The notes under the pieces: model-generated
What the model saw: the letters and a program-made list of their open reading frames with translations, nothing else
What the model was told of the DNA's origin: nothing
Database searches by the model: none
Part shown: piece after piece, positions 1 to 64,000 of the stretch
Position numbering within the stretch: the stretch's first letter is position 1
Layout: each line of letters starts with the position of its first letter
Made by a program: the position numbers and the translations under genes
Assembly: GCF_016734765.1 (NCBI RefSeq)
Contig: NZ_JAERQE010000009.1
Coordinates: 1-64,000 of the forward strand
DNA length: 64,000 nt
Direction: 5' to 3'
From: Microvirga soli
GTDB taxonomy: Bacteria; Pseudomonadota; Alphaproteobacteria; Rhizobiales; Beijerinckiaceae

Positions 1-345
1 TTGCTCACGTCGCGCCACACGGCGTATCACCTGCCGGGGCTCTAACGGCGGCTGGATGAAACTTCAGTGGCAGGTCAGCGGTTCTCGCGTAGTGAGGTCC
101 TTTGAGGAGGCGCAGCATCGCTCAGTGTCCAAAGTGGCATCACCCGCGCTCATATCGCCGATCAGATAAGCCTGGCTGTTAGAAACCGCTTTGCTCAGTT
201 GGGTTGACTTCGCGTGCAGCCCCTTGGACCCTACCTCCAGGCTCTTGCATATACACACAAACCCCCTATAGGTCCTAACCCTGACGCAGCACTCGTTGAA
301 GAAGCGTTGCCTAGTTGCGAATACTTTGGAGTTCGCCTCAAAAGC
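1..345. other. Left edge, no gene supported
   Basis: No convincing coding frame, RNA gene or repeat is visible. The reading frame of the next gene stays open leftward to a GTG near 214, but those 44 extra codons do not look like the family, so this stretch is treated as upstream sequence of the first glycosyltransferase. I see no clear promoter. Confidence 0.5.
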
Positions 346-2271
346 ATGACCATTGCAGAAAAGATCAGACGATATGTACCATCCGCCGCACGTGTGCTCC
401 TAAAGAAGCATTATCCTGAACTCATCGAGCGGGTAGCAACCGGGCTGGACTCTGTTCCCCTCCTCCTGAAGCCGGAGGCATGGAAGGCGGGGCCAAACTC
501 TTACGTTACGGAAACGCGCCAGCTTTCCAAAAAAATGTGGTCAGGGTTCGGAGATAGATCTGCAAGAGATCTCGAGCACCTCAAGCTTTTTGCGCGAAAC
601 CAACGAAAGACCCTTGCCTCCAGTGCTTGGAGCCTCGCGAAATGGTATGCGACCAAAGGTGATTACAGCAGCGCACTGAGCAACACCATTCTGGTAGCCG
701 CAGCCAGACCTAAGCTCCATAAGCACCCCTATGTTCAGCTTTTGATGGTGGAGTGTCTCCTTCAGTTAGATCGACCCGATGAGGCCCTGGACTGGCTGGA
801 GTGGTCAGCGAGGCACGCGAAGCGCAAAAGTGCAGAATTCTGCCTGTCGGCTGCGAACATTCATCATGCGCTTTCAACGCGAGAAGGCGATAGTGCCGCT
901 GCTGACGCTATGCGCCTTGCATGGCTGAACGGGATTTATCAGCAGGCAGGCTTCTCGAGAATTTGCAAGAAGAACGAGGCTGCACCACTCACTCTCGACA
1001 ACATCTCTACTCCGGACGCCTACCCAGTGGATGCGCCGGTCAAGCTGAGCATTCTGATGCCCGCCTATAATTGCGAGCATACGCTGCCGACAGCTTTGAC
1101 GAGCGTCTTGAGCCAAACGTGGCGCAATCTTGAGGTGATCGTTGTCGATGATCAAAGCCAAGACGACACATGGGCCATCATCCAGGATTTTGCGCGTCGT
1201 GACAGCAGAGTAATTCCGATCCGGCATGAAAGAAATGGCGGTGCTTATTTCGCGAGGAACACTGCACTCGCGCACGCCACAGGAGAGTTCGTCAGTGTTC
1301 ACGACTCTGACGACTGGTCCCACCCGGAGAAGTTTGCGGCCCAAATGACATATGCCTTGTCACACCCAGACGGCATCAGCACAACGGTTGGAGTCAGAAC
1401 ATCAGGCGATTTCCGTTTCAGGCCTCACACCGGCGCAGCGATTTTACTGGTGCAGAATCTCTCCTCTATCCTTTTGAAAAGGCAGATTCTCATGGATCTC
1501 GGCGGGTGGGATAGGACACGCGTCGCAGCGGACTCGGAATTCTATGAACGTGTGAAGGCAAGATATGAACTTAGAACGAATACCCTCTTCAAAGAAGTAC
1601 CATTAACCCTCATTCGTTTCAGTCAATCATCCCTAACTCAGACGTCCGCGACCGGCCTTACATCCATCTATTACGGCGCTCGCCGTCAGTATAAGGAGGC
1701 TTACCGCCTCTGGCACGCCGAGGAGCGTGCCAAAGCTGCTCCGGATTTCCGGATGACCGATTCACGCCGGTTCCCTGCCCCGCGTATCATCCTTGGCCAG
1801 AGGGCAACAATAACAGACATTGACGTTGTTATTGTCGGTGACTTTGCTGATGCGGCGTACTCATACGCACAAGACGTCATACAATGGGAGAAACTTACGG
1901 ATGCCGGTCTGAAACTGGGAATCGCCCATTGGCCGGCATACAAACATGCAGAAACCGACATAGCATCGTCGATCCGCGCCGCAATTTCATCGGGTCTCGT
2001 CGAGAATATGGTCCCCGGCGAGACGATTTCATGTGCGGCGGTGATCCTTTCAAGCGCAGACCTACTCACCGAACCTCCCTACGCGCTCCCATTGATATCG
2101 ACGCAGCATCTCTACATCGCTGGCAAATCGACTGTATCAGACGAACAGAGGGAGGCAGCGCGGGATCACTTTGGCTGTGACCCTCTTGTTATCGCTAATG
2201 ATTATGTAGCTCCCGTGTTAGAGCAGCTTGAGAGTTCCATCCCAACAAACTTCAGGATAGACGGCTTATAA
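346..2271 (+). CDS. Family 2 glycosyltransferase with helical N-terminus and extra C-terminal domain
   Basis: Predicted inverting glycosyltransferase for surface polysaccharide synthesis. ATG 346 is chosen because MTIAEKIRRYVPSAARVLL is a plausible amphipathic N-terminus; a GTG at 214 would add 44 unlike residues. The 641-residue product has about 230 helical, TPR-like residues, then a GT2 (GT-A) fold: LSILMPAYN near 234, DDQS near 268 and the DxD-type metal motif DSDDW at 320-324. About 130 further C-terminal residues match no domain I know. The convergent neighbour at 2325-3893 has the same helical-plus-GT2 layout and shares the motif (R/Y)(R/K)xAxxLWH near the end of the GT domain, so the two are paralogues. 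Base composition is less GC-rich than later genes, suggesting transfer. No acceptor or donor can be assigned. Confidence 0.8.
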   Translation: MTIAEKIRRYVPSAARVLLKKHYPELIERVATGLDSVPLLLKPEAWKAGPNSYVTETRQLSKKMWSGFGDRSARDLEHLKLFARNQRKTLASSAWSLAKWYATKGDYSSALSNTILVAAARPKLHKHPYVQLLMVECLLQLDRPDEALDWLEWSARHAKRKSAEFCLSAANIHHALSTREGDSAAADAMRLAWLNGIYQQAGFSRICKKNEAAPLTLDNISTPDAYPVDAPVKLSILMPAYNCEHTLPTALTSVLSQTWRNLEVIVVDDQSQDDTWAIIQDFARRDSRVIPIRHERNGGAYFARNTALAHATGEFVSVHDSDDWSHPEKFAAQMTYALSHPDGISTTVGVRTSGDFRFRPHTGAAILLVQNLSSILLKRQILMDLGGWDRTRVAADSEFYERVKARYELRTNTLFKEVPLTLIRFSQSSLTQTSATGLTSIYYGARRQYKEAYRLWHAEERAKAAPDFRMTDSRRFPAPRIILGQRATITDIDVVIVGDFADAAYSYAQDVIQWEKLTDAGLKLGIAHWPAYKHAETDIASSIRAAISSGLVENMVPGETISCAAVILSSADLLTEPPYALPLISTQHLYIAGKSTVSDEQREAARDHFGCDPLVIANDYVAPVLEQLESSIPTNFRIDGL

Positions 2272-2324
2272 TCTCAATGATGCAGTCAGCGGTCGCCAGT
2301 CAGCAGCGCTTTCTGCCAACTTGC

Positions 2325-3893
2325 CTAAGTAGAGAGCAGGCTCTCAGGGATCGGGAAAGGGCGGTCGTTGAGGGGAAACGGCATGTATAGACGGTCTGTC
2401 GTCTCGTGCCACAGTCCGAACGCTCTACGATATTCACTTCGAGCAGGACTGAAGATCCCAAGGTCGTTGTCTATCTGGAATAGCCCTCCGCCCGACAGAC
2501 TTGCATCAGACCAACTGACGAAAGAGAGAAGTTTGTTGATCCTCTGGATGCTGTTGTGCCCGAAGGCGCGCTCCATTCTCAGATGAAACTCCCCATCCCC
2601 GGCTGCTCGGACAGAGTCATACCAACCGATAGTGCTCATGACCGGCACTCGCCTGTACATCAGAGATGATGCATCTGGCCTGAAGTATCCGCTCAATGCC
2701 CGGAACCCACGCTGATCTGAACATCGAATATGCTCCACCCAGGTTGCGACAATGGAGGGCTGCCGCTGCAACTCGGACACGGCTACTTCAATCTTCTGCG
2801 GGTGCGCCCAGTCATCAGCATCTTGGTTGGTGACGAGTTCACCTCTGGCCGCCGCGAGACCCGTATTCCGGGCAACAAACACACCTGAATTCTTTTCCAG
2901 AGAAATCAGGCGGAGGCGCTGATCGGCAGCACAGATTCGCATCACGATGTCTGCGGTTGCATCATCGCTGAAATCGTCGACGACGATCACCTCGATATTC
3001 TGGTATGTCTGGCGCCGCAAGGATTCCAGCGCATATCCGACGGTTGATGCGCTGTTGAAGGCTGGCATCAAAATTGACACGAGAGGTCCGCTGATGGTCG
3101 GACGCGGCTCCGGTGTCGCCTGCAGGTTCTCGCATGCGACGGGCTGGCTCATGTTCTTGAGGCCGATGGGTAAAACGCCTTGCCTTTCAAGGAGGCCGTT
3201 GACCGCTGCCAGCTGCAGGTCAAACCGTCGATTCCAGAAGTGGATCTGTGCATCCAGAAGATCGAGCTTCATCCTGTTGCGTGCGCTTCCCGCCCCATGG
3301 CGGAGCGCACGTTCCAATCCGAGGGCGCCGGCCTCCCACCCTTTCTCACGAAGATCATGGGCACACTTCAGAATTGTGTCAAAGTGATCGACTGCCAAAT
3401 GTGATGCATGCTTGACAACGCGCTGGACAGCTGCGGAGTGGATCTCCGAGCCCAGCTTCTCGGCAAAAGGCAGAGCCTTGCTCAGAAACTCGGACGCGGC
3501 GATGCTCTCTCTTTCACTCAGCACTTCCTTGATGGTCTCGGCAATCACCTCAACTTGCCTGAGATTGGCAGACGCGATCAGATTCATGTGACGACAGAGA
3601 TAATCTCCCCTGAACTTTATCGGCATTGTCCCGTAGGCGGAGACGACATCATCAAAACGATGAGCTGCAAAGTAGCTGTTGAGCAGCATCCTCCACGCTC
3701 GAAGCCTCTTGCGCTTAATTGCCTCGAGTAGCACAGCGGAAGCATTGAAGTTGCCTTGATCAATGTGCTTGCGCGCCCGCTCCAGGACCAGGCTCTGCCC
3801 GGAAAAATCGATTGCTCTAATCCGGGACACGGTCTCCCGGACAAAGCCTATGGTTCTTAAGTGAGAGCGAACTCTCCTGAGCAGCTTTTGCAT
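2325..3893 (-). CDS. Family 2 glycosyltransferase with helical N-terminus
   Basis: 522 residues. Residues 1-260 are helix-rich and TPR-like, and residues 265-480 form a GT2 catalytic domain: VSILMPAFN near 268, VVDDFSDD near 302 and the DxD-type motif QDADDW near 357. The protein stops after RPFPIPESLL, the point that in the convergent paralogue (RRFPAPRIIL) leads into an additional C-terminal domain. It is thus the short version of the same architecture. It lies 46 bases upstream of rfbA on the same strand and may be co-transcribed into, or read ahead of, the dTDP-sugar genes. The role is inferred as transfer of a sugar to a lipid-linked or growing glycan at the cytoplasmic face of the inner membrane. 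Confidence 0.8.
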   Translation of the reverse strand: MQKLLRRVRSHLRTIGFVRETVSRIRAIDFSGQSLVLERARKHIDQGNFNASAVLLEAIKRKRLRAWRMLLNSYFAAHRFDDVVSAYGTMPIKFRGDYLCRHMNLIASANLRQVEVIAETIKEVLSERESIAASEFLSKALPFAEKLGSEIHSAAVQRVVKHASHLAVDHFDTILKCAHDLREKGWEAGALGLERALRHGAGSARNRMKLDLLDAQIHFWNRRFDLQLAAVNGLLERQGVLPIGLKNMSQPVACENLQATPEPRPTISGPLVSILMPAFNSASTVGYALESLRRQTYQNIEVIVVDDFSDDATADIVMRICAADQRLRLISLEKNSGVFVARNTGLAAARGELVTNQDADDWAHPQKIEVAVSELQRQPSIVATWVEHIRCSDQRGFRALSGYFRPDASSLMYRRVPVMSTIGWYDSVRAAGDGEFHLRMERAFGHNSIQRINKLLSFVSWSDASLSGGGLFQIDNDLGIFSPARSEYRRAFGLWHETTDRLYMPFPLNDRPFPIPESLLST

Positions 3894-3939
3894 TGAGCGG
3901 GACGACCTGTCAGAAATGTGGGCCCGATCGGATTCCGCG

Positions 3940-4833
3940 TCACGAGCTCCTGAGCGGCAATTGATCGGCTCCTTCAGCTATCCTTAGCAAGTAATGGCCA
4001 TAAGAGCTCTTAGACAGTTTGTGACCTAGAGCCAAAAGCTGATCACGGTCGATCCAGCCGGCATTGTAGGCGATCTCCTCCGGACAGGCGATCCGGAAAC
4101 CCTGGCGTCTCTCCAAAGCACGCACGAATTCTGCAGCCTCGACGAGGCTATCAGGCGTTCCTGTGTCTAGCCATGCATAACCGCGCCCCATGAGTTCGAC
4201 GTGGAGCTGACCTTGTTCGAGATATGCCCGATTGACATCGGTGATCTCGAGTTCACCTCGAGCAGATGGCTTCAGGTGAGCCGCAATATCGACCACTTGG
4301 TGATCGTAGAAATACAGTCCGGTCACGGCCCAACTCGAACGAGGAACCACGGGCTTTTCCTCGATTGAGATTGCTCGTCCTCTTTGGTCAAACTCAACTA
4401 CCCCGTAGCGCTCGGGATCGGTGACATGGTAGGCGAACACCGATGCACCGGACGTACGGGCGGCGGCTGAACGCAAGAGATCCGTCAACCCATGTCCATA
4501 ATAGACGTTATCGCCTAGGATGAGAACCGATGGCCCGCCTGAGATGAACTCGGCGCCGATTATATATGCTTGGGCAAGCCCTTCAGGTCGCGGCTGCTCT
4601 GCATAGGACAGGCGGATACCCCACTGCCCCCCGTCTCCCAACAATTGGCGGAAACGCGGCAGGTCGTCCGGAGTGGAGATGATGAGAATGTCTCGAACCC
4701 CCGCCAGCATGAGTGTGGTCAAGGGGTAGTAGATCATCGGCTTGTCGTAGATCGGAAGCAACTGCTTCGACGTGACATACGTCATCGGATGCAGCCGCGT
4801 TCCGCTTCCTCCGGCCAGAATGATGCCCTTCAT
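3940..4833 (-). CDS. rfbA: Glucose-1-phosphate thymidylyltransferase (RmlA)
   Basis: Makes dTDP-glucose from dTTP and glucose-1-phosphate, the first step of the dTDP-rhamnose pathway. The 297 residues match the usual length of about 290. The N-terminal nucleotide-binding motif GGSGTRLHP is at 8-16, followed by [13 protein letters not shown] and the metal-site region [10 protein letters not shown] near 110. ATG 4833 has a good ribosome site (AAGGAG). The order rfbB-rfbC-rfbA on this strand indicates one operon. Function at family level is near certain. Confidence 0.95.
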
Positions 4834-4885
4834 CGCTGTATCTCCTTGGCACCCCGCCGTATCAGGGCGTGTTCAGGTTGCGCCA

Positions 4886-5443
4886 CTATGCAAAATAGAC
4901 CGGGAGTTCCGCCAGGCTTGGATGCTTGCGGTCCTTGTCAGAAAGAACTGCCCTCGCTGGCTCAACGGGCCAAGCAATGCCCAGGGTTGGATCGTCCCAA
5001 GCCAAACCATGGTCATGGGCAGCCGAGTAATAGGCAGAAACCTTGTAATAAATTTCGGTGTTCGGCTCGAGCGTGCAAAAACCGTGAGCGAAGCCAATAG
5101 GCACAAACAGCTGACGGCCGTTTTCTGCCGAAAGCTCAACCGCCACATGCCGACCATAGGTTGGGGATGTGTGTCGGAGATCGACCACGATATCCTGGAT
5201 TGCGCCGCGTATGACGCGAATGAGCTTTGCCTGAGCAAATGGTTCGCTCTGGAAATGCAGGCCTCGGATCGTGCCGACAGCAGTGGACATGGAGTGATTG
5301 TCTTGGACAAATTCTGTGTCGATACCAGCCTCGGTGTAACGCTGCCGGTGATAGGTTTCGGAAAAGAAGCCTCGGCGATCACCCAGGCGCTTTGGCGTCA
5401 CGATTTTCACCTCCGGGATCGCAGTCGGTTCCACACTCAGCAC
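4886..5443 (-). CDS. rfbC: dTDP-4-dehydrorhamnose 3,5-epimerase (RmlC)
   Basis: Cupin-fold epimerase that converts dTDP-4-keto-6-deoxyglucose to dTDP-4-keto-rhamnose. The frame is open further upstream but would run into rfbB. GTG 5443 (VLSVEPTAIPEVKI), preceded by a GAAGAGAGA stretch, gives 185 residues, the usual family length; GTG 5434 is a possible alternative. Visible signatures are RGFFSETY, the catalytic histidine in RGLHFQ, DIVVDLR and the active-site tyrosine region YYKVSAYYS. It lies between rfbB (41 bases upstream) and rfbA (52 bases downstream) on the same strand. Confidence 0.93.
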   Translation of the reverse strand: MLSVEPTAIPEVKIVTPKRLGDRRGFFSETYHRQRYTEAGIDTEFVQDNHSMSTAVGTIRGLHFQSEPFAQAKLIRVIRGAIQDIVVDLRHTSPTYGRHVAVELSAENGRQLFVPIGFAHGFCTLEPNTEIYYKVSAYYSAAHDHGLAWDDPTLGIAWPVEPARAVLSDKDRKHPSLAELPVYFA

Positions 5444-5484
5444 GTTTTGTCTCTCTTCAACCTGCGTGGCTAACCTCGGCCACG

Positions 5485-6546
5485 TTAGACGGCCACACCG
5501 AGCCGCTCGCCGCGATATATGCCTGAGCGGACGCGCTCCCACCAAGCCCGATTGTTGATATACCACGAGACTGTTTTCCGCAGACCCGTCTCGAATGTTT
5601 CAGCCGGGCGCCAGCCCAGCTCACGCTCAATCTTGCGGGCATTGATGGCATAGCGGAGGTCATGCCCAGGCCGGTCGGTCACGTACGTGATGAGCTTCTC
5701 CCGCGCATCGATGCCGTGACTGGGCGACAGCTCGTCGACGAGTTGGCAGATGGACCTGACGACATCGATGTTCGTCCTCTCGTTCCAGCCACCGATATTA
5801 TAGTTCTCGCCCACCCTGCCCTTTTCTGCCACGAGGATCAGAGCCTCAGCGTGATCGTCCACATAGAGCCAGTCTCGCACGTTCTCGCCCTTGCCGTAAA
5901 CCGGCAACGGCTTTCCCTCCAAGGCGTTGAGGATCATGAGTGGAATGAGTTTCTCGGGAAAATGATAGGGGCCGTAGTTGTTCGAGCAGTTCGTGATCAG
6001 TGTCGGCAGGCCATAGGTGTGGTGCCAGGCGCGAACGAAATGGTCCGAGGCCGCCTTCGACGCCGAATATGGCGAGTTGGGCTGATACGGATACTCCTCA
6101 TGGAAGAAGCCTTCCTGGCCAAGGGATCCGAAAACTTCGTCAGTCGAGATGTGATGGAAGCGGAATGTATCGCGATGCGCGGCATCAAGCCTATTCCAGT
6201 AAGCCAGAGCCGCCTGGAGTAGTGTAAAGGTGCCGACGACATTTGTCTGCACGAACTCTCCTGGGCCATCGATTGAGCGATCAACATGGCTTTCGGCCGC
6301 AAGATGCATGATCACATCTGGCTTGTACTCATCGATCAGCGTTTGCATCTGTCGGGCGTCTGCAATATCGGCTCGCACGAAGCGATAGCGGTCACTGTTC
6401 GCAACGGAATTGAGGGAATCAAGATTTCCCGCATAGGTGAGCTTGTCGACAACGAGAAGCTGATGTGGTGTGCTGGAAATCAGCTTGCGGACTACAGCCG
6501 ATCCGATAAATCCGGCGCCTCCGGTGACCAAAAATCTCTTTGCCAT
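5485..6546 (-). CDS. rfbB: dTDP-glucose 4,6-dehydratase (RmlB)
   Basis: Short-chain dehydrogenase-type dehydratase acting on dTDP-glucose with bound NAD. ATG 6546 is chosen so that the Rossmann motif [10 protein letters not shown] falls at the N-terminus; an in-frame start at 6582 would add 12 unlikely residues. The 353 residues include [12 protein letters not shown], the catalytic STDEVFG loop and the [10 protein letters not shown] active-site motif. The 201 bases upstream (6547-6747) are AT-rich and carry no gene, so a promoter for rfbBCA may sit there. No rfbD is present in the window although A, B and C are. Confidence 0.95.
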
Positions 6547-6747
6547 GACCCACGCTCTTCTTTGTTCCGAACCGCTGAGCATGCCCTACTGCTTAGCTTA
6601 GGCGACCTGCTTTCTGTATCTCGGGCAGGCTACTAGCGTAAAATGGTAATATCGTCCACGACTTCGGGGTGCCGCGATCTAAAGGTCAATAAGGCACATT
6701 GAGCCCATTATTAAACTTTAGGTAGAAAAACAGGATCGAGACCCTGC

Positions 6748-8754
6748 TTACCGCGCAGACTGGAAATAGTGCGCCGCTGCTTTTCGGATCCGCTCCAGGA
6801 CCGGATGCTCCTCGACCTGCCGGTACGCTCCCAAGATCGTGTCTGCACCATAGAGCTCCCTCAAGCGCTTCCAGGCCTCGGCCATGTGAACCACGCGCTT
6901 CTCCTCGTCAATGCTTCTCGACTTACGGTGATAGACGAACGTGTTCGTGGCCACGGCGAGTTCAAATCCGGCCGCGACAGCCCTGAAACAATAGTCGTTC
7001 TCCTCCCCATAGAAGAGCTTGAAGTTCTCCTCGTCGAAGTAGCCGATGCTGTCGATCACCTTCTTCTTGATGCCGAAGCAGAAGCCGTGAACGAGTGGCA
7101 CACGGGGCACGGGATCCGCATCGCTCCAGGTTTCGCAGGCTCGGTCGAGGTCTGCAGCTGTGACCCCCTTCGGCAAAGCATTGATTGCCGTGTTCTTACC
7201 GGTGCTTCTGATATTGGGAATCGATTGCGCTCCTGCCGCGTTCGACAGGGGCCCCACGATGCCGATCCGTTCGCTCCGGTTGGCGGCATCGAGAAGCTTC
7301 ACGGCCCAGTCCGCGCTCACAATCGTGTCGCTGTTCAGAAGGATGCGAAAAGCCGCAGTTCCAGCAGCAAGGCCTCGGTTCGCCGAACGCGTATAGCCCA
7401 GGTTTTGCTCGTTCTCGAGCAACGTGACCTGATCCCGGTTGGCCGCGAAATCGCGGAGGTAGGAGGTCGTCTCCTCGTCTGAGCGGTCATTGACGACAAT
7501 GATCGTGTGATTTGGCCGCAATGCCGCCCAAGCGGCCTCCAAGCAGAGGCGCACATCCTCCAAGGCATTGTGGACGCAGACCACAATATCGATGGCAACA
7601 TCGGCCACGGGTTCTAACTGCCGGTTCCTGATTTCGGCGAAGGGTGTGCCCCTAGAAGGATCAGCATGACGTCCAAGCCTCAGGAGAGCCTCCGGGATCA
7701 CCAGAGCCCGTGCGAAGCTATGCCGGAAATAAAGAAAATCCTCATGGTCCCTCACAGAGGTGCCCTCCGGTAGGAGCGGCGCAATGTGCAGGTCGTTACA
7801 GCGGTAGCTCACCCATGCAAGTCCAAGCTGATCACGGCGGCTGAAACGCTCGATCTGCTGCCACCACAGGTGCAGGGCGTTGGCTGTTCCGTGCCTCTTC
7901 AGTGGAACGACCATGAAGCCGGTTTCGAACAATGGCTGTTTCTGGGGCAGGCCAGCCCTCCTGTAGTCCTCGACCTGCTTGTCAATGAGCTTTGAGGAAT
8001 CTTTCTTCAGTCGCTTGCAAGCCTCAGCCTCGTCATAAAAGCAGGCGCGATGCGGATGCGAGATCAGGCCGAGATTGGCACTCCGGCTCTCCACCATTTC
8101 GATATAGCTATGAATGTCGCCCTTCAGGATGATGTTGGCATCCAGCCAAACAGCAACCTCATGGCCCGGAAACAGTTCATGGGGGTGCGTCTTGATCCAC
8201 CGTGCGATTCTGGTCGGATCAGGATGGTAGTACGGCGCCGAGCGCATCTGCCAGATACCGTAGTCATTTCGTGGCCGATCCGTGAAGCACACGTAATCGA
8301 CTGCCGGATCGATGCGTTCTGGGAGAAGCAAGTTGTCGTACTCGCCAAAGATGGCCGTATAGAAGACGATCCTGCGCTGTGGCGGGGCAGTAACGCGGTA
8401 GGCGGAGATCTGCTCCTCAAGCTCGCTGCGAACATCCCACCGATTGTCAAACAAGGCCTGTGCCATCTGCTTCGGCAGCGTTGTCGCAAGTCCATCCTTC
8501 GTTCGGTCTAGGGTGCGCTGCACTCCCCCAGCTACGCCTGGAAGCGCCTGCGCCAAGACGCGCAAGGGGCGCGTCACAGTCCAGGACAGGGAGCCCCGAA
8601 TCCCTTTGATCTCCGTCTGCAACCCACGAATGGTGGCTCGCAGCTCAGCAATCTCTTCCTTTTGCCGCCGAAGCTGCTCTTGGAGGGCGGCGGCATCCCT
8701 TTCAGCGCCGAGATCTGCCTTGTTCGTGCATGAGCACTGAGCATCCTGAGTCAT
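6748..8754 (-). CDS. Coiled coil, DUF616 and GT2 fusion glycosyltransferase
   Basis: 668-residue composite protein. Residues about 18-55 form a coiled coil (QLRRQKEEIAELRATIRGL) followed by SLSWTVTRPLRVL, a linker often seen after coiled coils in bacterial glycosyltransferases. Residues about 126-345 match DUF616, a GT-A-like family: RIVFYTAIFGEYDN, CFTDRP and VAVWLDANI (a DxN variant of the metal motif). Residues about 380-640 are a GT2 domain with VVNDRSDE, LNSDT and HGFCFGI. It may therefore add two successive sugars. It is first in the minus-strand run towards rfbB. Domain calls are by eye and the acceptor is unknown. Confidence 0.8.
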   Translation of the reverse strand: MTQDAQCSCTNKADLGAERDAAALQEQLRRQKEEIAELRATIRGLQTEIKGIRGSLSWTVTRPLRVLAQALPGVAGGVQRTLDRTKDGLATTLPKQMAQALFDNRWDVRSELEEQISAYRVTAPPQRRIVFYTAIFGEYDNLLLPERIDPAVDYVCFTDRPRNDYGIWQMRSAPYYHPDPTRIARWIKTHPHELFPGHEVAVWLDANIILKGDIHSYIEMVESRSANLGLISHPHRACFYDEAEACKRLKKDSSKLIDKQVEDYRRAGLPQKQPLFETGFMVVPLKRHGTANALHLWWQQIERFSRRDQLGLAWVSYRCNDLHIAPLLPEGTSVRDHEDFLYFRHSFARALVIPEALLRLGRHADPSRGTPFAEIRNRQLEPVADVAIDIVVCVHNALEDVRLCLEAAWAALRPNHTIIVVNDRSDEETTSYLRDFAANRDQVTLLENEQNLGYTRSANRGLAAGTAAFRILLNSDTIVSADWAVKLLDAANRSERIGIVGPLSNAAGAQSIPNIRSTGKNTAINALPKGVTAADLDRACETWSDADPVPRVPLVHGFCFGIKKKVIDSIGYFDEENFKLFYGEENDYCFRAVAAGFELAVATNTFVYHRKSRSIDEEKRVVHMAEAWKRLRELYGADTILGAYRQVEEHPVLERIRKAAAHYFQSAR

Positions 8755-8849
8755 ACGTCAACAACCTTCCAGCTCAGGGCCCGCACCACACCTGCATCGT
8801 GTCCATGCCGCTCCTTCGACCATTTCTGTAGGAATGACATTAACTCTTG

Positions 8850-9608
8850 CTACTTGGTGTCTGTCCCCGTAGACGCCGCGTAGGTTTCAATAACCTCTTC
8901 GATGGGCCCCAATGCCTTTACGCGGCCATGCTCCAAAAGAAGTGCCTTGTTGCAAAGATCCCGCAGCACCTTGTTCGAGTGCGAGGCCAGAACGAGAAGC
9001 TTAGAGTCTCGTGCAAAGCCTTCTAGCTTTTCGTTCGCCTTCTTGAGGAAGCGGGCATCACCCGTCGCTACGACTTCATCCAGCAACAGGATATCAGTCT
9101 CGACATGGGTGGAGATGGCAAACGCCAACCGCGCGCGCATGCCCGAGGAGTAGGTACGCATGGGCAGATCAAGGAAGTCGCCGAGTTCACTGAATTCAGC
9201 GATCACATCGGCTTTCTTCTTCAGTTCAGCCTTGCTCATCCCGAGAAACAGGCCGCGAATGAAGATATTGTCATAGCCGGTCGAGTCCATGTCCATGCCA
9301 AAGCTGAGGTTCAGCAATGGCGCAACACGTCCTTGGACCGTGACGCGTCCATGCGTCGGCGTATAAAGTTTGGCCATGACGCGCAGAAGCGTGGTTTTGC
9401 CAGCACCATTGTGCCCGAGCAGTGCTAGGCGATCCCCTGGCCCTAGCGTGAGCGACAACTGATCCAATGCACGCACGATCAATTGGCCGGACTGCCCTGA
9501 TGACAGCTGCCCGCCAATGGGCCTCTCATCGGACGACCGACGCCGATCCGATTTCAAGGCGTGGACTGGAAATTCCAGCGTTATGTTTTCAAGCTTAATC
9601 AGCGCCAT
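8850..9608 (-). CDS. wzt: Polysaccharide export ABC transporter ATPase (Wzt/KpsT type)
   Basis: Energises export of a lipid-linked glycan across the inner membrane with the adjacent permease. Walker A is LLGHNGAGKTTLL near 80, the signature is YSSGMRARLAF near 155 and Walker B is DILLLDEVVATGD. At 252 residues it consists of the nucleotide-binding domain only. The roughly 180-residue C-terminal glycan-binding domain of the O9a-type Wzt proteins is absent, so export should not depend on recognition of a capped chain end. It lies 9 bases downstream of the permease gene. Confidence 0.9.
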   Translation of the reverse strand: MALIKLENITLEFPVHALKSDRRRSSDERPIGGQLSSGQSGQLIVRALDQLSLTLGPGDRLALLGHNGAGKTTLLRVMAKLYTPTHGRVTVQGRVAPLLNLSFGMDMDSTGYDNIFIRGLFLGMSKAELKKKADVIAEFSELGDFLDLPMRTYSSGMRARLAFAISTHVETDILLLDEVVATGDARFLKKANEKLEGFARDSKLLVLASHSNKVLRDLCNKALLLEHGRVKALGPIEEVIETYAASTGTDTK

Positions 9609-9617
9609 CGTCTGACC

Positions 9618-10484
9618 TCAAACCCAAAATGCGATCCGTCGACGCCAATGGGCATAGACCGGCACCATGATCCCCCAACCGATAAGAGTGATCGCCAGGG
9701 TCACACCCCAGACCAGGGTGCTTGGACTCTGCCCCAGCAGTGGTGCCCGCAGTATCTCAATAAAATAATAGAACGGATTGAAATCAACGAAGACCGTGCG
9801 AAACCCGGTGGCATCCTCCGGATACCAGAGGATTGGCGTCACGAAGAATGCAAGGCGCATTGCATTCGGGACCAGTTGCCCCAGGTCGCGATAGCGGACG
9901 TTGATGAGGCCCAGCAGAAGACCGACCCAAATTCCGTTTAGCAATACGATCGCTAGGGCCGGCAGAACCAGGACGATGTTCGGGAACGGCCATACTCGGA
10001 AGAGCGCAAGGACCGCGAGATAGACGATGGAATTAAAGCCCAGAATGACAATATTCTTCCAGAGGAGCTTATAGATATACACCGTCCTCGGAACGGGGAT
10101 TTCCCGAATGGCGGCGGCATTGCTTGCGAAGGAGTCCTTGCCCTCGACCACCAGCGCCTGCAGGAAGCCCCAGATCATGTAGCCCGTGACAAGATGGGGT
10201 ATGTAGTCGGACATGGGACGTGCCATGATCCCGCCGTACAGGGTGCCGATACAAGTCGCGACGAAAGCAAGACTGAGAGTATTCCAGAAGGGTCCAATGC
10301 GCGAACGACGATGGCGCGTCTGCACATCGCGCCATCCGAGCGTCATCCACAATTCACGCCAGCGCCAGCCGTCGCGAATCTCGAGCAGCACGTCCAGCAT
10401 ATTCAGACCGACGGTTCTCAACTTCTCTTCCCTGATCCATTCTCGGTGTTGAGCGGTCAACTTGACATGCGACTGGCTATGCAT
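9618..10484 (-). CDS. wzm: Polysaccharide export ABC-2 permease (Wzm type)
   Basis: Inner-membrane channel partner of the ATPase. Of 288 residues, the first 55 are cytosolic and contain the family motif WRDVQTRHRRSRIGPFW, followed by six hydrophobic segments (TLSLAFVATCIGTLYGGI, LVTGYMIWGFLQALVV, NIVILGFNSIVYLAVLAL, IVLVLPALAIVLLNGIW, LAFFVTPILWY, LVWGVTLAITLIGWGI). NPFYYFIEILRAPLLG is the typical ABC-2 C-terminal signature. Translation is probably tied to that of the ATPase gene downstream. Confidence 0.92.
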   Translation of the reverse strand: MHSQSHVKLTAQHREWIREEKLRTVGLNMLDVLLEIRDGWRWRELWMTLGWRDVQTRHRRSRIGPFWNTLSLAFVATCIGTLYGGIMARPMSDYIPHLVTGYMIWGFLQALVVEGKDSFASNAAAIREIPVPRTVYIYKLLWKNIVILGFNSIVYLAVLALFRVWPFPNIVLVLPALAIVLLNGIWVGLLLGLINVRYRDLGQLVPNAMRLAFFVTPILWYPEDATGFRTVFVDFNPFYYFIEILRAPLLGQSPSTLVWGVTLAITLIGWGIMVPVYAHWRRRIAFWV

Positions 10485-10545
10485 GACGGCTGAATTCTGA
10501 TGTCACAAGACACCAACCGACAGCCTATACAAGACGACGGCAGGC

Positions 10546-11853
10546 TTATGCCTTCACCACGTTACTGCGCTTGCCGAGATACCGCCCACGCGTATCGACG
10601 ATAAGCCTCGCATGCCTTTCGATGGTCTCGTAATCAAACTTGTCATGGTCCGTGGCCAGAAGCACCAGGTCGTAGTCGGCCAGCGTCTCCGGGGTCAGGT
10701 CCACGCTTTGAAGATCGAACGAGTAGCGGCGCATCTTCGGAAAGCTCGGCACGTGCGGATCGCTGTAGTCAATCTGCGCACCCTTTTCCTGGAGAAGACT
10801 CATCAGCTCGACAGAAGGCGATTCCCGCATGTCGTCGACATTCTTCTTGTAGGCGATGCCGAGCACAAGAATCTTGCTGCCACGGATCGGCTTCTCTCGC
10901 TCGTTTAAAGCATCGGCGATCTTCTCCACGACCCATTCAGGCATCGTGCTATTGATCTCGCCGGCGAGCTCGATGAAACGTGTATGGAGGCCATACTCGC
11001 GCGCCTTCCAGGTGAGGTAGAACGGATCGATGGGAATGCAGTGCCCGCCGAGACCGGGGCCTGGATAATAAGGGACGAAGCCGAACGGCTTGGTTGCGGC
11101 TGCCCGGATGACTTCGTGAATGTCGATGCCCATCCGGTCCGCGATGATCTTCATCTCGTTGACGAGGCCGATGTTGACGGCGCGGTGAATGTTCTCAAGG
11201 AGCTTCGTCAACTCAGCAGCCTGCGTGGAACTGACGGGCACCACCGTGTTGATCACCTGCCCGTAGAGGGCAAGGCCTACTTCAAGGCAGGATGGCGTGC
11301 TGCCGCCGCAGACCTTCGGAATCGTATGGGTAGTGAACTTCGCGTTGCCGGGGTCCTCACGTTCCGGCGAGAAGACGAGGAACGCATCCTCGCCAATCTT
11401 GAAGCCAGCCTTCTCCAGGCGTGGCCGCAGCTCCTCCTCGGTCGTGCCGGGATAGGTGGTGCTCTCCAGGGACATGACCTGCCCCCCCCGCATATGCGGC
11501 ACGAGAGCATCCACCGTGTTCAGCACGAAGCTGAGGTCCGGCTCGCGGTACTTGTTCAGAGGGGTCGGCACGCACAGGATCAAGGCATCCACATCGCGAG
11601 CGCGGGTGAGATCGGCAGTCGGCTCGAACCCGCTCTTGATGGCCTTCGCGATGCCCTCGGAGGCAATATGCTCGATATAGGTCTCACCCCGCATGAGGGT
11701 GTCGACTTTCTCCTGGTCGATATCGAAGCCGACGACCCTATAACCGACTTCCGAATAACGGAGGGAAAGCGGCAGACCGACATAGCCCAAGCCGACGATA
11801 CCGATCACAGCGGTTTTATCGTTCAGTTTTTTCAGCAACGTGTCTTTGTGCAT
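10546..11853 (-). CDS. wbpA: UDP-N-acetylhexosamine 6-dehydrogenase (WbpA type)
   Basis: NAD-dependent oxidation of a UDP-HexNAc to the uronic acid. ATG 11853 ([10 protein letters not shown]) is chosen over an upstream in-frame start because it gives 435 residues, the usual length. The Rossmann motif [13 protein letters not shown] is near residue 16, and the catalytic cysteine sits in [14 protein letters not shown]. The long [16 protein letters not shown] helix and the final sugar-nucleotide-binding domain are intact. UDP-GlcNAc is the likeliest substrate by resemblance to WbpA; UDP-GalNAc (TviB-like) is possible. The product would feed the glycan exported by Wzt/Wzm. Confidence 0.85.
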
Positions 11854-12128
11854 CGGGCATCTCGGCTTCAAGCTCGTAGGGTGGAGCGGTCCTTCTATAA
11901 GGGCATTGACCCAGACCGCATACCTCCAGAAGGCGCCATAGTGCCGCGCCTGCCGAAAGGGAAGCTTCCTCCGACCCACAAGCCTGACCGGAGCACTTCG
12001 GCGCCGCTATACCGCTTTGGCCCATCCCCAGCAACCCTAACCCGAAATCCGGCTTGGCCTTCTTAGCCCTCGCTTGCCGCGCCCAGGGGATCTCTTTACT
12101 AGGACGGCTCGGACCCCGGAGACCAGGG

Positions 12129-13022
12129 ATGCATGTCTTAGCTGTCGCAGTAACGTACAATCCCAATATCGACCTGCTGACCCAGGTGCTGGCATCCGTT
12201 GCTCCGCAAGTCCAAGACTTGGTCGTGGTCGATAATGCCTCGGCAAATGCCGAGGAGGTGAGGCGCCTGACTTCAGACGCATCTGCGCAATTCATTGATA
12301 ATACTTATAATCTAGGCATCGCTGCAGCACAGAATCAAGGCATTGCTCTAGCCCGGAACGGAGATTTTACCCATGTCCTGCTTCTCGACCAGGATACAGT
12401 TCTCGCGCCCGGGATGGTCGCGGATCTGGCGGAGAACCTGAAAGCGCTTGAAGCCGGCCAAGGCGGTGTGGCGGCCATCGGACCAGCCTATTACGAGCTT
12501 AACAGCCAACGACAGACAAAAGCCTATCGGGCCAAGGGCCTTCGTTTATCGCGGATCTCCTTAGCGAGCGAGTCTCGTCCCGTGGCAAGCGATTTCATCA
12601 TCGCCTCCGGGTCTCTGATCCCCTTGACCGTCCTGGAAAAAGTCGGCGGGTTCAGAGAGGACCTCTTCATTGACCTCGTCGATGTTGAATGGTGCTTCAG
12701 GGCGCGCGTGGCAGGATACCGGAGCTACCTGTCCCCTACCGCAAGAGTGGAGCACCGATTGGGAAGTGGGACGGTCAAGCTTGGACCCCGCCAGGTTGCC
12801 GTCCATGTTCCGATACGGAACTATTACTGGGTCAGGAACGCTCTCTGGCTCGCCCGCCAATCCTATACGCCCCCGGCCTGGCGGCTTTACTACATCAGCC
12901 GCTGCTTGGCCTTTCTTGGAACCTATACGGCCCTTGCTGACAAAAAGGCACAGAGGCTGGGTCTGATGACCCGCGGACTCCGCGACGGACTGACAGGCCG
13001 CCTCGGACCCCTCGACCCCTAA
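12129..13022 (+). CDS. Family 2 glycosyltransferase, rhamnosyltransferase-like
   Basis: GT2 protein of 297 residues that resembles the RfbF/WbbL rhamnosyltransferases: VLAVAVTYNPNID at the start, VVVDNAS near 34, the DxD-type motif LLLDQDT near 84 and FIDLVDVEWCFRA in the acceptor region. ATG 12129 places the first beta strand at the N-terminus; an earlier start would add about 25 unlike residues. It is the only plus-strand gene among minus-strand neighbours, is divergent from the UDP-sugar dehydrogenase (275-base gap) and convergent with the phosphohexomutase 9 bases away. Use of dTDP-rhamnose fits the rfb genes but is inference. Confidence 0.82.
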   Translation: MHVLAVAVTYNPNIDLLTQVLASVAPQVQDLVVVDNASANAEEVRRLTSDASAQFIDNTYNLGIAAAQNQGIALARNGDFTHVLLLDQDTVLAPGMVADLAENLKALEAGQGGVAAIGPAYYELNSQRQTKAYRAKGLRLSRISLASESRPVASDFIIASGSLIPLTVLEKVGGFREDLFIDLVDVEWCFRARVAGYRSYLSPTARVEHRLGSGTVKLGPRQVAVHVPIRNYYWVRNALWLARQSYTPPAWRLYYISRCLAFLGTYTALADKKAQRLGLMTRGLRDGLTGRLGPLDP

Positions 13023-13031
13023 AGCTGAAGC

Positions 13032-14489
13032 TTAGCCCACCTGCCGTTCGGCTTGGGCCAATCCCCATTCCAGAAGGGTCTCGGTACGCTCCTGCGTCTC
13101 CGCCTCGACATAGACGCGCAATTCCGGGGCATTGCCCGAGGCGCGGAAATGAATGACCTCGCCATTGTTGGCCGTCAGACGCACGCCGTCCTGCCCGTCG
13201 AGTGCCGCAACACCGCCCAGTGATCCCGTCAGGTCCTCTCGGAAAGTCTGATCCTGCTCAAGCCGCTTCAGGAAAGCGGCACTCCTCTCGCTCGGCACAT
13301 TCTTAAGGCGATTGCTCGCCGCAGCCTTAAAGGCGAAATCGGCCCCAATCTCCGCAAGTGCCCTTCCCTGCTCCTTGGCCTCACCAAGTGCACACAAGAT
13401 CGGTAGCATGGCATCCCGGGTCGGAAGGGCTGCAAGTCTGCGCTCCTCCCGAACGATGTCAGAGCCGAGGAGAACGCCGCCGTTTGCCTCAAACCCGACG
13501 ACAGCCTCCGCCCCGGCACGGGCAGCCTCCGTCATCCCCTCGATGACGTAAGGTGATCCGACTCGGGTGCGAATCACCTGTTCAAAGGCGCCGGCAGCCT
13601 CCAGAGCGGAGTTTGAGGTCACAGGCGTGACAATCGCGTCTGCGCCCAGATACCGGGCCGTGATCGCGCCGACCAGATCGCCGCGCAGGAAGGAACCGGC
13701 CGCATCAGAAATCAGAGGACGGTCCGCGTCTCCATCAGTGGACACGATGGCATCGAGCCGCTGCTCGCCTGCCCATTGCCGGGCCAGCACCTCATCCTCC
13801 TCGCGCAGAGCCTCGGTGTCGACCGGAATGAAGCTCGTGGCGCGGCCCAGCGGCACCGCCCGCGCCCCCAGGCTCTCAAGCATCTGGACGATCACGTCCC
13901 GGGCTACGGAGGAGTGCTGGTATACGCCCACCGTCAGCCCCGAGAGAGCCCCTGCTCCGAAAAAGTCTCGGTAGCGATTCTGGTAGGCTGCGATGAGGTC
14001 GACATCAGGAGTCGGCGCCTGAAACCCGCGAGCACCCTCTGGGACGGATGTGATTCTCAGACCGGCATGCCAATCCAGAATGGCGGCTTCATCCTTTTTG
14101 TCGATCTCGCCTTCTGCCCGGTAGAACTTCAGCCCGTTGCGATCCTCAGGGATGTGGCTGCCGGTGACCATGATCGCCGGGATGCTAGAGCGCATGCCGT
14201 GGTAGGCGAGCGCAGGCGTCGGAAGGGCTCCGCAATCGAGCGGCGTGAGGCCGGCATCCTTCAGGGCGGCACAACAGAGCCGAGCGATGCTGGGGCTGCT
14301 CTCCCGCAGGTCCCGCCCGACCAGAACCCGGTATCCGGAGGCTGCGGCAGAGCCGTCTTCCTTCAAGATCTCGGCGAAGGCGCGGGTGTAGGCGAAGGCA
14401 GGCACGCCGTCCAACTCCACCACAAGGCCTCGCAGGCCGCTCGTCCCGAACTTCAGGGAAGAGGAGATCGCTGTCGGAATGAAGTCCAT
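13032..14489 (-). CDS. Phosphomannomutase/phosphoglucomutase
   Basis: Alpha-D-phosphohexomutase interconverting hexose 6- and 1-phosphates, supplying sugar-1-phosphate for nucleotide-sugar synthesis. ATG 14489 (MDFIPTAISSSLKFGTSGLRG) gives 485 residues. The phosphoserine loop is TGSHIPEDRNGLKFY (usually TASHNP), the magnesium loop is DGDADRPLI and the sugar-specificity loop reads GFEANGGVLL rather than the common GExSGH. The C-terminal phosphate-binding loop RASGNAPELRVY is present. The altered specificity loop means the preferred hexose cannot be read from sequence. It closes the polysaccharide locus. Confidence 0.88.
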   Translation of the reverse strand: MDFIPTAISSSLKFGTSGLRGLVVELDGVPAFAYTRAFAEILKEDGSAAASGYRVLVGRDLRESSPSIARLCCAALKDAGLTPLDCGALPTPALAYHGMRSSIPAIMVTGSHIPEDRNGLKFYRAEGEIDKKDEAAILDWHAGLRITSVPEGARGFQAPTPDVDLIAAYQNRYRDFFGAGALSGLTVGVYQHSSVARDVIVQMLESLGARAVPLGRATSFIPVDTEALREEDEVLARQWAGEQRLDAIVSTDGDADRPLISDAAGSFLRGDLVGAITARYLGADAIVTPVTSNSALEAAGAFEQVIRTRVGSPYVIEGMTEAARAGAEAVVGFEANGGVLLGSDIVREERRLAALPTRDAMLPILCALGEAKEQGRALAEIGADFAFKAAASNRLKNVPSERSAAFLKRLEQDQTFREDLTGSLGGVAALDGQDGVRLTANNGEVIHFRASGNAPELRVYVEAETQERTETLLEWGLAQAERQVG

Positions 14490-14661
14490 GCCAAATGCCT
14501 TTGCGTTTTCTTCCGCGCCTTGCCGTCTCACGGACGAGTTCTCGCAGGAAGACCATGTTGGCATGAGTGTCGGCTCACTAGACCTGAAGTCAACGCATCC
14601 ACACGGCGCACGCAGGTCACCCTCATGAGGTGGCTGTCAATTTGGATTACCACAAAAGGCT

Positions 14662-15672
14662 TCATCGTATGGCGGAGATCGGCTCCCATGCCGCAGTTTC
14701 CGCGGATCGCCGGATAGCATCCAGGATTCGCATATTCATGAGCGCATCCTCCAAACCATAGGCGAGCGCCCCCTCCCCCCGGATGGCGCGACTGAAGGCA
14801 GCGCCCTGCTGCGCATACTGGTCGATCACCGGGAAATCGATGGCTTTCGCCGACAATCCCCCGTGTGCGCTGCCGTCATCCACGAAGATCCGTGTCCGCC
14901 TGTCCGGAGGGGCGTTGAAGGGGATTTCGATCTCGATGCGCCCTCTGGTGCCAAGCAGCTGGATCCGCTGGAAGGGCACGGACTGCGTCAAGACAGTGAA
15001 GGTCAGCTGCCGGCCATTGCCGAAGTCCAGAAGAGCGCTTGTAGTGCGGTCCACGCCATAGGTCGGATCACGATCCACGAGCGCAATCGTGCGGGTCGGC
15101 TCGGCGTCGAAGAAATAACGACCGGCCACGACCGCATAGCAGCCGATGTCGAGGAGCCCTCCCCCGCCGATGTCCGGCCTGTTGCGGATGTTGTCCGGCT
15201 CGACGTTGAAGTAGGAGAAGATGACCTGGATGGACCACAGGTCCCCGATGCCCTCGGATCGAATGATCTCGCGGGCGCGCTGCCATTGCGGATGGTGACG
15301 CACCATGAAGGCCTCGGCGATCAGCACCTGCGATGAGGCCTGCCTCAACTGCTCCGCCTCATCGGCCGTGATGGCGATTGGCTTCTCGCACAGCACGTGC
15401 TTTCTGGCGGCAGCCGCCGCCAGGGTCATCGGAACGTGCAGATGGTTGGGCAATGGATTGTAGATCGCCTCGATGTCGGGATCAGCCAGCAGCGCCTCGT
15501 AAGAGCCATATGCCTTCACGATTCCGAGTTCCGATGACATCTTTCGCGCGGCTTCCTCGTTTCGCGAGGCGACGGCAACCACGTGGCAGAGCGGGCTCTT
15601 CATCATGCCGGGAACGACTTTCGTCCGGCCGATTTTGGCCGTGCTCAGGATACCCCAACGGACCGGCTGCAT
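14662..15672 (-). CDS. Gfo/Idh/MocA-family oxidoreductase
   Basis: NAD(P)-dependent sugar or polyol dehydrogenase of 336 residues. ATG 15672 (MQPVRWGILSTAKIG) is chosen because it begins at the Rossmann strand. ILSTAKIGRTKV is a variant of the GxGxxG loop, and the conserved ALCEKP-type motif appears as HVLCEKPIAI near 95. The C-terminal beta-sheet domain follows (GGGLLDIGCYAV near 175). It starts 45 bases after the LacI regulator on the same strand, so the two are probably one transcript, divergent from the ABC transporter operon. A role in oxidising the imported sugar or its product is inferred. Confidence 0.87.
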   Translation of the reverse strand: MQPVRWGILSTAKIGRTKVVPGMMKSPLCHVVAVASRNEEAARKMSSELGIVKAYGSYEALLADPDIEAIYNPLPNHLHVPMTLAAAAARKHVLCEKPIAITADEAEQLRQASSQVLIAEAFMVRHHPQWQRAREIIRSEGIGDLWSIQVIFSYFNVEPDNIRNRPDIGGGGLLDIGCYAVVAGRYFFDAEPTRTIALVDRDPTYGVDRTTSALLDFGNGRQLTFTVLTQSVPFQRIQLLGTRGRIEIEIPFNAPPDRRTRIFVDDGSAHGGLSAKAIDFPVIDQYAQQGAAFSRAIRGEGALAYGLEDALMNMRILDAIRRSAETAAWEPISAIR

Positions 15673-15717
15673 GGCTCTCTCCTCAGGTTCTGTCAGTTTC
15701 AATTGGATTGGGTGTTT

Positions 15718-16788
15718 TCAAACCGTCGAGCGCCGAAGGGATTGATAGTCCTTGTGCAGAACAGGCCCTGTCGTTTCGCGCTCCAGAAGCATCACGGGCA
15801 ACCGAACGCTCCAGTCTTCGGGTTTCATCTGGTTGTGCATCAGCTTCAGGAGAACGTCGGCCCCGACACACCCCAGTTCGTGCAGTGGCTGCCGACACGT
15901 GGTCAGGGTGGGCTCCGTGTAATCCGCATATTCGATGCCGTCGAAGCCGATGACCGATACATCCTGCGGAACCCGGACTCGTTTCGCGCGAACGCTCTTG
16001 ATGAAGCCGATCGCGCTCTCGTCACAGGCCGCGAAAATCCCGGTGGGGCGATCCCTCATCTGCAGGAATGACTCGGCCGCCGACACACCCGTGGAGAAGA
16101 CGAATGGTCCTTCCCAGCGCACGAAGTCGTTCTGGCTGAAGCCGGCTGCTGCAATCCCCTCCTGAAAGCCGGCGAAGCGCTCGACCTCGATGATGGAGCT
16201 GAGCGTGCCTGAGATATAGCCGAACCTGCGGTGTCCGAGGCGCGCGAGGTATTCCACCGCCTGCCGGGTGGCCTCACGGTCCTGAACGACGACGTGGGGG
16301 ATGCCCTCTTCAGGAATGGCCGCGCACATGGCAACGATGGGAAGGCCTGAATCCCGCATACTGCGGGTGCCGTTTTGCGGAATGTATCCCGTCAGCAGGA
16401 GAATGCCGTCCACCTGGCGCGACAAGGCAAGGTCGACATAGCGGGCCTCGCGCTCCCTGCGGTTGTCCAGATTGCCGATGATGATGCCGTATCCCGATTG
16501 GGTCAGCTCATCGTCGACGCCGCGGAGAATCTCAGCGAAGACCGGATTGGTGAGCCTTGGGGCAATCACCAGCACGTTCATGGTGCGGCGGGTGCGCAGC
16601 TTCTGCGCCGTGCTGTTCGGGATGTATCCGCTGCGCTTGACCGCCTCCATCACGAGGTCGTGAGTTTTCTGGCGCACTTTGTCCGGATCGGACAGGACAC
16701 GACTGACGGTTGCCGTTGAGACTCCTGCAAGTTGAGCGACGTCGGCGATGCGTATCTCCTTCACCGCCCGCCATCTTTTCCGGCTCAT
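15718..16788 (-). CDS. LacI-family transcriptional regulator
   Basis: 356 residues: an N-terminal helix-turn-helix (IRIADVAQLAGVSTATVSRV, residues about 12-32), the hinge helix region YIPNSTAQKLRTRRT and a periplasmic-binding-protein-like effector domain from about residue 68 (NVLVIAPRLTNPVFAEI). ATG 16788 has a strong GGAGGT ribosome site. It is divergent from the sugar ABC operon with a 158-base gap that holds a perfect palindrome at 16902-16915. It is most likely a local repressor released by the imported sugar or a metabolite of it. Confidence 0.93.
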   Translation of the reverse strand: MSRKRWRAVKEIRIADVAQLAGVSTATVSRVLSDPDKVRQKTHDLVMEAVKRSGYIPNSTAQKLRTRRTMNVLVIAPRLTNPVFAEILRGVDDELTQSGYGIIIGNLDNRREREARYVDLALSRQVDGILLLTGYIPQNGTRSMRDSGLPIVAMCAAIPEEGIPHVVVQDREATRQAVEYLARLGHRRFGYISGTLSSIIEVERFAGFQEGIAAAGFSQNDFVRWEGPFVFSTGVSAAESFLQMRDRPTGIFAACDESAIGFIKSVRAKRVRVPQDVSVIGFDGIEYADYTEPTLTTCRQPLHELGCVGADVLLKLMHNQMKPEDWSVRLPVMLLERETTGPVLHKDYQSLRRSTV

Positions 16789-16861
16789 GCAGGTTACCTC
16801 CCGGCTTCAGACAAGATACGTTACCCTCTTTCAGGGTATACAACTTACGTCAACTTGTGTC

Positions 16862-16895
16862 TTGACTAATCTCAAAAGCACCTACAACCTATATC
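16862..16895 (+). promoter_or_regulatory. Possible promoter of the sugar ABC operon
   Basis: TTGACT at 16862-16867 resembles a -35 element. Downstream are TACAAC (spacer 15) and TATATC (spacer 22), neither at ideal distance. The operator palindrome follows within 7 bases, so a repressor bound there would block initiation. This is a weak call made from position and composition. Confidence 0.3.
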
Positions 16896-16901
16896 ACAAG
16901 A

Positions 16902-16915
16902 TGTAATCGATTACA
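16902..16915. promoter_or_regulatory. LacI-type operator palindrome
   Basis: TGTAATCGATTACA is a perfect 14-base inverted repeat with the central CG typical of LacI-family operators. It sits 31 bases before the binding-protein start codon and 113 bases before the lacI-type start, in the divergent promoter region. Binding by the adjacent regulator is inferred from symmetry and position. Confidence 0.72.
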
Positions 16916-16946
16916 AAAATCGATAAAACGCTTCTGGGAGGAAGCC

Positions 16947-18188
16947 ATGAGCATGAAGACACGCGTTTCCGCGTATACCCTTTCTGTTGCCCTGATCTGG
17001 AGTTCCGGCGCGCTCGCGCAGCAGAAGGCGGAAGTCCTCCATTGGTGGACGTCCGCCGGTGAGTCTGCATCCGTGAAGGTCTTCGCGGATCAGTTCACCA
17101 AGGCCGGCGGCACCTGGGTCGACAACGCCATAGCGGGCGGCGCAAATGCCCGGACGGCCGGCATCAACCGCATGGTGGGCGGCAATCCCCCGACCATGAT
17201 GCAGTTCAACACCGGCAAGCAGTTCGACGAACTGGTCAGCAACGATCTGGTGCGCGACGTCGATGCACAGGCCAAAGCCGGTAAATGGCGCGACATCATG
17301 CCCAAGCCGATCGTCGATGCTTCGGTCCGCAACGGGAAGTTCTACGCCGTTCCCGTCAACATTCACGGCCAGAACTGGCTCTTCTACAACACCAAGGTCT
17401 TTGCCGACGCCGGCCTTCAGCCTCCGAAGACCTTCCCCGAGTTGATCGAATCCGGTGAAAAGCTCAAGGCCAAGGGTATTATTCCGATTGCCCTCGGCGG
17501 CCAGCCGAACTGGGAGCACAACCTCTTCCGGGCGGTCGTCGTCGGCCATGGCGGCGCCGACATGTTCCGCCAGCTCTACGGCACCCGCAAACCCGACATG
17601 TTGAAGAACCCAAAGTTCAAGGAAACCGTAGAGATCTTCGGCAAGCTGCGCGGCCTCGTCGATCCTGGGAGCCCGGGCCGCAACTGGAACGACGCCACGG
17701 CCCTCGTCATCACCAACAAGGCCGCCATGCACTTCAACGGCGACTGGGCCAAGGGTGAGTTCACCGCCGCAGGCCAGACCGCCGGTAAGGAATATGGCTG
17801 CACCCTCGTAGGTGAAGGCGGCGGCAAGCTCGTGATCGGCGGCGACGTATTCGTCTTGCCTGCTACCAAGGACAAGGCAGCCCTAGTCACACAGGACAAG
17901 CTGGTGGAAGTCCTGCTCGATCCCACCAGCCAGCTGGAGTTCAACAAGAAGAAGGGCTCCATTCCCGCTCGCCTGGACGTGGACGTCTCTTCCATGGATG
18001 TCTGCGCCCAGCGGTCCAGCGCGGTCCTGAAGGATCCGGCTAATCAGGTGGAAGCCATGGAGCTGCTGAGCCCGCCTAACTTCTCGGGCGCCATGCAGGA
18101 CGCTGTGACCCAGTATTGGAACAACCCGAACATGACGGCGGATGCCTTCATTGAGAAGATCACCAGCGCCATGCGCGACGCAGGGTAA
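16947..18188 (+). CDS. Sugar ABC transporter substrate-binding protein
   Basis: Periplasmic family 1 solute-binding protein of 413 residues. The signal peptide runs from MSMKTRVSAYTL to SSGALAQQ, with predicted cleavage after the ALA at about residue 24. The mature start EVLHWWTSAGESASVKVF is typical of sugar-binding proteins of the MalE/MsmE class, and PVNIHGQNWLFYN and MHFNGDWAKGEF are typical internal signatures. GGGAGGAAG precedes ATG 16947. It is first gene of the transporter operon and is followed by a stem-loop that may give it a higher transcript level than the permeases. The ligand is unknown. Confidence 0.92.
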   Translation: MSMKTRVSAYTLSVALIWSSGALAQQKAEVLHWWTSAGESASVKVFADQFTKAGGTWVDNAIAGGANARTAGINRMVGGNPPTMMQFNTGKQFDELVSNDLVRDVDAQAKAGKWRDIMPKPIVDASVRNGKFYAVPVNIHGQNWLFYNTKVFADAGLQPPKTFPELIESGEKLKAKGIIPIALGGQPNWEHNLFRAVVVGHGGADMFRQLYGTRKPDMLKNPKFKETVEIFGKLRGLVDPGSPGRNWNDATALVITNKAAMHFNGDWAKGEFTAAGQTAGKEYGCTLVGEGGGKLVIGGDVFVLPATKDKAALVTQDKLVEVLLDPTSQLEFNKKKGSIPARLDVDVSSMDVCAQRSSAVLKDPANQVEAMELLSPPNFSGAMQDAVTQYWNNPNMTADAFIEKITSAMRDAG

Positions 18189-18196
18189 AAACCATC

Positions 18197-18228
18197 CGGC
18201 TCGCCCCTTATGGGGCTGGGGCGAGCCG
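18197..18228 (+). terminator. Stem-loop between binding protein and permease genes
   Basis: CGGCTCGCCCC (18197-18207) pairs perfectly with GGGGCGAGCCG (18218-18228) across a 10-base loop. There is no T-run, so it is more likely an mRNA-stabilising or partly terminating structure than a full terminator. Its place, right after the binding-protein stop codon and before the permeases, matches known REP-type elements in sugar ABC operons that raise binding-protein levels. Confidence 0.6.
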
Positions 18229-18269
18229 TTCACTCCTGACGCTCGACTTCTCTCGACTGGATCTTCCGA

Positions 18270-19205
18270 ATGGATACCATTTCGATCCACGCCCCCAGCG
18301 TGCCTTCAGGCGGCGCGAAAACCCGGCGTCGGATGAAAGTGCGCCTGCCTGCGGCCCTGGCCCTCTTGCCGACCGCGCTTGTCGTCCTTATCGTCTATAT
18401 CGGCTGCATGCTCTGGACCGTGCGGCTCTCGTTTACGAGTTCCACCCTCCTGCCCAAGCTCGATTGGGTCGGCCTTGCGCAATACAGCCGCCTCTTTGCC
18501 AATGATCGCTTTCTGACGTCGGCTTCCAACATCATCATCTTCGGCACCCTGTTCATCTCGGGCTGCCTCATCATCGGATTTCTTCTCGCCGTCTTCATTG
18601 ACCAGAATGTGCGCGGAGAAGGCCTTTTTCGCACCCTCTTTCTCTACCCCTACTCCATGTCCTTCGTGGTGACGGGCGTTGCCTGGCAATGGTTCCTCAA
18701 TCCGGGACTTGGCCTGCAGAAGCTCGTCCGGGACATGGGCTTCGAGAGTTTCACCTTCGACTGGATCGTGAACCAGCGAATGGCAATCTACACTATCGTG
18801 ATCGCAGGGCTCTGGCATGGAGCTGGCCTCACCATGGCCATCATGCTCGCGGGCCTGCGCGGCGTGGACAAGGATCTGTGGAAGGCCGCCAAGGTCGACG
18901 GGATCCCGACCTGGCGGGTCTACACCTCCGTGGTTCTGCCCCTCCTCCGGCCCATGGTCGTCACAGCCGTCGTGCTTCTCACGACCGGCGTCGTGAAGCT
19001 CTACGATCTCGTCGTCGCCATGACCCTGGGTGGTCCGGGCATTGCCACCGAGGTGCCTGCCAAGTTCGTCATGGACCACCTCTTCGAGCGCAACAACATC
19101 GGTCTCGGAACGGCTGCCGCGACGATCATGCTGATCACCGTGGTGACCGTTCTGGCTCCCTGGGTCTATGTCCGCTACGTCCGTCCGCAAGGGAGGCATG
19201 CATGA
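18270..19205 (+). CDS. Sugar ABC transporter permease (MalF type)
   Basis: Inner-membrane permease of 311 residues with six predicted transmembrane segments, beginning with ALALLPTALVVLIVYIGCML. The EAA loop that contacts the ATPase appears as DLWKAAKVDGIPTWRVYTSV near residue 215. ATG 18270 is used; an internal ATG at 18333 (MKVRLPAAL) is also possible because the first 20 residues are not hydrophobic. The stop codon overlaps the next permease start (ATGA), so the two are translationally coupled. Confidence 0.9.
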   Translation: MDTISIHAPSVPSGGAKTRRRMKVRLPAALALLPTALVVLIVYIGCMLWTVRLSFTSSTLLPKLDWVGLAQYSRLFANDRFLTSASNIIIFGTLFISGCLIIGFLLAVFIDQNVRGEGLFRTLFLYPYSMSFVVTGVAWQWFLNPGLGLQKLVRDMGFESFTFDWIVNQRMAIYTIVIAGLWHGAGLTMAIMLAGLRGVDKDLWKAAKVDGIPTWRVYTSVVLPLLRPMVVTAVVLLTTGVVKLYDLVVAMTLGGPGIATEVPAKFVMDHLFERNNIGLGTAAATIMLITVVTVLAPWVYVRYVRPQGRHA

Positions 19206-20086
19206 GCGCCGCCGTGCCGCAGGGCCGCCGCCCTGGTCGCCTCACCGTCGGTCGTATCGGGGTCTACGCGTTCCTGGTGACCGCGGCCCTTTTCTTCCTG
19301 CTGCCGCTCTGGATCATGGTCGTGACTTCCCTCAAACCCATGGAGGAGATCCGGCTCGGCAACATTCTCGCCCTGCCCGCTGCCATGACCATCGAAGCTT
19401 GGTCCAAGGCATGGTCTTCCGCCTGCACCGGGCTCGAATGCAACGGCATCAGCGTCGGCTTCTGGAACTCAGTGCGAATCCTGATCCCGTCCCTGATCCT
19501 CTCGATCATGGCCGGGGCCATCAACGGCTACGCCCTGTCGTTCTGGCGGGTCAAAGGCGCTAATGTCATGTTCGGCATCCTGTTGCTCGGGGCTTTCATC
19601 CCCTATCAGGTGTTTCTCTACCCGCTGGTGCGCATCTTCTCGCTGACCGGAATCTACAACTCGCTCACCTGCATCGTGCTGGTGCACGTGATCTTCGGCC
19701 TGCCGACCATGACGCTCCTGTTCCGCAACTACTACGCGGGATTGCCGATCGAACTGTTCAAGGCTGCGCGCATCGACGGCGGCGGGTTCTGGTCGATCTT
19801 CTTCAGGGTGATCCTGCCCATGTCGACGCCGATCGTGGTGGTGGCGACCATCCTGCAGGTCACGGGCATCTGGAACGACTTCATCTTCGGGCTGACCTTC
19901 GCAGGCCGCGAAAACCTGCCCATGACCGTGCAGCTCAACAACATCGTCAATTCAACGCAGGGCGAGCGCGCTTACAACGTCGACATGGCTGCCACCATGC
20001 TGGCGGCGCTCATTCCGCTCGTCGTCTACTTCGTGTCCGGCCGCTGGTTCGTCCGCGGCATCGCCGCCGGCGCTGTGAAAGGGTAA
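19202..20086 (+). CDS. Sugar ABC transporter permease (MalG type)
   Basis: Second permease subunit, 294 residues. ATG 19202 overlaps the previous stop in ATGA; the frame is open upstream but only as a shadow of the first permease. VYAFLVTAALFFLLPLWIMV is the first membrane segment and TSLKPMEEIR the typical following motif. The EAA loop appears as ELFKAARIDGGGFWSIFFRV near residue 188. It forms a heterodimeric channel with the upstream permease. Confidence 0.91.
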   Translation: MSAAVPQGRRPGRLTVGRIGVYAFLVTAALFFLLPLWIMVVTSLKPMEEIRLGNILALPAAMTIEAWSKAWSSACTGLECNGISVGFWNSVRILIPSLILSIMAGAINGYALSFWRVKGANVMFGILLLGAFIPYQVFLYPLVRIFSLTGIYNSLTCIVLVHVIFGLPTMTLLFRNYYAGLPIELFKAARIDGGGFWSIFFRVILPMSTPIVVVATILQVTGIWNDFIFGLTFAGRENLPMTVQLNNIVNSTQGERAYNVDMAATMLAALIPLVVYFVSGRWFVRGIAAGAVKG

Positions 20087-20089
20087 GGA

Positions 20090-21169
20090 ATGTCGACCGT
20101 TTCCGTTCGTGATGTGACCGTCGCTTTCGAAGCCGTTCAGGTCTTCGACGGCTTGTCTCTCGACATTCAGGAAGGCGAGTTCATCGTCCTCCTCGGCCCT
20201 TCCGGCTGTGGCAAGTCCACCCTGCTCAATGCAATCGCGGGTCTGCTCGACGTGGCTGAGGGGCAGATCTGGATCAACGGGAAGAACGTCACCTGGGAGG
20301 AGCCGAAGGATCGCGGTATCGCCATGGTGTTCCAATCCTATGCTCTCTATCCGCGCATGAACGTGCGTGAGAACATGTCCTTCGGCTTGAAGATGGCGAA
20401 GACACCGAAGCCCGAGATCGAAAAGCGCGTCACTCGGGCTGCCGAACTCCTGCAGATCACCCCCCTCCTCGACCGGCGGCCGGACCAACTCTCCGGCGGC
20501 CAACGCCAGCGCGTGGCCATCGGACGGGCCCTGGTGCGTGATGCCGCCGTGTTCCTCTTCGATGAGCCCCTCTCCAACCTCGACGCGAAGCTGCGCAACG
20601 AGCTGCGCGTCGAGATCAAGCGGCTGCACGCCCGCCTCGGCAAGACCACCATGGTCTACGTCACGCACGACCAGATCGAGGCCATGACGCTGGCCGACCG
20701 CATCGTGGTGATGAAGGAACAGAAGATCCAGCAGATCGGCACGCCGGATGAAATCTATCACCGGCCGGCCAATCTGTTCGTAGCTGGATTCGTGGGCTCG
20801 CCGCAGATGAACTTCATCAAGGGCCGCCTTGAGAACACCGGAGAGGGCTTGAGCTTCCTTGCCGGCGACCGCCGCCTGTCGCTGTCCGGCTACCCGTTCA
20901 TCACGGCTCCCTCGGCTGGTCAGGACGTCGTGCTCGGCGTACGCCCCGAGCACCTTGAGATCGCAAGCACCGGGATCTGGCCTGGATTTACCGTCGACAT
21001 CGTCGAACCTATGGGCGCCGATACGGTGATCTGGTGCAGCGATGCGGTCGGCTCCGTTCAGGTTCGCACCTCCGGCTCTCGCCGGGCCACGCCGGGTGAG
21101 AGCGTGACGCTCCACGTCGATCCAACTCAAGTCTCGCTGTTCGCCGCCGATTCCGGCGAACGGCTCTGA
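20090..21169 (+). CDS. Sugar ABC transporter ATPase (MsmK/UgpC type)
   Basis: 359-residue ATPase that starts 3 bases after the second permease. Walker A is LLGPSGCGKSTLL near 37, the Q-loop is VFQSYALYP, the signature is LSGGQRQRVAIGRAL and Walker B is VFLFDEPLSNLDAKLR; the H-loop is VTHDQIEAMT. The C-terminal 120 residues are the regulatory OB-fold (TOBE) domain of this class, including VLGVRPEHLEI. It drives import of the sugar bound by the periplasmic protein. Confidence 0.93.
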   Translation: MSTVSVRDVTVAFEAVQVFDGLSLDIQEGEFIVLLGPSGCGKSTLLNAIAGLLDVAEGQIWINGKNVTWEEPKDRGIAMVFQSYALYPRMNVRENMSFGLKMAKTPKPEIEKRVTRAAELLQITPLLDRRPDQLSGGQRQRVAIGRALVRDAAVFLFDEPLSNLDAKLRNELRVEIKRLHARLGKTTMVYVTHDQIEAMTLADRIVVMKEQKIQQIGTPDEIYHRPANLFVAGFVGSPQMNFIKGRLENTGEGLSFLAGDRRLSLSGYPFITAPSAGQDVVLGVRPEHLEIASTGIWPGFTVDIVEPMGADTVIWCSDAVGSVQVRTSGSRRATPGESVTLHVDPTQVSLFAADSGERL

Positions 21170-21239
21170 CGACACCAAGATTCCGGCAGGTCTCGCGCAC
21201 AGCCTGCCGCGCCCGCTTTCCTGAACTTTTGAGGTTCCC

Positions 21240-22007
21240 ATGACCGTCACGGATAGATTGTCCATTCAACTCTACACCTTGCGAACCCTGGAGGATCTCG
21301 ACCTGATCCTCGATACGGTCGCCGACGCCGGCTATCGCTACGTGGAGACTGTCGGATCGCATCTCGACAAAGCCGGCGAGGTCCGCACCAAGCTTGATGC
21401 ACGCGGCCTGAAAGCATCCTCTAGCCATGTCAGCATGGCGGCGCTGCGCGAGAAGCCGGATGCCATCGTCGACGCCTGCCGCACTTTGAGTCTCACGCAC
21501 CTCTACATGCCGGCCGTGCCGCCTGAAGAGCGCGATATGGGCGCAGAAGGCTGGCGGGCGCTCGGCAAGGAACTTGGCCAGATCGCTGAGCGCTTCCAGG
21601 CTCAAGGCATCCGCCTCGGCTACCACAATCACCATTGGGAGCTGAAGCCGAAGGACGGCGCCAAGACGGCGCTCGAACTGATCTTCGAGGCTGCCGGTTC
21701 GAGCCCCCTCGCCTGGCAGGTTGACGTGGCCTGGCTCGTGCGCGGCGATGCGGATCCCAAGGAATGGATCAACCGCTACCGCAGTAAGGTCACGGCCGCT
21801 CACGTGAAGGACATCGCGCCTGCAGGCCAGAACGAGGATCAGGATGGCTGGGCCGATGTGGGCTCCGGCGTACTGAATTGGCGCGACCTGTGGCGCGTGT
21901 GCCGCGAGGCCGGAGCCGAGTGGATGGTGGTCGAGCACGACAAGCCCGCCGACCCGGCCCGGACTGCCCGCAACAGCTTCGATTTCCTGCGCACCATCGA
22001 GGATTAA
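21240..22007 (+). CDS. Sugar phosphate isomerase/epimerase, TIM barrel
   Basis: 255 residues of the xylose-isomerase-like TIM-barrel superfamily. Visible strands and metal-site residues include RLSIQLYTLRTLED at the start, GYRYVETVG, LGYHNHHWEL (histidine and glutamate region), WQVDVAWLVRGD, VTAAHVKDIAPAG and WMVVEHDKP near the end. Relatives include hydroxypyruvate isomerases, inosose dehydratases, and lyases or hydratases of 3-keto-glycosides. The place between an ABC importer and Gfo/Idh plus ThuA genes favours the last group, as inference. It begins 70 bases after the ATPase. Confidence 0.82.
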   Translation: MTVTDRLSIQLYTLRTLEDLDLILDTVADAGYRYVETVGSHLDKAGEVRTKLDARGLKASSSHVSMAALREKPDAIVDACRTLSLTHLYMPAVPPEERDMGAEGWRALGKELGQIAERFQAQGIRLGYHNHHWELKPKDGAKTALELIFEAAGSSPLAWQVDVAWLVRGDADPKEWINRYRSKVTAAHVKDIAPAGQNEDQDGWADVGSGVLNWRDLWRVCREAGAEWMVVEHDKPADPARTARNSFDFLRTIED

Positions 22008-22012
22008 CGATC

Positions 22013-23188
22013 ATGAATTCGCTGAATGTCGGCATCATTGGATGCGGCAACATCTCGGGCATTTATCTCCAGAACATTCCAGCCTATCGCGGCCTCACCC
22101 TGCGGGCCTGCGCCGACATGCGTCCCGAGGTTGCGCAGGCTCAGGCAAGCCGCCACGGCATCGAAGCCATGACCGTCGATCAGCTTCTGGCCCGCGACGA
22201 CATCGACCTCGTGGTCAACCTCACCGTGCCGGCCGCCCATTTCGGCGTCTCGTTGGCAGCCCTCAGCGCCGGCAAGCACGTGTTCTCGGAAAAGCCGCTA
22301 GCGGTCGATTTCGAGCAGGGCCGCAGGCTCGTGGACGAGGCGGAGGCTCGGGGCCTTCACCTCGGCTGCGCTCCGGATACGTTCCTCGGCGCCGGTGGGC
22401 GGCTTGCCCGCAAGCTCGTCGACGATGGCGCCATCGGCCGCATCCTGTCGGGAACCGCCTTCCTCATGTCCCACGGCATGGAACACTGGCACCCCGATCC
22501 GGAATTCTTCTTCAAGCCCGGCGGTGGCCCGATCCTCGACATGGCGCCTTACTATCTCAGCACACTCGTCAACCTGATCGGCCCGGTGCAACGCGTCTTC
22601 GCCATGTCGAGCATCGGGTACCCGGAGCGCATCGTGACGGCGGAGTCACCCCGCAAGGGTGATCGCATTAGTGTCGAGACCCCCACCCATGTAACGGCGC
22701 TGCTCGAATTCGCCTCGGGCGCGCATGTCACCTTCTGCATGAGCTGGGACGTATGGAAGCACAGCCATCCGGCCATCGAGATTTACGGCTCGGAAGGGTC
22801 CCTGCGCGTACCGGATCCAAACTTCTTCGGCGGCCATGTGGAGGTCACCGAGCGCGGTGGAGACTGGCGCGCGGTCGACTCGAGCGAGATGCCGTTGGGA
22901 GTTCCCAACTGGCGCTCACCCAACTGGGCTCCCGAGATGCCCAACAAGGCCAACTACCGGGCGCTGGGCCTAGCCGACCTTGCAAGCGCAGTCCTGAACG
23001 GCACGCCGCACCGCTCCAGCGGACGCCTCGGCCTGCATGTTCTCGAGGTCATGCACAGCATCCTGGAAGGTGCGGCGACCGGTCAGCCCAGGGCGATCAC
23101 CACCGCTCTCGAGCGTCCGGCCACTCTTGAGGATGCGGACGCCTCCATCCTCTGGAAAGGCCCCTCTCAGACGGCGTCCGCCGCCTGA
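22013..23188 (+). CDS. Gfo/Idh/MocA-family oxidoreductase
   Basis: Second dehydrogenase of this family in the locus, 391 residues. ATG 22013 gives MNSLNVGIIGCGNISGIYL with an intact GxGxxG loop; an earlier in-frame start would lie inside the isomerase gene. HVFSEKPLAVDF near 95 is the conserved EKP motif, and GGGPILDMAPYY near 180 carries the family active-site region. In Sinorhizobium the paired thuA and thuB genes act on trehalose-like disaccharides, ThuB being a dehydrogenase of this class; here the neighbouring ThuA homologue suggests a similar pair. Confidence 0.87.
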   Translation: MNSLNVGIIGCGNISGIYLQNIPAYRGLTLRACADMRPEVAQAQASRHGIEAMTVDQLLARDDIDLVVNLTVPAAHFGVSLAALSAGKHVFSEKPLAVDFEQGRRLVDEAEARGLHLGCAPDTFLGAGGRLARKLVDDGAIGRILSGTAFLMSHGMEHWHPDPEFFFKPGGGPILDMAPYYLSTLVNLIGPVQRVFAMSSIGYPERIVTAESPRKGDRISVETPTHVTALLEFASGAHVTFCMSWDVWKHSHPAIEIYGSEGSLRVPDPNFFGGHVEVTERGGDWRAVDSSEMPLGVPNWRSPNWAPEMPNKANYRALGLADLASAVLNGTPHRSSGRLGLHVLEVMHSILEGAATGQPRAITTALERPATLEDADASILWKGPSQTASAA

Positions 23189-23220
23189 GGCCTACCCCCT
23201 CGACGAGAAAGAGCGAGACG

Positions 23221-23880
23221 ATGCGGGAAGCGCTCATCGTGTGGGGCGGCTGGCATGGCCACGAGCCGGAACAATGCGCCGGGATCGTCGCCGGAATGCT
23301 GCGGGATGAGGGCTTCAGGGTGCACCTGGAGAATTCGACCAGCGCCTTCGCCAGCCCTCATCTCTCCACGATGAGTCTCATCGTGCCGATCTTCACCATG
23401 TCGAATATCGAGAAAGACGAGGTCGCCACTCTCTCGCAAGCCGTCCGCGATGGAGTTGGCCTCGCCGGCTTTCATGGGGGCATGGGTGACGCGTTTCGTG
23501 AGGCAGTCGAGTATCAGTTCATGTGCGGCGGCCAATGGGTGGCCCATCCGGGCAACATCATCGACTACCGGGTGAACATAACGCGGCCCGACGACCCGGT
23601 CATGCAGGGCATCGACGACTTCGACTACCGGTCGGAGCAGTACTACATGCACGTCGACCCATCGAACGAGGTTCTCGCGACCACCACCTTCTCGGGAGAC
23701 CATGCGCCCTGGATCGACGGCGTGGTGATGCCCGTCGTCTGGAAGCGCCGGCACGGCCAAGGGCGTGTTTTCTACAGTTCGCTCGGGCATGTGGCGAAGG
23801 AATTCGAGGTGCCGGAAATGCGCACGATCCTGAGGCGCGGCATGGTGTGGTCAGCACAGCGTTGTGGCGAAGAAGCTTGA
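23221..23880 (+). CDS. thuA: ThuA-like protein
   Basis: 219 residues of the ThuA family, a class I glutamine-amidotransferase-like fold tied to utilisation of trehalose and related sugars in rhizobia. EALIVWGGWHGHEPEQ is the first strand and loop, GLAGFHGGMGDAF carries the conserved FHGG-type turn, and PVVWKRRHGQGRVFYSSLGH is the family C-terminal signature. It is last in the run and starts 32 bases after the Gfo/Idh gene. The biochemical activity is only partly understood in the family; conversion of a 3-keto sugar is the best inference. Confidence 0.85.
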   Translation: MREALIVWGGWHGHEPEQCAGIVAGMLRDEGFRVHLENSTSAFASPHLSTMSLIVPIFTMSNIEKDEVATLSQAVRDGVGLAGFHGGMGDAFREAVEYQFMCGGQWVAHPGNIIDYRVNITRPDDPVMQGIDDFDYRSEQYYMHVDPSNEVLATTTFSGDHAPWIDGVVMPVVWKRRHGQGRVFYSSLGHVAKEFEVPEMRTILRRGMVWSAQRCGEEA

Positions 23881-23965
23881 GGGCTGATGCCGCTCTATGA
23901 GGGAAGATGACGCAGTACTCTCTCCAGCTCAGCAGCTTTCGAGGGAGCAATCCTGAGGGCAGGAT

Positions 23966-24040
23966 TGGCTGGGGCGCCAGGATTCGAACCTGGGAATGGC
24001 GGTACCAAAAACCGCTGCCTTACCGCTTGGCGACGCCCCA
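23966..24040 (-). tRNA. tRNA-Gln (UUG)
   Basis: 75-base cloverleaf on the minus strand: acceptor TGGGGCG pairs with CGCCCCA, followed by discriminator G and an encoded CCA (23966-23968). The anticodon loop holds TTG within GGTTTTTGGTACC and the T arm is the standard GGTTCGAATCC. Confidence 0.96.
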
Positions 24041-24188
24041 ATAGGTGTGGCGTGTACATAATCGGCTCAAACGCGGCTGGCAACACCGTTTTGCGGATGG
24101 CTTAATCCTATGAAAGAGACGCAAATCTCCCCTTGCGGCGCTCCCACCTCACGGCTATAAGACCGGCCTCCCGGGAATTTCCCGGTGT

Positions 24189-24265
24189 CGGAGTGTAGCG
24201 CAGTCTGGTAGCGCACCACGTTCGGGACGTGGGGGTCGCAGGTTCAAATCCTGCCACTCCGACCA
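24189..24265 (+). tRNA. tRNA-Pro (CGG)
   Basis: 77-base cloverleaf: acceptor CGGAGTG pairs with CACTCCG, then discriminator A and an encoded CCA. The anticodon stem-loop CCACG-TTCGGGA-CGTGG gives anticodon CGG, and the T loop is GGTTCAAATCC. Confidence 0.96.
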
Positions 24266-24366
24266 ACTTTCCCGCAAGAATCAGCGATAGCATTTCTGTA
24301 TAAGGCACCGGGCTAGACCCGAGGATCGGCTATGATCTTCGAGCCTCACTAGCCCTTGCAACAGGT

Positions 24367-24690
24367 TCAATGCGTCGAGAAGCGCCCGTCTTCCTGGTAG
24401 GTCTCGTAATGCAGGGTCTGGGCTGGGATTGCCTCGAGCTGGCGCGGCGCCCTTGGCCAATCCTGCGGGACCTCGTTGGTCTGGGGCATATAGCGCGGGC
24501 GGAAGCGCAGGTCGACGAGGCTTCGCAACTCGGGGGCTGCCAGATCCAGCACATTGGCATCTCGCCAGCGACGGTTCAGCTTGGCCTTGCCGGTCATGCG
24601 GCCCCAGAAACCTGCGACCTCCTCCTCGACCTGCAGCACAATGCGTCCGGTCCAAGTCTTGCGAAGATTAAAACGACCTGTCAGAGCCAT
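24367..24690 (-). CDS. Conserved hypothetical protein
   Basis: 107 residues, no family recognised. ATG 24690 (MALTGRFNLRKTWTGRIVLQ) has a strong ribosome site (GGAGCG, six-base spacing); an in-frame ATG 45 bases upstream lacks one. The protein is basic with tryptophan-rich segments (KTWTGRIVLQVEEE, GFWGRM) and a C-terminal RFRPRYMPQTNEVPQDW region, with no signal peptide or membrane segment. The pattern of short strands resembles small soluble proteins. It is encoded alone, convergent with tRNA-Pro. Confidence 0.6.
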   Translation of the reverse strand: MALTGRFNLRKTWTGRIVLQVEEEVAGFWGRMTGKAKLNRRWRDANVLDLAAPELRSLVDLRFRPRYMPQTNEVPQDWPRAPRQLEAIPAQTLHYETYQEDGRFSTH

Positions 24691-25268
24691 CTGACGCTCC
24701 TCAACTCTCTCGAGATCTCGGAAAAATCTGAACACCGAAGCTGCGACTGCTTAAGCTTACAAGCTTGTGCACTACAGCCCGGCACCCGGTTGAATCCATT
24801 CCTTTAGCCAATGCCTTTGCGCAATAAGGGTTCCGGCTCACCTCCCTATCAACCACCGATGTCGAAGGCACGATGTGCGTCAGGGCACCGGAGAGGAACC
24901 ATGGAAGTAAATAGAGGCGACAGGGAAGAATTCAGGAGAAGAAACAATCAAAATCATGAGAGATGAAGCAGCAGCCGTTACCTGAAAATGTCTCAGCCCC
25001 GGCGCGGCTTGGAGGTGAGATCGATGGTGACGAGCTGCCCGGTTCGAGGATCGAGGATGGTCATGAAGGCCCCCTGTTCTGTTGGCGTAGGAGAAACGCC
25101 GCAGAACCCGAACAGATCAAACCGCTTTGAGAACGTGGTAAGCAATTCGTTATCGCAAGCTTTGCCTTAAAGGCTGGGAACATGCCGCCTGAGCCTGTAT
25201 GCGGTTGCTCCCTCGTCGGCTGATCGGCTGTGCTGATCGCCCCTATCCAACAATCCGGAGACTAACCG
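24691..25268. other. 578-base gap before the doxX-like gene
   Basis: Base composition is lower in GC around 24730-24970. It contains one possible microprotein frame on the minus strand (24993-25064) and the upstream region of the doxX-like gene. No repeat, RNA gene or longer convincing frame is visible. Confidence 0.5.
24993..25064 (-). CDS. Possible 23-residue microprotein
   Basis: ATG 25064 is preceded at five bases by AGGGGG, a fair ribosome site, and encodes MTILDPRTGQLVTIDLTSK followed by PRRG. The frame remains open upstream with natural-looking sequence (TFSKRFDLFGFCGVSPTP) as far as a TTG at 25145, giving 50 residues if that start is used. No homologue is known to me. The regular composition and ribosome site favour coding, but the length makes chance possible. 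Confidence 0.35.
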   Translation of the reverse strand: MTILDPRTGQLVTIDLTSKPRRG

Positions 25269-25667
25269 ATGAACACAGCTCATCTTGAAACCGTTTGGGC
25301 ACCGCGCCTTCTCAGCGTCCTGCGCATCGTTGCAGCCCTCATCTTCATGGCGCATGGCACGCAGAAGCTCCTTGGCTTTCCTGCTTCACCCAATCCCGCC
25401 CCGGCGATCCTCACCCTGCCCTGGATCGCCGGCGTCCTCGAAATTGTCGGCGGTGCGCTGCTGATCCCAGGTCTCTTTGTGCGGCCCGTGGCATTCGTCC
25501 TCTCCGGCCTGATGGCCTTCGCCTATTGGCTCGCCCATGCGCCGCGCAGCCCCTACCCCGTCCTGAACGGAGGCGACGCTGCGATCCTCTATTGCTTCGT
25601 TTTCCTGTTCCTCGCTGCTGCCGGCGGCGGTGTGTGGAGCCTGGACCGCGCCTTGCGCAAGGCTTGA
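25269..25667 (+). CDS. DoxX-family membrane protein
   Basis: 132 residues with four predicted transmembrane helices (LSVLRIVAALIFMAHGTQKL, WIAGVLEIVGGALLIPGLF, PVAFVLSGLMAFAYWLAHA, AAILYCFVFLFLAAAGGGVW). The GTQKLLGF segment after helix 1 and GGDAAILYCF before helix 4 are DoxX-family hallmarks. CCGGAG precedes the start codon. Family members act in redox and oxidative-stress membrane complexes; the exact role here is unknown. It is a single gene, convergent with the glycine-zipper protein. Confidence 0.88.
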   Translation: MNTAHLETVWAPRLLSVLRIVAALIFMAHGTQKLLGFPASPNPAPAILTLPWIAGVLEIVGGALLIPGLFVRPVAFVLSGLMAFAYWLAHAPRSPYPVLNGGDAAILYCFVFLFLAAAGGGVWSLDRALRKA

Positions 25668-25679
25668 TGCCTCCATCAA

Positions 25680-25707
25680 TAGGTGAGAGGCCGCGGCCTC
25701 TCACCTA
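25680..25707. terminator. Perfect 28-base palindrome, bidirectional terminator-like
   Basis: TAGGTGAGAGGCCG is followed directly by its exact reverse complement. As RNA it folds to a 12-base-pair stem with a CGCG loop on either strand. It lies between two convergent genes, and its last three bases are the TAG stop codon of the minus-strand gene. There is no clear T-run, so termination efficiency is uncertain. Confidence 0.6.
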
Positions 25708-26397
25708 CTCGGGCTTCGTGCCTGTGGGTCGACGCAGGCGCTCGTCTTCGATCTCGACATGGAGCGTGTGGTCGCTTTCGTCCTCGTCGTCATCGAGCGG
25801 GATCGGCATGAGATCCGTCATGAGCCCTGTCGTCGTCGAGGCTGCGGCGCCGATGGGCGGAGCCGGGGCCTCATCGCGGCGCCCCGTCTCCTCAGTTGCC
25901 TCGACCTCACCCTCGTCATCGAGAATATTCACCACTTTGTCCATTTGAGCTTCGTCCACCTTCACGGTCACCAGCGCCCCGCCTCGGCGAATCCCGTCGG
26001 CGTAAGTGTGAGCCTCCTCGTCCGTGAGGCCGGCATCGGCCAAAGCACCCGCAAGCCCGCCCACGGCCGCGCCGGCGCCAGCGCCGACCAGCGTTGAGAC
26101 GATCCAACCGGCTGCGATCACCGGCCCGAAACCGGGAATGGCCACCGTGCCAAGCCCCGCCAGAAGGCCCGCGCCTGCTCCCGCGACCGTTCCGGCCGCC
26201 GCCGTGGCGCCAGTGAAGGGGTGCGCGGGGCCGTCAGCCCCGAACGACTGTGATGCGTGATGCGTATAGGCATCGTTGAAGTTGTTGGACACGAGGCTGA
26301 TCTCGAAATCCCGCATCCGGGCTGTCTCGAGCCGCTGCACCGCCCGTGCGGCCTCCTCATAGGTGTCGAAGAAGGCGGTAATTCTGCGCTCGGCCAT
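25705..26397 (-). CDS. Glycine-zipper stress-protein-like protein
   Basis: 230 residues. Residues 1-50 (RRITAFFDTYEEAARAVQRL) resemble the YflT/17M general-stress domain that begins with a strand and a helix. Residues about 62-125 are an alanine- and glycine-zipper segment (GAGAGLLAGLG, GAGAGAAVGGLAGAL) able to insert in a membrane. A second alpha/beta unit follows (ADGIRRGGALVTVKVDEAQ), then an acidic tail (DDDEDESDHTL). Similar proteins are common in stress loci of Hyphomicrobiales; the function is unknown. Confidence 0.7.
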   Translation of the reverse strand: MAERRITAFFDTYEEAARAVQRLETARMRDFEISLVSNNFNDAYTHHASQSFGADGPAHPFTGATAAAGTVAGAGAGLLAGLGTVAIPGFGPVIAAGWIVSTLVGAGAGAAVGGLAGALADAGLTDEEAHTYADGIRRGGALVTVKVDEAQMDKVVNILDDEGEVEATEETGRRDEAPAPPIGAAASTTTGLMTDLMPIPLDDDEDESDHTLHVEIEDERLRRPTGTKPE

Positions 26398-26545
26398 GGG
26401 AGCCCTCCGGTCATTGCCTATACGAGGCTAATGAGCGGCCGGTTGAGCGGTTCCCTGCGCGGCCATGACACCTTTCGGCCAGCTCAACTCCCTGGTAAGT
26501 TCAAGCAAAAGGTGCCCGAAAAGGGTGATTTGGGGGCTTCCCGTC

Positions 26546-26836
26546 ATGAGACATATCCACCTCGACGATGGCTTGCGGCTGCGCTTTCCCGGCCGCAGCG
26601 AAGATTTTGACCAGGGCGTCGAGATCGGCATGATCGCCGTTCTGATGGACCAGGCTTCTCCTGAGTTCTCGCGCTGGATCGCCCGCTCCAACCTCAGCCA
26701 GGTTCAGGCCATCGCCAAGCAGATGGGCTACCGCATCGAGGAAGGCAGCGGCGATGGGGACTGGGTGGACGTCACCTTCCTTCATGGCAGCGTCAAGGCC
26801 AAGCCGAAGCTCAAGCTGGTGCATTCGGTCGGCTGA
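26546..26836 (+). CDS. Conserved hypothetical protein
   Basis: 96 residues from ATG 26546 (MRHIHLDDGLRLRFPGRSED), preceded by a GGGGG stretch; an in-frame ATG 81 bases upstream is less likely because its product begins with unlike sequence. The protein is soluble, with GVEIGMIAVLMDQ and FSRWIARSNLSQVQAIAKQMGY as its most regular segments and a basic C-terminus. No family is recognised. It is convergent with bioY and separated from it by a terminator. Confidence 0.6.
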   Translation: MRHIHLDDGLRLRFPGRSEDFDQGVEIGMIAVLMDQASPEFSRWIARSNLSQVQAIAKQMGYRIEEGSGDGDWVDVTFLHGSVKAKPKLKLVHSVG

Positions 26837-26874
26837 ACGTCGCTAGCGACTCTCTCTTACATCCCGAAAAAGAA

Positions 26875-26896
26875 GAAGCCGCCCGGAGGCGGCTTC
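26875..26896 (-). terminator. Rho-independent terminator of bioY
   Basis: GAAGCCGCC and GGCGGCTTC form a perfect 9-base stem with a four-base loop. Read on the minus strand it is followed by TTCTTTTTCGGG, a T-rich tract, so it terminates bioY transcription. The plus-strand side lacks a T-run. Confidence 0.8.
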
Positions 26897-26922
26897 AGAA
26901 GACTCTTTGCTTGATGGCTGGG

Positions 26923-27531
26923 TCAGGCCTTGCCGCCGCGACGGGTCACCGACCAGGCGGCCTGCATGAGGGCCACGGCCAGGGCAGTCTTGACGAGTGT
27001 GGCAGCCACGAACGGGGCGGCGCCGACCGTCCAGGCCTTCGCGAAGGGCATCACGACGGACAGCTGGGCTAAGCCGAAGGCGAAGATCACCGCATGGCCG
27101 ATGCTCATCATCACGATGACGCGCAGGAGCGAACGGTCCCAGCCGCGCTCGGCCATGAAGCCCATCACGAGGGCAGCAGCCACGAAGCCGAACAGGAAGC
27201 CGCCGGTCGGTCCCATCAGGTAGCCGAGGCCAGCCGTCGGGCCAGCGAAGACGGGCATGCCCATGGCGCCCTCGGCGAGGTAGAGAGCAACGGTGGCACC
27301 GCCGAGGCGCCAGCCATAGGTTGCGCCGATCATCAGCACCACCAGGGTTTGAAGCGTCATCGGGACGAAGGGCAGCGGAACCTGAACCTTGGCCGAGACG
27401 GTGAGAAGCGCCGTGCCGACAACCATCAGCACGATGGCGCGAAGCGCAGCGAAGCGGGCATCGTCCCGCGACGGCCAGAGCAGGCCAACGAGGGTCGAGG
27501 GAGAAGACAGCGAAGGGGCGCTGGTCGTCAT
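26923..27531 (-). CDS. bioY: Biotin transporter BioY
   Basis: S-component of an ECF-type biotin transporter, 202 residues with about six membrane helices. ATG 27531 with GGAGA upstream is used; an upstream in-frame start would add 42 residues unlike the family. TVSAKVQVPLPFVPMTLQTL and GATYGWRLGGATVALYLAEG are the family signatures, followed by GPTGGFLFGFVAAA. No bioM or bioN is adjacent, so it may work alone or with ECF subunits encoded elsewhere. I found no clear BioR box upstream. Confidence 0.92.
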   Translation of the reverse strand: MTTSAPSLSSPSTLVGLLWPSRDDARFAALRAIVLMVVGTALLTVSAKVQVPLPFVPMTLQTLVVLMIGATYGWRLGGATVALYLAEGAMGMPVFAGPTAGLGYLMGPTGGFLFGFVAAALVMGFMAERGWDRSLLRVIVMMSIGHAVIFAFGLAQLSVVMPFAKAWTVGAAPFVAATLVKTALAVALMQAAWSVTRRGGKA

Positions 27532-27688
27532 ACGGGCAATCTCCAGGTCATTCCGCCATGCGCGCGGCGGCTCATTGAGCCTTATAGGAGGGTCCCGCCC
27601 CTGCCTCAAGCCGTCGTCTCGAGCATTCGCCGCAGTTGTGGATACCCTTTCGTTCAAGGCGGAGACCGAACTCGAGGGCCACGTCAGT

Positions 27689-27720
27689 GAAAAGCGGGTC
27701 CACTTTTGCGCCCGATGCGC
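27689..27720. repeat. Partial copy of the AAAAG(N)CACTTTT repeat
   Basis: GAAAAGCGGGTCCACTTTTG followed by CGCCCGATGCGC resembles one arm of the compound repeat at 43317-43434. Elements of this kind are frequent between genes of Hyphomicrobiales. It lies 43 bases upstream of the MBL hydrolase gene. Confidence 0.5.
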
Positions 27721-27763
27721 TACGAAGGATCGAACGGTTCGATCATAGCGGCAGGGATCTCAG

Positions 27764-28675
27764 ATGGCAGACGACCTCACCTTCGACACCAGCCCTCCGG
27801 CCCATGCCGAGGAATGCGTGCGCGTGAGCCCGCTCGTTCGCCGAACCGTCGCCAGCAATCCAGGACCCATTACTTTCACGGGCACCTGCAGCTACATCGT
27901 CGGCAGCGGGAAAGTCGCCATCATCGATCCGGGCCCGGACCTGCCGGGCCATGTGGAGGCGCTTCTCCACGCCGTGCGGGGCGAGACGGTAACCCACATC
28001 CTTGTCACCCATACGCACAAGGATCACTCACCAGCGGCATCAGCCATCAAGGCCGCCACGGGAGCCATTGTCGTCGGTTGCGCTCCCCATCGCAGCGCCC
28101 GTCCCCTGTTCACCGGCGAGGTCAACACCCTGGAGGCGAGTTCCGACAAGGATTACACGCCCGACCAGGAACTGCATGAGGGCGATGCCGTCACGGGCCC
28201 CGGCTGGACGCTTGGCGCTCTCGCCACTCCCGGCCACATGGCCAATCACCTCGCCTTCGCGCTGCCTGAGGAGCAGGCTCTGTTTTCAGGCGATCACGTG
28301 ATGGCCTGGTCCACCACCGTCGTCGCGCCGCCCGACGGTTCCATGAGCGCGTTCATGGCGTCCCTCGACAAGCTCAGAGGCCGCGAGGAAACCATTTACT
28401 GGCCGGGCCACGGTGGTCCGGTGCAGGAGCCGCAGCGCTTTGTCCGCGCCCTGATCCACCATCGCCGTCAGCGCGAGGCTTCGATCCTCAACCGGCTGAG
28501 GGCTGGCGACCGGACGATCCCGGAAATCGTCGCCGCCATTTATCAGGGCCTGAACCCGGCCCTGGTCGGCGCCGCGGGCCTGTCGGTCTTTGCCCATCTG
28601 GAGGATCTGGTCGCGAAGGGGCAGGCTGCTGTCGAGGGGCTCCCCGCCCTGGACAGCGAGTACCATCCGGTCTGA
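27764..28675 (+). CDS. MBL-fold metallo-hydrolase (LACTB2-like)
   Basis: 303 residues with the metallo-beta-lactamase fold. The zinc motif HTHKDHSPAAS near 84 (HxHxDH), GHMANHLAF (third histidine), SGDHVMAWSTTVV and WPGHGGP give a full set of ligands. The C-terminal 80 residues form a helical winged-helix-like domain (ILNRLRAGDRTIPEIVAAIY) typical of LACTB2-type proteins, some of which are nucleases. The substrate is unknown. Its TGA stop abuts the next minus-strand stop with no spacer. Confidence 0.87.
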   Translation: MADDLTFDTSPPAHAEECVRVSPLVRRTVASNPGPITFTGTCSYIVGSGKVAIIDPGPDLPGHVEALLHAVRGETVTHILVTHTHKDHSPAASAIKAATGAIVVGCAPHRSARPLFTGEVNTLEASSDKDYTPDQELHEGDAVTGPGWTLGALATPGHMANHLAFALPEEQALFSGDHVMAWSTTVVAPPDGSMSAFMASLDKLRGREETIYWPGHGGPVQEPQRFVRALIHHRRQREASILNRLRAGDRTIPEIVAAIYQGLNPALVGAAGLSVFAHLEDLVAKGQAAVEGLPALDSEYHPV

Positions 28676-29455
28676 TCAGCGTACGGCGATCGCGAGGTTC
28701 GAGGCTTCCTCAAGGAAGTTGCGGATAAGATCCGCATTGCCACCGAGATCGTGGTTGCCGAGGCGCGAGGCGGAGCGGATGTCGATGCGCGTGCCGTCGA
28801 CGCGCGGACGCACCCGCACCGTGATGTCGTAGGGCACCTTGAGAATCATCGATCGGTTGACCGCCTCCAAGCGCCCGAGCCCGGCACGGCCGCCCGGGGG
28901 CACCGCCTCGATCACGCGCCATCCGAGATTGTCGGCCGCCTTGCGCACGAGGGCAAAGGCCTCATCTGGGCCGATGTCGAGGGTAAGCGGCGCAATCTGA
29001 ACATAGGAGGCCCGCTGCATTTCCCGCGCCTCCGGCGGCACATCCGGAGGAACGCGCCCTTCGCGCGCCTCGAGCGCAGCCCGGGAGCGGGAGAACCCCG
29101 GCGGATCGTCCGTGTCGGTGGTCACATCGGTGATGGCCGGCAGGGTGATGGCCTTGAGCGCCATGAAGCCCGGATAGGCCAGAACCAATGTGGCGATGAT
29201 CAATCCCCTGATTGCGCTTCCCAGCCCCTGCCGCCCCTCCTGCCAGATGCGGACGAAACCGGCGAGCGCGCACAGAACCGCCACGAGCGCGATCGCAATG
29301 CCCGCCCCGAGGGCGATGAAGCCCGATTGATAGTCGATCCGGCCGAAGCGGATGAGCAGCACCGCCAGGATGGTCACGACGAGCGCGAACCATGCCAGCG
29401 TGGGCGACCACTTCGCCGGCCGCGAGTAAGGTTCTTCGATGATGAGGCGGCGCAT
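28676..29455 (-). CDS. DUF1499 membrane protein
   Basis: 259 residues: two or three N-terminal hydrophobic segments (LAWFALVVTILAVLLIRFG, SGFIALGAGIAIALVAVLCA, GLIIATLVLAYPGFMALKAI) and a C-terminal DUF1499 domain from about residue 120 (ALVRKAADNLGWRVIEAVP, YDITVRVRPRVDGTRIDIRS). DUF1499 proteins are widespread and uncharacterised. The start overlaps the M48 peptidase stop by one base (TGATG), so it is the last gene of a coupled three-gene operon. Confidence 0.85.
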   Translation of the reverse strand: MRRLIIEEPYSRPAKWSPTLAWFALVVTILAVLLIRFGRIDYQSGFIALGAGIAIALVAVLCALAGFVRIWQEGRQGLGSAIRGLIIATLVLAYPGFMALKAITLPAITDVTTDTDDPPGFSRSRAALEAREGRVPPDVPPEAREMQRASYVQIAPLTLDIGPDEAFALVRKAADNLGWRVIEAVPPGGRAGLGRLEAVNRSMILKVPYDITVRVRPRVDGTRIDIRSASRLGNHDLGGNADLIRNFLEEASNLAIAVR

Positions 29456-30537
29456 CAGGTGGTCTTACAAATCTCTTTGAGCGCGCGCCACTGCTCATCT
29501 GAGAGCAAAGGCGCGCCGGGGCGGGACGGCACCTGTTTTTCCAAAGCTTTCAGCCGTTGATCGGTGACGGGGTGGGTGGAGAGAAAAGCCGGGACCTCGA
29601 AATCGTTCCCGTCGTCATCCTCATGTTCGTCCTCGATCCGCTTGAGCAGCAGGGCCATGGAATGGGCAGGACGCCCGAGCGCCGTCATGGTGCGTCCTGC
29701 GAAGCCATCGGCCGCCACCTCCGCCTCCCGGGAATGGGCACTGTCCACGAGGTAGCGGCTGACGACCACGATGGCACCGCCTCCCGTGATGTCGCCGAGC
29801 AGCAGGCCCAGGAGATAGGACGTGCCGCCCGCCTGGATCAGCTTGCGCAACCCGTCCCTGTGAGCGGCATGGCCGATCTCGTGAGCCAGGACGCCGGCGA
29901 TCTCGTCGGCGGATTCCGCCTCGTCGAGAAGCTCTTCGAAGAGATAGATCCGCCCTCCCGGCAACGCGATGGCGTTCGGCACCTTCGATTCCAGCACTGC
30001 CACGTCCACATCGACTTGGGAGCCCTGAGCTTCGCGCAGTTGCGCGACGAGGGCTTCAAGGGCCGCGAGGCCCTGCGGGTCCTTGCAGACCTTGCCGCTG
30101 AAGATCGTGCGGATCTGGTTGTCGACCGCTGTGCCGAGGCGGCGCTCGTAAGACGCAGGGATGAGCGGCGTCAGGCGGTCGGCCAGAATGGGGAGCAGGA
30201 CAAAGACGCAGAGCAGGATCGAGACAGCCGCCGCCGCGGACCAGAACAGGATCCGGCCCGTCCTCTCCCGGTGGACGGTATCATCGAGATGCCTGCAATG
30301 CTGCCTGATCGCCGCCTGCGTCTCCGCATCGCCGACATCGAGCCGGACAAGCGATGGCGCTCCTTCGCGCGTCAGTCGCAGAAAGCCGTCAGGCGCATCG
30401 CATCTCCTGACGGCGTCAACCGGCCAGGAGGCAACCCGCTCGGAACCTTCGTGGATATCGAGGGAGGATGCGGAGATCTTGATCGAAACCGTTCTGCGAC
30501 GGGCGCTCTCGCCGTCATAGAACACCGCATCCGCCAT
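29455..30537 (-). CDS. M48-family zinc metallopeptidase
   Basis: 360 residues. The zinc motif HEIGHAAHRDG (HExxH) is near residue 214; a third glutamate ligand is expected in SAHSREAEVAADGFAGR. Residues about 95-120 form a membrane anchor (ILFWSAAAAVSILLCVFVLL), and the N-terminal 90 residues form a beta-rich domain seen in this subgroup. The catalytic domain probably faces the periplasm, as in BepA/LoiP-like proteases. It starts 9 bases after yjgN and overlaps the DUF1499 gene. Confidence 0.9.
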   Translation of the reverse strand: MADAVFYDGESARRRTVSIKISASSLDIHEGSERVASWPVDAVRRCDAPDGFLRLTREGAPSLVRLDVGDAETQAAIRQHCRHLDDTVHRERTGRILFWSAAAAVSILLCVFVLLPILADRLTPLIPASYERRLGTAVDNQIRTIFSGKVCKDPQGLAALEALVAQLREAQGSQVDVDVAVLESKVPNAIALPGGRIYLFEELLDEAESADEIAGVLAHEIGHAAHRDGLRKLIQAGGTSYLLGLLLGDITGGGAIVVVSRYLVDSAHSREAEVAADGFAGRTMTALGRPAHSMALLLKRIEDEHEDDDGNDFEVPAFLSTHPVTDQRLKALEKQVPSRPGAPLLSDEQWRALKEICKTT

Positions 30538-30546
30538 CGCTGCCCC

Positions 30547-31773
30547 TCATATGCCGACGTTGAAATCGAGCGCGTCGGCCAATCCTTCACCGAGAACGCC
30601 CGCCGGCTGTCCGGCGGCCACCGCTTCGTCCACCGCCTGCAGGTTGGTGACCGTGGTGGAGGTCACGATCGCAGCCCACAAACCCCGTCCGAGGAAATAG
30701 CGCTGAAGAACGCCAAATCCGAGAAGAGCGATCAGATAGGCGAAGACCGCCAGAACGCCAGTGCCAAACCACGTCCAGGAAAATTCCTCCATGTCCGCGA
30801 CAGCATTGGCGAAAATGAAATGGAAGAGTAGCACGTTCAACCCGACCACAAGGCTGAACGCGAGCAGGAAGCCGAGGGAAGAGAAGATCAGCTTGAAGAA
30901 CAGGCTGTAATAGGTGCCGGCCCGGAAGTTGCTGGCAGCAGTCACATCACCGAAGCGCAGGCCATCGATGTGCCAGCGGGTGAAGATCGCCATCGCCAGC
31001 GGCAGAAGAGCCAGGACGATAAGGACGATCACCCCGGGGATGAGTTGCAGGGCAGTCTCTGCGTCTCCGTCGCCTAATTTGCTGAGCGCGGCGACAAGAA
31101 TTATGAAGCCCGCCAGAAGGGCAAGCCCCATTACCCAAACCCACCAACCTCGTTTGAACAGGGACCAACCAGTTCCGACAAAATCGCCCTGGATGCTGCC
31201 GAAATAGGTGTGGCGCATCCGGTAGCGCTCGAGGGAGGCCATGGCCCATGGCAGCGCGAGGCCGATCGTCAGAAGAGTTGCGAGGTCCCACAAAATGGCC
31301 CGCATGGCATAGGCCCAGCCCGAGCCCTTCATCCAGAAGCGTACGCCCCGGAAGATCGTCCGGCTCGCACGGTATTTGCGGGCACGGTAGCTGCCGAAAT
31401 GGGCCAGCACATACATGATGACCACGAGGGGCACGCTGGCGAAAGCGATCTGTTCTTCGAGGATGATGCCCAGGATGCCATAGACGATGTAGAGGGGCAC
31501 GAGAACCGCGAGGGCGATGAGGAAGCCGATCAGGAGCTCCTTCGCCGTGCCGGTATATTCGAAAGCCTCCCCGTCGATCTGCGTGTTCGCCCAGAGGTGC
31601 CGCCGCAGCTTCGTGATCAGCCAGAAGCGGTAGAAGCCGAAGGTCGGGATTTGGAACAGGCTTCCGGTGATCAGAAGCCTGAGGAAGTCCCTGCCCTTGC
31701 CTGAAAAGGACATGGACGCATTGTGTGCGATGGGCTGGGCCGGAGGCAGGTGGGTGGATAGGGATGCGGTCAT
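30547..31773 (-). CDS. YjgN family (DUF898) membrane protein
   Basis: 408 residues from ATG 31773 (MTASLSTH); a TTG at 31800 and an ATG at about 31713 (MSFSGKG) are alternatives. Repeated units of paired membrane helices contain the DUF898 motifs FYRFWLITKLRRHLWANTQI and GRGLWAAIVTSTTVTNLQAV. About eight membrane segments are visible. The function is unknown. It is first in an operon with the M48 peptidase and DUF1499 gene, which suggests a joint envelope role, perhaps with this protein as partner or substrate of the protease. Confidence 0.85.
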   Translation of the reverse strand: MTASLSTHLPPAQPIAHNASMSFSGKGRDFLRLLITGSLFQIPTFGFYRFWLITKLRRHLWANTQIDGEAFEYTGTAKELLIGFLIALAVLVPLYIVYGILGIILEEQIAFASVPLVVIMYVLAHFGSYRARKYRASRTIFRGVRFWMKGSGWAYAMRAILWDLATLLTIGLALPWAMASLERYRMRHTYFGSIQGDFVGTGWSLFKRGWWVWVMGLALLAGFIILVAALSKLGDGDAETALQLIPGVIVLIVLALLPLAMAIFTRWHIDGLRFGDVTAASNFRAGTYYSLFFKLIFSSLGFLLAFSLVVGLNVLLFHFIFANAVADMEEFSWTWFGTGVLAVFAYLIALLGFGVLQRYFLGRGLWAAIVTSTTVTNLQAVDEAVAAGQPAGVLGEGLADALDFNVGI

Positions 31774-31963
31774 GGATCGAGGCTCGATGATGGTCCTCAA
31801 GCTCTAGCATAATTATGGAATATTAGAACATGCCGCTTCGTTGGCCCTCACCCCTTTGCTCCACCGGAAAGGTGCATGAGAAGGTCCGATCCGGCAGGCA
31901 AGGGGTGACGGAGGGAATGGTATCACTGTAAACTATCCCTCTTGTACCAGGAGTTCCGATCCC

Positions 31964-32452
31964 TTGACGTCCCCCTCCTCCGCCCCTGCCGAGATCGACG
32001 CTGCCGACCCCTTGCGGATCTGGTTCCGGATCATCCGCCTGAACCGGCGGGCCACCAATGCAGTCGCGGCGGAACTGAAGGCGCTCGGCTTGTCGATCCC
32101 CCAATTCGACCTGCTGTCCACCCTCACCGAGCGCGAGGGCTCGAGCCAGCAGGAACTGGCGGAACGGCTCTATGTGACCAAGGGCAACGTCTCGGGCCTG
32201 CTCGACCGCATGGTCGAGGCCGGTCTCGTGGAGCGACGCGCGATCCCGGGCGACCGACGCTCCAATGCGCTCCATCTCACCCCGAAGGGGCGCGACCTCG
32301 CCAACCAGGGGATTGCGGCTCAGCGGGCTTATGTGATGCGGACCCTCGGGACGCTGCCGACGCAGGATCTTGTCGAGCTGGAGCGGGTCGTACTGGCCTG
32401 GCGCGATCGGGCACGGGCCGACGAGGATTCATCGGCCGCCAAACAGCGGTAG
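31964..32452 (+). CDS. MarR-family transcriptional regulator
   Basis: 162 residues with a winged helix (SSQQELAERLYVTKGNVSGL near 65, then the wing ERRAIPGDRRSNALHLTPKG). It starts at TTG 31964, with CAGGAG ten bases upstream and no better candidate. The next gene begins 8 bases after its stop, so it is probably co-transcribed with the patatin and may control it. The 163 bases upstream have AT-rich parts but no palindrome I would defend. Confidence 0.9.
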   Translation: MTSPSSAPAEIDAADPLRIWFRIIRLNRRATNAVAAELKALGLSIPQFDLLSTLTEREGSSQQELAERLYVTKGNVSGLLDRMVEAGLVERRAIPGDRRSNALHLTPKGRDLANQGIAAQRAYVMRTLGTLPTQDLVELERVVLAWRDRARADEDSSAAKQR

Positions 32453-32460
32453 GAACACCG

Positions 32461-33306
32461 ATGTTCGACGCGGTGGCATTCGCGGGCGGCGGCAACCGCT
32501 GCTACTGGCAAGGAGGCTTCTGGGAAGCCGCGGCGCCGCTGCTCGGATTGAAGCCGGAAATGGTGGTCGGCGTGAGCGCAGGGGCGTGGTCGGCCTGCTA
32601 CAGCCTCCTTGGCCTCGGCCGGAAGGTCAACGAGATGGTGGCCGAAGGCTGCAGCCTCGGGCGCCGCAACTTCGAATGGCGTGCCTGGCGCAGCGAGGGC
32701 TCGCCCTGGCCGGTCTCGCTCATGTACCGCAGCCTGATCGAGAGCATCATCGACGAGACCGCCCTGGAGCACCTGAAACAGGGCCCCGATGTCCTTATCG
32801 GCCTTGCCCGCAAGCCGCGCCGCCTGCCCCTGTCGCTCGCTGTTCCGCTGGGTATAGCCACCTATCAGATCGAGAAGACATGGCGCGGGCCGGTCCACCC
32901 GAGAGGCGGTCGCGCCCTCGGCTTTCGCCCGGAATTCGTGCGTGTGCAGGACCTTGCGTCTCCGGCGGAACTTTCGGCAGCCCTGATGGCGAGCGCCAGC
33001 GTGCCGCCCTTCATGCCGGTCGGTCGCATCGGCGGCATGGCGGCCCTCGATGGCGGCCTCGTCGACAACGTGCCGACGGAGCCCCTGCTCCCCGTCGAGG
33101 AGCAGGGCGGCAAGACCCTGGTGATCCTCTCCCGGCTCTACCGGGCCGTTCCTCCGGTGAAGGGCCGCACCTACATCCAGCCGTCCCAGCGGGTGCCAAT
33201 CGGACAATTCGACATCACCAATCCGGCCGGGATCCGTAAGGCTTACGAGATGGGACTGAGGGATGGCGAGAGCTTTGCCAAAGGTGTGGCTGCGCACAGC
33301 TTCTGA
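32461..33306 (+). CDS. Patatin-like phospholipase
   Basis: 281 residues. The oxyanion loop is GGGNRCYWQG at 9-18, the nucleophile serine is S39 in GVSAG, and the catalytic aspartate is D197 in LDGGLVDN. This Ser-Asp dyad marks patatin lipid acyl hydrolases. ATG 32461 is used; upstream in-frame sequence overlaps marR. No signal peptide is seen, so it acts in the cytoplasm or on the inner membrane face. The lipid substrate is unknown. Confidence 0.9.
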   Translation: MFDAVAFAGGGNRCYWQGGFWEAAAPLLGLKPEMVVGVSAGAWSACYSLLGLGRKVNEMVAEGCSLGRRNFEWRAWRSEGSPWPVSLMYRSLIESIIDETALEHLKQGPDVLIGLARKPRRLPLSLAVPLGIATYQIEKTWRGPVHPRGGRALGFRPEFVRVQDLASPAELSAALMASASVPPFMPVGRIGGMAALDGGLVDNVPTEPLLPVEEQGGKTLVILSRLYRAVPPVKGRTYIQPSQRVPIGQFDITNPAGIRKAYEMGLRDGESFAKGVAAHSF

Positions 33307-33527
33307 GGAAGCGTCGCTTTAGAACCTCCCAGATGACGCAACGACAAGACGGACAGTATTCATGCGACAAGGTGCTGGAATGCTGTGCCGTTAAGTGTTG
33401 ATTCACCTTGATACATGCATCTGCAGCCAAGCCAACACATGATCACCGGTCTGCCCCAAAGCGGTCACAGCCCTGGAGATCATAAAGGCAGGTTGCCGAG
33501 ACAGCCTGTGTTTTCCAGAGAGGATCC

Positions 33528-33719
33528 ATGACCCAGCACGCTTCAAGCCGAGACGCCCGTTCAGGCCAACAGAATGACGCCCAGTCCATTCCGGCCTTCA
33601 AGAACGTCGCCCTGCCGGCTCTCGCGGCCGCCGTTCAGGCCGCCAAGCTGCAGCAGAACCGTCCAAAAGTCTCCGAGCTTCCCGCCTTCCTGCGCAAGGA
33701 AGCCATGCTGGGCAATTGA
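33528..33719 (+). CDS. Small conserved-looking protein
   Basis: 63 residues, with a good ribosome site (GAGAGGATCC before ATG). It has a disordered, polar N-terminal third and then a helix-forming segment (ALPALAAAVQAAKLQQ), ending FLRKEAMLGN. It has no cysteine, signal peptide or membrane segment. A separate small transcript is likely because a strong terminator follows at 33746. The function is unknown; it could be a small regulator. Confidence 0.6.
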   Translation: MTQHASSRDARSGQQNDAQSIPAFKNVALPALAAAVQAAKLQQNRPKVSELPAFLRKEAMLGN

Positions 33720-33745
33720 TCCAGGACAGACAACCGATCCAAAAC

Positions 33746-33771
33746 AAAAGAGCGCCCGAGGGCGCTCTTTT
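33746..33771. terminator. Bidirectional Rho-independent terminator
   Basis: AAAAGAGCGCCC, loop GAG, then GGCGCTCTTTT. The stem carries an A-run on one side and a T-run on the other, so it works for both converging genes (the small protein and the L,D-transpeptidase). Confidence 0.88.
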
Positions 33772-33798
33772 CATGTCAGATGCCGGCTGCTTCCAGCC

Positions 33799-34386
33799 TT
33801 AGCGCACGATGACCTTCGTGTTCACCGGCACGCGGTTGTAGAGGTCGATCACGTCGATGTTGCGCATGCGGATGCAGCCCGACGACACGGCAAAGCCGAT
33901 CTTCTCCGGCTCGTTGGTGCCGTGGATGCGGTAAAGGGTGTCCTTGTTGCCCTCGTAGAGATAGAGAGCGCGAGCCCCGAGCGGGTTGTTCGGGCCGCCC
34001 TTGGTGTATTGGACATGCGGCCAGCGCGCCTTCATCTCGGCCGGCGGATTCCAGTCCGGCCACTCGGCCTTGCGGGCGATTGTGGAGGTGCCGGTCCAGC
34101 CATAGGCCTCGTCGCCGACTGCCACGCCGTAGCGGATCGCCTTCCTGTTCGCCTGAACGAGATAGAGCTGGCGCTCCTTCGTATCGACCACGATGGTGCC
34201 CGGCGCCTCGCCGGTTGGGTCGTCGATGATGTAACGGCCGAAACGCGGATCCTCGTCCGCCTTCGGAACCTGCGCGATCCATTCGGCGTCCCGCGATGAA
34301 ACCTGCGGGTCGGGAACGCCCTTGAAGTTGCAGCCGGCGAGAACCGTCATCATTGCCAAAAGAAGGGGCAGACTAAAAAGACGCAT
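33799..34386 (-). CDS. L,D-transpeptidase lipoprotein (YkuD/ErfK)
   Basis: 195 residues from ATG 34386; the upstream in-frame extension is not signal-like. A lipoprotein signal (FSLPLLLAMMTVLAGC) places Cys18 as the lipid site, so the enzyme is anchored in the periplasm. The YkuD domain holds the catalytic histidine in RIHGTNEP and the nucleophile cysteine in SSGCIRM. Such enzymes make 3-3 peptidoglycan crosslinks or attach proteins to the wall. It is a single gene. Confidence 0.92.
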   Translation of the reverse strand: MRLFSLPLLLAMMTVLAGCNFKGVPDPQVSSRDAEWIAQVPKADEDPRFGRYIIDDPTGEAPGTIVVDTKERQLYLVQANRKAIRYGVAVGDEAYGWTGTSTIARKAEWPDWNPPAEMKARWPHVQYTKGGPNNPLGARALYLYEGNKDTLYRIHGTNEPEKIGFAVSSGCIRMRNIDVIDLYNRVPVNTKVIVR

Positions 34387-34580
34387 CGTGCGAAGCTCTG
34401 AAAACTCAGCGGAACTGAGGTGAAGGGTGGTTTCGGGCGGGTTTATAGACCGAGAGGTCCTCAACGCGAATCGAAACACACCATGGCACGGCTCTGCTTC
34501 GAAAGGTGTTGCATCGCAACAACATAGTCAGTCCCATCTGACGCTGCGAAACTGGCGGCGTTCCTCAGCCAAGAAAATCC

Positions 34581-35522
34581 ATGTCCACGCTCTACATTGC
34601 CCACCCGGCCAGCCTCGATCATCAGACGCCCTTCGGCCATCCCGAGCGCCCTGACCGCATCCGCGCCATCGAGCGTGCCCTCGAGAAGGAGCGCTTCACA
34701 TCGCTCATCCGCGAGCAGGCGCCGATGGCCGAAATGGAAAGCCTCGCCCTCGCCCACCCTGAAGATCACATCCTGCGCCTGCGCGACATCAGCCCCCGGG
34801 AGGGCATCGTCCGCATCGATGAGGATACGGTGATGTCGCCCGGCACCTACGAGGCAGCCCTGCGGGGCGCCGGCGGTGCGGTGCTCGCCGTCGACGAGGT
34901 GATGACAGGCAAGGCGAGGAATGCCTTCGTGGCCATGCGTCCGCCAGGGCATCATGCCGAACGCATCAGGGCCATGGGCTTCTGCTTCTTCAACAACGCG
35001 GCCATCGCGGCCCGTCATGCTCAAAGGAAGCATGGCGCCGAGCGCGTGGCGATCTTCGACTGGGACGTTCATCACGGCAACGGCACCCAGGATATCTTCT
35101 GGTCGGACGCGACCGTGCTCTATTGCTCGACCCACGAGGCGCCGCTCTATCCCGGCACTGGCGCGCTCTCCGAGACGGGGGATCACGGCACCATCGTCAA
35201 TGCTCCCTTGGCCGCCGGCGAAGGGAGCGAAGCCTTCCGCGAGGCGGTGGACACCGTCATCGCGCCGCGCATCGACAGCTTCGCGCCCGATCTCATCATC
35301 ATCTCGGCGGGCTTCGATGCTCATTGGCGCGATCCGCTCGCCAGTCTGAACCTCACGGAATCGGACTTCGCTTGGGCGACCCAGAAGCTGATGGATCTCG
35401 CCGACCGCCATTGCGGCCAGCGGATCGTCTCGGTGCTCGAAGGCGGCTACGACCTTGAGGGCTTGGCGAAATCGACGGCGTTTCACATCGATGCGTTGAT
35501 GGGGCGTGAGGTGGGCGCCTGA
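34581..35522 (+). CDS. Histone-deacetylase-like amidohydrolase
   Basis: 313 residues of the class II HDAC/acetylpolyamine amidohydrolase family. RPPGHHAERIRAMGFCFFNN carries the paired catalytic histidines, IFDWDVHHGNG two zinc ligands (Asp and His) and SAGFDAHWRDPL the third (Asp). Bacterial members deacetylate small molecules such as polyamines, or proteins. No acetyltransferase or acs gene is adjacent, so the substrate is open. Confidence 0.88.
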   Translation: MSTLYIAHPASLDHQTPFGHPERPDRIRAIERALEKERFTSLIREQAPMAEMESLALAHPEDHILRLRDISPREGIVRIDEDTVMSPGTYEAALRGAGGAVLAVDEVMTGKARNAFVAMRPPGHHAERIRAMGFCFFNNAAIAARHAQRKHGAERVAIFDWDVHHGNGTQDIFWSDATVLYCSTHEAPLYPGTGALSETGDHGTIVNAPLAAGEGSEAFREAVDTVIAPRIDSFAPDLIIISAGFDAHWRDPLASLNLTESDFAWATQKLMDLADRHCGQRIVSVLEGGYDLEGLAKSTAFHIDALMGREVGA

Positions 35523-35538
35523 TCTCGAAGATTGCTCG

Positions 35539-35682
35539 CTGTCATTCCGGGGCGACCGTAGGTCGAGCCCGGAATCCATAACCGCTAATGTTGTAGAATA
35601 GAGCGCGACGCTTATCGCCGTTTCCTGAAAACGTCGTGTTTATGGTTTCCGGGCTCTCGCTACTCTCGCCCCGGAATGACAG
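35539..35682. repeat. Long palindromic intergenic repeat, family A copy 1
   Basis: It begins CTGTCATTCCGGGGC and ends GCCCCGGAATGACAG, with inner arms GCCCGGAATCCATAA and TTTATGGTTTCCGGGC and a central spacer of about 60 bases. The whole 144 bases can fold into one long hairpin. Near-relatives lie at 38322-38451 and 38843-38983. It fills the gap between the convergent deacetylase and ribBX genes. Confidence 0.85.
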
Positions 35683-35696
35683 TGGAGGGGCTCGCC

Positions 35697-36986
35697 TCAC
35701 CCTTCGATCGGCTCCTGACCCAGAAGCTCGATGCCGAAGCCGGAGAGGCCCACATAGGAGCGGCTCGAAGTGGCAAGGTTGCGGATGGATGCGACGCCGA
35801 GATCCCGCAGGATTTGCGCGCCGAGGCCGATCTCGCGCCACTGGCTTGAGCGCATGGCCTCCGATTCCGTCTCCTCGGTTTCCGCGAAGGACGTGGTCGG
35901 AACGCCGGCCGTGCCGTCTCGCAGATAGACGAGGACGCCCCTGCCCTCCTTCACGAAACGCTGCAGGGAAGCGTTCACCGCCTTGCCGCCTTCGAACACG
36001 TCGGTGAGCGCATTGGCCCGGTGCAGGCGCACGGGAATGTTGGTGCCGTCGCCGATGCGCCCATGCACGAGTGCGATGTGCTGCACGCTGTCGAAGGGCG
36101 TCGAATAGGCATAGCCGGTGAACGAGCCCCATTGCGTCTCCACCGGGAAGGTGGCGATGCGCTCGACGAGCTTTTCCCGCGCCTGGCGATAGGCGATGAG
36201 ATCGGCGACCGAGATGCGCTTGAGGTTGTGGGTCTCGGCAAAGGCGTCGATCTGCCGGCCCTTCATCACCGTGCCGTCGTCGTTGGCCAGCTCGCAGATC
36301 ACGCCCACCGGCGGCAGATCGGCGAGCTTGCACAGGTCGACCGCGGCTTCCGTATGGCCTGAGCGCATGAGCACGCCGCCGTCCTTGGCGATCAGCGGAA
36401 AGACGTGGCCGGGCCGCACGAAGTCGGTCGCGCCCATGTTGTTGTTGGCGAGCGCCCGTACCGTGTTCGAACGCTGCTCGGCCGAGATGCCGGTGGTGAG
36501 CCCGTGCTTCACGTCGACAGTGACTGTAAAGGCCGTGCCGAGCGGCGCATCGTTCGAGGCGACCATCGGGTCGAGCCGCAGGCGGCGGGCTTCCGCGGCA
36601 GTGAGCGGCGCGCAGACGATGCCGCAGGTATTGCGGATGATGAAGGCCATCTTCTCCGGCGTGCAGAGGGAGGCGGCGACGATCAGATCGCCCTCGTTCT
36701 CGCGGTCGTCGTCGTCCGTGACGATAACGATCTCGCCGCGGGCGAAGGCCTCGATGGCATCGGTGACGGAATTGGGCATCAGGGCCTCCTTGGCGGCCGG
36801 GGGCAGGAAGTCGTTGGGCGTGACGGCGCCACGGGTTTCACGGGCGATCAAATCCGCCGTGTCCCGCGAGAGCCAAGCCTGTTCGGAATTGCACATCTGG
36901 GTAATGGCGCCGGGGGTGACGCCGATCCTCCGCGCGAATTCCACGCGTGAGACGCCATTGCGGGAGAGCCACTCAGCCAGTTTCAT
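35697..36986 (-). CDS. ribB: HTH-RibB-RibX fusion: 3,4-dihydroxy-2-butanone 4-phosphate synthase
   Basis: 429 residues in three parts. Residues 1-60 form a Cro/C1-type helix-turn-helix (GVSRVEFARRIGVTPGAITQ). Residues 70-280 are RibB, which makes a riboflavin precursor from ribulose 5-phosphate: DDDDRENEGDLI acidic loop, GHVFPLIA and RSGHTEAAVDL. Residues about 295-429 resemble GTP cyclohydrolase II but lack the zinc cysteines (HRANALTDVFEGG instead of a CxxxxxxxxxCxC pattern), matching the alphaproteobacterial RibX domain, not an active RibA. Met70 is preceded by a perfect AAGGAGG, so an HTH-less enzyme may also be made. A 10-base inverted repeat lies upstream at 37009-37031. Confidence 0.88.
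   Translation of the reverse strand: MKLAEWLSRNGVSRVEFARRIGVTPGAITQMCNSEQAWLSRDTADLIARETRGAVTPNDFLPPAAKEALMPNSVTDAIEAFARGEIVIVTDDDDRENEGDLIVAASLCTPEKMAFIIRNTCGIVCAPLTAAEARRLRLDPMVASNDAPLGTAFTVTVDVKHGLTTGISAEQRSNTVRALANNNMGATDFVRPGHVFPLIAKDGGVLMRSGHTEAAVDLCKLADLPPVGVICELANDDGTVMKGRQIDAFAETHNLKRISVADLIAYRQAREKLVERIATFPVETQWGSFTGYAYSTPFDSVQHIALVHGRIGDGTNIPVRLHRANALTDVFEGGKAVNASLQRFVKEGRGVLVYLRDGTAGVPTTSFAETEETESEAMRSSQWREIGLGAQILRDLGVASIRNLATSSRSYVGLSGFGIELLGQEPIEG
36777..36791 (-). promoter_or_regulatory. Internal ribosome site and start codon for RibBX without HTH
   Basis: On the minus strand AAGGAGG (36785-36791) stands five bases before ATG 36779, the canonical RibB start (MPNSVTDAIEAFARGE). 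The full-length start at 36986 has no comparable site. Internal initiation is therefore credible and may be the main product. Confidence 0.6.
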
Positions 36987-37008
36987 GGTGATGGCTTAGC
37001 CGAACGCA

Positions 37009-37031
37009 GGATTTTAGTAAAACTAAAATCC
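37009..37031. promoter_or_regulatory. Palindrome upstream of ribBX
   Basis: GGATTTTAGT and ACTAAAATCC are exact reverse complements around a three-base centre (AAA). It lies 22 bases before the full-length start codon. It could be a protein operator, possibly for the HTH carried by the gene's own product, or an mRNA hairpin in the leader; there is no T-run that would make it a terminator of aroC. Confidence 0.5.
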
Positions 37032-37080
37032 GCATACCTGCTCATGCAAAACTGCAGGGTGAGATTGACCTATATGGTTG

Positions 37081-38196
37081 TCAAACCTCGAACGGCCAAG
37101 CCGCGTTCTGCCCCACCTGCCCTCTATGGCGAAGCACGTGGTCGGCGAGCACGCAGGCGACCATGGCCTCGCCCACCGGCACGGCCCGGATGCCGACGCA
37201 GGGGTCGTGGCGGCCCTTGGTCATCACCTCGGCCTCGGCGCCGGAACGGGTGACGCTGGCGCGGGGCGTCAGGATCGAGGAGGTGGGCTTCACGGCGAAG
37301 CGGCAGACCACCGGCTGGCCCGTGGAGATGCCTCCGAGCACGCCGCCGGCGTGGTTCGACAGGAAAGTGGGCACGCCTCCGTTGCCGGGACGCATCTCAT
37401 CGGCATTCTCCTCGCCGCGCAGAGCCGCTGCCGCGAAGCCGTCGCCGATCTCCACGCCCTTGACCGCATTGATCGACATGAGCGCGGAGGCGAGGTCGGA
37501 ATCGAGCTTGCCGTAGATCGGAGCACCGAGCCCCGGCGGCACGCCCTCGGCCACGATCTCGATGACGGCCCCAATGGAGGAGCCAGCCTTGCGCAGGCCG
37601 TCGAGGTATTCCTCGTAGAAGGCAGCGGCCTTGGCGTCGGGGCAGAAGAACGGGTTGCGGGCAACCTCGTCCCAATCCCAGTTGCCCCTGTCGATGGCGT
37701 GCGGCCCCATCTGCACGAGGGCGCCGCGAATCGTGATGCCGGCGAGCACCTTGCGGGCCACGGCCCCGGCGGCCACGCGGGCGGCCGTCTCACGGGCCGA
37801 GGAACGGCCGCCGCCGCGATAGTCCCGGATGCCGTATTTCACGTCATAGGTGAAATCGGCATGCCCCGGGCGATAGGAGTTCTTGATCTCGGAGTAATCC
37901 TTGGAGCGCTGATCCACGTTCTCGATCATGAGCGCGATCGGCGTGCCGGTGGTCACCTGCCGGCCCGTGCGCTCGTCCGTGAACACGCCCGAGAGGATCT
38001 TCACCTGATCCGGCTCCTGGCGCTGGGTGGTGAAGCGCGACTGGCCCGGCCGGCGCCGGTCGAGCTCCGCCTGGATCTCGGCGGCCTCCAGCGGGATCAT
38101 GGGCGGACAGCCATCAACCACGCAGCCGAGGGCCGGCCCATGGCTCTCGCCGAAGGTGGTAACGCGGAACAGGTGACCGAAGGTGTTGTGGGACAT
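37081..38196 (-). CDS. aroC: Chorismate synthase
   Basis: Last enzyme of the shikimate pathway: converts EPSP to chorismate with reduced FMN. 371 residues, within the usual range. Signatures are [17 protein letters not shown] at 17-33, [20 protein letters not shown] near 108 and [19 protein letters not shown] 38196 ([20 protein letters not shown]) has GAAGAAG upstream. It is followed by ribBX on the same strand after 94 bases; both act in FMN-linked or aromatic pathways but co-transcription is unproven. Confidence 0.97.
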
Positions 38197-38321
38197 GGCG
38201 CTTCTTCAGGGTTCAAGGCGTCATAAAACCAAAGCATGCAAGTGTCACGTCCAGCCAGAGCCGCCGGTCATCCGAGATGGAGCGTGGAGCCGATCAAGGA
38301 TCGGGTGCCGGATCCTCAACG

Positions 38322-38451
38322 CTGTCATCCCCGCGCAGGCGGGGATCCAGAACCGCTGACGTTTCAGAAGAGAGCGAGCAGTGTCGCGCCTCGTTCTGCC
38401 TCGGCGGCGGTTATGGATCCCGGGCTCTGCTGGGCAGCCCCGGGATGACAG
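38322..38451. repeat. Long palindromic intergenic repeat, family A variant
   Basis: It begins CTGTCATCCCCGCGCAGG and ends AGCCCCGGGATGACAG, with inner parts AACCGCTGACG and GGCGGTTATGGATCCCGGGC. Terminal bases and layout match the copies at 35539 and 38843, but the arms have diverged (GGGGATCC in place of CCGGAATCC). Confidence 0.75.
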
Positions 38452-38599
38452 CGCTTCATTCGTCTTGCGATCCCGGATCGGCTATGCCGTCCGGGATGAC
38501 GCGGGTGGTGGAGTGTCAAAGAGCCAGCACCTGTGGGCCCGCAGCGTGAGCTGCGAGCCTGTGCGATGATCGAGGGTGGCGCTTGGGGCAGCCTGGCTC

Positions 38600-38776
38600 G
38601 ATGGTTGTGGAAAGGTCAGAGCCAGACTGCTCGTCACGCACGGTTTGTTTCAGCGGACCTGGAGGCATGCCAGGATCGGCCACCCGCGATCACAGGGGTG
38701 CGAGGCCTGCGGCGGGACCGTGCCTGCTCCCACACTGCGACGCCTCGCGAGCGCGCCCCTCTCAGGAACAGATCTA
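38600..38776 (-). ncRNA. Candidate structured RNA behind the orphan promoter
   Basis: The region just downstream of the promoter at 38783-38811 has no good open frame. It can form a nested stem: AGGGG (38756-38760) with CCCCT (38694-38698) and GCGAGGC (38742-38748) with GCCTCGC (38700-38706), both read on the minus strand, followed by a hairpin CCTGG...CCAGG near 38660-38675. It does not contain the conserved SRP RNA, tmRNA or RNase P motifs. The ends are a guess and no terminator is seen. Confidence 0.22.
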
Positions 38777-38782
38777 AGCAAC

Positions 38783-38826
38783 CTTATAGCTCAGCTTAGG
38801 ACGATTGTCAAGAACAAAATAGGAAC
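38783..38826 (-). promoter_or_regulatory. Near-consensus promoter with LexA-type box
   Basis: On the minus strand GTTC-N7-GTTC (38812-38826) runs directly into TTGACA (38806-38811), then a 17-base spacer and TATAAG (38783-38788). The first matches the alphaproteobacterial LexA box, the second a nearly perfect housekeeping promoter. No coding gene follows within 500 bases. The box alone would be expected about twice by chance in a window this size; the adjacency to a strong promoter is what makes it notable. Confidence 0.5.
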
Positions 38827-38842
38827 ATAAACTCGCCACCCG

Positions 38843-38983
38843 CTGTCATTCCGGGGTGAGCGTAGCGAGAGCCCGGAATCCATAACCGCTAACGGTCCAA
38901 GAAGAGGCGTATAGCTGTTCGCCCTTTCCTGAGGTGTCATATTTATGGATTCCGGGCTCCGCTGCGCAGCCCCGGAATGACAG
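38843..38983. repeat. Long palindromic intergenic repeat, family A copy 2
   Basis: CTGTCATTCCGGGGTGAGCG at the left end pairs with AGCCCCGGAATGACAG at the right; inner arms are GCCCGGAATCCATAACCGC and TTTATGGATTCCGGGC. Its arms are closely similar to those at 35539-35682 and its central part differs. Confidence 0.85.
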
Positions 38984-39062
38984 GGAGTGTTTCATTTGCC
39001 GATGGAGCGTAGCGAATGGGCTTCTCCCCCGCCTGCGGCGGCTGAGGATGACGCAGCGGGGA

Positions 39063-39467
39063 TCACGGACGACCATCCGTGAACTGCACGAGGTCCCACA
39101 GGTTGCCGTAGAGATCCTTGAACACGGCAACGATGCCGTAATCCGCCTGCTTCGGTTCCCGGACGAAGGCGATGCCGGCCTCGACCATGGCGGCGTGGTC
39201 GCGCCAGAAATCGTCCGTTCGCAGGAACAGGAAGACACGGCCGCCGGCTTGGTTGCCGACGAAGCTCTCCTGATGGGCGTTGGACGCGCGTGCCAGCAGC
39301 AGCGACGCGCTCTCCTGGCCCTGCGGCCTGACAACAACCCAACGCTTGTCCTGCTCCGGCTGGTATGTGTCCTCGACCAGTTCGAACCGGAGCTTGTTCA
39401 CATAGAAGTCGATCGCCTCATCGTAGTCCCGGACCACAAGGGCGATGTGAGCAATCCCCTGGTTCAC
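39063..39467 (-). CDS. VOC-family (glyoxalase-like) protein
   Basis: 134 residues with the paired beta-alpha-beta-beta-beta units of the vicinal oxygen chelate fold. IAHIALVVRDYDEAIDFYVN is the first strand and helix with a metal-ligand histidine (His7), and DLYGNLWDLVQF the closing strand. Members include glyoxalase I, fosfomycin-resistance proteins and dioxygenases; the activity cannot be assigned. ATG 39467 follows a short upstream gap to a minus-strand exported protein. Confidence 0.85.
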   Translation of the reverse strand: MNQGIAHIALVVRDYDEAIDFYVNKLRFELVEDTYQPEQDKRWVVVRPQGQESASLLLARASNAHQESFVGNQAGGRVFLFLRTDDFWRDHAAMVEAGIAFVREPKQADYGIVAVFKDLYGNLWDLVQFTDGRP

Positions 39468-39543
39468 GGCGATCTCCTGCGTGGTCGGAGGAAGCCACCA
39501 CCTCCACGGGTATGGGACAGCTTCCTGGCGTCGATGTCCGACC

Positions 39544-39936
39544 TTATTCCACGCGGATCCGGTAGGTATAGGTCATGAGCGTCTGGGGGGCGGATTCATT
39601 CCAGCTCCAGGGGATGTCGAGAACGACCTCGTCGGTCCCTTTGAAGCCCTTCTTGGGCGTGTAGACATAGGCCAGACCGCGCACCTTCGTGCCGGGGCAA
39701 CGCGATTCCTTCCCGAGCGCCTGCTGGTGCGGACGGATCTGAATGGTACCGTTGGCAGGCTGCTGACGCACCTTCACGTCGGGAATGATCGACGGGTAGC
39801 AGGTCTCCACCTCGTAGCCGAGGAAGCCGCCGATGGCCGTGACCGTGTTGGCCTTGACGGTCCGCTCGACAGTTTCGGCCGATGCGGAACCTGCGAACAG
39901 GATTAGACCGGCCGCGAAGGCCATGAGGCGAGACAT
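39544..39936 (-). CDS. Exported hypothetical protein
   Basis: 130 residues with a signal peptide (MSRLMAFAAGLILFAGSASA, cleavage after residue 20). The mature protein is beta-rich with two cysteines (EVETCYPSII and KESRCPGTKVRG) able to form a disulfide, and a VYTPKKGFKGTDEVVLDIPW segment that resembles Ig-like or cadherin-like strands in periplasmic proteins. No family name is recognised. It is a single gene with its own upstream gap. Confidence 0.7.
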   Translation of the reverse strand: MSRLMAFAAGLILFAGSASAETVERTVKANTVTAIGGFLGYEVETCYPSIIPDVKVRQQPANGTIQIRPHQQALGKESRCPGTKVRGLAYVYTPKKGFKGTDEVVLDIPWSWNESAPQTLMTYTYRIRVE

Positions 39937-40296
39937 GACAACCCCCTTATTGAAACATAGTAACGTATAAGAGCATATTCTTGGAAGAGGCTCAACCGTA
40001 AGATGCCGGGGCCGATCGCCGGTGGGCAGGTCACGGCCGTCTCTGGATCAGATCCTGGGATCAATCCAAGCCAAGCCGCTCAGAAATGCTCCGTGCTTCT
40101 CAGCATCGGGATCACCGGCACAAGGCCGGTGATGATGCGGGAGGGTGTCATTCCCGACCGGGGCGCAGCGAAGGGGAAGGGAATCTATGGCGCTGCGTGT
40201 GTGAATGGATCCCCTTCCCGCACTCCGTGCGCCGGGGATGACAACCACCATGGCCGGTGCAGGGCGGAATGCGATGGCTGGAGCCGTCAGGGGCAC
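39937..40296. other. 360-base gap holding a family C repeat
   Basis: The gap between two minus-strand genes contains the compound palindromic element 40108-40243 and nothing else that I can support. The rest is ordinary intergenic sequence. Confidence 0.6.
40108..40243. repeat. Compound palindromic repeat, family C copy 1
   Basis: Two parts: a short hairpin with arms ATCACCGG (40111-40118) and CCGGTGAT (40126-40133), then a 98-base palindrome from TGTCATTCCCGACCGGGG to GCGCCGGGGATGACA (40146-40243), joined by GCGGGAGGG. A second copy of the same layout is at 60978-61111. Confidence 0.8.
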
Positions 40297-40716
40297 TCAG
40301 CGGTAGGGATAGCAATGAGCGCGGTCGAGGGTGAGGCCGAAGCGCTCGCCCAGTGCCTCAATGGCCTCCCCATGGTCACGATAGGGGTCGCCATTCTCCG
40401 GACCGACGATGATGATCCTGAAGGCTGGATCGTGCTGCCCGCCCGGCGGCAGCATGGCCGTGACGAGCGCCTGTCCCTCCGCGTCGCGCAGGGTCAGGAA
40501 CAGCGGCATGGTGCGCTGGATGTGGTCTTTCAGCCCGATGTTCGTCTCGACAAAGGAACTCGACGCAGACCGATAGCTCCGCGCGGCCGCCTCCCATGCC
40601 TGGCGGAAATGCTTTTCGACCGCATGGTGCATGGCATCGGATTCGAGCGCAGCCTCGCCTTCTGTCTCGATGCGAAACCAAGCGGTCGATCCGGGAGCGT
40701 CGCAGATATATTGCAT
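40297..40716 (-). CDS. Conserved hypothetical protein
   Basis: 139 residues from ATG 40716 (MQYICDAPGSTAWFRIETEG) with GAAGGAT immediately upstream; a longer in-frame reading would overlap the phosphatase gene out of frame. It is a soluble, mixed alpha/beta protein with no recognised domain; PAFRIIIVGPENGDPYRDHG is the most conserved-looking part. It lies 47 bases after the histidine phosphatase gene on the same strand. Confidence 0.65.
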   Translation of the reverse strand: MQYICDAPGSTAWFRIETEGEAALESDAMHHAVEKHFRQAWEAAARSYRSASSSFVETNIGLKDHIQRTMPLFLTLRDAEGQALVTAMLPPGGQHDPAFRIIIVGPENGDPYRDHGEAIEALGERFGLTLDRAHCYPYR

Positions 40717-40763
40717 ATCCTTCAACGCGAGAGGGCGTTGAAGGTTGTCGGTGGCGGCGTTCC

Positions 40764-41357
40764 TCAAACCCAACGGTAGCTGCGCCCCTCGATCATGAGG
40801 ATCTTGCCCTGCCAGATGTCCATGCTGGCGGCCTGGCGGGCGTTGACCCCGCAGGCGATGGCGAGGAAGGCTCGGGCGACACCGCCATGGGCCACCACCA
40901 CCGTGTCGCGGGTGATGTCGTCGAGGACGGGGCGGATGCGCTCGACCAGCATGGCGTAGCTCTCGCCGCCGCCGGGCGGGGCGTAGTGCCATTTGTCCTG
41001 TTCGCGCAAAGCCGCCAGGGCCGGCTCCGCCTTGCGCACTTCCTTCCAGGTCATGCCTTCCCAGATGCCGAAGGTCAGCTCCACGAGGCGCTCGTCGAGC
41101 TTGTAGGATTCCGGGTGGAGACCCAGGGTCCCCCGCAGGATCTCCATGGTCTCCCGGGTTCGGGTCATGGGGCTCGCGATATAGGCGAGATCCTCCACAT
41201 GAGGCGCGAGGGCCTGGAGCTTGCGGCCCGCCTCGTCGGCCTGGACGCGGCCGACATCGTTGAGCGGAATGTCCTTCTGCCCCTGGAGGCGGCCCTCGAG
41301 GTTCCAGTCCGTCTCGCCATGGCGAATGAAGTAGATCGTGGGGCGGGACGGGGTCAC
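40764..41357 (-). CDS. Histidine phosphatase family protein
   Basis: 197 residues. The phosphohistidine motif is IRHGETDWN at 11-19; the second catalytic region is SPMTRTRETME near 65, followed by the glutamate ELTFGIWEGM and the second histidine VVVAHGGVARAF near 157. Substrates in this superfamily range from sugar phosphates to alpha-ribazole phosphate. It lies downstream of fabI on the same strand with a 29-base gap. Confidence 0.88.
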   Translation of the reverse strand: MTPSRPTIYFIRHGETDWNLEGRLQGQKDIPLNDVGRVQADEAGRKLQALAPHVEDLAYIASPMTRTRETMEILRGTLGLHPESYKLDERLVELTFGIWEGMTWKEVRKAEPALAALREQDKWHYAPPGGGESYAMLVERIRPVLDDITRDTVVVAHGGVARAFLAIACGVNARQAASMDIWQGKILMIEGRSYRWV

Positions 41358-41386
41358 GGGAGAATCCGGTTACGCGTTACTGAAGG

Positions 41387-42211
41387 TCAGTCTTTGTCGA
41401 GGGAGAGGTCCGGGGCTTCCGGGTTCTTCATGCCGACCACGTGGTAGCCCGCATCCACGTGCAGGATCTCGCCGGTCATGCCGCGGGACATGTCGGACAC
41501 GAGATAGGCGGCCGTCTCGCCGACTTCCTCGATGGTGACCGTGCGGCGGAGCGGCGAGTTGTACTCGTTCCACTTGAGGATATAGCGGAAGTCGCCGATG
41601 CCGGAGGCGGCGAGCGTCTTGATCGGGCCCGCCGAGATGGCGTTGACGCGGATGTTCTTGGGGCCGAGATCGGCCGCCAGATAGCGCACGGAGGCCTCGA
41701 GCGCGGCCTTCGCCACGCCCATGACGTTGTAGTGCGGCATCCACTTCTCGGCGCCGTAATAGGTGAGCGTGAGCAGCGATCCGCCCTCGTTCATCAGCTT
41801 TTCGGCCCGCTGGGCGATGGCCGTGAAGGAATAGCAGGAGATCAGCAGGGACTTGGTGAAGTTGCCCTCAGAGGTTTCCACATAGCGGCCCGTCAGCTCG
41901 TCCTTATCCGAGAAGGCGATGCAGTGGATCACGAAGTCGATGGAGCCCCAGAGGCGCTTCACCTCGTCGAACACCGCATCGATGGTGGCGCCGTCCGTCA
42001 CGTCGCAATGGCCGACCACATGGGCGTCGAGTTCCTTGGCCAGGGGCTCGACGCGCTTCTTCAAGGCATCGCCCTGATAGGTGAAGGCGAGCTCAGCACC
42101 GTGCTGGCGAGCTGCTTGGGCGATGCCCCAGGCGATGGAGCGGTTGTTCGCCACGCCCATCACCAAGCCACGCTTGCCGGCCAGAATGCCGGTGGCCTTT
42201 GTCTCCGCCAT
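41387..42211 (-). CDS. fabI: Enoyl-ACP reductase (FabI)
   Basis: NADH-dependent reduction of trans-2-enoyl-ACP in fatty-acid elongation. 274 residues. The cofactor motif is the FabI-type GVANNRSIAWGIA, and the active site is Y-x6-K in YNVMGVAK; HCIAFSDKDEL and AGPIKTLAASGI (substrate loop, triclosan site) are typical. Transcribed with the phosphatase downstream. A hairpin lies upstream at 42304-42329, between dnaJ-like and fabI genes. Confidence 0.96.
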   Translation of the reverse strand: MAETKATGILAGKRGLVMGVANNRSIAWGIAQAARQHGAELAFTYQGDALKKRVEPLAKELDAHVVGHCDVTDGATIDAVFDEVKRLWGSIDFVIHCIAFSDKDELTGRYVETSEGNFTKSLLISCYSFTAIAQRAEKLMNEGGSLLTLTYYGAEKWMPHYNVMGVAKAALEASVRYLAADLGPKNIRVNAISAGPIKTLAASGIGDFRYILKWNEYNSPLRRTVTIEEVGETAAYLVSDMSRGMTGEILHVDAGYHVVGMKNPEAPDLSLDKD

Positions 42212-42303
42212 GATTCACCTAGATCGTCGCTGGATAGGTCAAATAAGAACGGCCTCTTTAGCCGACCCGTCGTCCACGGGGAAGCCCTCTTGGAACCGCT
42301 TGC

Positions 42304-42329
42304 AACGATCCCGGCGAATGAGGATCGTT
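42304..42329 (-). terminator. Stem-loop between the DnaJ-class gene and fabI
   Basis: AACGATCC and GGATCGTT pair perfectly across a ten-base loop, 7 bases after the DnaJ-class stop codon. No T-run follows on the minus strand, so this may be a weak terminator or an mRNA 3'-end stabiliser. Confidence 0.5.
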
Positions 42330-42335
42330 TTGCCT

Positions 42336-43283
42336 CTACTTGGCTTTGGCCGAGAGGCGCCTGCGGGCGTAGTCCATCAGGTCCTCGTCCACGATCTCGG
42401 GCAGCCTGATCTCCGTGGTCGCGAGAAGGTCGCCATGGCCGGTCTTGCCCGGTAGGCCCTTGCCGCGCAGGCGGAAGGTGCGGCCGGAATTGGTGAGAGG
42501 CGGGATCTTCATCTCCACCGAGCCGGTCAGGGTGGGCACGCGCACCGCCCCACCGAGGACGGCCTCCTCGATCTCGACCGGGAGCCGCAGGCGCAGATCC
42601 GATCCTTCGACCGTGAAACGCTCGTGGGGCGCGAACGCGATGGTGAGCAGCGCATCGCCGGGATCGATCCCCGGAGCGCCCTGCCCCAAACCGCGCAGGC
42701 GGATCACCTGACCGTCGGCAACGCCCTTGGGAATGACCACGTCGACATCGCGGCCGGTGGGAAGCCTGACCCGCTTCTTCGCCTCGGCGGCGACCTCCTC
42801 AAGGGTAACCGTGAGCGTGGCCTCCACGTCCTCGCCCTTCTGCTGCCGGGGACGGCCACGGGCCTGCTGGCGCGGGCTCTCGCCTCCCTGGCGGAAGGCG
42901 TTCTCGAAGATCTGGGAAAAGAAGTCCTCGCCCGGATCGGCCCCGAAACCGCTCCTGCTGCGCCGCCCGCCGAAGGGATTGCCGCCGCCGAACCCGGAGA
43001 AACCCTCCGCCCCGGCCCCGCCCCGGCCACCGCCGAAGCCCTCGAAGCCAGTAAAACGCGGCTTGCCCTCGGCGTCGATCTCGCCCCGGTCGAACTGGGC
43101 GCGCTTGGCGGCATCGCCGAGGATCTCATAGGCGGAATTCGCCTCGGCGAACTTGTCCTTGGCCTTGGGGTCGTCCTTGTTGCTGTCCGGGTGGTAGGAC
43201 TTGGCGAGCTTGCGGAACGCCTTCTTGATGTCCGCTTCGCTCGCAGAGCGGGACACGCCGAGAACGTCGTAGGGGTTGCGCAT
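42336..43283 (-). CDS. DnaJ-class co-chaperone (CbpA type)
   Basis: 315 residues: an N-terminal J domain ([20 protein letters not shown], with the HPD motif in SYHPDSNKD near 32), a glycine- and phenylalanine-rich linker ([13 protein letters not shown]) and a C-terminal substrate-binding region with [16 protein letters not shown]. It lacks the zinc-finger repeats, so it is a class B (CbpA/DnaJ2) protein that stimulates DnaK. It is first in the minus-strand run towards fabI. Confidence 0.92.
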
Positions 43284-43316
43284 GGTGGAATCCTGAACCG
43301 TCGGGATATGAGCTTG

Positions 43317-43434
43317 AGCATCGGACCCAAAAGTGGATTTGCACTTTTGGGATCCATCCGATGCTTAATTATGAGCTGGCGCATCGTTCGGCGCGGAAAA
43401 CCGAAATAACTTTTCCGCACGATGCGCTAGCTCA
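43317..43434. repeat. Double palindromic repeat, family D
   Basis: Two adjacent inverted repeats: AGCATCGGACCCAAAAGTG with CACTTTTGGGATCCATCC + GATGCT (43317-43365), and AGCTGGCGCATCG...GGAAAA with TTTTCC...CGATGCGCTAGCT (43374-43432). Elements with this AAAAGTG/CACTTTT core recur in Hyphomicrobiales genomes. It sits upstream of the DnaJ-class gene. Confidence 0.75.
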
Positions 43435-43495
43435 ACGGGTTTGACGGTCATATGGGCAAAGTGTTGCCCCTTTGCAACGCCTGAACCGGGAGTGG

Positions 43496-43975
43496 CTAGA
43501 CTTTGGCCGTGCCCTTCACCGGTTTGATGTCTTTCAGCACCCATTCGCCGCCGGAGGGCCGGCAGGCCGTGCCCTGCAGGGCTGACGTGGATGGGCCGCT
43601 CAGATGGGCCGAGAAGCTGCGGCAGATCTCGTCGTTCTTCACGAAGGGCGCACCGACCGGAGTGAAGGTGCCCTTGCGGCTGGTCGCCGGATTGTCCCAG
43701 GAGACCAAGGTGCCGGGCCCCTGCGGATCGAGGGCGACGGCCAGCGCAGCCTTGGCCCGCCGCCAATCCTCCTCGTCCAGATCGGCCGAGAGGGTGATGT
43801 CGCTCTTAGGCCCGATGGCGCCCGTCGACTTCGGCCCGTCCTCGTCCAGGGCCGACAATCCCAGGGACATGCCACAGGCGCTCGTCGACAGAGCGATGAG
43901 CACGGCCGCGAGCACTTTCAGCGCTTCGCTGGCGAAGCCATCTGATCTATAACGGCGCGGATTGATCCACGTCAC
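43496..43975 (-). CDS. RT0821/Lpp0805-like surface lipoprotein
   Basis: 159 residues from GTG 43975; a GTG further in ([14 protein letters not shown]) could also start a more typical signal. The hydrophobic segment [15 protein letters not shown] ends in a cysteine that can be lipidated. The C-terminal half ([37 protein letters not shown]) matches the RT0821/Lpp0805 domain of alphaproteobacterial outer-membrane lipoproteins. It is divergent from pdxH. Confidence 0.72.
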
Positions 43976-44020
43976 GCGTTGGGTCCCCCAGAACCAAAAG
44001 TCACAGAACGAGATAAAACA

Positions 44021-44629
44021 GTGAGCGGGTTAATAACTGGTGACTTCACGGAATCGGACGAGCCCTTCGCCCTCTTCCAGGCCTGGCTGACGGAGGCGGA
44101 AGCCTCGGAGCCGAACGATCCCAACGCCATGGCGCTCGCAACCGTGGACGAGACCGGGCTGCCGAACGTTCGCATGGTGCTGCTGAAGGGCTTCGACGAG
44201 AAGGGCTTCGTGTTCTACACCAACACGGAATCCAACAAGGGCCGCGAGCTTCTCGGCCAGGGCAAGGCCGCCCTCGTGCTGCACTGGAAGAGCCTGCGCC
44301 GGCAGGTGCGCGCCCGCGGCCCTGTGACGCTGGTGAGCGATGCCGAGGCCGACGCCTATTTCCAGAGCCGTCCCCGCGACAGCCGCATCGGCGCCTGGGC
44401 GAGCCAGCAGTCGCGTCCGCTGGAGAGCCGCTTCGCCCTCGAGAAGGCCGTGGCCGTGAACACCGCCAAATTCGCCGTGGGCGAGATCCCGCGCCCGCCC
44501 CACTGGACGGGCTTCCGCATCGCGCCGGTTTCCATCGAGTTCTGGCAGGACAAGCCGTTCCGCCTGCACGACCGCGTGGTGTTCAGCCGCGACGGCGACG
44601 GCTGGCGGAAGGTGCGGCTATATCCGTGA
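44021..44629 (+). CDS. pdxH: Pyridoxamine 5'-phosphate oxidase
   Basis: FMN enzyme that makes pyridoxal 5'-phosphate. GTG 44021 ([19 protein letters not shown]) gives 202 residues; a TTG at 43979 is also in frame. Signatures are [47 protein letters not shown] and the C-terminal [20 protein letters not shown]. Length and all motifs match a full, active enzyme. It is followed by an SDR gene after 70 bases. Confidence 0.94.
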
Positions 44630-44699
44630 CGCCGGGCCATCCCATGGACCGCGCTCCTGAACTGAGATAGAGGTCTGCCCCCTCTCATGAGAGAACCCC

Positions 44700-45455
44700 A
44701 TGTCCTCCTCATCCAACACTCCCCGCCGCATCATGCTGCTCACCGGTGCGAGCCGCGGCATCGGGCATGCCACGGTCAAGCGTTTCTCCGCGGCCGGGTG
44801 GCGGGTGATCACCTGCTCGCGGCACGGCTTCCCTGAGAACTGCCCGTGGGAGATGGGGCCGGAGGATCACCTGCAGGTCGATCTGGCGGATGCGCAGGAC
44901 ACGCGCCGCGCCATCGCCGAGGTGAAGGAGCGGCTGGCCGTCGAGGGCGGCTGCCTGCATGCGCTCGTCAACAATGCGGGCATTTCGCCGAAAGGCGAAG
45001 GCGGCTCGCGGATGGGAACACTCGACACCCGCTACGAGGATTGGCTGAGGGTGTTCCAGGTGAACTTCTTCGCCTCGATCATGCTGGCCCGCGGCCTGCA
45101 GGACGAACTCACCAAGGCCAAGGGCTCGGTGGTCAACGTGACCTCCATCGCGGGCTCGCGCGTCCATCCCTTCGCAGGCGCGGCCTATGCCACGTCCAAG
45201 GCGGCGCTCGCCTCGCTGACCCGCGAGATGGCGGCCGATTTCGGGCCGCTGGGCGTGCGCGTGAACGCCATCTCGCCGGGCGAGATCGACACTGCCATCC
45301 TGTCGCCGGGCACGGACAAGATCGTCGAGCAATTGCCGATGCGCCGTCTCGGCACGCCGGACGAGGTGGCCAAGGCCATCTACTTCCTCTGCACGGATGC
45401 GAGCTCCTACGTGACCGGCGCGGAGCTGCACATCAATGGCGGCCAGCACGTCTAA
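44700..45455 (+). CDS. SDR-family oxidoreductase
   Basis: 251 residues of the classical short-chain dehydrogenase family. The cofactor loop is TGASRGIGHATV near 19, NNAGIS near 96 and the catalytic YATSKAALASL (YxxxK) near 161; the serine is in VTSIAGSRVHPFAG. The C-terminal PMRRLGTPDEVAKAIYFLC is typical. Substrate unknown. It is followed by a short exported protein after 9 bases, so the two are probably co-transcribed. Confidence 0.9.
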   Translation: MSSSSNTPRRIMLLTGASRGIGHATVKRFSAAGWRVITCSRHGFPENCPWEMGPEDHLQVDLADAQDTRRAIAEVKERLAVEGGCLHALVNNAGISPKGEGGSRMGTLDTRYEDWLRVFQVNFFASIMLARGLQDELTKAKGSVVNVTSIAGSRVHPFAGAAYATSKAALASLTREMAADFGPLGVRVNAISPGEIDTAILSPGTDKIVEQLPMRRLGTPDEVAKAIYFLCTDASSYVTGAELHINGGQHV

Positions 45456-45464
45456 AGGTGATCC

Positions 45465-45893
45465 ATGCCCCTGCGGCTGTGCCGGCACCGAACGCAGTGC
45501 TTCTTAACCGCGCTGCTGATGCTCGGTTCCGTGGCAGCGTCCGGCCAGGAAAGCGATGAGAAAAGCCCCTTCGCCGACCCGGACATGCAGCCAGCTTATC
45601 AGGCGCGCTGCCACGAGGTCCGGGGGCTGACCAAGGATCGCGAGACCGGCGCGACCCGCGTGGATTTCAGCGTCACGGGTCCCCTCGCCTACGTGCATTT
45701 CGACGGAACGCTGGCCTATCTCGGCCTGTGCGGCACGGAGCCCGACCCCAAGGTGCTCTGCGTCACCTACCAGACCAACGACATGAAGGTCGGCGACCTC
45801 GTGACGGTGGCCGGCGGCTACAGCCGCCCGAACCCGGACTTCATCGTCCTCGATCCGTGCCTGGCGCAGTGGCCGGACGAGCCGGCGCAATAG
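45465..45893 (+). CDS. Exported hypothetical protein
   Basis: 142 residues. The N-terminus (CFLTALLMLGSVAASGQ) is a signal peptide with cleavage near residue 27. The mature protein has four cysteines (QARCHEV, LGLCGTEPD, VLCVTYQ and LDPCLAQW) that may form two disulfides, and VGDLVTVAGGYSRPNPDFIV suggests a small beta-barrel (OB-like) fold. No family recognised. It follows the SDR gene by 9 bases. Confidence 0.7.
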   Translation: MPLRLCRHRTQCFLTALLMLGSVAASGQESDEKSPFADPDMQPAYQARCHEVRGLTKDRETGATRVDFSVTGPLAYVHFDGTLAYLGLCGTEPDPKVLCVTYQTNDMKVGDLVTVAGGYSRPNPDFIVLDPCLAQWPDEPAQ

Positions 45894-46012
45894 GAAGCCT
45901 TACTCTGTCTTCGCGGCCGGCTATGACCCATCACGACGGCAGGCCGTGCCGGCCTCCGCTGTCCTGGAATGGAAGGAGGCTGCTGGAGTGCCCTTCTCTG
46001 CCTGCGGAGCTA

Positions 46013-46315
46013 TCAGGTCGCGTCGAGCACGGTCCACCCGCAGCTGGGCATGTCATCGCCTTTGGCACAGGCTAGCGCCCCAGAGCGGCTCTCCACCCAC
46101 ACATTCGTAGCTGATGGCAGGATCGTACAGCGCTTCTGGGCGGTTTCTGATTTGACCTGTTCTGTCCAAGCGCCGTTGTTGCCGCGCAACTCGTTCAGGC
46201 GGTTTGCCGTGTCCGCTGTCGAGCAAATGACGTGAAGGCTACGCAACGTAACGCGCTCGGCCTGTGCGAATGCGGGAGTCGCTGCAAGCGCCAAGACGAG
46301 AACAAGGCTTTTCAT
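46013..46315 (-). CDS. Small exported hypothetical protein
   Basis: 100 residues from ATG 46315 (MKSLVLVLALAATPAFAQAE), with GGAAAGG upstream; a longer frame exists but its first 50 residues are not signal-like. The signal peptide is cleaved after AFA. The mature protein has four cysteines (VICSTADT, QKRCTILP, ALACAKGD and MPSCGW), suggesting two disulfides, with a conserved-looking ERVTLRSLHV strand. Role unknown. Confidence 0.65.
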   Translation of the reverse strand: MKSLVLVLALAATPAFAQAERVTLRSLHVICSTADTANRLNELRGNNGAWTEQVKSETAQKRCTILPSATNVWVESRSGALACAKGDDMPSCGWTVLDAT

Positions 46316-46607
46316 ATTTGATACCTTTCCTGTGACTGACATAGGGGGGTTGGGACGTCGGGCCCTCCCCCGCTGTGTCAAGCTGCCTAGTTCAGGAAAC
46401 GCGTAAGACGAGTTTACCGATGCATACGCCATAAGAGGGATGGTACCGGTACCCCCATGCTTCACGGCCTGATTGGTTTATGAGGTTCGCGGAATGACCT
46501 ACTCCCGCATCACCACCTTCCGGATGATCCCTCGAAAAGGTCCCCTCGATTAAGCCGCCGTTAATCGGATCAGGCGGAGACTCGGGCATCATCTGGAGGA
46601 AACCAGA
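46316..46607. other. 292-base divergent gap with a CtrA-type site
   Basis: The gap separates the small exported protein (minus) from the receiver gene (plus). It holds the TTAA-N7-TTAA site at 46551-46565 and, near 46345-46375, a G-run followed by a C-run (GGGGGG...CCTCCCCC) that could fold weakly. No other gene is supported. Confidence 0.5.
46551..46565. promoter_or_regulatory. CtrA-type binding site (TTAA-N7-TTAA)
   Basis: TTAA-GCCGCCG-TTAA exactly matches the CtrA box consensus of alphaproteobacteria. It is 42 bases before the start of the receiver gene, where CtrA would act on its promoter. In sequence this GC-rich a chance match is unlikely (about 0.1 expected per window). Confidence 0.62.
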
Positions 46608-47021
46608 ATGGTCTCCGCTTCCCGTTCCAAGGCCACGGTCCTTGTTGTCGAAGATGATGCGCTCACCCGCGAACTCCTGACGCAACTGCTTTGCGCGGGT
46701 GGCTTTGATGTCATCGCTGCACCGGCAGGAGATCGGGCCTTGCTGATCCTTTGCCACTTAGGCGAAGAGATCGACTGGCTCGTGAGTAGGTTAAGCCTCC
46801 CAGGTCTCGTCTGTGGATGGATTTTGGCTGACGAGTATCACGAGCATCACCCCGATCGGCCCGCACTTCTGCTCTCGGATCTGGATCCGGCGGACAAGCC
46901 GTCTGCAAACGCGGTCTTCATCCCGCCGCCGGCGCCCATGAGGGTCCTTGAGGTGCTGCAGGCCCTGAAGAATCCTGAACCCGCTGAGGTGCTGCAGTTC
47001 GCGATCACAAAGGCAGCATAA
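46608..47021 (+). CDS. Degenerate single-domain response-regulator receiver
   Basis: 137 residues with a receiver fold. TVLVVEDDALTRELLTQLL keeps the acidic pocket, but the phosphoacceptor strand reads WLVSRLSLPGLVCG, so the usual Asp is replaced by Arg, and the invariant C-terminal Lys-Pro appears as IPPPAP, without lysine. It is therefore unlikely to be phosphorylated and may be a constitutive or protein-binding pseudo-receiver. The CtrA-type site upstream suggests cell-cycle control. No kinase gene is adjacent. Confidence 0.8.
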   Translation: MVSASRSKATVLVVEDDALTRELLTQLLCAGGFDVIAAPAGDRALLILCHLGEEIDWLVSRLSLPGLVCGWILADEYHEHHPDRPALLLSDLDPADKPSANAVFIPPPAPMRVLEVLQALKNPEPAEVLQFAITKAA

Positions 47022-47154
47022 CCTCCTCCCGCGACGCCACGGCCATCTCCGGGCTCGCCGGCCTGCCATCGCCCGGAATTCCCCTCTGAAATCGCCAAGC
47101 TCGCGTGTTAGCTTCGCCCGTCGGCTTCGGATGCCATGAAAACCACAAGGCGGG

Positions 47155-47628
47155 ATGATGGATCAGGGTTCGGGAAACAGAGCACTCGTCCGGCGGGCTG
47201 GTGAAGGCAGCAGCAATCAAGCCTTCGATCTGCCCCGCACCTTCCTGGTTCGATCCGATGAGGTGATGGGCGCTTTTTCCCACTGGATTGAAAAGGTCCC
47301 GGCTGGGGTTGGTCCGCCGATGCATGTGCATCACAAGGAGCAGGAGCTGTTCCGCGTCCTCGCCGGGCAATTCCGCTTCTGGTGCATGGGAGAGGCTCAG
47401 GACCTGACGGACGGTGACACAGTCCTGATTCCCAAGGGTGCTCCGCACACCTTCAAGAACATTGGCCCCGGCGAGGGACAGTTGCTGATCACCTTGACCC
47501 CCGGCGATGGGGACGGCTTCTTCATCGAGGTCGAGAGGCTCGGTCTGCACCCGTCGCGGGATATGCCGCAGATTGTGGAGATTGCAGGCCGCTACGGCCT
47601 CGAGTTCGTCGGACCGCCTCCCGCGTGA
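47155..47628 (+). CDS. Cupin-domain protein
   Basis: 157 residues with one cupin barrel: motif 1 is PPMHVHHKEQELFRVLAG (GxHxH-type, with the metal-ligand histidines and glutamate), and motif 2 is PKGAPHTFKNIG. Metal-binding residues are complete. The starting methionine may be either of the two at 47155 and 47158. Cupins of this size include small dioxygenases and isomerases; none can be chosen here. It is a single gene. Confidence 0.82.
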   Translation: MMDQGSGNRALVRRAGEGSSNQAFDLPRTFLVRSDEVMGAFSHWIEKVPAGVGPPMHVHHKEQELFRVLAGQFRFWCMGEAQDLTDGDTVLIPKGAPHTFKNIGPGEGQLLITLTPGDGDGFFIEVERLGLHPSRDMPQIVEIAGRYGLEFVGPPPA

Positions 47629-47648
47629 GGTGGGGACAGTCGGCAGGA

Positions 47649-47960
47649 TCACTTCAGGGCTTGCTGCTGGCCCGCGCTCCACTGGAGTTGTGGATACCGT
47701 CCACCGGCAAAGCCACTGGCGAAGATGCCTATTGCGGCAAAGCTCACCGCACAGAATACCGTGAAGGCCAACACGAAGGCCGCCCCTTGTCTCCGCATCC
47801 GCCATAAGGACGAGACGAACGGAGCCAGGAGCAGCGATCCGAATATCACGAGCAGCAGGAAGAAGGCTTGGAGATCCGGGTCGCCGTAGATGAGATCGAC
47901 CTGCACGCCTTTTTCGCGTGGCGGCTCACCAAGGAAGAATCGAGCGAGTAACTCGAACAT
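47649..47960 (-). CDS. Small membrane protein, unknown
   Basis: 103 residues from ATG 47960 (MFELLARFFLGEPPREKGVQ); an upstream in-frame region up to 48083 has poor composition. Two membrane helices are predicted: LQAFFLLLVIFGSLLLAPFV and AAFVLAFTVFCAVSFAAIGI, with a short basic link (WRMRRQG). Both termini would face the same side. No family recognised. Confidence 0.6.
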   Translation of the reverse strand: MFELLARFFLGEPPREKGVQVDLIYGDPDLQAFFLLLVIFGSLLLAPFVSSLWRMRRQGAAFVLAFTVFCAVSFAAIGIFASGFAGGRYPQLQWSAGQQQALK

Positions 47961-48206
47961 CGCGTTGCCCCAAGCGGGGTTATTTGGGTTTGCTGTCAAA
48001 AACGACAGATGTGCACTAGGACCACCCCCGTTGGTCCTCATGCTGGCCCTCACCATGCAGCAAGGTTGTGACGCATCTAGCACGGCCGCTTAAAACTTGG
48101 CCATATGCTCGTTAGTTGAACGCAACTCGCCCAGCATCGATGTGGTGCTGCTTTGACGCTCTTCGCCATCGAGCGCACGGCCGAGGAGCCGGCGCGATAG
48201 AGCCGA

Positions 48207-49277
48207 TCAGGCCGCCTCAGCGGGCCAAGCCCCCACATAGCGCGATTGCGGCCGGATGATGCGGCCGGTGCGCGTCTGTTCGATGGCGTGAGCCACCCAG
48301 CCTGCCGAGCGGCCGGCGGCGAAAAGCGGCGTGAAGCCTTCGCGGGGAATCCCTAAGGCATCGAGCAGGATGGCGGTGTAGAACTCCACATTGGTGTCGA
48401 GCCGGCGCCCGGGCTTGCGGCGCTCCAGCACCCGTAGGGCGGTCGCTTCGACGGCCTCGGCAAAGGCGATGCGATTGCTCTTGCCCTTCAGCCGTCCGAC
48501 GGCGGCCATGAGCACATCCGCCCGTGGGTCGCGCACCTTATAGATGCGGTGGCCGAAGCCCATGAGGCGCTCGCCCCGGGACATCGCGTCGTCGAGCCAA
48601 GCGTCCGCATTCTCGATGCTGCCGATGGCATCCAGCATGTCGAGCACCGGGCCGGGGGCTCCGCCATGCAGCGGGCCCTTCAAGGCGCAGAGCCCCGCCA
48701 CCACGGACGACAGGATCCCGGCCTGGGTCGAGGCGACCACACGGGCCGTGAAGGTGGAGGCGTTGAGGCCGTGGTCGATCACCGTCACGAGATAGGTGTC
48801 GAGGCCCTTCGCCTCGCTGTCAGAGACAGGCGCATCGCGCATCATGCGCAGTATGTCTGCTGCGTGCCCCAGCAATGAATCAGGCGCGACCGGCGCGAGT
48901 CCCTGGGCGCCCCGCACCGCCATGGCGGCTGCAACGCCCGCCGCTCCGACGGCGAGGGCAGGATGATCCCTCTCCGCATCGGGCAGACTCGCGAGCAGCA
49001 GCCGCATGCCCTCCACCGGGGTCAGGCCGGCAAGCCGGGGGCTGAGCGGCGCGAGATGGGCATAGGCCCTCTGCCGAGCCTCGCTCAGAAGGGCCTTGGG
49101 GTTTGAAGCGGCGTTAGGAACGAGGCCGTCCCAGAGCATCGCCACCACGTCTTCGAAGCTCATCTGGCCGGCCAGTTCCTCAAGGTCATGCCCGGCAATG
49201 ATCAGCCGGCCCGCCTCGCCGTCCACATGGCTCAAGCCGGTTTCAGCCGCCACCACATCGTCCAGTCCGATCGTCAT
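48207..49277 (-). CDS. Citrate synthase family protein
   Basis: 356 residues. The catalytic histidines are in GPLHGGAPG and MGFGHRIYK, and the aspartate in DTNVEFYTAIL, so the active site is complete (substrate-binding arginines are present, for example in GRIIRPQSRYVG). It is shorter than the usual 430-residue citrate synthase, as many methylcitrate or small-form enzymes are. It is divergent from an HTH-bearing homologue 75 bases away, and the two may act together. Citrate or methylcitrate cannot be distinguished by eye. Confidence 0.88.
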   Translation of the reverse strand: MTIGLDDVVAAETGLSHVDGEAGRLIIAGHDLEELAGQMSFEDVVAMLWDGLVPNAASNPKALLSEARQRAYAHLAPLSPRLAGLTPVEGMRLLLASLPDAERDHPALAVGAAGVAAAMAVRGAQGLAPVAPDSLLGHAADILRMMRDAPVSDSEAKGLDTYLVTVIDHGLNASTFTARVVASTQAGILSSVVAGLCALKGPLHGGAPGPVLDMLDAIGSIENADAWLDDAMSRGERLMGFGHRIYKVRDPRADVLMAAVGRLKGKSNRIAFAEAVEATALRVLERRKPGRRLDTNVEFYTAILLDALGIPREGFTPLFAAGRSAGWVAHAIEQTRTGRIIRPQSRYVGAWPAEAA

Positions 49278-49352
49278 GAAAGTTCTCCCGTGTTGCAGGG
49301 AGCATCGCGCCGGGCTTGCGGAAGCGTCAATCTTGAATCAACATATCAATAT

Positions 49353-50474
49353 ATGGATGCTGCATCCCTCGACCTCACCTCGGCCGAAGAGGCTTCGTCC
49401 CGCCTCGGCATCAGCCGGGCGAGCCTCTATGCCTATGTGAGCCGCGGGCTGATCCGCTCCTACGCTTCGCCGCACGATCCGCGCCAGCGCCTCTATGCCA
49501 TGGACGATGTTGTGGCACTGGCAGAACGCAAGGCGCGGTTTCGCCGTCCGACAGTGGCGGCCGCCACGGCTCTCGACTGGGGCCTGCCGGTGCTGGAGAC
49601 AGGCATCACCCAGATCAGGGATGGACGGTTGTTCTATCGCGGGCAGGACGCCATCGCCCTGGCTCGGACCGCAACACTCGAGGACGTTGCGCACCTCCTG
49701 ATCGGCGCCCTCGACAGGGAAACGTTCAACCGTCCCTCCCGAATACCGCCCGGCCTGTCCGGCCCCGCATTTGGGCCGCACGCTTTCGTGGGACAGGCCA
49801 TCCGCCTCCTGTCCGAGCCTGCCGGGCGAGAGACCCGCGCGGCCGAGGTGGCGGCAATCCTGCGCATGGCCGCTGCGGTCGCGAGCGGAGCCAACCCCGG
49901 CAGCGAGCCGATCCACAGGCATCTGGCCTCGGCCTGGAAAGCCCCGGCACAGGCCGCAGAGGCCATCCGCCGGGCTCTGGTTCTGTGCGCCGACCATGAG
50001 CTCAGCTCCTCGGCCTTCGCGGTGCGGGTCACGGCCTCGACCGGCGCCTCCCTGCGCCATGCGGTCATCGCGGGCCTCGCAGCCTTGAGCGGCCCCTATC
50101 ACGGCGGCATGACCGAGCGGGTCAGGCTATTTCTCGATTCTCCCGGAGCGGCGCCCCTCCCGGCTTTCCGCCACCGCCTGTATCCCGAGGGCGATCCCCG
50201 GGGCGAGGCGCTGTTGGAGAACGTGCCGCTGCTCGCCTCCGACGCAACGACCCTGCGGGTGATCGCGAACGCCTCCGGCGGCGCGCCCAGCATCGACGTG
50301 GCGCTCGTCATGATGGAGCGGGCCTATGGACTGCCCATGGGTGCCGCGTTTACGCTCTTTGCCATCGGGCGCACCGCCGGGTGGCTCGCTCACGCCATCG
50401 AGCAGCGCAGCCAGGCCACCCTCATCCGGCCTCGGGCGCGCTATGTTGCCGCCGGGGACAAGCCTTCCTCATGA
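49353..50474 (+). CDS. Citrate synthase homologue with N-terminal HTH
   Basis: 373 residues. Residues 1-60 form a MerR-like helix-turn-helix (TSAEEASSRLGISRASLYAY, then VSRGLIRSYASPHDPRQRLY). Residues 75-373 are a citrate-synthase domain with the three catalytic residues in GPYHGGMTE (His), FRHRLYPEG (His) and SIDVALVMMERA (Asp). ATG 49353 follows AT-rich sequence; the upstream frame runs into the divergent gene. The product may be a DNA-binding enzyme-regulator, possibly controlling the divergent synthase. Its stop overlaps the NUDIX start (ATGA). Confidence 0.86.
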   Translation: MDAASLDLTSAEEASSRLGISRASLYAYVSRGLIRSYASPHDPRQRLYAMDDVVALAERKARFRRPTVAAATALDWGLPVLETGITQIRDGRLFYRGQDAIALARTATLEDVAHLLIGALDRETFNRPSRIPPGLSGPAFGPHAFVGQAIRLLSEPAGRETRAAEVAAILRMAAAVASGANPGSEPIHRHLASAWKAPAQAAEAIRRALVLCADHELSSSAFAVRVTASTGASLRHAVIAGLAALSGPYHGGMTERVRLFLDSPGAAPLPAFRHRLYPEGDPRGEALLENVPLLASDATTLRVIANASGGAPSIDVALVMMERAYGLPMGAAFTLFAIGRTAGWLAHAIEQRSQATLIRPRARYVAAGDKPSS

Positions 50475-50920
50475 CCAGCGACCGCTTCTATCCCGCCCGC
50501 CCCGTTCTCGCCGCCTCCGTGGCCGTGATCCGCGACGGGCGCATTCTGCTCGCCGCCAGGGGCAAACCGCCGAGCGAGGGGCTTTTTTCGCTTCCCGGTG
50601 GCATGGTTGAGGTAGGAGAGACCCTGGCTGAGGCAGCCTTGCGGGAACTTCGCGAGGAGGTCGGGGTTGAGGCCAAGCTTATCGGCCTGATCGCCCCGGT
50701 CGAATTCATTGAAAGGGACGAGAAAGGCCATATAAGGCATCATGTCGTCATCGCCGCCCATGCGGCCCGCTGGGCTTCGGGCGAACCCCAGACAGGTCCG
50801 GAAGCAAAGGAAATCCGTTGGGTCACGGAACGGGACATCGCCGATCTGCCGCTGACGGCAGGAATGGCCGGAATTCTGGAGCAGGTCTTCAGGATCGCGC
50901 GCGAGGATTACGTTGCGTGA
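50471..50920 (+). CDS. NUDIX hydrolase
   Basis: 149 residues with the NUDIX box G-x5-E-x7-REUxEE in GGMVEVGETLAEAALRELRE followed by EVGV, near residue 40. ATG 50471 overlaps the synthase stop codon (ATGA), so it is translated by coupling. The next gene starts in its stop codon (GTGA), extending the chain. Substrates may be ADP-ribose, dNTPs or other nucleoside diphosphates. Confidence 0.92.
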   Translation: MTSDRFYPARPVLAASVAVIRDGRILLAARGKPPSEGLFSLPGGMVEVGETLAEAALRELREEVGVEAKLIGLIAPVEFIERDEKGHIRHHVVIAAHAARWASGEPQTGPEAKEIRWVTERDIADLPLTAGMAGILEQVFRIAREDYVA

Positions 50921-51525
50921 AACGCCTGGGTCTGACCCTCGCTGTTCCCGCGATGCTTCTGACTTTGCCCGCCCCGGCTTCGGCTCAAGGGTTCTTCGAG
51001 CGCCTGTTCGGCCCTCCTCCAGGCCAGCAACCGGGGCAGCAGCCGGGCGTTCCGCCGCAATACCGGCCGCAGCCGCAATATCGGCCACAACCGCAGTACC
51101 GCCAGCAGCCCGTTCCTCAGCAGCCAAGGCGGCAGCAGCCGCAATCCCAGCGGCCGGCTCCCCAGCCGCAACAACAGCAGCCCCAGCAGCAGGCGGAACC
51201 CGCGCCCGCGGTCGAGCCGCCGCCCGCGCCTTACGAGAAAGAGTTGCTGCGGCTCGCCGAGATCATGGGGTCGCTCGCCATGCTGCGCCCCCTCTGCAGC
51301 GCACCCGATGCCTCCGAATGGAGCCGGCGGATGCAGGTTCTGCTGGAGGCTGAAGGCTCGACGCCTGGACGCAAGGAGCGGCTCGCCGGCGCCTACAACA
51401 GGGGCTATCAGGCCTATGCCCTCACCTACCGGGTCTGCACGCCATCCGCACAGGAAGCCTCGGTGCGTTTCCTGGCCGAGGGAGAGCAGCTCGCCCGCAG
51501 CATCACCGGGCGGTACGGCGGCTGA
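50917..51525 (+). CDS. TIGR02301-family exported protein
   Basis: 202 residues from GTG 50917, overlapping the NUDIX stop (GTGA). A signal peptide (LTLAVPAMLLTLPAPASAQ) is followed by about 75 residues of Pro/Gln-rich repeats (PQYRPQ, QQPQQQ) and a helical C-terminal domain (LLRLAEIMGSLAMLRPLC, RKERLAGAYNRGYQAYAL, with two cysteines). The C-terminal domain matches the uncharacterised TIGR02301 family of Hyphomicrobiales. It probably acts in the periplasm. Confidence 0.78.
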   Translation: MKRLGLTLAVPAMLLTLPAPASAQGFFERLFGPPPGQQPGQQPGVPPQYRPQPQYRPQPQYRQQPVPQQPRRQQPQSQRPAPQPQQQQPQQQAEPAPAVEPPPAPYEKELLRLAEIMGSLAMLRPLCSAPDASEWSRRMQVLLEAEGSTPGRKERLAGAYNRGYQAYALTYRVCTPSAQEASVRFLAEGEQLARSITGRYGG

Positions 51526-51548
51526 TCGGGAGACATGCCCCTCCCTTC

Positions 51549-51575
51549 AGGGGCGTTGCAGCAACGCCTCTTATC
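51549..51575 (+). terminator. Possible terminator after the TIGR02301 gene
   Basis: GGCGTTGC-A-GCAACGCC makes a short perfect stem, and CTCTTATCCACATTTTT follows, with five terminal T residues 11 bases later. The stem is tight and the T-run delayed, so this is a moderate call. Confidence 0.5.
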
Positions 51576-51579
51576 CACA
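51571..51579 (+). promoter_or_regulatory. DnaA box
   Basis: TTATCCACA is the exact DnaA consensus. It stands alone in a 175-base gap between genes, so it is not an origin; it could be a DnaA regulatory or titration site, or chance. Confidence 0.35.
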
Positions 51580-51700
51580 TTTTTCAGCCCGTTGCCCCTC
51601 GCGTTAACCTCCTTGCAAGGTGATGCTGGCGGCGGGTCGGCGCGATGTCTAGAAATGATTCAACCGAACTCGCGCGCTGCCCCTCGAAGGGGCCTGGATC

Positions 51701-51964
51701 ATGAACGATAACGACGTCCTTCTCGACGAATCGCACGACCTCAGCGCCCTCAAGCAGGCGGCCCTGAGCTATGTGACCGAAGCCTTCGCCGAGGCCGAGC
51801 TCGACGGGCTCGACGGCGATTGCATGGCCCAGGCCGCCCTCTTCGCAGCCTTCACCGAGCTCGTCGCCACCTATGGCGAGGATGCCGTTGCGGAATATGC
51901 CGCTACGCTCCCGGACAAGATCCGCACCGGTGCATTCTCGATGGCGCTATCGCTGAAGCATTGA
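51701..51964 (+). CDS. Small hypothetical protein
   Basis: 87 residues, acidic (LDESHDLSALKQAALSYVTE, DGLDGDCMAQ), entirely helical by composition. No membrane segment. No family recognised. It ends 16 bases before the first VOC gene and may be co-transcribed with it. Confidence 0.55.
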   Translation: MNDNDVLLDESHDLSALKQAALSYVTEAFAEAELDGLDGDCMAQAALFAAFTELVATYGEDAVAEYAATLPDKIRTGAFSMALSLKH

Positions 51965-51980
51965 GGCGGGAAGCCGGCGC

Positions 51981-52373
51981 ATGACGGGCGTCAAGCTCCG
52001 CGTGGTCAGGCCCACGAACCGGCTTGAAGAAGTCATACCCTTCTATCGTGATGGGCTGGGCTTCGAACTGATCGCCGCTTTCGATGATCAGAACTTTTTC
52101 TCCGGCAGGATCCTAGGCCATCCGCAGGCACCTTGGCATCTCGCCTTCACTTATTATCGAGATCTTCAAGCCGGGCGAGCGCCGGCGCAAGACAACTTGC
52201 TGGTCTTCTACCTGCCTGATCGCGCCGAATGGGAAGCAGCCGTCGAACGGATGCGGATCAACGGACATTCTCCAGTGTCATCCTTCAATCCCTATTGGGA
52301 TCGGCAAGGCGTGACATTCGAGGACCCAGACGGCTACCGTGTCGTGCTGCAAAACATGGATTGGGTGAAGTAG
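51981..52373 (+). CDS. VOC-family protein, tandem copy 1
   Basis: 130 residues of the vicinal oxygen chelate fold. KLRVVRPTNRLEEVIPFYRD begins the first unit; the closing motif is GVTFEDPDGYRVVLQN. About 70 percent identical by eye to the next gene, which has the same length, indicating a tandem duplication. Substrate unknown. Confidence 0.86.
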   Translation: MTGVKLRVVRPTNRLEEVIPFYRDGLGFELIAAFDDQNFFSGRILGHPQAPWHLAFTYYRDLQAGRAPAQDNLLVFYLPDRAEWEAAVERMRINGHSPVSSFNPYWDRQGVTFEDPDGYRVVLQNMDWVK

Positions 52374-52409
52374 AGTTCCCATGCTGAAGCATCAAAGCTG
52401 GATACGCTC

Positions 52410-52802
52410 ATGAACAACCTGAAGCTTCGGGTCGCGCGGCCGACGGATGATCTTGAAGCTGTCGTGCGCTTCTACCGCGATGGTCTCGGTTTCCAGGTCA
52501 TCGCCTCGTTCGACGAAACCGGCGGCTTCGAGGGCAGGATGCTAGGGCATCCGCAGGCCATGTGGCACCTGGAGTTCACATCCCTGCGCGGGCACACGGC
52601 CGGCCGTGCTCCAACGGAAGACAACCTGCTTGTCTTCTACCTGCCGGATCGCAGCGAATGGGAAGCAGCGGTGCAGCGGATGCGCGACAACGGGCATTCT
52701 CCGGTGCGATCATTCAATCCATACTGGGATGACCTGGGCGTGACGTTCGAGGATCCGGATGGTTATCGTGTCGTGCTGCAGAACATGGCGTGGGTGAAGT
52801 AG
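52410..52802 (+). CDS. VOC-family protein, tandem copy 2
   Basis: 130 residues, same layout as the upstream gene (LKLRVARPTDDLEAVVRFYR at the start; GVTFEDPDGYRVVLQN at the end). Differences cluster in the first half of the sequence, where substrate loops occur, so the two may have different ligands. The 36-base gap suggests one operon. Confidence 0.86.
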   Translation: MNNLKLRVARPTDDLEAVVRFYRDGLGFQVIASFDETGGFEGRMLGHPQAMWHLEFTSLRGHTAGRAPTEDNLLVFYLPDRSEWEAAVQRMRDNGHSPVRSFNPYWDDLGVTFEDPDGYRVVLQNMAWVK

Positions 52803-52847
52803 CGCTTTTCGCCTGCCAATCGACATGCGTCTACCGAAGGCTTTGGC

Positions 52848-53504
52848 ATGCTGGATCTTCCGACCTTTCTGACATTCTATATGGCTGTGCTCGCGCTTCA
52901 GCTGGCGCCCGGGCCTGACATGGTTCTCCTGCTGAGTCGCGGAGTCGGACAGGGGCGCCGCACGGCTGTTCTCACGGCCATCGGCATGACGCTGGTCGCC
53001 GGTATCATCCAGCTTCCGCTCCTAGCCTTGGGCGTCACATCAATCATTCAGGCATCGCCCTGGGCCTTCGATCTTCTGCGCTGGGCAGGAGCAGCCTACC
53101 TCGTCTGGATCGGAGCCAAGCTCCTCATCGGATCCTTCGGCTCCCATGAACTGAAGCGGAAAACGGCGCAGCCGATCTCGGACATGGCCGCCCTGCGCCA
53201 AGGTATGATCAACAATCTGACCAACCCGAAGGCGATGGTGTTCATGCTGGCGTTCCTGCCGCAATTCGTCGATCCGACGAGCACGTGGCCCGTGACGGCG
53301 CAATTGCTGTTCCTGGGAGCCGTGCAGAAAATTTCAGGCTTCTTCGTGCTCGGGGGCGTCGCGCTGGGCACCGGCACGATTGGCGACTGGCTCGCGCGTC
53401 GGCCTGGCCTCATCGCTTGGCAGGAGCGTTTCGCCGGCATCATCATGGTCGGCCTTGGCCTGCGCCTCGCGCTGGGCGGTGATGCATCCGCGATGCGCCG
53501 TTAG
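52848..53504 (+). CDS. LysE-family transporter
   Basis: 218 residues, about six membrane helices, with the family motif LAPGPDMVLLLSRGVGQGRR near 20-39. NLTNPKAMVFMLAFLPQFVD near 125 is the second LysE/RhtB signature. Members export amino acids or related molecules. It is 45 bases downstream of the VOC pair and may share a transcript. Confidence 0.9.
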   Translation: MLDLPTFLTFYMAVLALQLAPGPDMVLLLSRGVGQGRRTAVLTAIGMTLVAGIIQLPLLALGVTSIIQASPWAFDLLRWAGAAYLVWIGAKLLIGSFGSHELKRKTAQPISDMAALRQGMINNLTNPKAMVFMLAFLPQFVDPTSTWPVTAQLLFLGAVQKISGFFVLGGVALGTGTIGDWLARRPGLIAWQERFAGIIMVGLGLRLALGGDASAMRR

Positions 53505-53525
53505 CCTCCGAGCGAAATAGTTTTA

Positions 53526-54134
53526 TCAACCCATGTCACTCAGAATCTCGTGCAATGGCCTTTCATTCGTCCAAAGCACAGCGCTCCAGCCCATCGCCTT
53601 AGCGCCCTGCACATTCTTAGCAGTATCATCGATTAGAAGAATGTCGCTTGGGCTAAAGCCAGTCCGCGCAGCCACAGCGCGGAAAAAATCCGGCTCAGGC
53701 TTTTTGGCGCCGATCTGAGCGGAATATTGAATGCTATCGATGTGATCGGCCAAAGTGAGTTCAGTTAAAAGATACTTCGCTCTCAGGTGTTCTTGGTTCG
53801 TAGCAAGATGGATCTGAACTCCAGAGGAACGGAGTTGCGTGAGAGCGGCCAGTAAATTCTCGTCCAAGCGCGTATCCCTTGAGAACCAGTAGTCGATAAG
53901 CTGTTCGGCAGCGAGATGCGGGGCAACCTTCTGCAAAACGGGTCGCAGTCGATCAGTAAGCATAGCCCGACCGATTACGATCTCATCCCAATGCACGGCG
54001 AAAAATTCTCGGTGGAGATCGTCGGCAGATATTCCGAGGTCTGCCTCAAGCGACGTCGACCAATGGCAGCCATCATCCGGTCTCCCACGAATCAGCACAC
54101 CATCGACATCCACCATGATGGCCCTGATCGGCAT
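53526..54134 (-). CDS. HAD-family hydrolase
   Basis: 202 residues. The nucleophile motif is MVDVDGVLIRG (DxDG) at 7-17, the threonine motif is IHLATNQE, the lysine is in GAKKPEPDFF and the acidic pair is LLIDDTAKN. The cap is of the small helical (C1) type, so the substrate is probably a small phosphomonoester. It starts 3 bases after the dihydroorotase-like gene ends, on the same strand, suggesting one operon. Confidence 0.9.
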   Translation of the reverse strand: MPIRAIMVDVDGVLIRGRPDDGCHWSTSLEADLGISADDLHREFFAVHWDEIVIGRAMLTDRLRPVLQKVAPHLAAEQLIDYWFSRDTRLDENLLAALTQLRSSGVQIHLATNQEHLRAKYLLTELTLADHIDSIQYSAQIGAKKPEPDFFRAVAARTGFSPSDILLIDDTAKNVQGAKAMGWSAVLWTNERPLHEILSDMG

Positions 54135-54137
54135 GGA

Positions 54138-55475
54138 TTATTCTCCGCCTTGCGTCTCCTCGAACCGCACCACTTCGCCCTGCGACGGCGTCTCCAGCGA
54201 TCCGTCCCACATCACCACGTTGCCGCGCACCACGGTGCCGACGGGCCAGCCGGTGACCTTCTTGCCGTCGTAGGGCGTCCACTGCGATTTTGACGCGATC
54301 CAATCGTTGGCGATGGTCTCGGTGCGCTTGAGGTCGACTACGGTGAAATCCGCGTCGTATCCCACCGCGATGCGGCCCTTGCCGGCAATGCCGAACAGGC
54401 GCTTGGGGCCGGCGCTCGTCATGTCGACGAAGCGCTCGAGCGTGAGGCGGCTTGCATTCACGTGGTCGAGCATGACCGGCACAAGCGTCTGCACACCGGT
54501 CATGCCGGAGGGCGTGTTGGGATAGGTCTTATTCTTTTCCTCGCGGGTGTGCGGCGCGTGGTCGGAGCCGAGGATGTCGGCGATGCCCTCGTCGAGTCCC
54601 TGCCAGAGCGCTGCGCGATGGAGTTCGTCGCGCACGGGCGGGTTCATCTGGATGTAGGTGCCGAGCCGCTCGTAATCCTCCGGCCCCACCAGCGTCAGGT
54701 GGTGCGGCGTCACCTCCACCGACACGAGCGCCTTGTGCTCCTTCAGGAGCGCCATCTCTTCCGCCGTGGTGATGTGGAGCACGTGGATGCGCGCGCCGGT
54801 TTGCTGAGCGATGCGCACGAGGCGCTGCGTGCAGGCGAGCGCCACTTCGGCCGAGCGCCACACGGGATGCGAGCGTGGATCGTCTTCGACGCGCAGATCC
54901 TTGCGCGCACGCAGCATCGCCTCGTCCTCGGAATGGAAGGCGGCGCGGCGGCGGGTGCGGCGCAGGATATTGGCGATGCCCTCGTCATCCTCGACGAGCA
55001 GAGAACCGGTGGACGAGCCCATGAACACCTTGATGCCGGCAGCGCCCGGCAGGCGCTCCAACTCCGTCACATCGGCCGCATTCTCGTGCGTTCCGCCGAC
55101 CCAGAAGGCGAAGTCGCAATGCATGCGGTGATGGCCGCGGCGCACCTTGTCGGCGAGCGCCTCCGGGGTCGTGGTCTGCGGGTCAGTGTTGGGCATCTCG
55201 AACACCGTCGTGACGCCGCCCATGACGGCCGCGCGGGAGCCCGATTCAAGATCCTCCTTGTGATCGAGCCCAGGCTCGCGGAAATGCACCTGGGTGTCGA
55301 TGACGCCCGGCAGGATATGCAGCCCCCGGCAGTCGATCTCCCGCGCGGCGGAGGCTCGCGACAGGTCGCCGATGGCGGCGATGCGCCCACCGCGCACGCC
55401 GACGTCGCGCTCCACGCGCCCGTCGTGATTCACGACGATGCCGCCTTTGAGGATCAGGTCGAAGGTCTGGGGCAT
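54138..55475 (-). CDS. Dihydroorotase-like amidohydrolase
   Basis: 445 residues of the amidohydrolase superfamily, class I dihydroorotase or allantoinase type. ATG 55475 (MPQTFDLILKGG) is used; the upstream extension is not natural. The metal-bridging lysine is in GIKVFMGSSTG, histidine ligands are in TPHHLTL and IHVLHITTAEE, and the final aspartate is in GSDHAPHTREEKN. The first ligand pair, normally HxH, reads VIDTQVHFREPG, with Gln for the first His. It could be a dihydroorotase (pyrimidine synthesis) or a related cyclic amidase. Confidence 0.82.
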   Translation of the reverse strand: MPQTFDLILKGGIVVNHDGRVERDVGVRGGRIAAIGDLSRASAAREIDCRGLHILPGVIDTQVHFREPGLDHKEDLESGSRAAVMGGVTTVFEMPNTDPQTTTPEALADKVRRGHHRMHCDFAFWVGGTHENAADVTELERLPGAAGIKVFMGSSTGSLLVEDDEGIANILRRTRRRAAFHSEDEAMLRARKDLRVEDDPRSHPVWRSAEVALACTQRLVRIAQQTGARIHVLHITTAEEMALLKEHKALVSVEVTPHHLTLVGPEDYERLGTYIQMNPPVRDELHRAALWQGLDEGIADILGSDHAPHTREEKNKTYPNTPSGMTGVQTLVPVMLDHVNASRLTLERFVDMTSAGPKRLFGIAGKGRIAVGYDADFTVVDLKRTETIANDWIASKSQWTPYDGKKVTGWPVGTVVRGNVVMWDGSLETPSQGEVVRFEETQGGE

Positions 55476-55552
55476 GGCAATCTCATCCCTTGAGGCCGCT
55501 GCGGAAGGGGCATATGTCACGTTGAACGTAGAGAGCAACTGGAGCGGGGCAC

Positions 55553-56431
55553 ATGCCGTCAGTCCATCTGGCCGACCGGGGCGTGGTAAGGGTTTCGGGC
55601 GAGGACGCCAAGACTTTTCTCGACAACCTCATCACCTGCGACCTGGACCGTGTGTCACCGCACACGGCGCGCTTCGGTGCCCTGCTGACACCCCAGGGCA
55701 AGATCCTGTTCGACTTTCTGGTCTTCCAGGCGCCGGAGGAGATCGGCGGGGCCTATTATCTCGACGTCCTGAAGGTCTACGCGCCCGACCTCGCCAAGCG
55801 CCTCGGCTTCTACAAGCTGCGGGCAAAGGTGGCCGTCGAGGACCTGTCCGATTCGCTCGGCATCGTAGCCGGCTGGGATGCGCCGCAGCCGGATGACGAG
55901 GCCGGGCTCGTGGTCGAGGATCCGCGTCTGCCCGCCCTCGGCTGGCGCGCCATGGTGGCGGCTGAGGACGCGGCGGAGTTCGCCAAGGATCCGGCGGAAG
56001 CCTTTCACGCCCACCGCATCCGGCTCGGCGTGCCCGAGGGCGGGCGTGACTTCCTGTTCGGCGACGCCTTCCCGCACGAGGCCCTGATGGACCAGCTGAA
56101 CGGCGTCGATTTCGACAAGGGCTGCTATGTGGGCCAGGAGGTGGTCTCCCGCATGCAGCATCGCGGCACGGCCCGCACCCGCATCGTGCCAGGCGTCTAC
56201 GAAGGCGGATTCGCGGCCGATCTCGGCGTCGAGGTGACGGCTGGCGAGAAGCTTCTGGGCAAGACCGGCACCAGCGCCGAGGGGCGCGGGCTTCTGATGA
56301 TCCGCCTCGACCGGGCCGACGATGCGCTCAAAACTGGTGAGACGATCCGGGCCGGGGGCATTCCGGTGCGCCTCGAAAAGCCCTCCTGGATCAGGTTCGC
56401 TTTCCCGGGAGAGCAGGAGGGTGCATCCTGA
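55553..56431 (+). CDS. ygfZ: YgfZ/GcvT folate-binding protein
   Basis: 292 residues. The family signature K-G-C-Y-V-G-Q-E is in DFDKGCYVGQEVVSRM near 190, and LADRGVVRVSGEDAKTFLDN is the N-terminal unit. YgfZ (IBA57-like) is a folate-dependent factor for iron-sulfur cluster maintenance. It is divergent from the dihydroorotase-like gene. Confidence 0.9.
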   Translation: MPSVHLADRGVVRVSGEDAKTFLDNLITCDLDRVSPHTARFGALLTPQGKILFDFLVFQAPEEIGGAYYLDVLKVYAPDLAKRLGFYKLRAKVAVEDLSDSLGIVAGWDAPQPDDEAGLVVEDPRLPALGWRAMVAAEDAAEFAKDPAEAFHAHRIRLGVPEGGRDFLFGDAFPHEALMDQLNGVDFDKGCYVGQEVVSRMQHRGTARTRIVPGVYEGGFAADLGVEVTAGEKLLGKTGTSAEGRGLLMIRLDRADDALKTGETIRAGGIPVRLEKPSWIRFAFPGEQEGAS

Positions 56432-56543
56432 GCCGTCAAAAAGCCAAGCTTCCAACGGAACGAAGCGCTCACAAAAACGTTACAAGCAATCGACCTGCGA
56501 GCGGACCGAAGCAAGAGCCGTCCCGGTCTGCTGGGGGATCCTG

Positions 56544-58487
56544 ATGAACGCAGTGCAAGGAATCGGTTCGACGTCCCAGGAAGGACGCTTCCAGCTTCTG
56601 GTCGATGCGGTCACGGATTACGCCATCTACATGCTCGACCCCACGGGCATCGTCTCGAGCTGGAATGCCGGAGCCCAGCGCTTCAAGGGCTACACGCAGG
56701 ACGAGATCCTCGGCGAGCACTTCTCACGGTTCTACACGGACGAGGACAAGGCCACCGAGTTGCCGCGGCGGGCGCTGGAGACAGCCGCCCGCGAGGGCAA
56801 GTTCGAGGCCGAGGGCTGGCGCCTGCGCAAGGACGGAACGAGGTTCTGGGCCCATGTGGTCATTGACCCGATCCGCGACGCTCGCGGTGAGCTGCTTGGT
56901 TTTGCCAAGATCACTCGCGACCTCACCGAGAGGAAGAGGACGCAGGAGGCCCTGAAGGAGAGCGAGGAGCGCTTCCGCCTGCTGGTCCAGGGTGTCACCG
57001 ACTACGCCATCTACATGCTCGACCCGCAGGGCCGCGTGACCAACTGGAACGCCGGCGCGCAACGCATCAAGGGCTACACGCAGGACGAGATCCTCGGGCG
57101 GCACTTCTCCCAGTTCTATACGGGCGAAGATCAAGCAAACGAGCTTCCCCGGCGCGCGCTGGAGACAGCTGCCCGCGAGGGCAGGTTCGAGGCGGAAGGC
57201 TGGCGCCTGCGCAAGGATGGCACAAGGTTTTGGGCGAGCGTGGTCATCGACCGGATTCGGAATGACCTGGGCGAGACCATCGGCTTTGCCAAGATCACCC
57301 GCGACATCACCGAGCGCCGGCAGGCGCAAGAAGCCCTGGCCCAGGCCCAGGCGGCCCTGTTTCAGTCGCAGAAGATGGAAGCCGTCGGGCAGCTTACGGG
57401 CGGCGTGGCGCACGATTTCAACAATCTGCTGACGGTGATCGTCAACAACCTGGACCTTCTCACACGCAACACCCGCGATGCCCGTGACGTGCGGCTGATC
57501 GAGGGGGCTCAGCGTGCGGCCGAACGCGGCGCGAAGCTGACGCAGCAGCTGCTGGCCTTCTCCCGCCGCCAGCCCCTCCAGCCGGCCCTGCACAACCCGA
57601 ACACCCTCATCGGGGGCTTCGAGGCAATCCTGCACCGGGCCTGCGGCGAGCTGGTGAAGCTGCAGCTTGCGCTAGCCCCACAGGTTCGCTCGATCTCGGT
57701 CGATGCGCCGCAATTCGAGGCGGCTCTCCTCAACCTCATCGTCAATGCGCGGGACGCGATGCCGGACGGCGGATCGCTGACGATCACGACCGGCAACGTG
57801 ACCGTGGGCGCGAACGAGCACGCGGCTGCCGAGCTGCAGCCCGGCCCCTATGTCTCGGTCACGGTGGAGGATACCGGCACGGGCATGACGCCCGAGGTGC
57901 TCGACCGCGTCTTCGAGCCGTTCTTCACCACGAAGGAGATCGGCAAGGGAACGGGCCTAGGCTTGAGCCAGGTCTATGGCTTCGTCACGCAATCGGGCGG
58001 GCACATCAAGGTCGACAGTATTCTGGGCCAAAGCACCAAGGTCACCATGCTGCTGCCGGCCCAGGAGAATGGGAACGAGGCCGCCGTGGAGGACGAGGAC
58101 GGGACGATCCGTCCGGCCCGGGACAGCGCCGGCACCGTGCTGATCGTCGAGGACGAGCCCGCCGTGCTCGAAGTGGCGAGCGATATCTTCGACAGCCTCG
58201 GCTACGACGTTCTGACCGCAACGGATGCCAAGGAGGCGCTCGCCGTCTTGGAGACCGATGCGGTGATCGATGTGATGTTCAGCGACGTGATCATGCCCAA
58301 CGGCATGAACGGCGTCGAACTCTCCCGCAAGGCCCGGGAGATGCGGCCGGATCTCAAGGTTCTGCTGGCATCGGGCTATCCCATGTCGGCCCTGCCCTCG
58401 GAGGGACTCGGTCCGGGCGTCTCCTTCATCAGCAAGCCCTATCGCTGGACCGAGCTTGCCGACAAGCTGCGGGCACTCCGCTCCTGA
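56544..58487 (+). CDS. Hybrid histidine kinase with two PAS domains and a receiver
   Basis: 647 residues. ATG 56544 has GGGGGAT upstream; an in-frame start 222 bases further up would overlap ygfZ. Two PAS domains (about 18-130 and 140-255) are about 80 percent identical by eye (shared VTDYAIYMLDP, GYTQDEILG, LPRRALETAAREG). The dimerisation histidine is His290 in GGVAHDFNNLL, the ATP-binding N-box is LLNLIVNARDAMPDG, and G boxes are present (GTGMTPEVLDR, GTGLGLSQVYGF). The receiver (about 530-647) has its phosphoaspartate at D581 (MFSDVIMP). It has no membrane segment, so it senses a cytosolic signal. Confidence 0.93.
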   Translation: MNAVQGIGSTSQEGRFQLLVDAVTDYAIYMLDPTGIVSSWNAGAQRFKGYTQDEILGEHFSRFYTDEDKATELPRRALETAAREGKFEAEGWRLRKDGTRFWAHVVIDPIRDARGELLGFAKITRDLTERKRTQEALKESEERFRLLVQGVTDYAIYMLDPQGRVTNWNAGAQRIKGYTQDEILGRHFSQFYTGEDQANELPRRALETAAREGRFEAEGWRLRKDGTRFWASVVIDRIRNDLGETIGFAKITRDITERRQAQEALAQAQAALFQSQKMEAVGQLTGGVAHDFNNLLTVIVNNLDLLTRNTRDARDVRLIEGAQRAAERGAKLTQQLLAFSRRQPLQPALHNPNTLIGGFEAILHRACGELVKLQLALAPQVRSISVDAPQFEAALLNLIVNARDAMPDGGSLTITTGNVTVGANEHAAAELQPGPYVSVTVEDTGTGMTPEVLDRVFEPFFTTKEIGKGTGLGLSQVYGFVTQSGGHIKVDSILGQSTKVTMLLPAQENGNEAAVEDEDGTIRPARDSAGTVLIVEDEPAVLEVASDIFDSLGYDVLTATDAKEALAVLETDAVIDVMFSDVIMPNGMNGVELSRKAREMRPDLKVLLASGYPMSALPSEGLGPGVSFISKPYRWTELADKLRALRS

Positions 58488-58591
58488 GCATGAAGGCTCA
58501 TCGCCATAAGTGATGGACGGTATCGGCAATTTTGATTGGTGCCGGCAAAGGCTTCCCGCTAGCATCCAGCCAAAATCGCCCCGGGAATGCC

Positions 58592-59248
58592 ATGTATCAG
58601 CCACCCCACTTCCGCGAGGACAATCGCGAGGTTCAGCACGCCCTCATCAGGGCCCATCCGCTCGGGCTTCTGGTGACGCTAGGCGGCGCGGGGCTCGTGG
58701 CCAATCCCATTCCCTTCGTGCTCGATGCCGCCGCCTCGGCCCATGGAACGCTCAAGGCGCATCTGTCGCGAGCGAACGGACAATGGCAGGATTTCAGCCC
58801 GGACCTGGAGGCCCTTGTCGTCTTCCAGGGGCCCGAGACATACATCACCCCGTCCTGGTATGCGGCCAAGCGCGAACACGGCAAGGTGGTGCCGACCTGG
58901 AATTACGCCATCGTGCAGGCCTATGGCCGCCTGCGGGTGATCGACGATCCCGATTGGCTTCTCCGGCAGATCACGGCCATGACCGATGTTCAGGAAACCA
59001 CCCGGCCGGAGCCCTGGACCGTGAGCGATGCGCCGGCACCCTTCGTGGCCGCGCAACTCAAGGGGATCGTCGGCATCGAGATCGAGATCACCCGGATCGA
59101 GGGCAAGTGGAAGGTGAGCCAGAACCGGTCGGAGGCCGACCGCCAGGGCGTGGCCGAGGGGCTGCGCCTTGCCGAGGACGATGCCTCGCGGCACATGGCG
59201 GATCTGGTCGATGCGCGGGGAGCCTTGCCCGGTGGCCGACAATCTTGA
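58592..59248 (+). CDS. PaiB-like FMN-binding transcriptional regulator
   Basis: 218 residues of the PaiB family (FMN-binding negative regulator, split-barrel fold). ATG 58592 starts MYQPPHFREDNREVQHALIR. LGLLVTLGGAGLVANPIPFV, VVFQGPETYITPSWYAAK and VPTWNYAIVQAYGRLRVI are family signatures. In Bacillus PaiB pairs with a PaiA N-acetyltransferase; here a GNAT gene overlaps its end, echoing that pair. Confidence 0.9.
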   Translation: MYQPPHFREDNREVQHALIRAHPLGLLVTLGGAGLVANPIPFVLDAAASAHGTLKAHLSRANGQWQDFSPDLEALVVFQGPETYITPSWYAAKREHGKVVPTWNYAIVQAYGRLRVIDDPDWLLRQITAMTDVQETTRPEPWTVSDAPAPFVAAQLKGIVGIEIEITRIEGKWKVSQNRSEADRQGVAEGLRLAEDDASRHMADLVDARGALPGGRQS

Positions 59249-59699
59249 ACCGCGCGTCGAGCCCTGCATGCTGCAGACCCTCGAGGAATGGGTCGTTCTA
59301 AGGCATGCCCTGTGGCCCGAGGGGCCGAAGGATGAGCATCGCGCCGAAGCGCAGGCCATGCTCTGGGAGCAGAAGGAAGCCATCGCGCTTCTCGTGCGCT
59401 TGCCCGACGGCACGCCGGCGGGCTTTGCGGAAGCGGCATTGCGCCACGACTACGTGAACGGCTGCGCCACCTCTCCGGTGGCCTTTCTCGAAGGCATCTA
59501 CGTGCAGCCGGAACATCGCGGCAAAGGCCTCGCCCGGCTGCTGTGCCGGGCGGTGGAGCGATGGGCTCGAAGCCTCGGGTGCAGTGAGTTCGCCTCCGAC
59601 GTTCTCCTCGACAACGAGGCTTCGCAGAGCATGCATAAGGCCCTGGGCTTCGAGGAGACGGAGCGGGTCGTGTATTTTCGGAAGCAGCTCCGCTCCTGA
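59232..59699 (+). CDS. GNAT acetyltransferase, AAC(6')-like
   Basis: 155 residues from GTG 59232, overlapping the paiB-like end; ATG 59268 is an alternative start. The acetyl-CoA loop is the GNAT motif QPEHRGKGLARLLCRAVERW, preceded by FLEGIYV and followed by DNEASQSMHKALGFEETE. The N-terminal ALWPEGPKDEHRAEAQAML resembles aminoglycoside 6'-N-acetyltransferases, but chromosomal homologues of this type are common and need not give resistance. The overlap with the PaiB-like gene suggests a PaiAB-like pair. Confidence 0.82.
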   Translation: MADNLEPRVEPCMLQTLEEWVVLRHALWPEGPKDEHRAEAQAMLWEQKEAIALLVRLPDGTPAGFAEAALRHDYVNGCATSPVAFLEGIYVQPEHRGKGLARLLCRAVERWARSLGCSEFASDVLLDNEASQSMHKALGFEETERVVYFRKQLRS

Positions 59700-59756
59700 C
59701 GCGTTTGGTCCGGGGTGGATCTTCCCGTTTCCCCGCACTCCCGCTACACAGGCTGC

Positions 59757-60365
59757 ATGAGCGACGGACTGATCCTGCATCCCGACAACAAATCCCGCTG
59801 CTGGTGGCCCGGCACCGATCCCTTCTACGTGGAATACCACGACACCGAATGGGGCGTGCCCGAGGTCGACGACCGGGCGCTGTTCGAGAAGCTGATTCTC
59901 GATGGATTTCAGGCGGGCCTGTCGTGGATCACGATCCTGCGCAAGCGCGAGAACTTCCGTAGCGCTTTTGCCGGCTTCGACCCGGCCGTGATCGCCCGGT
60001 TCGATCAGGCCCAGGTGGAGGCGCTGATGCTCGATCCCGGCATCGTGCGCAACCGCGCCAAGATCGAGGCGACGATTGCAGGCGCCCGTGCCTGGCTTGT
60101 CATCCAGGAGCGCGGCGGCTTCTCGAAATTTCTCTGGGATTTCGTCGACGGCCGGCCGGTTCAGACCAACCTTAAAACCCGCAAGGACGTGCCGACCGAG
60201 AACGAGGTCTCGCGCAAGATCTCGAAGGCCCTGAAGGCGGAAGGCTTCAACTTCGTCGGGCCCACCATCGTCTATGCCTTCATGCAGGCGGTGGGCATGA
60301 CGAACGATCACCTCACCGGCTGCTACCGCCATGCCGAGTGCGCGGCGCTCGTCAAGGCTCTCTGA
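59757..60365 (+). CDS. tag: DNA-3-methyladenine glycosylase I (Tag)
   Basis: Excises 3-methyladenine from alkylated DNA. 202 residues, usual length. SRCWWPGTDPFYVEYHDTEW at the N-terminus carries a zinc cysteine and histidine; FEKLILDGFQAGLSWITIL is the catalytic helix-hairpin-helix region; NDHLTGCYRHAEC holds the C-terminal zinc ligands. The TGA stop overlaps the ATG of the next gene (TGATG). Confidence 0.95.
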   Translation: MSDGLILHPDNKSRCWWPGTDPFYVEYHDTEWGVPEVDDRALFEKLILDGFQAGLSWITILRKRENFRSAFAGFDPAVIARFDQAQVEALMLDPGIVRNRAKIEATIAGARAWLVIQERGGFSKFLWDFVDGRPVQTNLKTRKDVPTENEVSRKISKALKAEGFNFVGPTIVYAFMQAVGMTNDHLTGCYRHAECAALVKAL

Positions 60366-60958
60366 TGGCCAAGGAACCGCGTGTCTGGCAGCGGATGCTT
60401 TCCGGCCGCCGCCTCAACCTGCTCGATCCGTCGCCGCTGGATGTCGAGCTCGACGACATCGCCCATGGGCTCGCCCGCGTGGCGCGCTGGAACGGGCAGA
60501 CGATCGGCGGGCACATCTTCTCCGTAGCGCAGCATTCGCTGCTCGTTGAGGCGATTGCCGCCCATACCAGCCCGGAGATGTCGCGCGAGTGGCGTCTTGC
60601 GGTGCTGCTGCACGATGCGCCCGAATACGTGATCGGCGACATCATCTCGCCGTTCAAGGCGGTGATCGGCGATGCGTACAAGACTATCGAGGCGGGCCTG
60701 CTCGCAGCGATCCACCTGCATTTCGGCCTGCCAGCGCAGCCGGCGGCCGCGCTCAAGCGCTTCATCAAGCAGGCGGACCGGCAGGCGGCCTTCCTGGAGG
60801 CGACGCACCTTGCCGGCTTTGCCCGCGAGGAGGCGATCAAGTTCTTCGGACGACCCGAGCCCCTGCCCCGCACGGTGCTGGCCCTTCTGGAGCCCTGGCC
60901 CGTGAATCAGGCCGAGGAGCGCTATCATCAGAAGGTCACAGCGGCGCTGGCGAAGTGA
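60365..60958 (+). CDS. HD-domain hydrolase (YfbR-like)
   Basis: 197 residues. The metal-binding residues of the HD fold appear in VAQHSLLVEAI (His), LLHDAPEYVIGD (HD) and KQADRQAAFLEA (Asp). YfbR-type enzymes are 5'-nucleotidases of dNMPs. ATG 60365 overlaps the tag stop (TGATG), so the pair is translationally coupled. Confidence 0.9.
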   Translation: MAKEPRVWQRMLSGRRLNLLDPSPLDVELDDIAHGLARVARWNGQTIGGHIFSVAQHSLLVEAIAAHTSPEMSREWRLAVLLHDAPEYVIGDIISPFKAVIGDAYKTIEAGLLAAIHLHFGLPAQPAAALKRFIKQADRQAAFLEATHLAGFAREEAIKFFGRPEPLPRTVLALLEPWPVNQAEERYHQKVTAALAK

Positions 60959-60977
60959 CGCGCAGCCTCATCTGATC

Positions 60978-61111
60978 GGGATGGCCGGGACAGGCCCGGC
61001 CATGACGAGAGGGTGTCATCCCCGGCGCACGAAGTGCGGGAAGGGGATCCATCGCCCCGCGTGTGCGAGTGGATTCCCTTCCCCTCCGCTACGCTCCGGC
61101 CGGGAATGACA
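60978..61111. repeat. Compound palindromic repeat, family C copy 2
   Basis: A short hairpin with arms ATGGCCGGG (60981-60989) and CCCGGCCAT, then a 98-base palindrome from TGTCATCCCCGGCGCACG to CCGGCCGGGAATGACA (61014-61111), joined by GACGAGAGGG. The palindrome core is the inverse of that in copy 1 (40146-40243), while the flanking hairpin is on the same side. Confidence 0.8.
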
Positions 61112-61177
61112 CCGCAGTTCAATTCATACTGCCAATCCGAATCGTATAAGGCTCCTCACCTCCCCGGAACCAGATCC

Positions 61178-61696
61178 ATGCCGACCCTTCACGTCTGTCC
61201 CCTTTCCCGCCTGCACGCCACCGTGGCCGAAACCCGCGCCAGCCACGTGGTGAGCCTCATGGGAGCCGGAGCCGAGGTGCCGCGCCTCACGGGCGTTGCA
61301 GCGGATCGCCATCTATTCATCGGCGTCAGCGATATCGTGGCGCCGCTCGAAGGCCATGTGCTGGCGGGCGCGGAACACATGGAGCAGCTGCTCGCCTTCG
61401 TCCGGGCCTGGGGGCGGGAGAGCCCCCTCGTGCTCCATTGCTGGGCCGGGATCAGCCGCTCGACCGCCGGCGCCTACATCGCGGCCTGTGCCTTGGCGCC
61501 GGAGCGAGACGAGGCCTCCATTGCCCTTAGCCTGCGTGCAGCCGCCCCCAGTGCCACCCCGAACGGCCGGTTCATCGCGCTCGCCGACGACATTCTCGGC
61601 CGCCGGGGCCGGATGGTCGATGCGATCCGGTCGATCGGGCGTGGAGCCGACGCTATGGAGGGGACGCCCTTCATGTTACAGCTTAACGGCAACTAG
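61178..61696 (+). CDS. Tyrosine-phosphatase-like protein
   Basis: 172 residues from ATG 61178 (MPTLHVCPLSRLHATVAETR); upstream in-frame codons run into the repeat. The phosphatase signature HC-x5-R is in HCWAGISRSTAG, with nucleophile Cys88. HLFIGVSDIVAPL may contribute the general-acid aspartate. Similar to atypical dual-specificity phosphatases of Hyphomicrobiales; substrate unknown. A separate transcript is likely as a repeat precedes it. Confidence 0.85.
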   Translation: MPTLHVCPLSRLHATVAETRASHVVSLMGAGAEVPRLTGVAADRHLFIGVSDIVAPLEGHVLAGAEHMEQLLAFVRAWGRESPLVLHCWAGISRSTAGAYIAACALAPERDEASIALSLRAAAPSATPNGRFIALADDILGRRGRMVDAIRSIGRGADAMEGTPFMLQLNGN

Positions 61697-61745
61697 GCGA
61701 TTCCGCTTCGGACAATCAGCCTGTCACGAACACTGAGGCCATCCC

Positions 61746-64000
61746 TTGGAGATCCCCTTTCTCGTCCTGCTGGCCCTCGGCATTCCGGTCTGCGCCATCG
61801 CGGGCTTGGTTCTCGGCCTTTCAGCCCGCACCAAGCTGATGCTCCTGCAGGGACGGGTTGCGGCTCTGGAGGGCGAATTGCGACTCGTTCGGGCGCAGTC
61901 CGGACCGGCCGCCTCCCCGGCGGAGCAGCAGGCACCGGCACCCATGCCGGAAGCTCCCATTGAGGAGGCTCCTGCACCGGATTTGCCCTTGGATCCGGTA
62001 ACCGAAGCGCTGCGGCCAGCGAGATCGGTTCCAGCCATCCAACCGCCGACGCCGCGGCCGGCTCCTCCCGGCCGGGATTTCGAGGAAGCACTCGGCTCCC
62101 GCTGGGCCGTCTGGGTTGGCGGCGTGGCGCTGGCCCTCGGGGGCATCTTTCTCGTCCGCTACTCCATCGAACAGAACCTATTGAGCCCGGCCACCCGCAT
62201 CGCCTTTGGCGGTCTGTTCGCCCTTGCCCTGATCGGGGCCGGTGAATGGCTGCGCCGTCGCGAAAGCAGTGTCGCCCTGCCCGGTATTCCCAGCGCCAAC
62301 GTGCCCAGCATCCTGACGGCAGCGGGAACCTGCGGGGCTTTTGCGGCCGCGTACGCAGCCTATGCCCTTTACGACCTGATCGGTCCCGCCGCGGCCTTCG
62401 TAACCTTAGGCCTGATCGCGGTTCTCACCATGGTCGCGTCCACCCTGCACGGCCCCATCCTGGCCGCGCTCGGTGTGCTCGGCGCCATGGGCAGCCCACT
62501 CCTCGTCTCGTCGGACGAGCCGCAGCCCTGGGCGCTCGTGATCTATCTCGCCTTCGTGGTGCTGCCAGCCTATGGGGTCGCGCGCCTGCGCCTGTGGCGC
62601 TGGCTTGCGCTTGCGGCCGCAACCGGCGTGCTGATCTGGACGTTCCTGATCTTCATCCTGGACGCGCAGGATGCCCTGCCGGCCATGGTGCATCTGGTTC
62701 TCCAAGCCGGCTTGGCCGCCTTCTTCCTGGTAGCTCTGCCCTACCGCCCGATCTCTGATGCCGAAAGCGGCATCGACCGGGCAGCCAGTATCGTGCTCCT
62801 GGCTTTCGCGGTTGCCGCTGTTGCGGTGTCGGGCACGGTTGCGGCTGGCGACGGGCGTGCGGTCTTCGTTGCCGCCATCGTGCTCGTCCTGCTGGGAACA
62901 GGCATCCGCTTCGCGCCGGCGGCCCCGGCTGCCGCCTGGGCAGCCCTGACCGCAATCGGTGCTCTCCTGGTCTGGCCCATCAGGGCCGATCTCGGCGGCA
63001 CACCCGAGAACCTCTTCTATCAGAGCGGCGATCTCTTCGCGGTGAGGCCGCACGCCCTCGAGGTTTATCTCGGCCTCGCGCTCCTGGCTCCCGCGGCCAT
63101 CACTGGCGCGTCCCTCCTCAGGCTGGCGCGCTCGCCGGACCTACGCCTTTCCGCAGCCGCCTGGTACACCGGAGCCGCCACAATCGGTCCGCTTCTGGCA
63201 CTCGTGGCAGCCTATTGGCGGGTAGCCTCCCTGGAGCGGAGCCTGTCCTTTGCCCTCATCGCCGGCCTCCTCGCCCTCGCTTTCATCGCCGCCACCCGCT
63301 GGCTCAGCCGCCAGGAAGGTGCTCCGATCCGGCTCGGCCTCGGGGCTGCTGCCTCGGCCGCCTTGGCGGCGCTTGCCCTCGGCCTGACCTTTGCCCTCGA
63401 CAAAGGCATGCTGACCGTGGCCTTCGCCCTGACGGCCTTAGGCACAGCCTGGGTTTCCGAGAGAACGGCCCTGCCTGCCCTGCGCTATGCGGTCGGCGGC
63501 ATCGGGTTGATCGTTCTGGGCCGGCTGATCGCCAACCCGACCATCGTGGAAGGCGATCCCGGACCGATCCTGATCAACTGGCTCCTCTGGGGCTACGGCG
63601 TTCCAGCCGTGGCTTTTCTCGCCGCAAGCCGACTGCTGGAGCGCTCCGGCCGCGACAGGATCGTTCAGCTGACCGAGAGCCTGGGGATCGTCTTCGCGGC
63701 CTTCCTGGTGTTCTTCGAAATCCGCCACGCCCTCCGGGCGGGAGATCCGCTGGCACTCTCGACCGATCTCCTTGAGGTTGGACTTGTTGCAACGGAAAGC
63801 CTCGTCTTCGCGATCCTCCTGACACGCCTGGATCTCAGGCGAGGAGACCCGGTCTATCGCTGGGGCTCCCTGATCTTCAAGTTCGCCTCCCTGGCGCTCT
63901 GCGCCGGAGGGCTGCTCCTCGTCGAGAATCCGATGCTGACCGATGATGCCATTCTGGGCGGGCCGGTGTTCAATGCCTTGATCCCGGCCTATCTGCTGCC
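61746..64000 (+). CDS. DUF2339 membrane protein (partial, runs off window)
   Basis: TTG 61746 with GAGG upstream starts a frame that remains open to the window end (751 codons shown, incomplete). An N-terminal membrane helix (IPFLVLLALGIPVCAIAGLV) precedes a Pro/Ala-rich cytosolic or periplasmic linker (residues about 55-115), then about twenty hydrophobic segments starting with FEEALGSRWAVWVGGVALAL, which is the DUF2339 signature. The function is unknown in the family. The in-frame TGA at 61734 excludes a start further upstream. Confidence 0.88.
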   Translation, partial: MEIPFLVLLALGIPVCAIAGLVLGLSARTKLMLLQGRVAALEGELRLVRAQSGPAASPAEQQAPAPMPEAPIEEAPAPDLPLDPVTEALRPARSVPAIQPPTPRPAPPGRDFEEALGSRWAVWVGGVALALGGIFLVRYSIEQNLLSPATRIAFGGLFALALIGAGEWLRRRESSVALPGIPSANVPSILTAAGTCGAFAAAYAAYALYDLIGPAAAFVTLGLIAVLTMVASTLHGPILAALGVLGAMGSPLLVSSDEPQPWALVIYLAFVVLPAYGVARLRLWRWLALAAATGVLIWTFLIFILDAQDALPAMVHLVLQAGLAAFFLVALPYRPISDAESGIDRAASIVLLAFAVAAVAVSGTVAAGDGRAVFVAAIVLVLLGTGIRFAPAAPAAAWAALTAIGALLVWPIRADLGGTPENLFYQSGDLFAVRPHALEVYLGLALLAPAAITGASLLRLARSPDLRLSAAAWYTGAATIGPLLALVAAYWRVASLERSLSFALIAGLLALAFIAATRWLSRQEGAPIRLGLGAAASAALAALALGLTFALDKGMLTVAFALTALGTAWVSERTALPALRYAVGGIGLIVLGRLIANPTIVEGDPGPILINWLLWGYGVPAVAFLAASRLLERSGRDRIVQLTESLGIVFAAFLVFFEIRHALRAGDPLALSTDLLEVGLVATESLVFAILLTRLDLRRGDPVYRWGSLIFKFASLALCAGGLLLVENPMLTDDAILGGPVFNALIPAYLL

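What the first reader, a model, noticed from the sequence alone, without database searches (positions are those of the whole stretch)
35697..36986. RibB with an N-terminal HTH and an internal perfect ribosome site
Residues 1-60 form a DNA-binding-like helix-turn-helix joined to a complete RibB domain. Met70, the ordinary RibB start, is preceded by AAGGAGG at ideal spacing, while the full-length start has no such site. The gene may therefore make two products, an enzyme and an enzyme with a DNA-binding head, so one gene could both make the vitamin precursor and sense or control it.
Basis: partly seen in the sequence, partly recalled or inferred. Interest (0 to 1): 0.7.

Follow-up and report, generated by a model that had tools for sequence, protein, structure and literature searches.

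The report
Riboflavin enzyme with self-regulating DNA-binding head
In many Rhizobiales-type bacteria a vitamin B2 enzyme carries its own DNA-binding head, a matching DNA site sits on that gene's promoter, and a second start signal inside the gene could let the cell also make the enzyme without the head, so one gene looks like enzyme and self-repressor in one.

Summary
The gene (35697-36986, minus; closest to Microvirga) encodes a Cro/C1-type helix-turn-helix (1-62), RibB and a degenerate GTP-cyclohydrolase-II domain (RibX).

In 224 ribB loci the operator pattern scores 10-14 of 14 in all 116 with the head, 7-9 in 102 of 108 without (6 score 10-11). On a RibBX tree head and operator change together in a mean of 8.8 of 9 independent pairs. 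The exact operator occurs once in the genome. Recognition-helix residue 30 tends to follow operator base 4. Promoter geometry puts the transcription start at the first ATG, a leaderless mRNA, which would explain the missing ribosome site. The internal start keeps a Shine-Dalgarno of at least 4 nt in 84 of 96 relatives, against 15% of background windows. The head is under purifying selection.

Best reading: HTH-RibBX represses its own leaderless promoter; the internal start adds head-less enzyme. Binding, effector and both products are unproven. I found no description in the held library. A related head sits on CoaBC elsewhere.

The parts
35697..36986 (-). HTH-RibBX gene, 429 aa, leaderless-type ATG start at 36986
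   Evidence: only PF00926 match in the genome
36801..36986 (-). Cro/C1-type helix-turn-helix head, residues 1-62
   Evidence: HTH_3; model pLDDT 90; fold neighbours; dN/dS 0.07; only match to the head profile in the genome at E 0.001
36888..36914 (-). predicted recognition helix (residues 25-33); Gln30 tends to covary with operator base 4
   Evidence: helix H25-33; covariation
36785..36791 (-). internal Shine-Dalgarno AAGGAGG
   Evidence: conservation
36777..36779 (-). internal start codon ATG (Met70), start of head-less RibBX
36189..36761 (-). [quoted passage not shown]
   Evidence: PF00926 271 bits, TIGR00506 238.7 bits over cut-off 177.45
35715..36161 (-). RibX: GTP-cyclohydrolase-II-like domain lacking the cysteines seen in RibBA 4i14
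   Evidence: PF00925; alignment
37009..37031 (.). operator candidate, perfect inverted repeat GGATTTTAGT-3-ACTAAAATCC, centre 34 nt before the start
37016..37021 (-). -35-like TTTACT inside the operator
   Evidence: alignment-based: T-35 86%, T-34 71%, G-33 50% of 96 relatives; strict sigma-70 scan of the window negative
36993..36998 (-). -10-like TAAGCC, 17 nt after the -35 and 6 nt before the ATG; predicted transcription start at 36986
   Evidence: T-12 72%, A-11 77% of 96; TA starting at -13, -12 or -11 in 79 of 96 against about 15 in shuffles

Best explanation
The gene is a single-target, self-regulating enzyme. (1) Transcription starts at the A of the first ATG, giving a leaderless mRNA (inferred from promoter geometry, about 0.8). 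(2) Leaderless translation makes HTH-RibBX. Two heads, paired through the RibB dimer, bind the palindrome over the -35 box and block RNA polymerase, so the protein represses its own gene and, as far as the genome shows, nothing else (inferred from comparative evidence, about 0.85 for autoregulation at this site). (3) A conserved internal Shine-Dalgarno and start codon on the same mRNA make head-less RibBX, which supplies enzyme and can dilute the heads in mixed dimers (inferred, about 0.65). (4) Repression probably responds to pathway state through the RibB or RibX domain, for example substrate, product or a flavin; the effector is unknown and this step is a guess. Shown here: the sequence features, their conservation, the head-operator coupling and the residue-base trend. 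Not shown: DNA binding, repression, the transcription start and the two proteins.
For: Operator score (max 14): HTH+ loci 10-14 in 116 of 116; HTH- loci 7-9 in 102 of 108 and 10-11 in 6 of 108; shuffles about 8; on distinct sequences only, 108 HTH+ and 102 HTH- give the same picture. Tree: 9 independent HTH+/HTH- pairs on starred branches, operator the same way in a mean of 8.8, median p 0.004. One exact site in the own genome; 9 further matches with 2 mismatches, fewer than the 17 of the reversed-pattern control. In 149 family genomes 15 have a perfect site, one each: 13 before an HTH-RibB gene, one (G120) before an HTH start cut by the contig end, one (G140) inside another ORF. Residue 30: all 30 A/G/S rows have C/C; of 62 Q/H rows 43 have T/T, 3 C/C, 16 mixed or other. 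Sixteen further HTH-RibB from other families (a seventeenth, L279, repeats L079): operator at least 11 in 16 of 16, internal SD at least 4 in 14 of 16. Divergent HTH-RibB family: its own palindrome (TATTAGC-n3-GCTAATA or a close variant) just before the ATG in 8 of 8. Full-length start SD of 5 or more 0 of 96, internal 56 of 96. Rare Arg codons that spell SD letters are over-used in the SD zone: CGA 14 of 61 against 30 of 2438, in part by related Xanthobacter-type genes. HTH dN/dS 0.07.
Against: No experiment. The window's own -10 is weak (TAAGCC) and a strict sigma-70 scan finds no promoter. In Microvirga the SD is not beyond what residues and codon bias force. GTG is not over-used among Val codons of the start zone (25 of 64 against 1308 of 2967). 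12 of 96 HTH+ relatives show no internal SD of 4 nt or more. Scores overlap at 10-11: 24 of 116 HTH+ and 6 of 108 HTH-; one HTH+ locus (L145) has its best match at -119, a likely chance hit. Of 112 HTH+ loci scoring 11 or more the best site is at -31 to -36 in 64, at -56 to -62 in 29 and elsewhere in 19, so it does not always cover the -35. 19 of 62 Q/H rows do not show T/T, and the 5 independent pairs for residue 30 are too few for significance. HTH_3-type folds also occur in enzymes such as HppE, among the hits, and Z values near 9 can mean only a common helical arrangement. The operator pattern was read from these same sequences, and the tree is FastTree only.
Confidence: 0.62

Rival explanations
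1. HTH-RibBX is an autorepressor, but only the full-length protein is made; the internal start with SD is a relic of the ribB start before the head was fused, or a by-product of the Lys/Arg-Glu-rich linker.
For: Synonymous recoding reproduces the SD in Microvirga; 12 of 96 relatives lack it; head-less relatives seem to begin at about the same place (read by eye, not counted).
Against: SD of 5 nt or more in 56 of 96 against 5.5% of background windows although the linker is fast-evolving (dN/dS 0.61); in eight Xanthobacter-type genes a rare CGA-GGT pair keeps GAGGT, reached by 0 of 500 recodings each; a relic should decay.
Confidence: 0.25
2. Only the short RibBX is translated; the HTH region is untranslated or a remnant.
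For: The strong SD precedes Met70 and none precedes the ATG at 36986.
Against: HTH codons under purifying selection; 15 of 62 HTH columns invariant in 24 diverse rows; no stop or frameshift between head and RibB in 117 of 117 HTH+ loci; operator tied to the head; leaderless promoter geometry.
Confidence: 0.04
3. The palindrome belongs to a separate regulator (as the Xre-type wBmxR1/R2 act on ribA in Wolbachia) and the HTH head serves only in assembly or RibB dimer contacts, as may be true of the HTH-like domain of HppE-type enzymes.
For: HppE-type enzymes are among the fold hits; separate Xre-type regulators of a riboflavin gene exist (PMC3518464, passages).
Against: Operator absent wherever the head is absent in independent lineages; recognition-helix residue 30 tends to follow the operator base; a divergent head comes with a different palindrome.
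Confidence: 0.07

Closest known systems
Trigger enzymes / single-target regulators (PutA, BirA, NadR)
   Same: A metabolic enzyme with a DNA-binding domain represses the genes of its own pathway; PutA binds only its own putA/putP spacer (PMC8249747, passages read).
   Different: Different head (Cro/C1-type), different enzyme (RibB with RibX), predicted leaderless mRNA, and a conserved internal start that would add a head-less form.
RbkR, archaeal HTH-riboflavin kinase
   Same: HTH head on a riboflavin-pathway enzyme, listed as bifunctional gene regulator and enzyme (PMC8305020, table passage read).
   Different: The enzyme is riboflavin kinase, not RibB; archaeal; other details of RbkR are recalled only.
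wBmxR1 and wBmxR2, Xre-type regulators of ribA in Wolbachia
   Same: Xre-type helix-turn-helix proteins acting on a riboflavin gene in an alphaproteobacterium (PMC3518464, passages read).
   Different: Separate proteins, not fused to the enzyme; they activated a ribA reporter and did not bind their own promoters.
RibBX (RibB with degenerate GTP cyclohydrolase II domain)
   Same: Residues 70-429 of the protein; X domain without cyclohydrolase activity, said to affect RibB activity (PMC10012899 passages citing Brutinel 2013 and Nouwen 2021; those two papers are not held).
   Different: The passages seen mention no DNA-binding head.
FMN riboswitch control of rib genes
   Same: Would serve the same purpose, feedback on a riboflavin gene.
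   Different: None in the window or own genome; 7 of 149 family genomes have one, none near the ribB match listed for that genome.

Membership tests
RibB (DHBP synthase) | PF00926 / TIGR00506 match over the curated cut-off | tested here: met
   271.2 bits over 26.4; 238.7 over 177.45
RibBA (bifunctional) | GTP cyclohydrolase II domain keeps the zinc cysteines | tested here: not met
   Against RibBA 4i14 the stretch HSECLTGDVFGSRRCDCG is HRANALTDVFEGGKAVN, no cysteine left; that these are the zinc ligands is recalled
RibBX | RibB followed by a GCHII-like domain without those cysteines, with a separate GCHII gene in the genome | tested here: met
   separate PF00925 matches at C87 (177.9 bits) and C77 (64.7 bits); their cysteines were not checked
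RibBX | X domain modulates RibB activity | not testable with these tools
   needs enzyme assays
Cro/C1-type (HTH_3) DNA-binding domain | fold and profile | tested here: met
   HTH_3 24.1 bits over 23 for residues 1-69, but 19.9 bits (below cut-off) within the whole protein; five-helix model, neighbours CylR2 Z 9.1, YdaS Z 8.7, P22 c2 Z 8.0; Foldseek best E 0.057
Cro/C1-type (HTH_3) DNA-binding domain | binds a palindromic operator | tested here: inconclusive
   comparative support only
Trigger enzyme | enzyme that directly regulates transcription | not testable with these tools
   comparative support only; needs binding and reporter assays
RbkR | riboflavin kinase domain | tested here: not met
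   no such match among the six Pfam families listed for the protein
FMN riboswitch-controlled ribB | RF00050 upstream | tested here: not met
   two tRNAs are the only Rfam matches in the window at gathering scores; no RF00050 in the own genome
Leaderless mRNA | transcription start at the start codon | tested here: inconclusive
   promoter geometry fits; no 5'-end data; strict scan negative

The most novel reading that the evidence does not exclude
A portable Cro/C1-type head has been fused at least twice, to RibBX and to CoaBC, to make coenzyme-biosynthesis enzymes that repress only their own leaderless promoter: a protein-based counterpart of a riboswitch carried by the enzyme itself. In the RibBX branch a conserved internal start sets the ratio of headed to head-less subunits, so mixed-dimer composition tunes repression and may sense pathway flux.
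Probability: 0.4. Interest if true: 0.85.

Novelty: new variant of a known kind. Interest (0 to 1): 0.72.

Why it matters
Riboflavin control in bacteria is usually told as FMN riboswitches (recalled); in this family only 7 of 149 genomes have one. A self-contained enzyme-repressor would answer how ribB is controlled in many Rhizobiales-type bacteria, give RibX a possible role as a sensor, and offer a compact test of how leaderless and Shine-Dalgarno starts on one mRNA set the ratio of regulator to enzyme. The trend between residue 30 and operator base 4 offers natural specificity variants.

Tried and rejected
FMN riboswitch: absent from the window and own genome. A wider regulon: none found; the operator occurs once exactly in the own genome, and the one perfect site in the family sample away from an HTH-RibB start lies inside a coding ORF. 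HTH and RibB as separate adjacent genes in relatives: not seen; the 117 HTH+ loci of 225 are in frame without a stop between head and RibB; frames flagged with stops were not followed one by one. Start-codon signature by Val codon choice: no excess of GTG, so the internal start is not argued from that. Solved-structure sequence search with the head profile gave nothing at E 0.01, and with the RibX part alone nothing at E 0.01. The full-length AlphaFold model is poor (mean pLDDT 66); the head is taken from a second model.

Rows dropped. One search left out L010 (cut at the contig end). In the family sample 144 of 149 genomes are represented (145 loci, G019 twice); G006, G031, G050 and G107 are fragments. 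G131, G073 and G138 were not fetched because their match is cut or partial; G120 and G140 were not fetched as ribB because their ribB match was not in the listing. Eight pairs of HTH+ loci have identical head DNA (named and unnamed copies of one genome); counts on distinct sequences are. One search used 193 loci: of 225, short, identical and over-98% similar ones were left out (208 before the last step). One search used one row per distinct head DNA. In one search two loci with Leu30 (L145, L043) were not counted. One search used 70 of 80 HTH+ loci (thinned at 95%). The HTH- loci were scanned over 330 nt and the HTH+ loci over 130 nt, which favours chance hits in the HTH- group. The class and phylum searches were not checked for RibB except two class genomes (L277, L278).

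Papers. Searches for a headed RibB, and 61 for a headed CoaBC, gave nothing that describes one; of 20, 21, 46, 61 and 63 I saw the listings (20 of 64, 20 of 36 and 10 of 1421 hits shown in 21, 46 and 63) and opened passages of a few. The library lacks most subscription journals, so this is not proof that nothing is in print.

Full report
What is there. The window gene is on the minus strand, 35697-36986, 429 aa, and is the only RibB gene in its genome. The nearest named proteins are from Microvirga (98% identity). It has three parts: a Cro/C1-type helix-turn-helix (residues 1-62), RibB (76-266) and a GTP-cyclohydrolase-II-like domain (276-424). Against the RibBA of PDB 4i14 the cysteine-bearing stretch of that last domain is lost, and two other PF00925 matches lie elsewhere in the genome, so this is a RibBX with a head. 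RibBX is described in PMC10012899 (passages), which cites Brutinel 2013 and Nouwen 2021; neither of those is held.

The head. Modelled alone it folds at mean pLDDT 90 into five helices, with a recognition helix at 25-33. Its structural neighbours include CylR2, P22 c2 repressor, HigA, 434 repressor and YdaS (Z 7.5 to 9.1), but also HppE-type enzymes, and the best Foldseek E-value is 0.057. In 16 Microvirga-group genes its median dN/dS is 0.07, against 0.05 for RibB, 0.11 for RibX and 0.61 for the linker. The own genome has no second match to the head profile at E 0.001. A head of this type matches 90 of 397 genomes of the order at E 1e-6; 62 of the listed places score 95 bits or more, all in frames of 397 aa or more, and weaker ones include other fusions and stand-alone proteins. 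In a class-wide draw 13 of 385 genomes match at E 1e-7, and in a phylum-wide draw 9 of 299, 8 of these from the order.

The operator. A perfect inverted repeat lies at 37009-37031. Relatives carry TTT(T/C)AGT-n3-ACT(A/G)AAA or variants of it upstream of the head. Over 224 loci the best score out of 14 is 10-14 in all 116 headed genes. In 108 head-less ones it is 7-9 in 102 and 10-11 in 6, with shuffles at about 8; counted on distinct sequences, 108 and 102, the picture is the same. The groups overlap at 10-11 (24 of 116 headed), and one headed locus, L145, has only a likely chance match at -119. Of the 112 headed loci with 11 or more, the site is centred at -31 to -36 in 64, at -56 to -62 in 29 and elsewhere in 19. 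On a RibBX tree that leaves out the head, 9 independent pairs differ in the head and the operator goes the same way in a mean of 8.8. The exact site occurs once in the own genome, and the 9 further matches with 2 mismatches are fewer than the control's 17. Of 15 perfect sites in 149 family genomes, 13 lie before an HTH-RibB gene, one before an HTH start cut by the contig end (G120), and one inside another ORF (G140). Seventeen headed genes from other families, fetched later, all score at least 11; one of them (L279) repeats L079, so 16 are new.

Specificity. Residue 30 sits in the recognition helix and, by my own alignment from memory, corresponds to Gln33 of 434 repressor. All 30 loci with Ala, Gly or Ser there have C on both sides at operator base 4. 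Of 62 with Gln or His, 43 have T on both sides, 3 have C, and 16 have mixed or other bases. Five independent pairs go the same way in 4 to 5 cases and never the other way, which is too few for significance. A more divergent set of eight HTH-RibBX genes carries another palindrome, TATTAGC-n3-GCTAATA or a close variant, about 16 nt before the ATG in 8 of 8.

Promoter and leaderless start. Aligned on the first ATG, 96 thinned headed genes show T-35 (86%), T-34 (71%), G-33 (50%), then T-12 (72%), A-11 (77%), T-7 (51%) and C-1 (82%). That is a -35 and a -10 separated by 17 nt, with the predicted transcription start at the A of the ATG. TA starting at -13, -12 or -11 occurs in 79 of 96, against about 15 in shuffles. 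No headed gene of the 96 has a Shine-Dalgarno of 5 nt or more before the first ATG, and 21 have 4 nt. The window's own hexamers, TTTACT and TAAGCC, are weak, and a strict scan finds no promoter. Leaderless mRNAs are 7% in Methylorubrum extorquens (PMC9320726, abstract and passages).

The internal start. Met70 has AAGGAGG 5 nt upstream. In 96 relatives an in-frame start at this place has an SD of at least 4 nt in 84 and at least 5 nt in 56; the same search in other parts of the genes gives 15% and 5.5%. The later set gives 14 of 16 new genes and the divergent set 7 of 8. In Microvirga the residues themselves nearly force the SD, so synonymous choice adds nothing there. In eight Xanthobacter-type genes a rare CGA-GGT pair keeps the motif and no recoding of 500 reproduces it. 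CGA, AGA, AGG, GGA and GGG are over-used in the SD zone, partly by those related genes, while GTG is not over-used among Val codons of the start zone. Head-less relatives seem to begin near this position (read by eye, not counted), which suggests that the short form is a complete enzyme.

Mechanism. Taken together: a leaderless start makes the headed protein, two heads bind the palindrome over the -35 and shut the gene, and the internal start on the same mRNA adds head-less enzyme. RibB acts as a dimer (recalled), so mixed dimers would weaken binding. This could make repression depend on the ratio of the two forms and on ligands of RibB or RibX. DNA binding, repression, both proteins and the effector remain to be tested.

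Relation to known systems. It works like a trigger enzyme such as PutA (PMC8249747, passages) and resembles archaeal RbkR in idea (PMC8305020, table passage), but with another head, another enzyme and a dual start. In Wolbachia two separate Xre-type proteins bind the ribA promoter and activate a reporter (PMC3518464, passages); they are not fused to the enzyme. I found no paper in the held library that describes a headed RibB (searches; listings seen, few papers opened). Two recent riboflavin reviews contain no mention of helix-turn-helix (PMC12542839, PMC13028884; term searches only).

Wider pattern. In another family of the order a related head is fused to CoaBC: Pfam Flavoprotein and DFP with HTH_3, tested for L261 only. 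Seven such loci were seen (L261-L264, L274-L276), the others recognised by their alike sequence. Four have a clear ATTAC-type palindrome just before the ATG, one an imperfect one and two none that I could see (read by eye). This suggests that the same trick was used more than once for coenzyme enzymes.

A recount changed the later set from 17 to 16 new genes and brought out the overlap of scores at 10-11 and the Gln/His rows without T/T; the confidence was lowered from 0.63 to 0.62 for that, and the rival of a separate regulator raised to 0.07 after reading.

Noticed in passing
L261-L264, L274-L276: A related HTH head is fused to CoaBC (coenzyme A biosynthesis) in another family of the order; four of seven have a clear ATTACAT-ATGTAAT-like palindrome directly before the start (read by eye).
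   Followed up: partly
L265-L270, L272, L273: A divergent HTH-RibBX group carries a different palindrome, TATTAGC-n3-GCTAATA or a close variant, about 16 nt before the ATG, in 8 of 8 loci.
   Followed up: yes
L254: A stand-alone HTH protein of about 90 aa related to the head has TTTCAGCTTGACTGAAT upstream, the same operator type as the RibBX genes.
   Followed up: no
L255, L256, L257, L258: Small stand-alone HTH proteins (65-67 aa) related to the head in other families of the order; the one of L255 also matches Pfam YdaS_toxin weakly.
   Followed up: no
window 35540-35681, also 38846-38980: Pair of facing TGTCATTCCGGGGC ends about 130 nt apart just downstream of ribB, part of a repeat with 38 exact matches in the genome (control 0), several in facing pairs about 120-135 nt apart.
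   Followed up: partly
L014, L015, L033: Microvirga aerophila, M. subterranea and M. pudoricolor lack both head and operator while their RibBX is 86-93% identical to the window's, a natural comparison with headed Microvirga.
   Followed up: partly
L043, L145: Two headed loci with Leu at residue 30 have poor matches to the common operator; L043 has an ATTGAG-CTCAAG-like palindrome instead.
   Followed up: no
window 24189-24262 and 23969-24040: Two tRNA genes on opposite strands about 150 nt apart.
   Followed up: no
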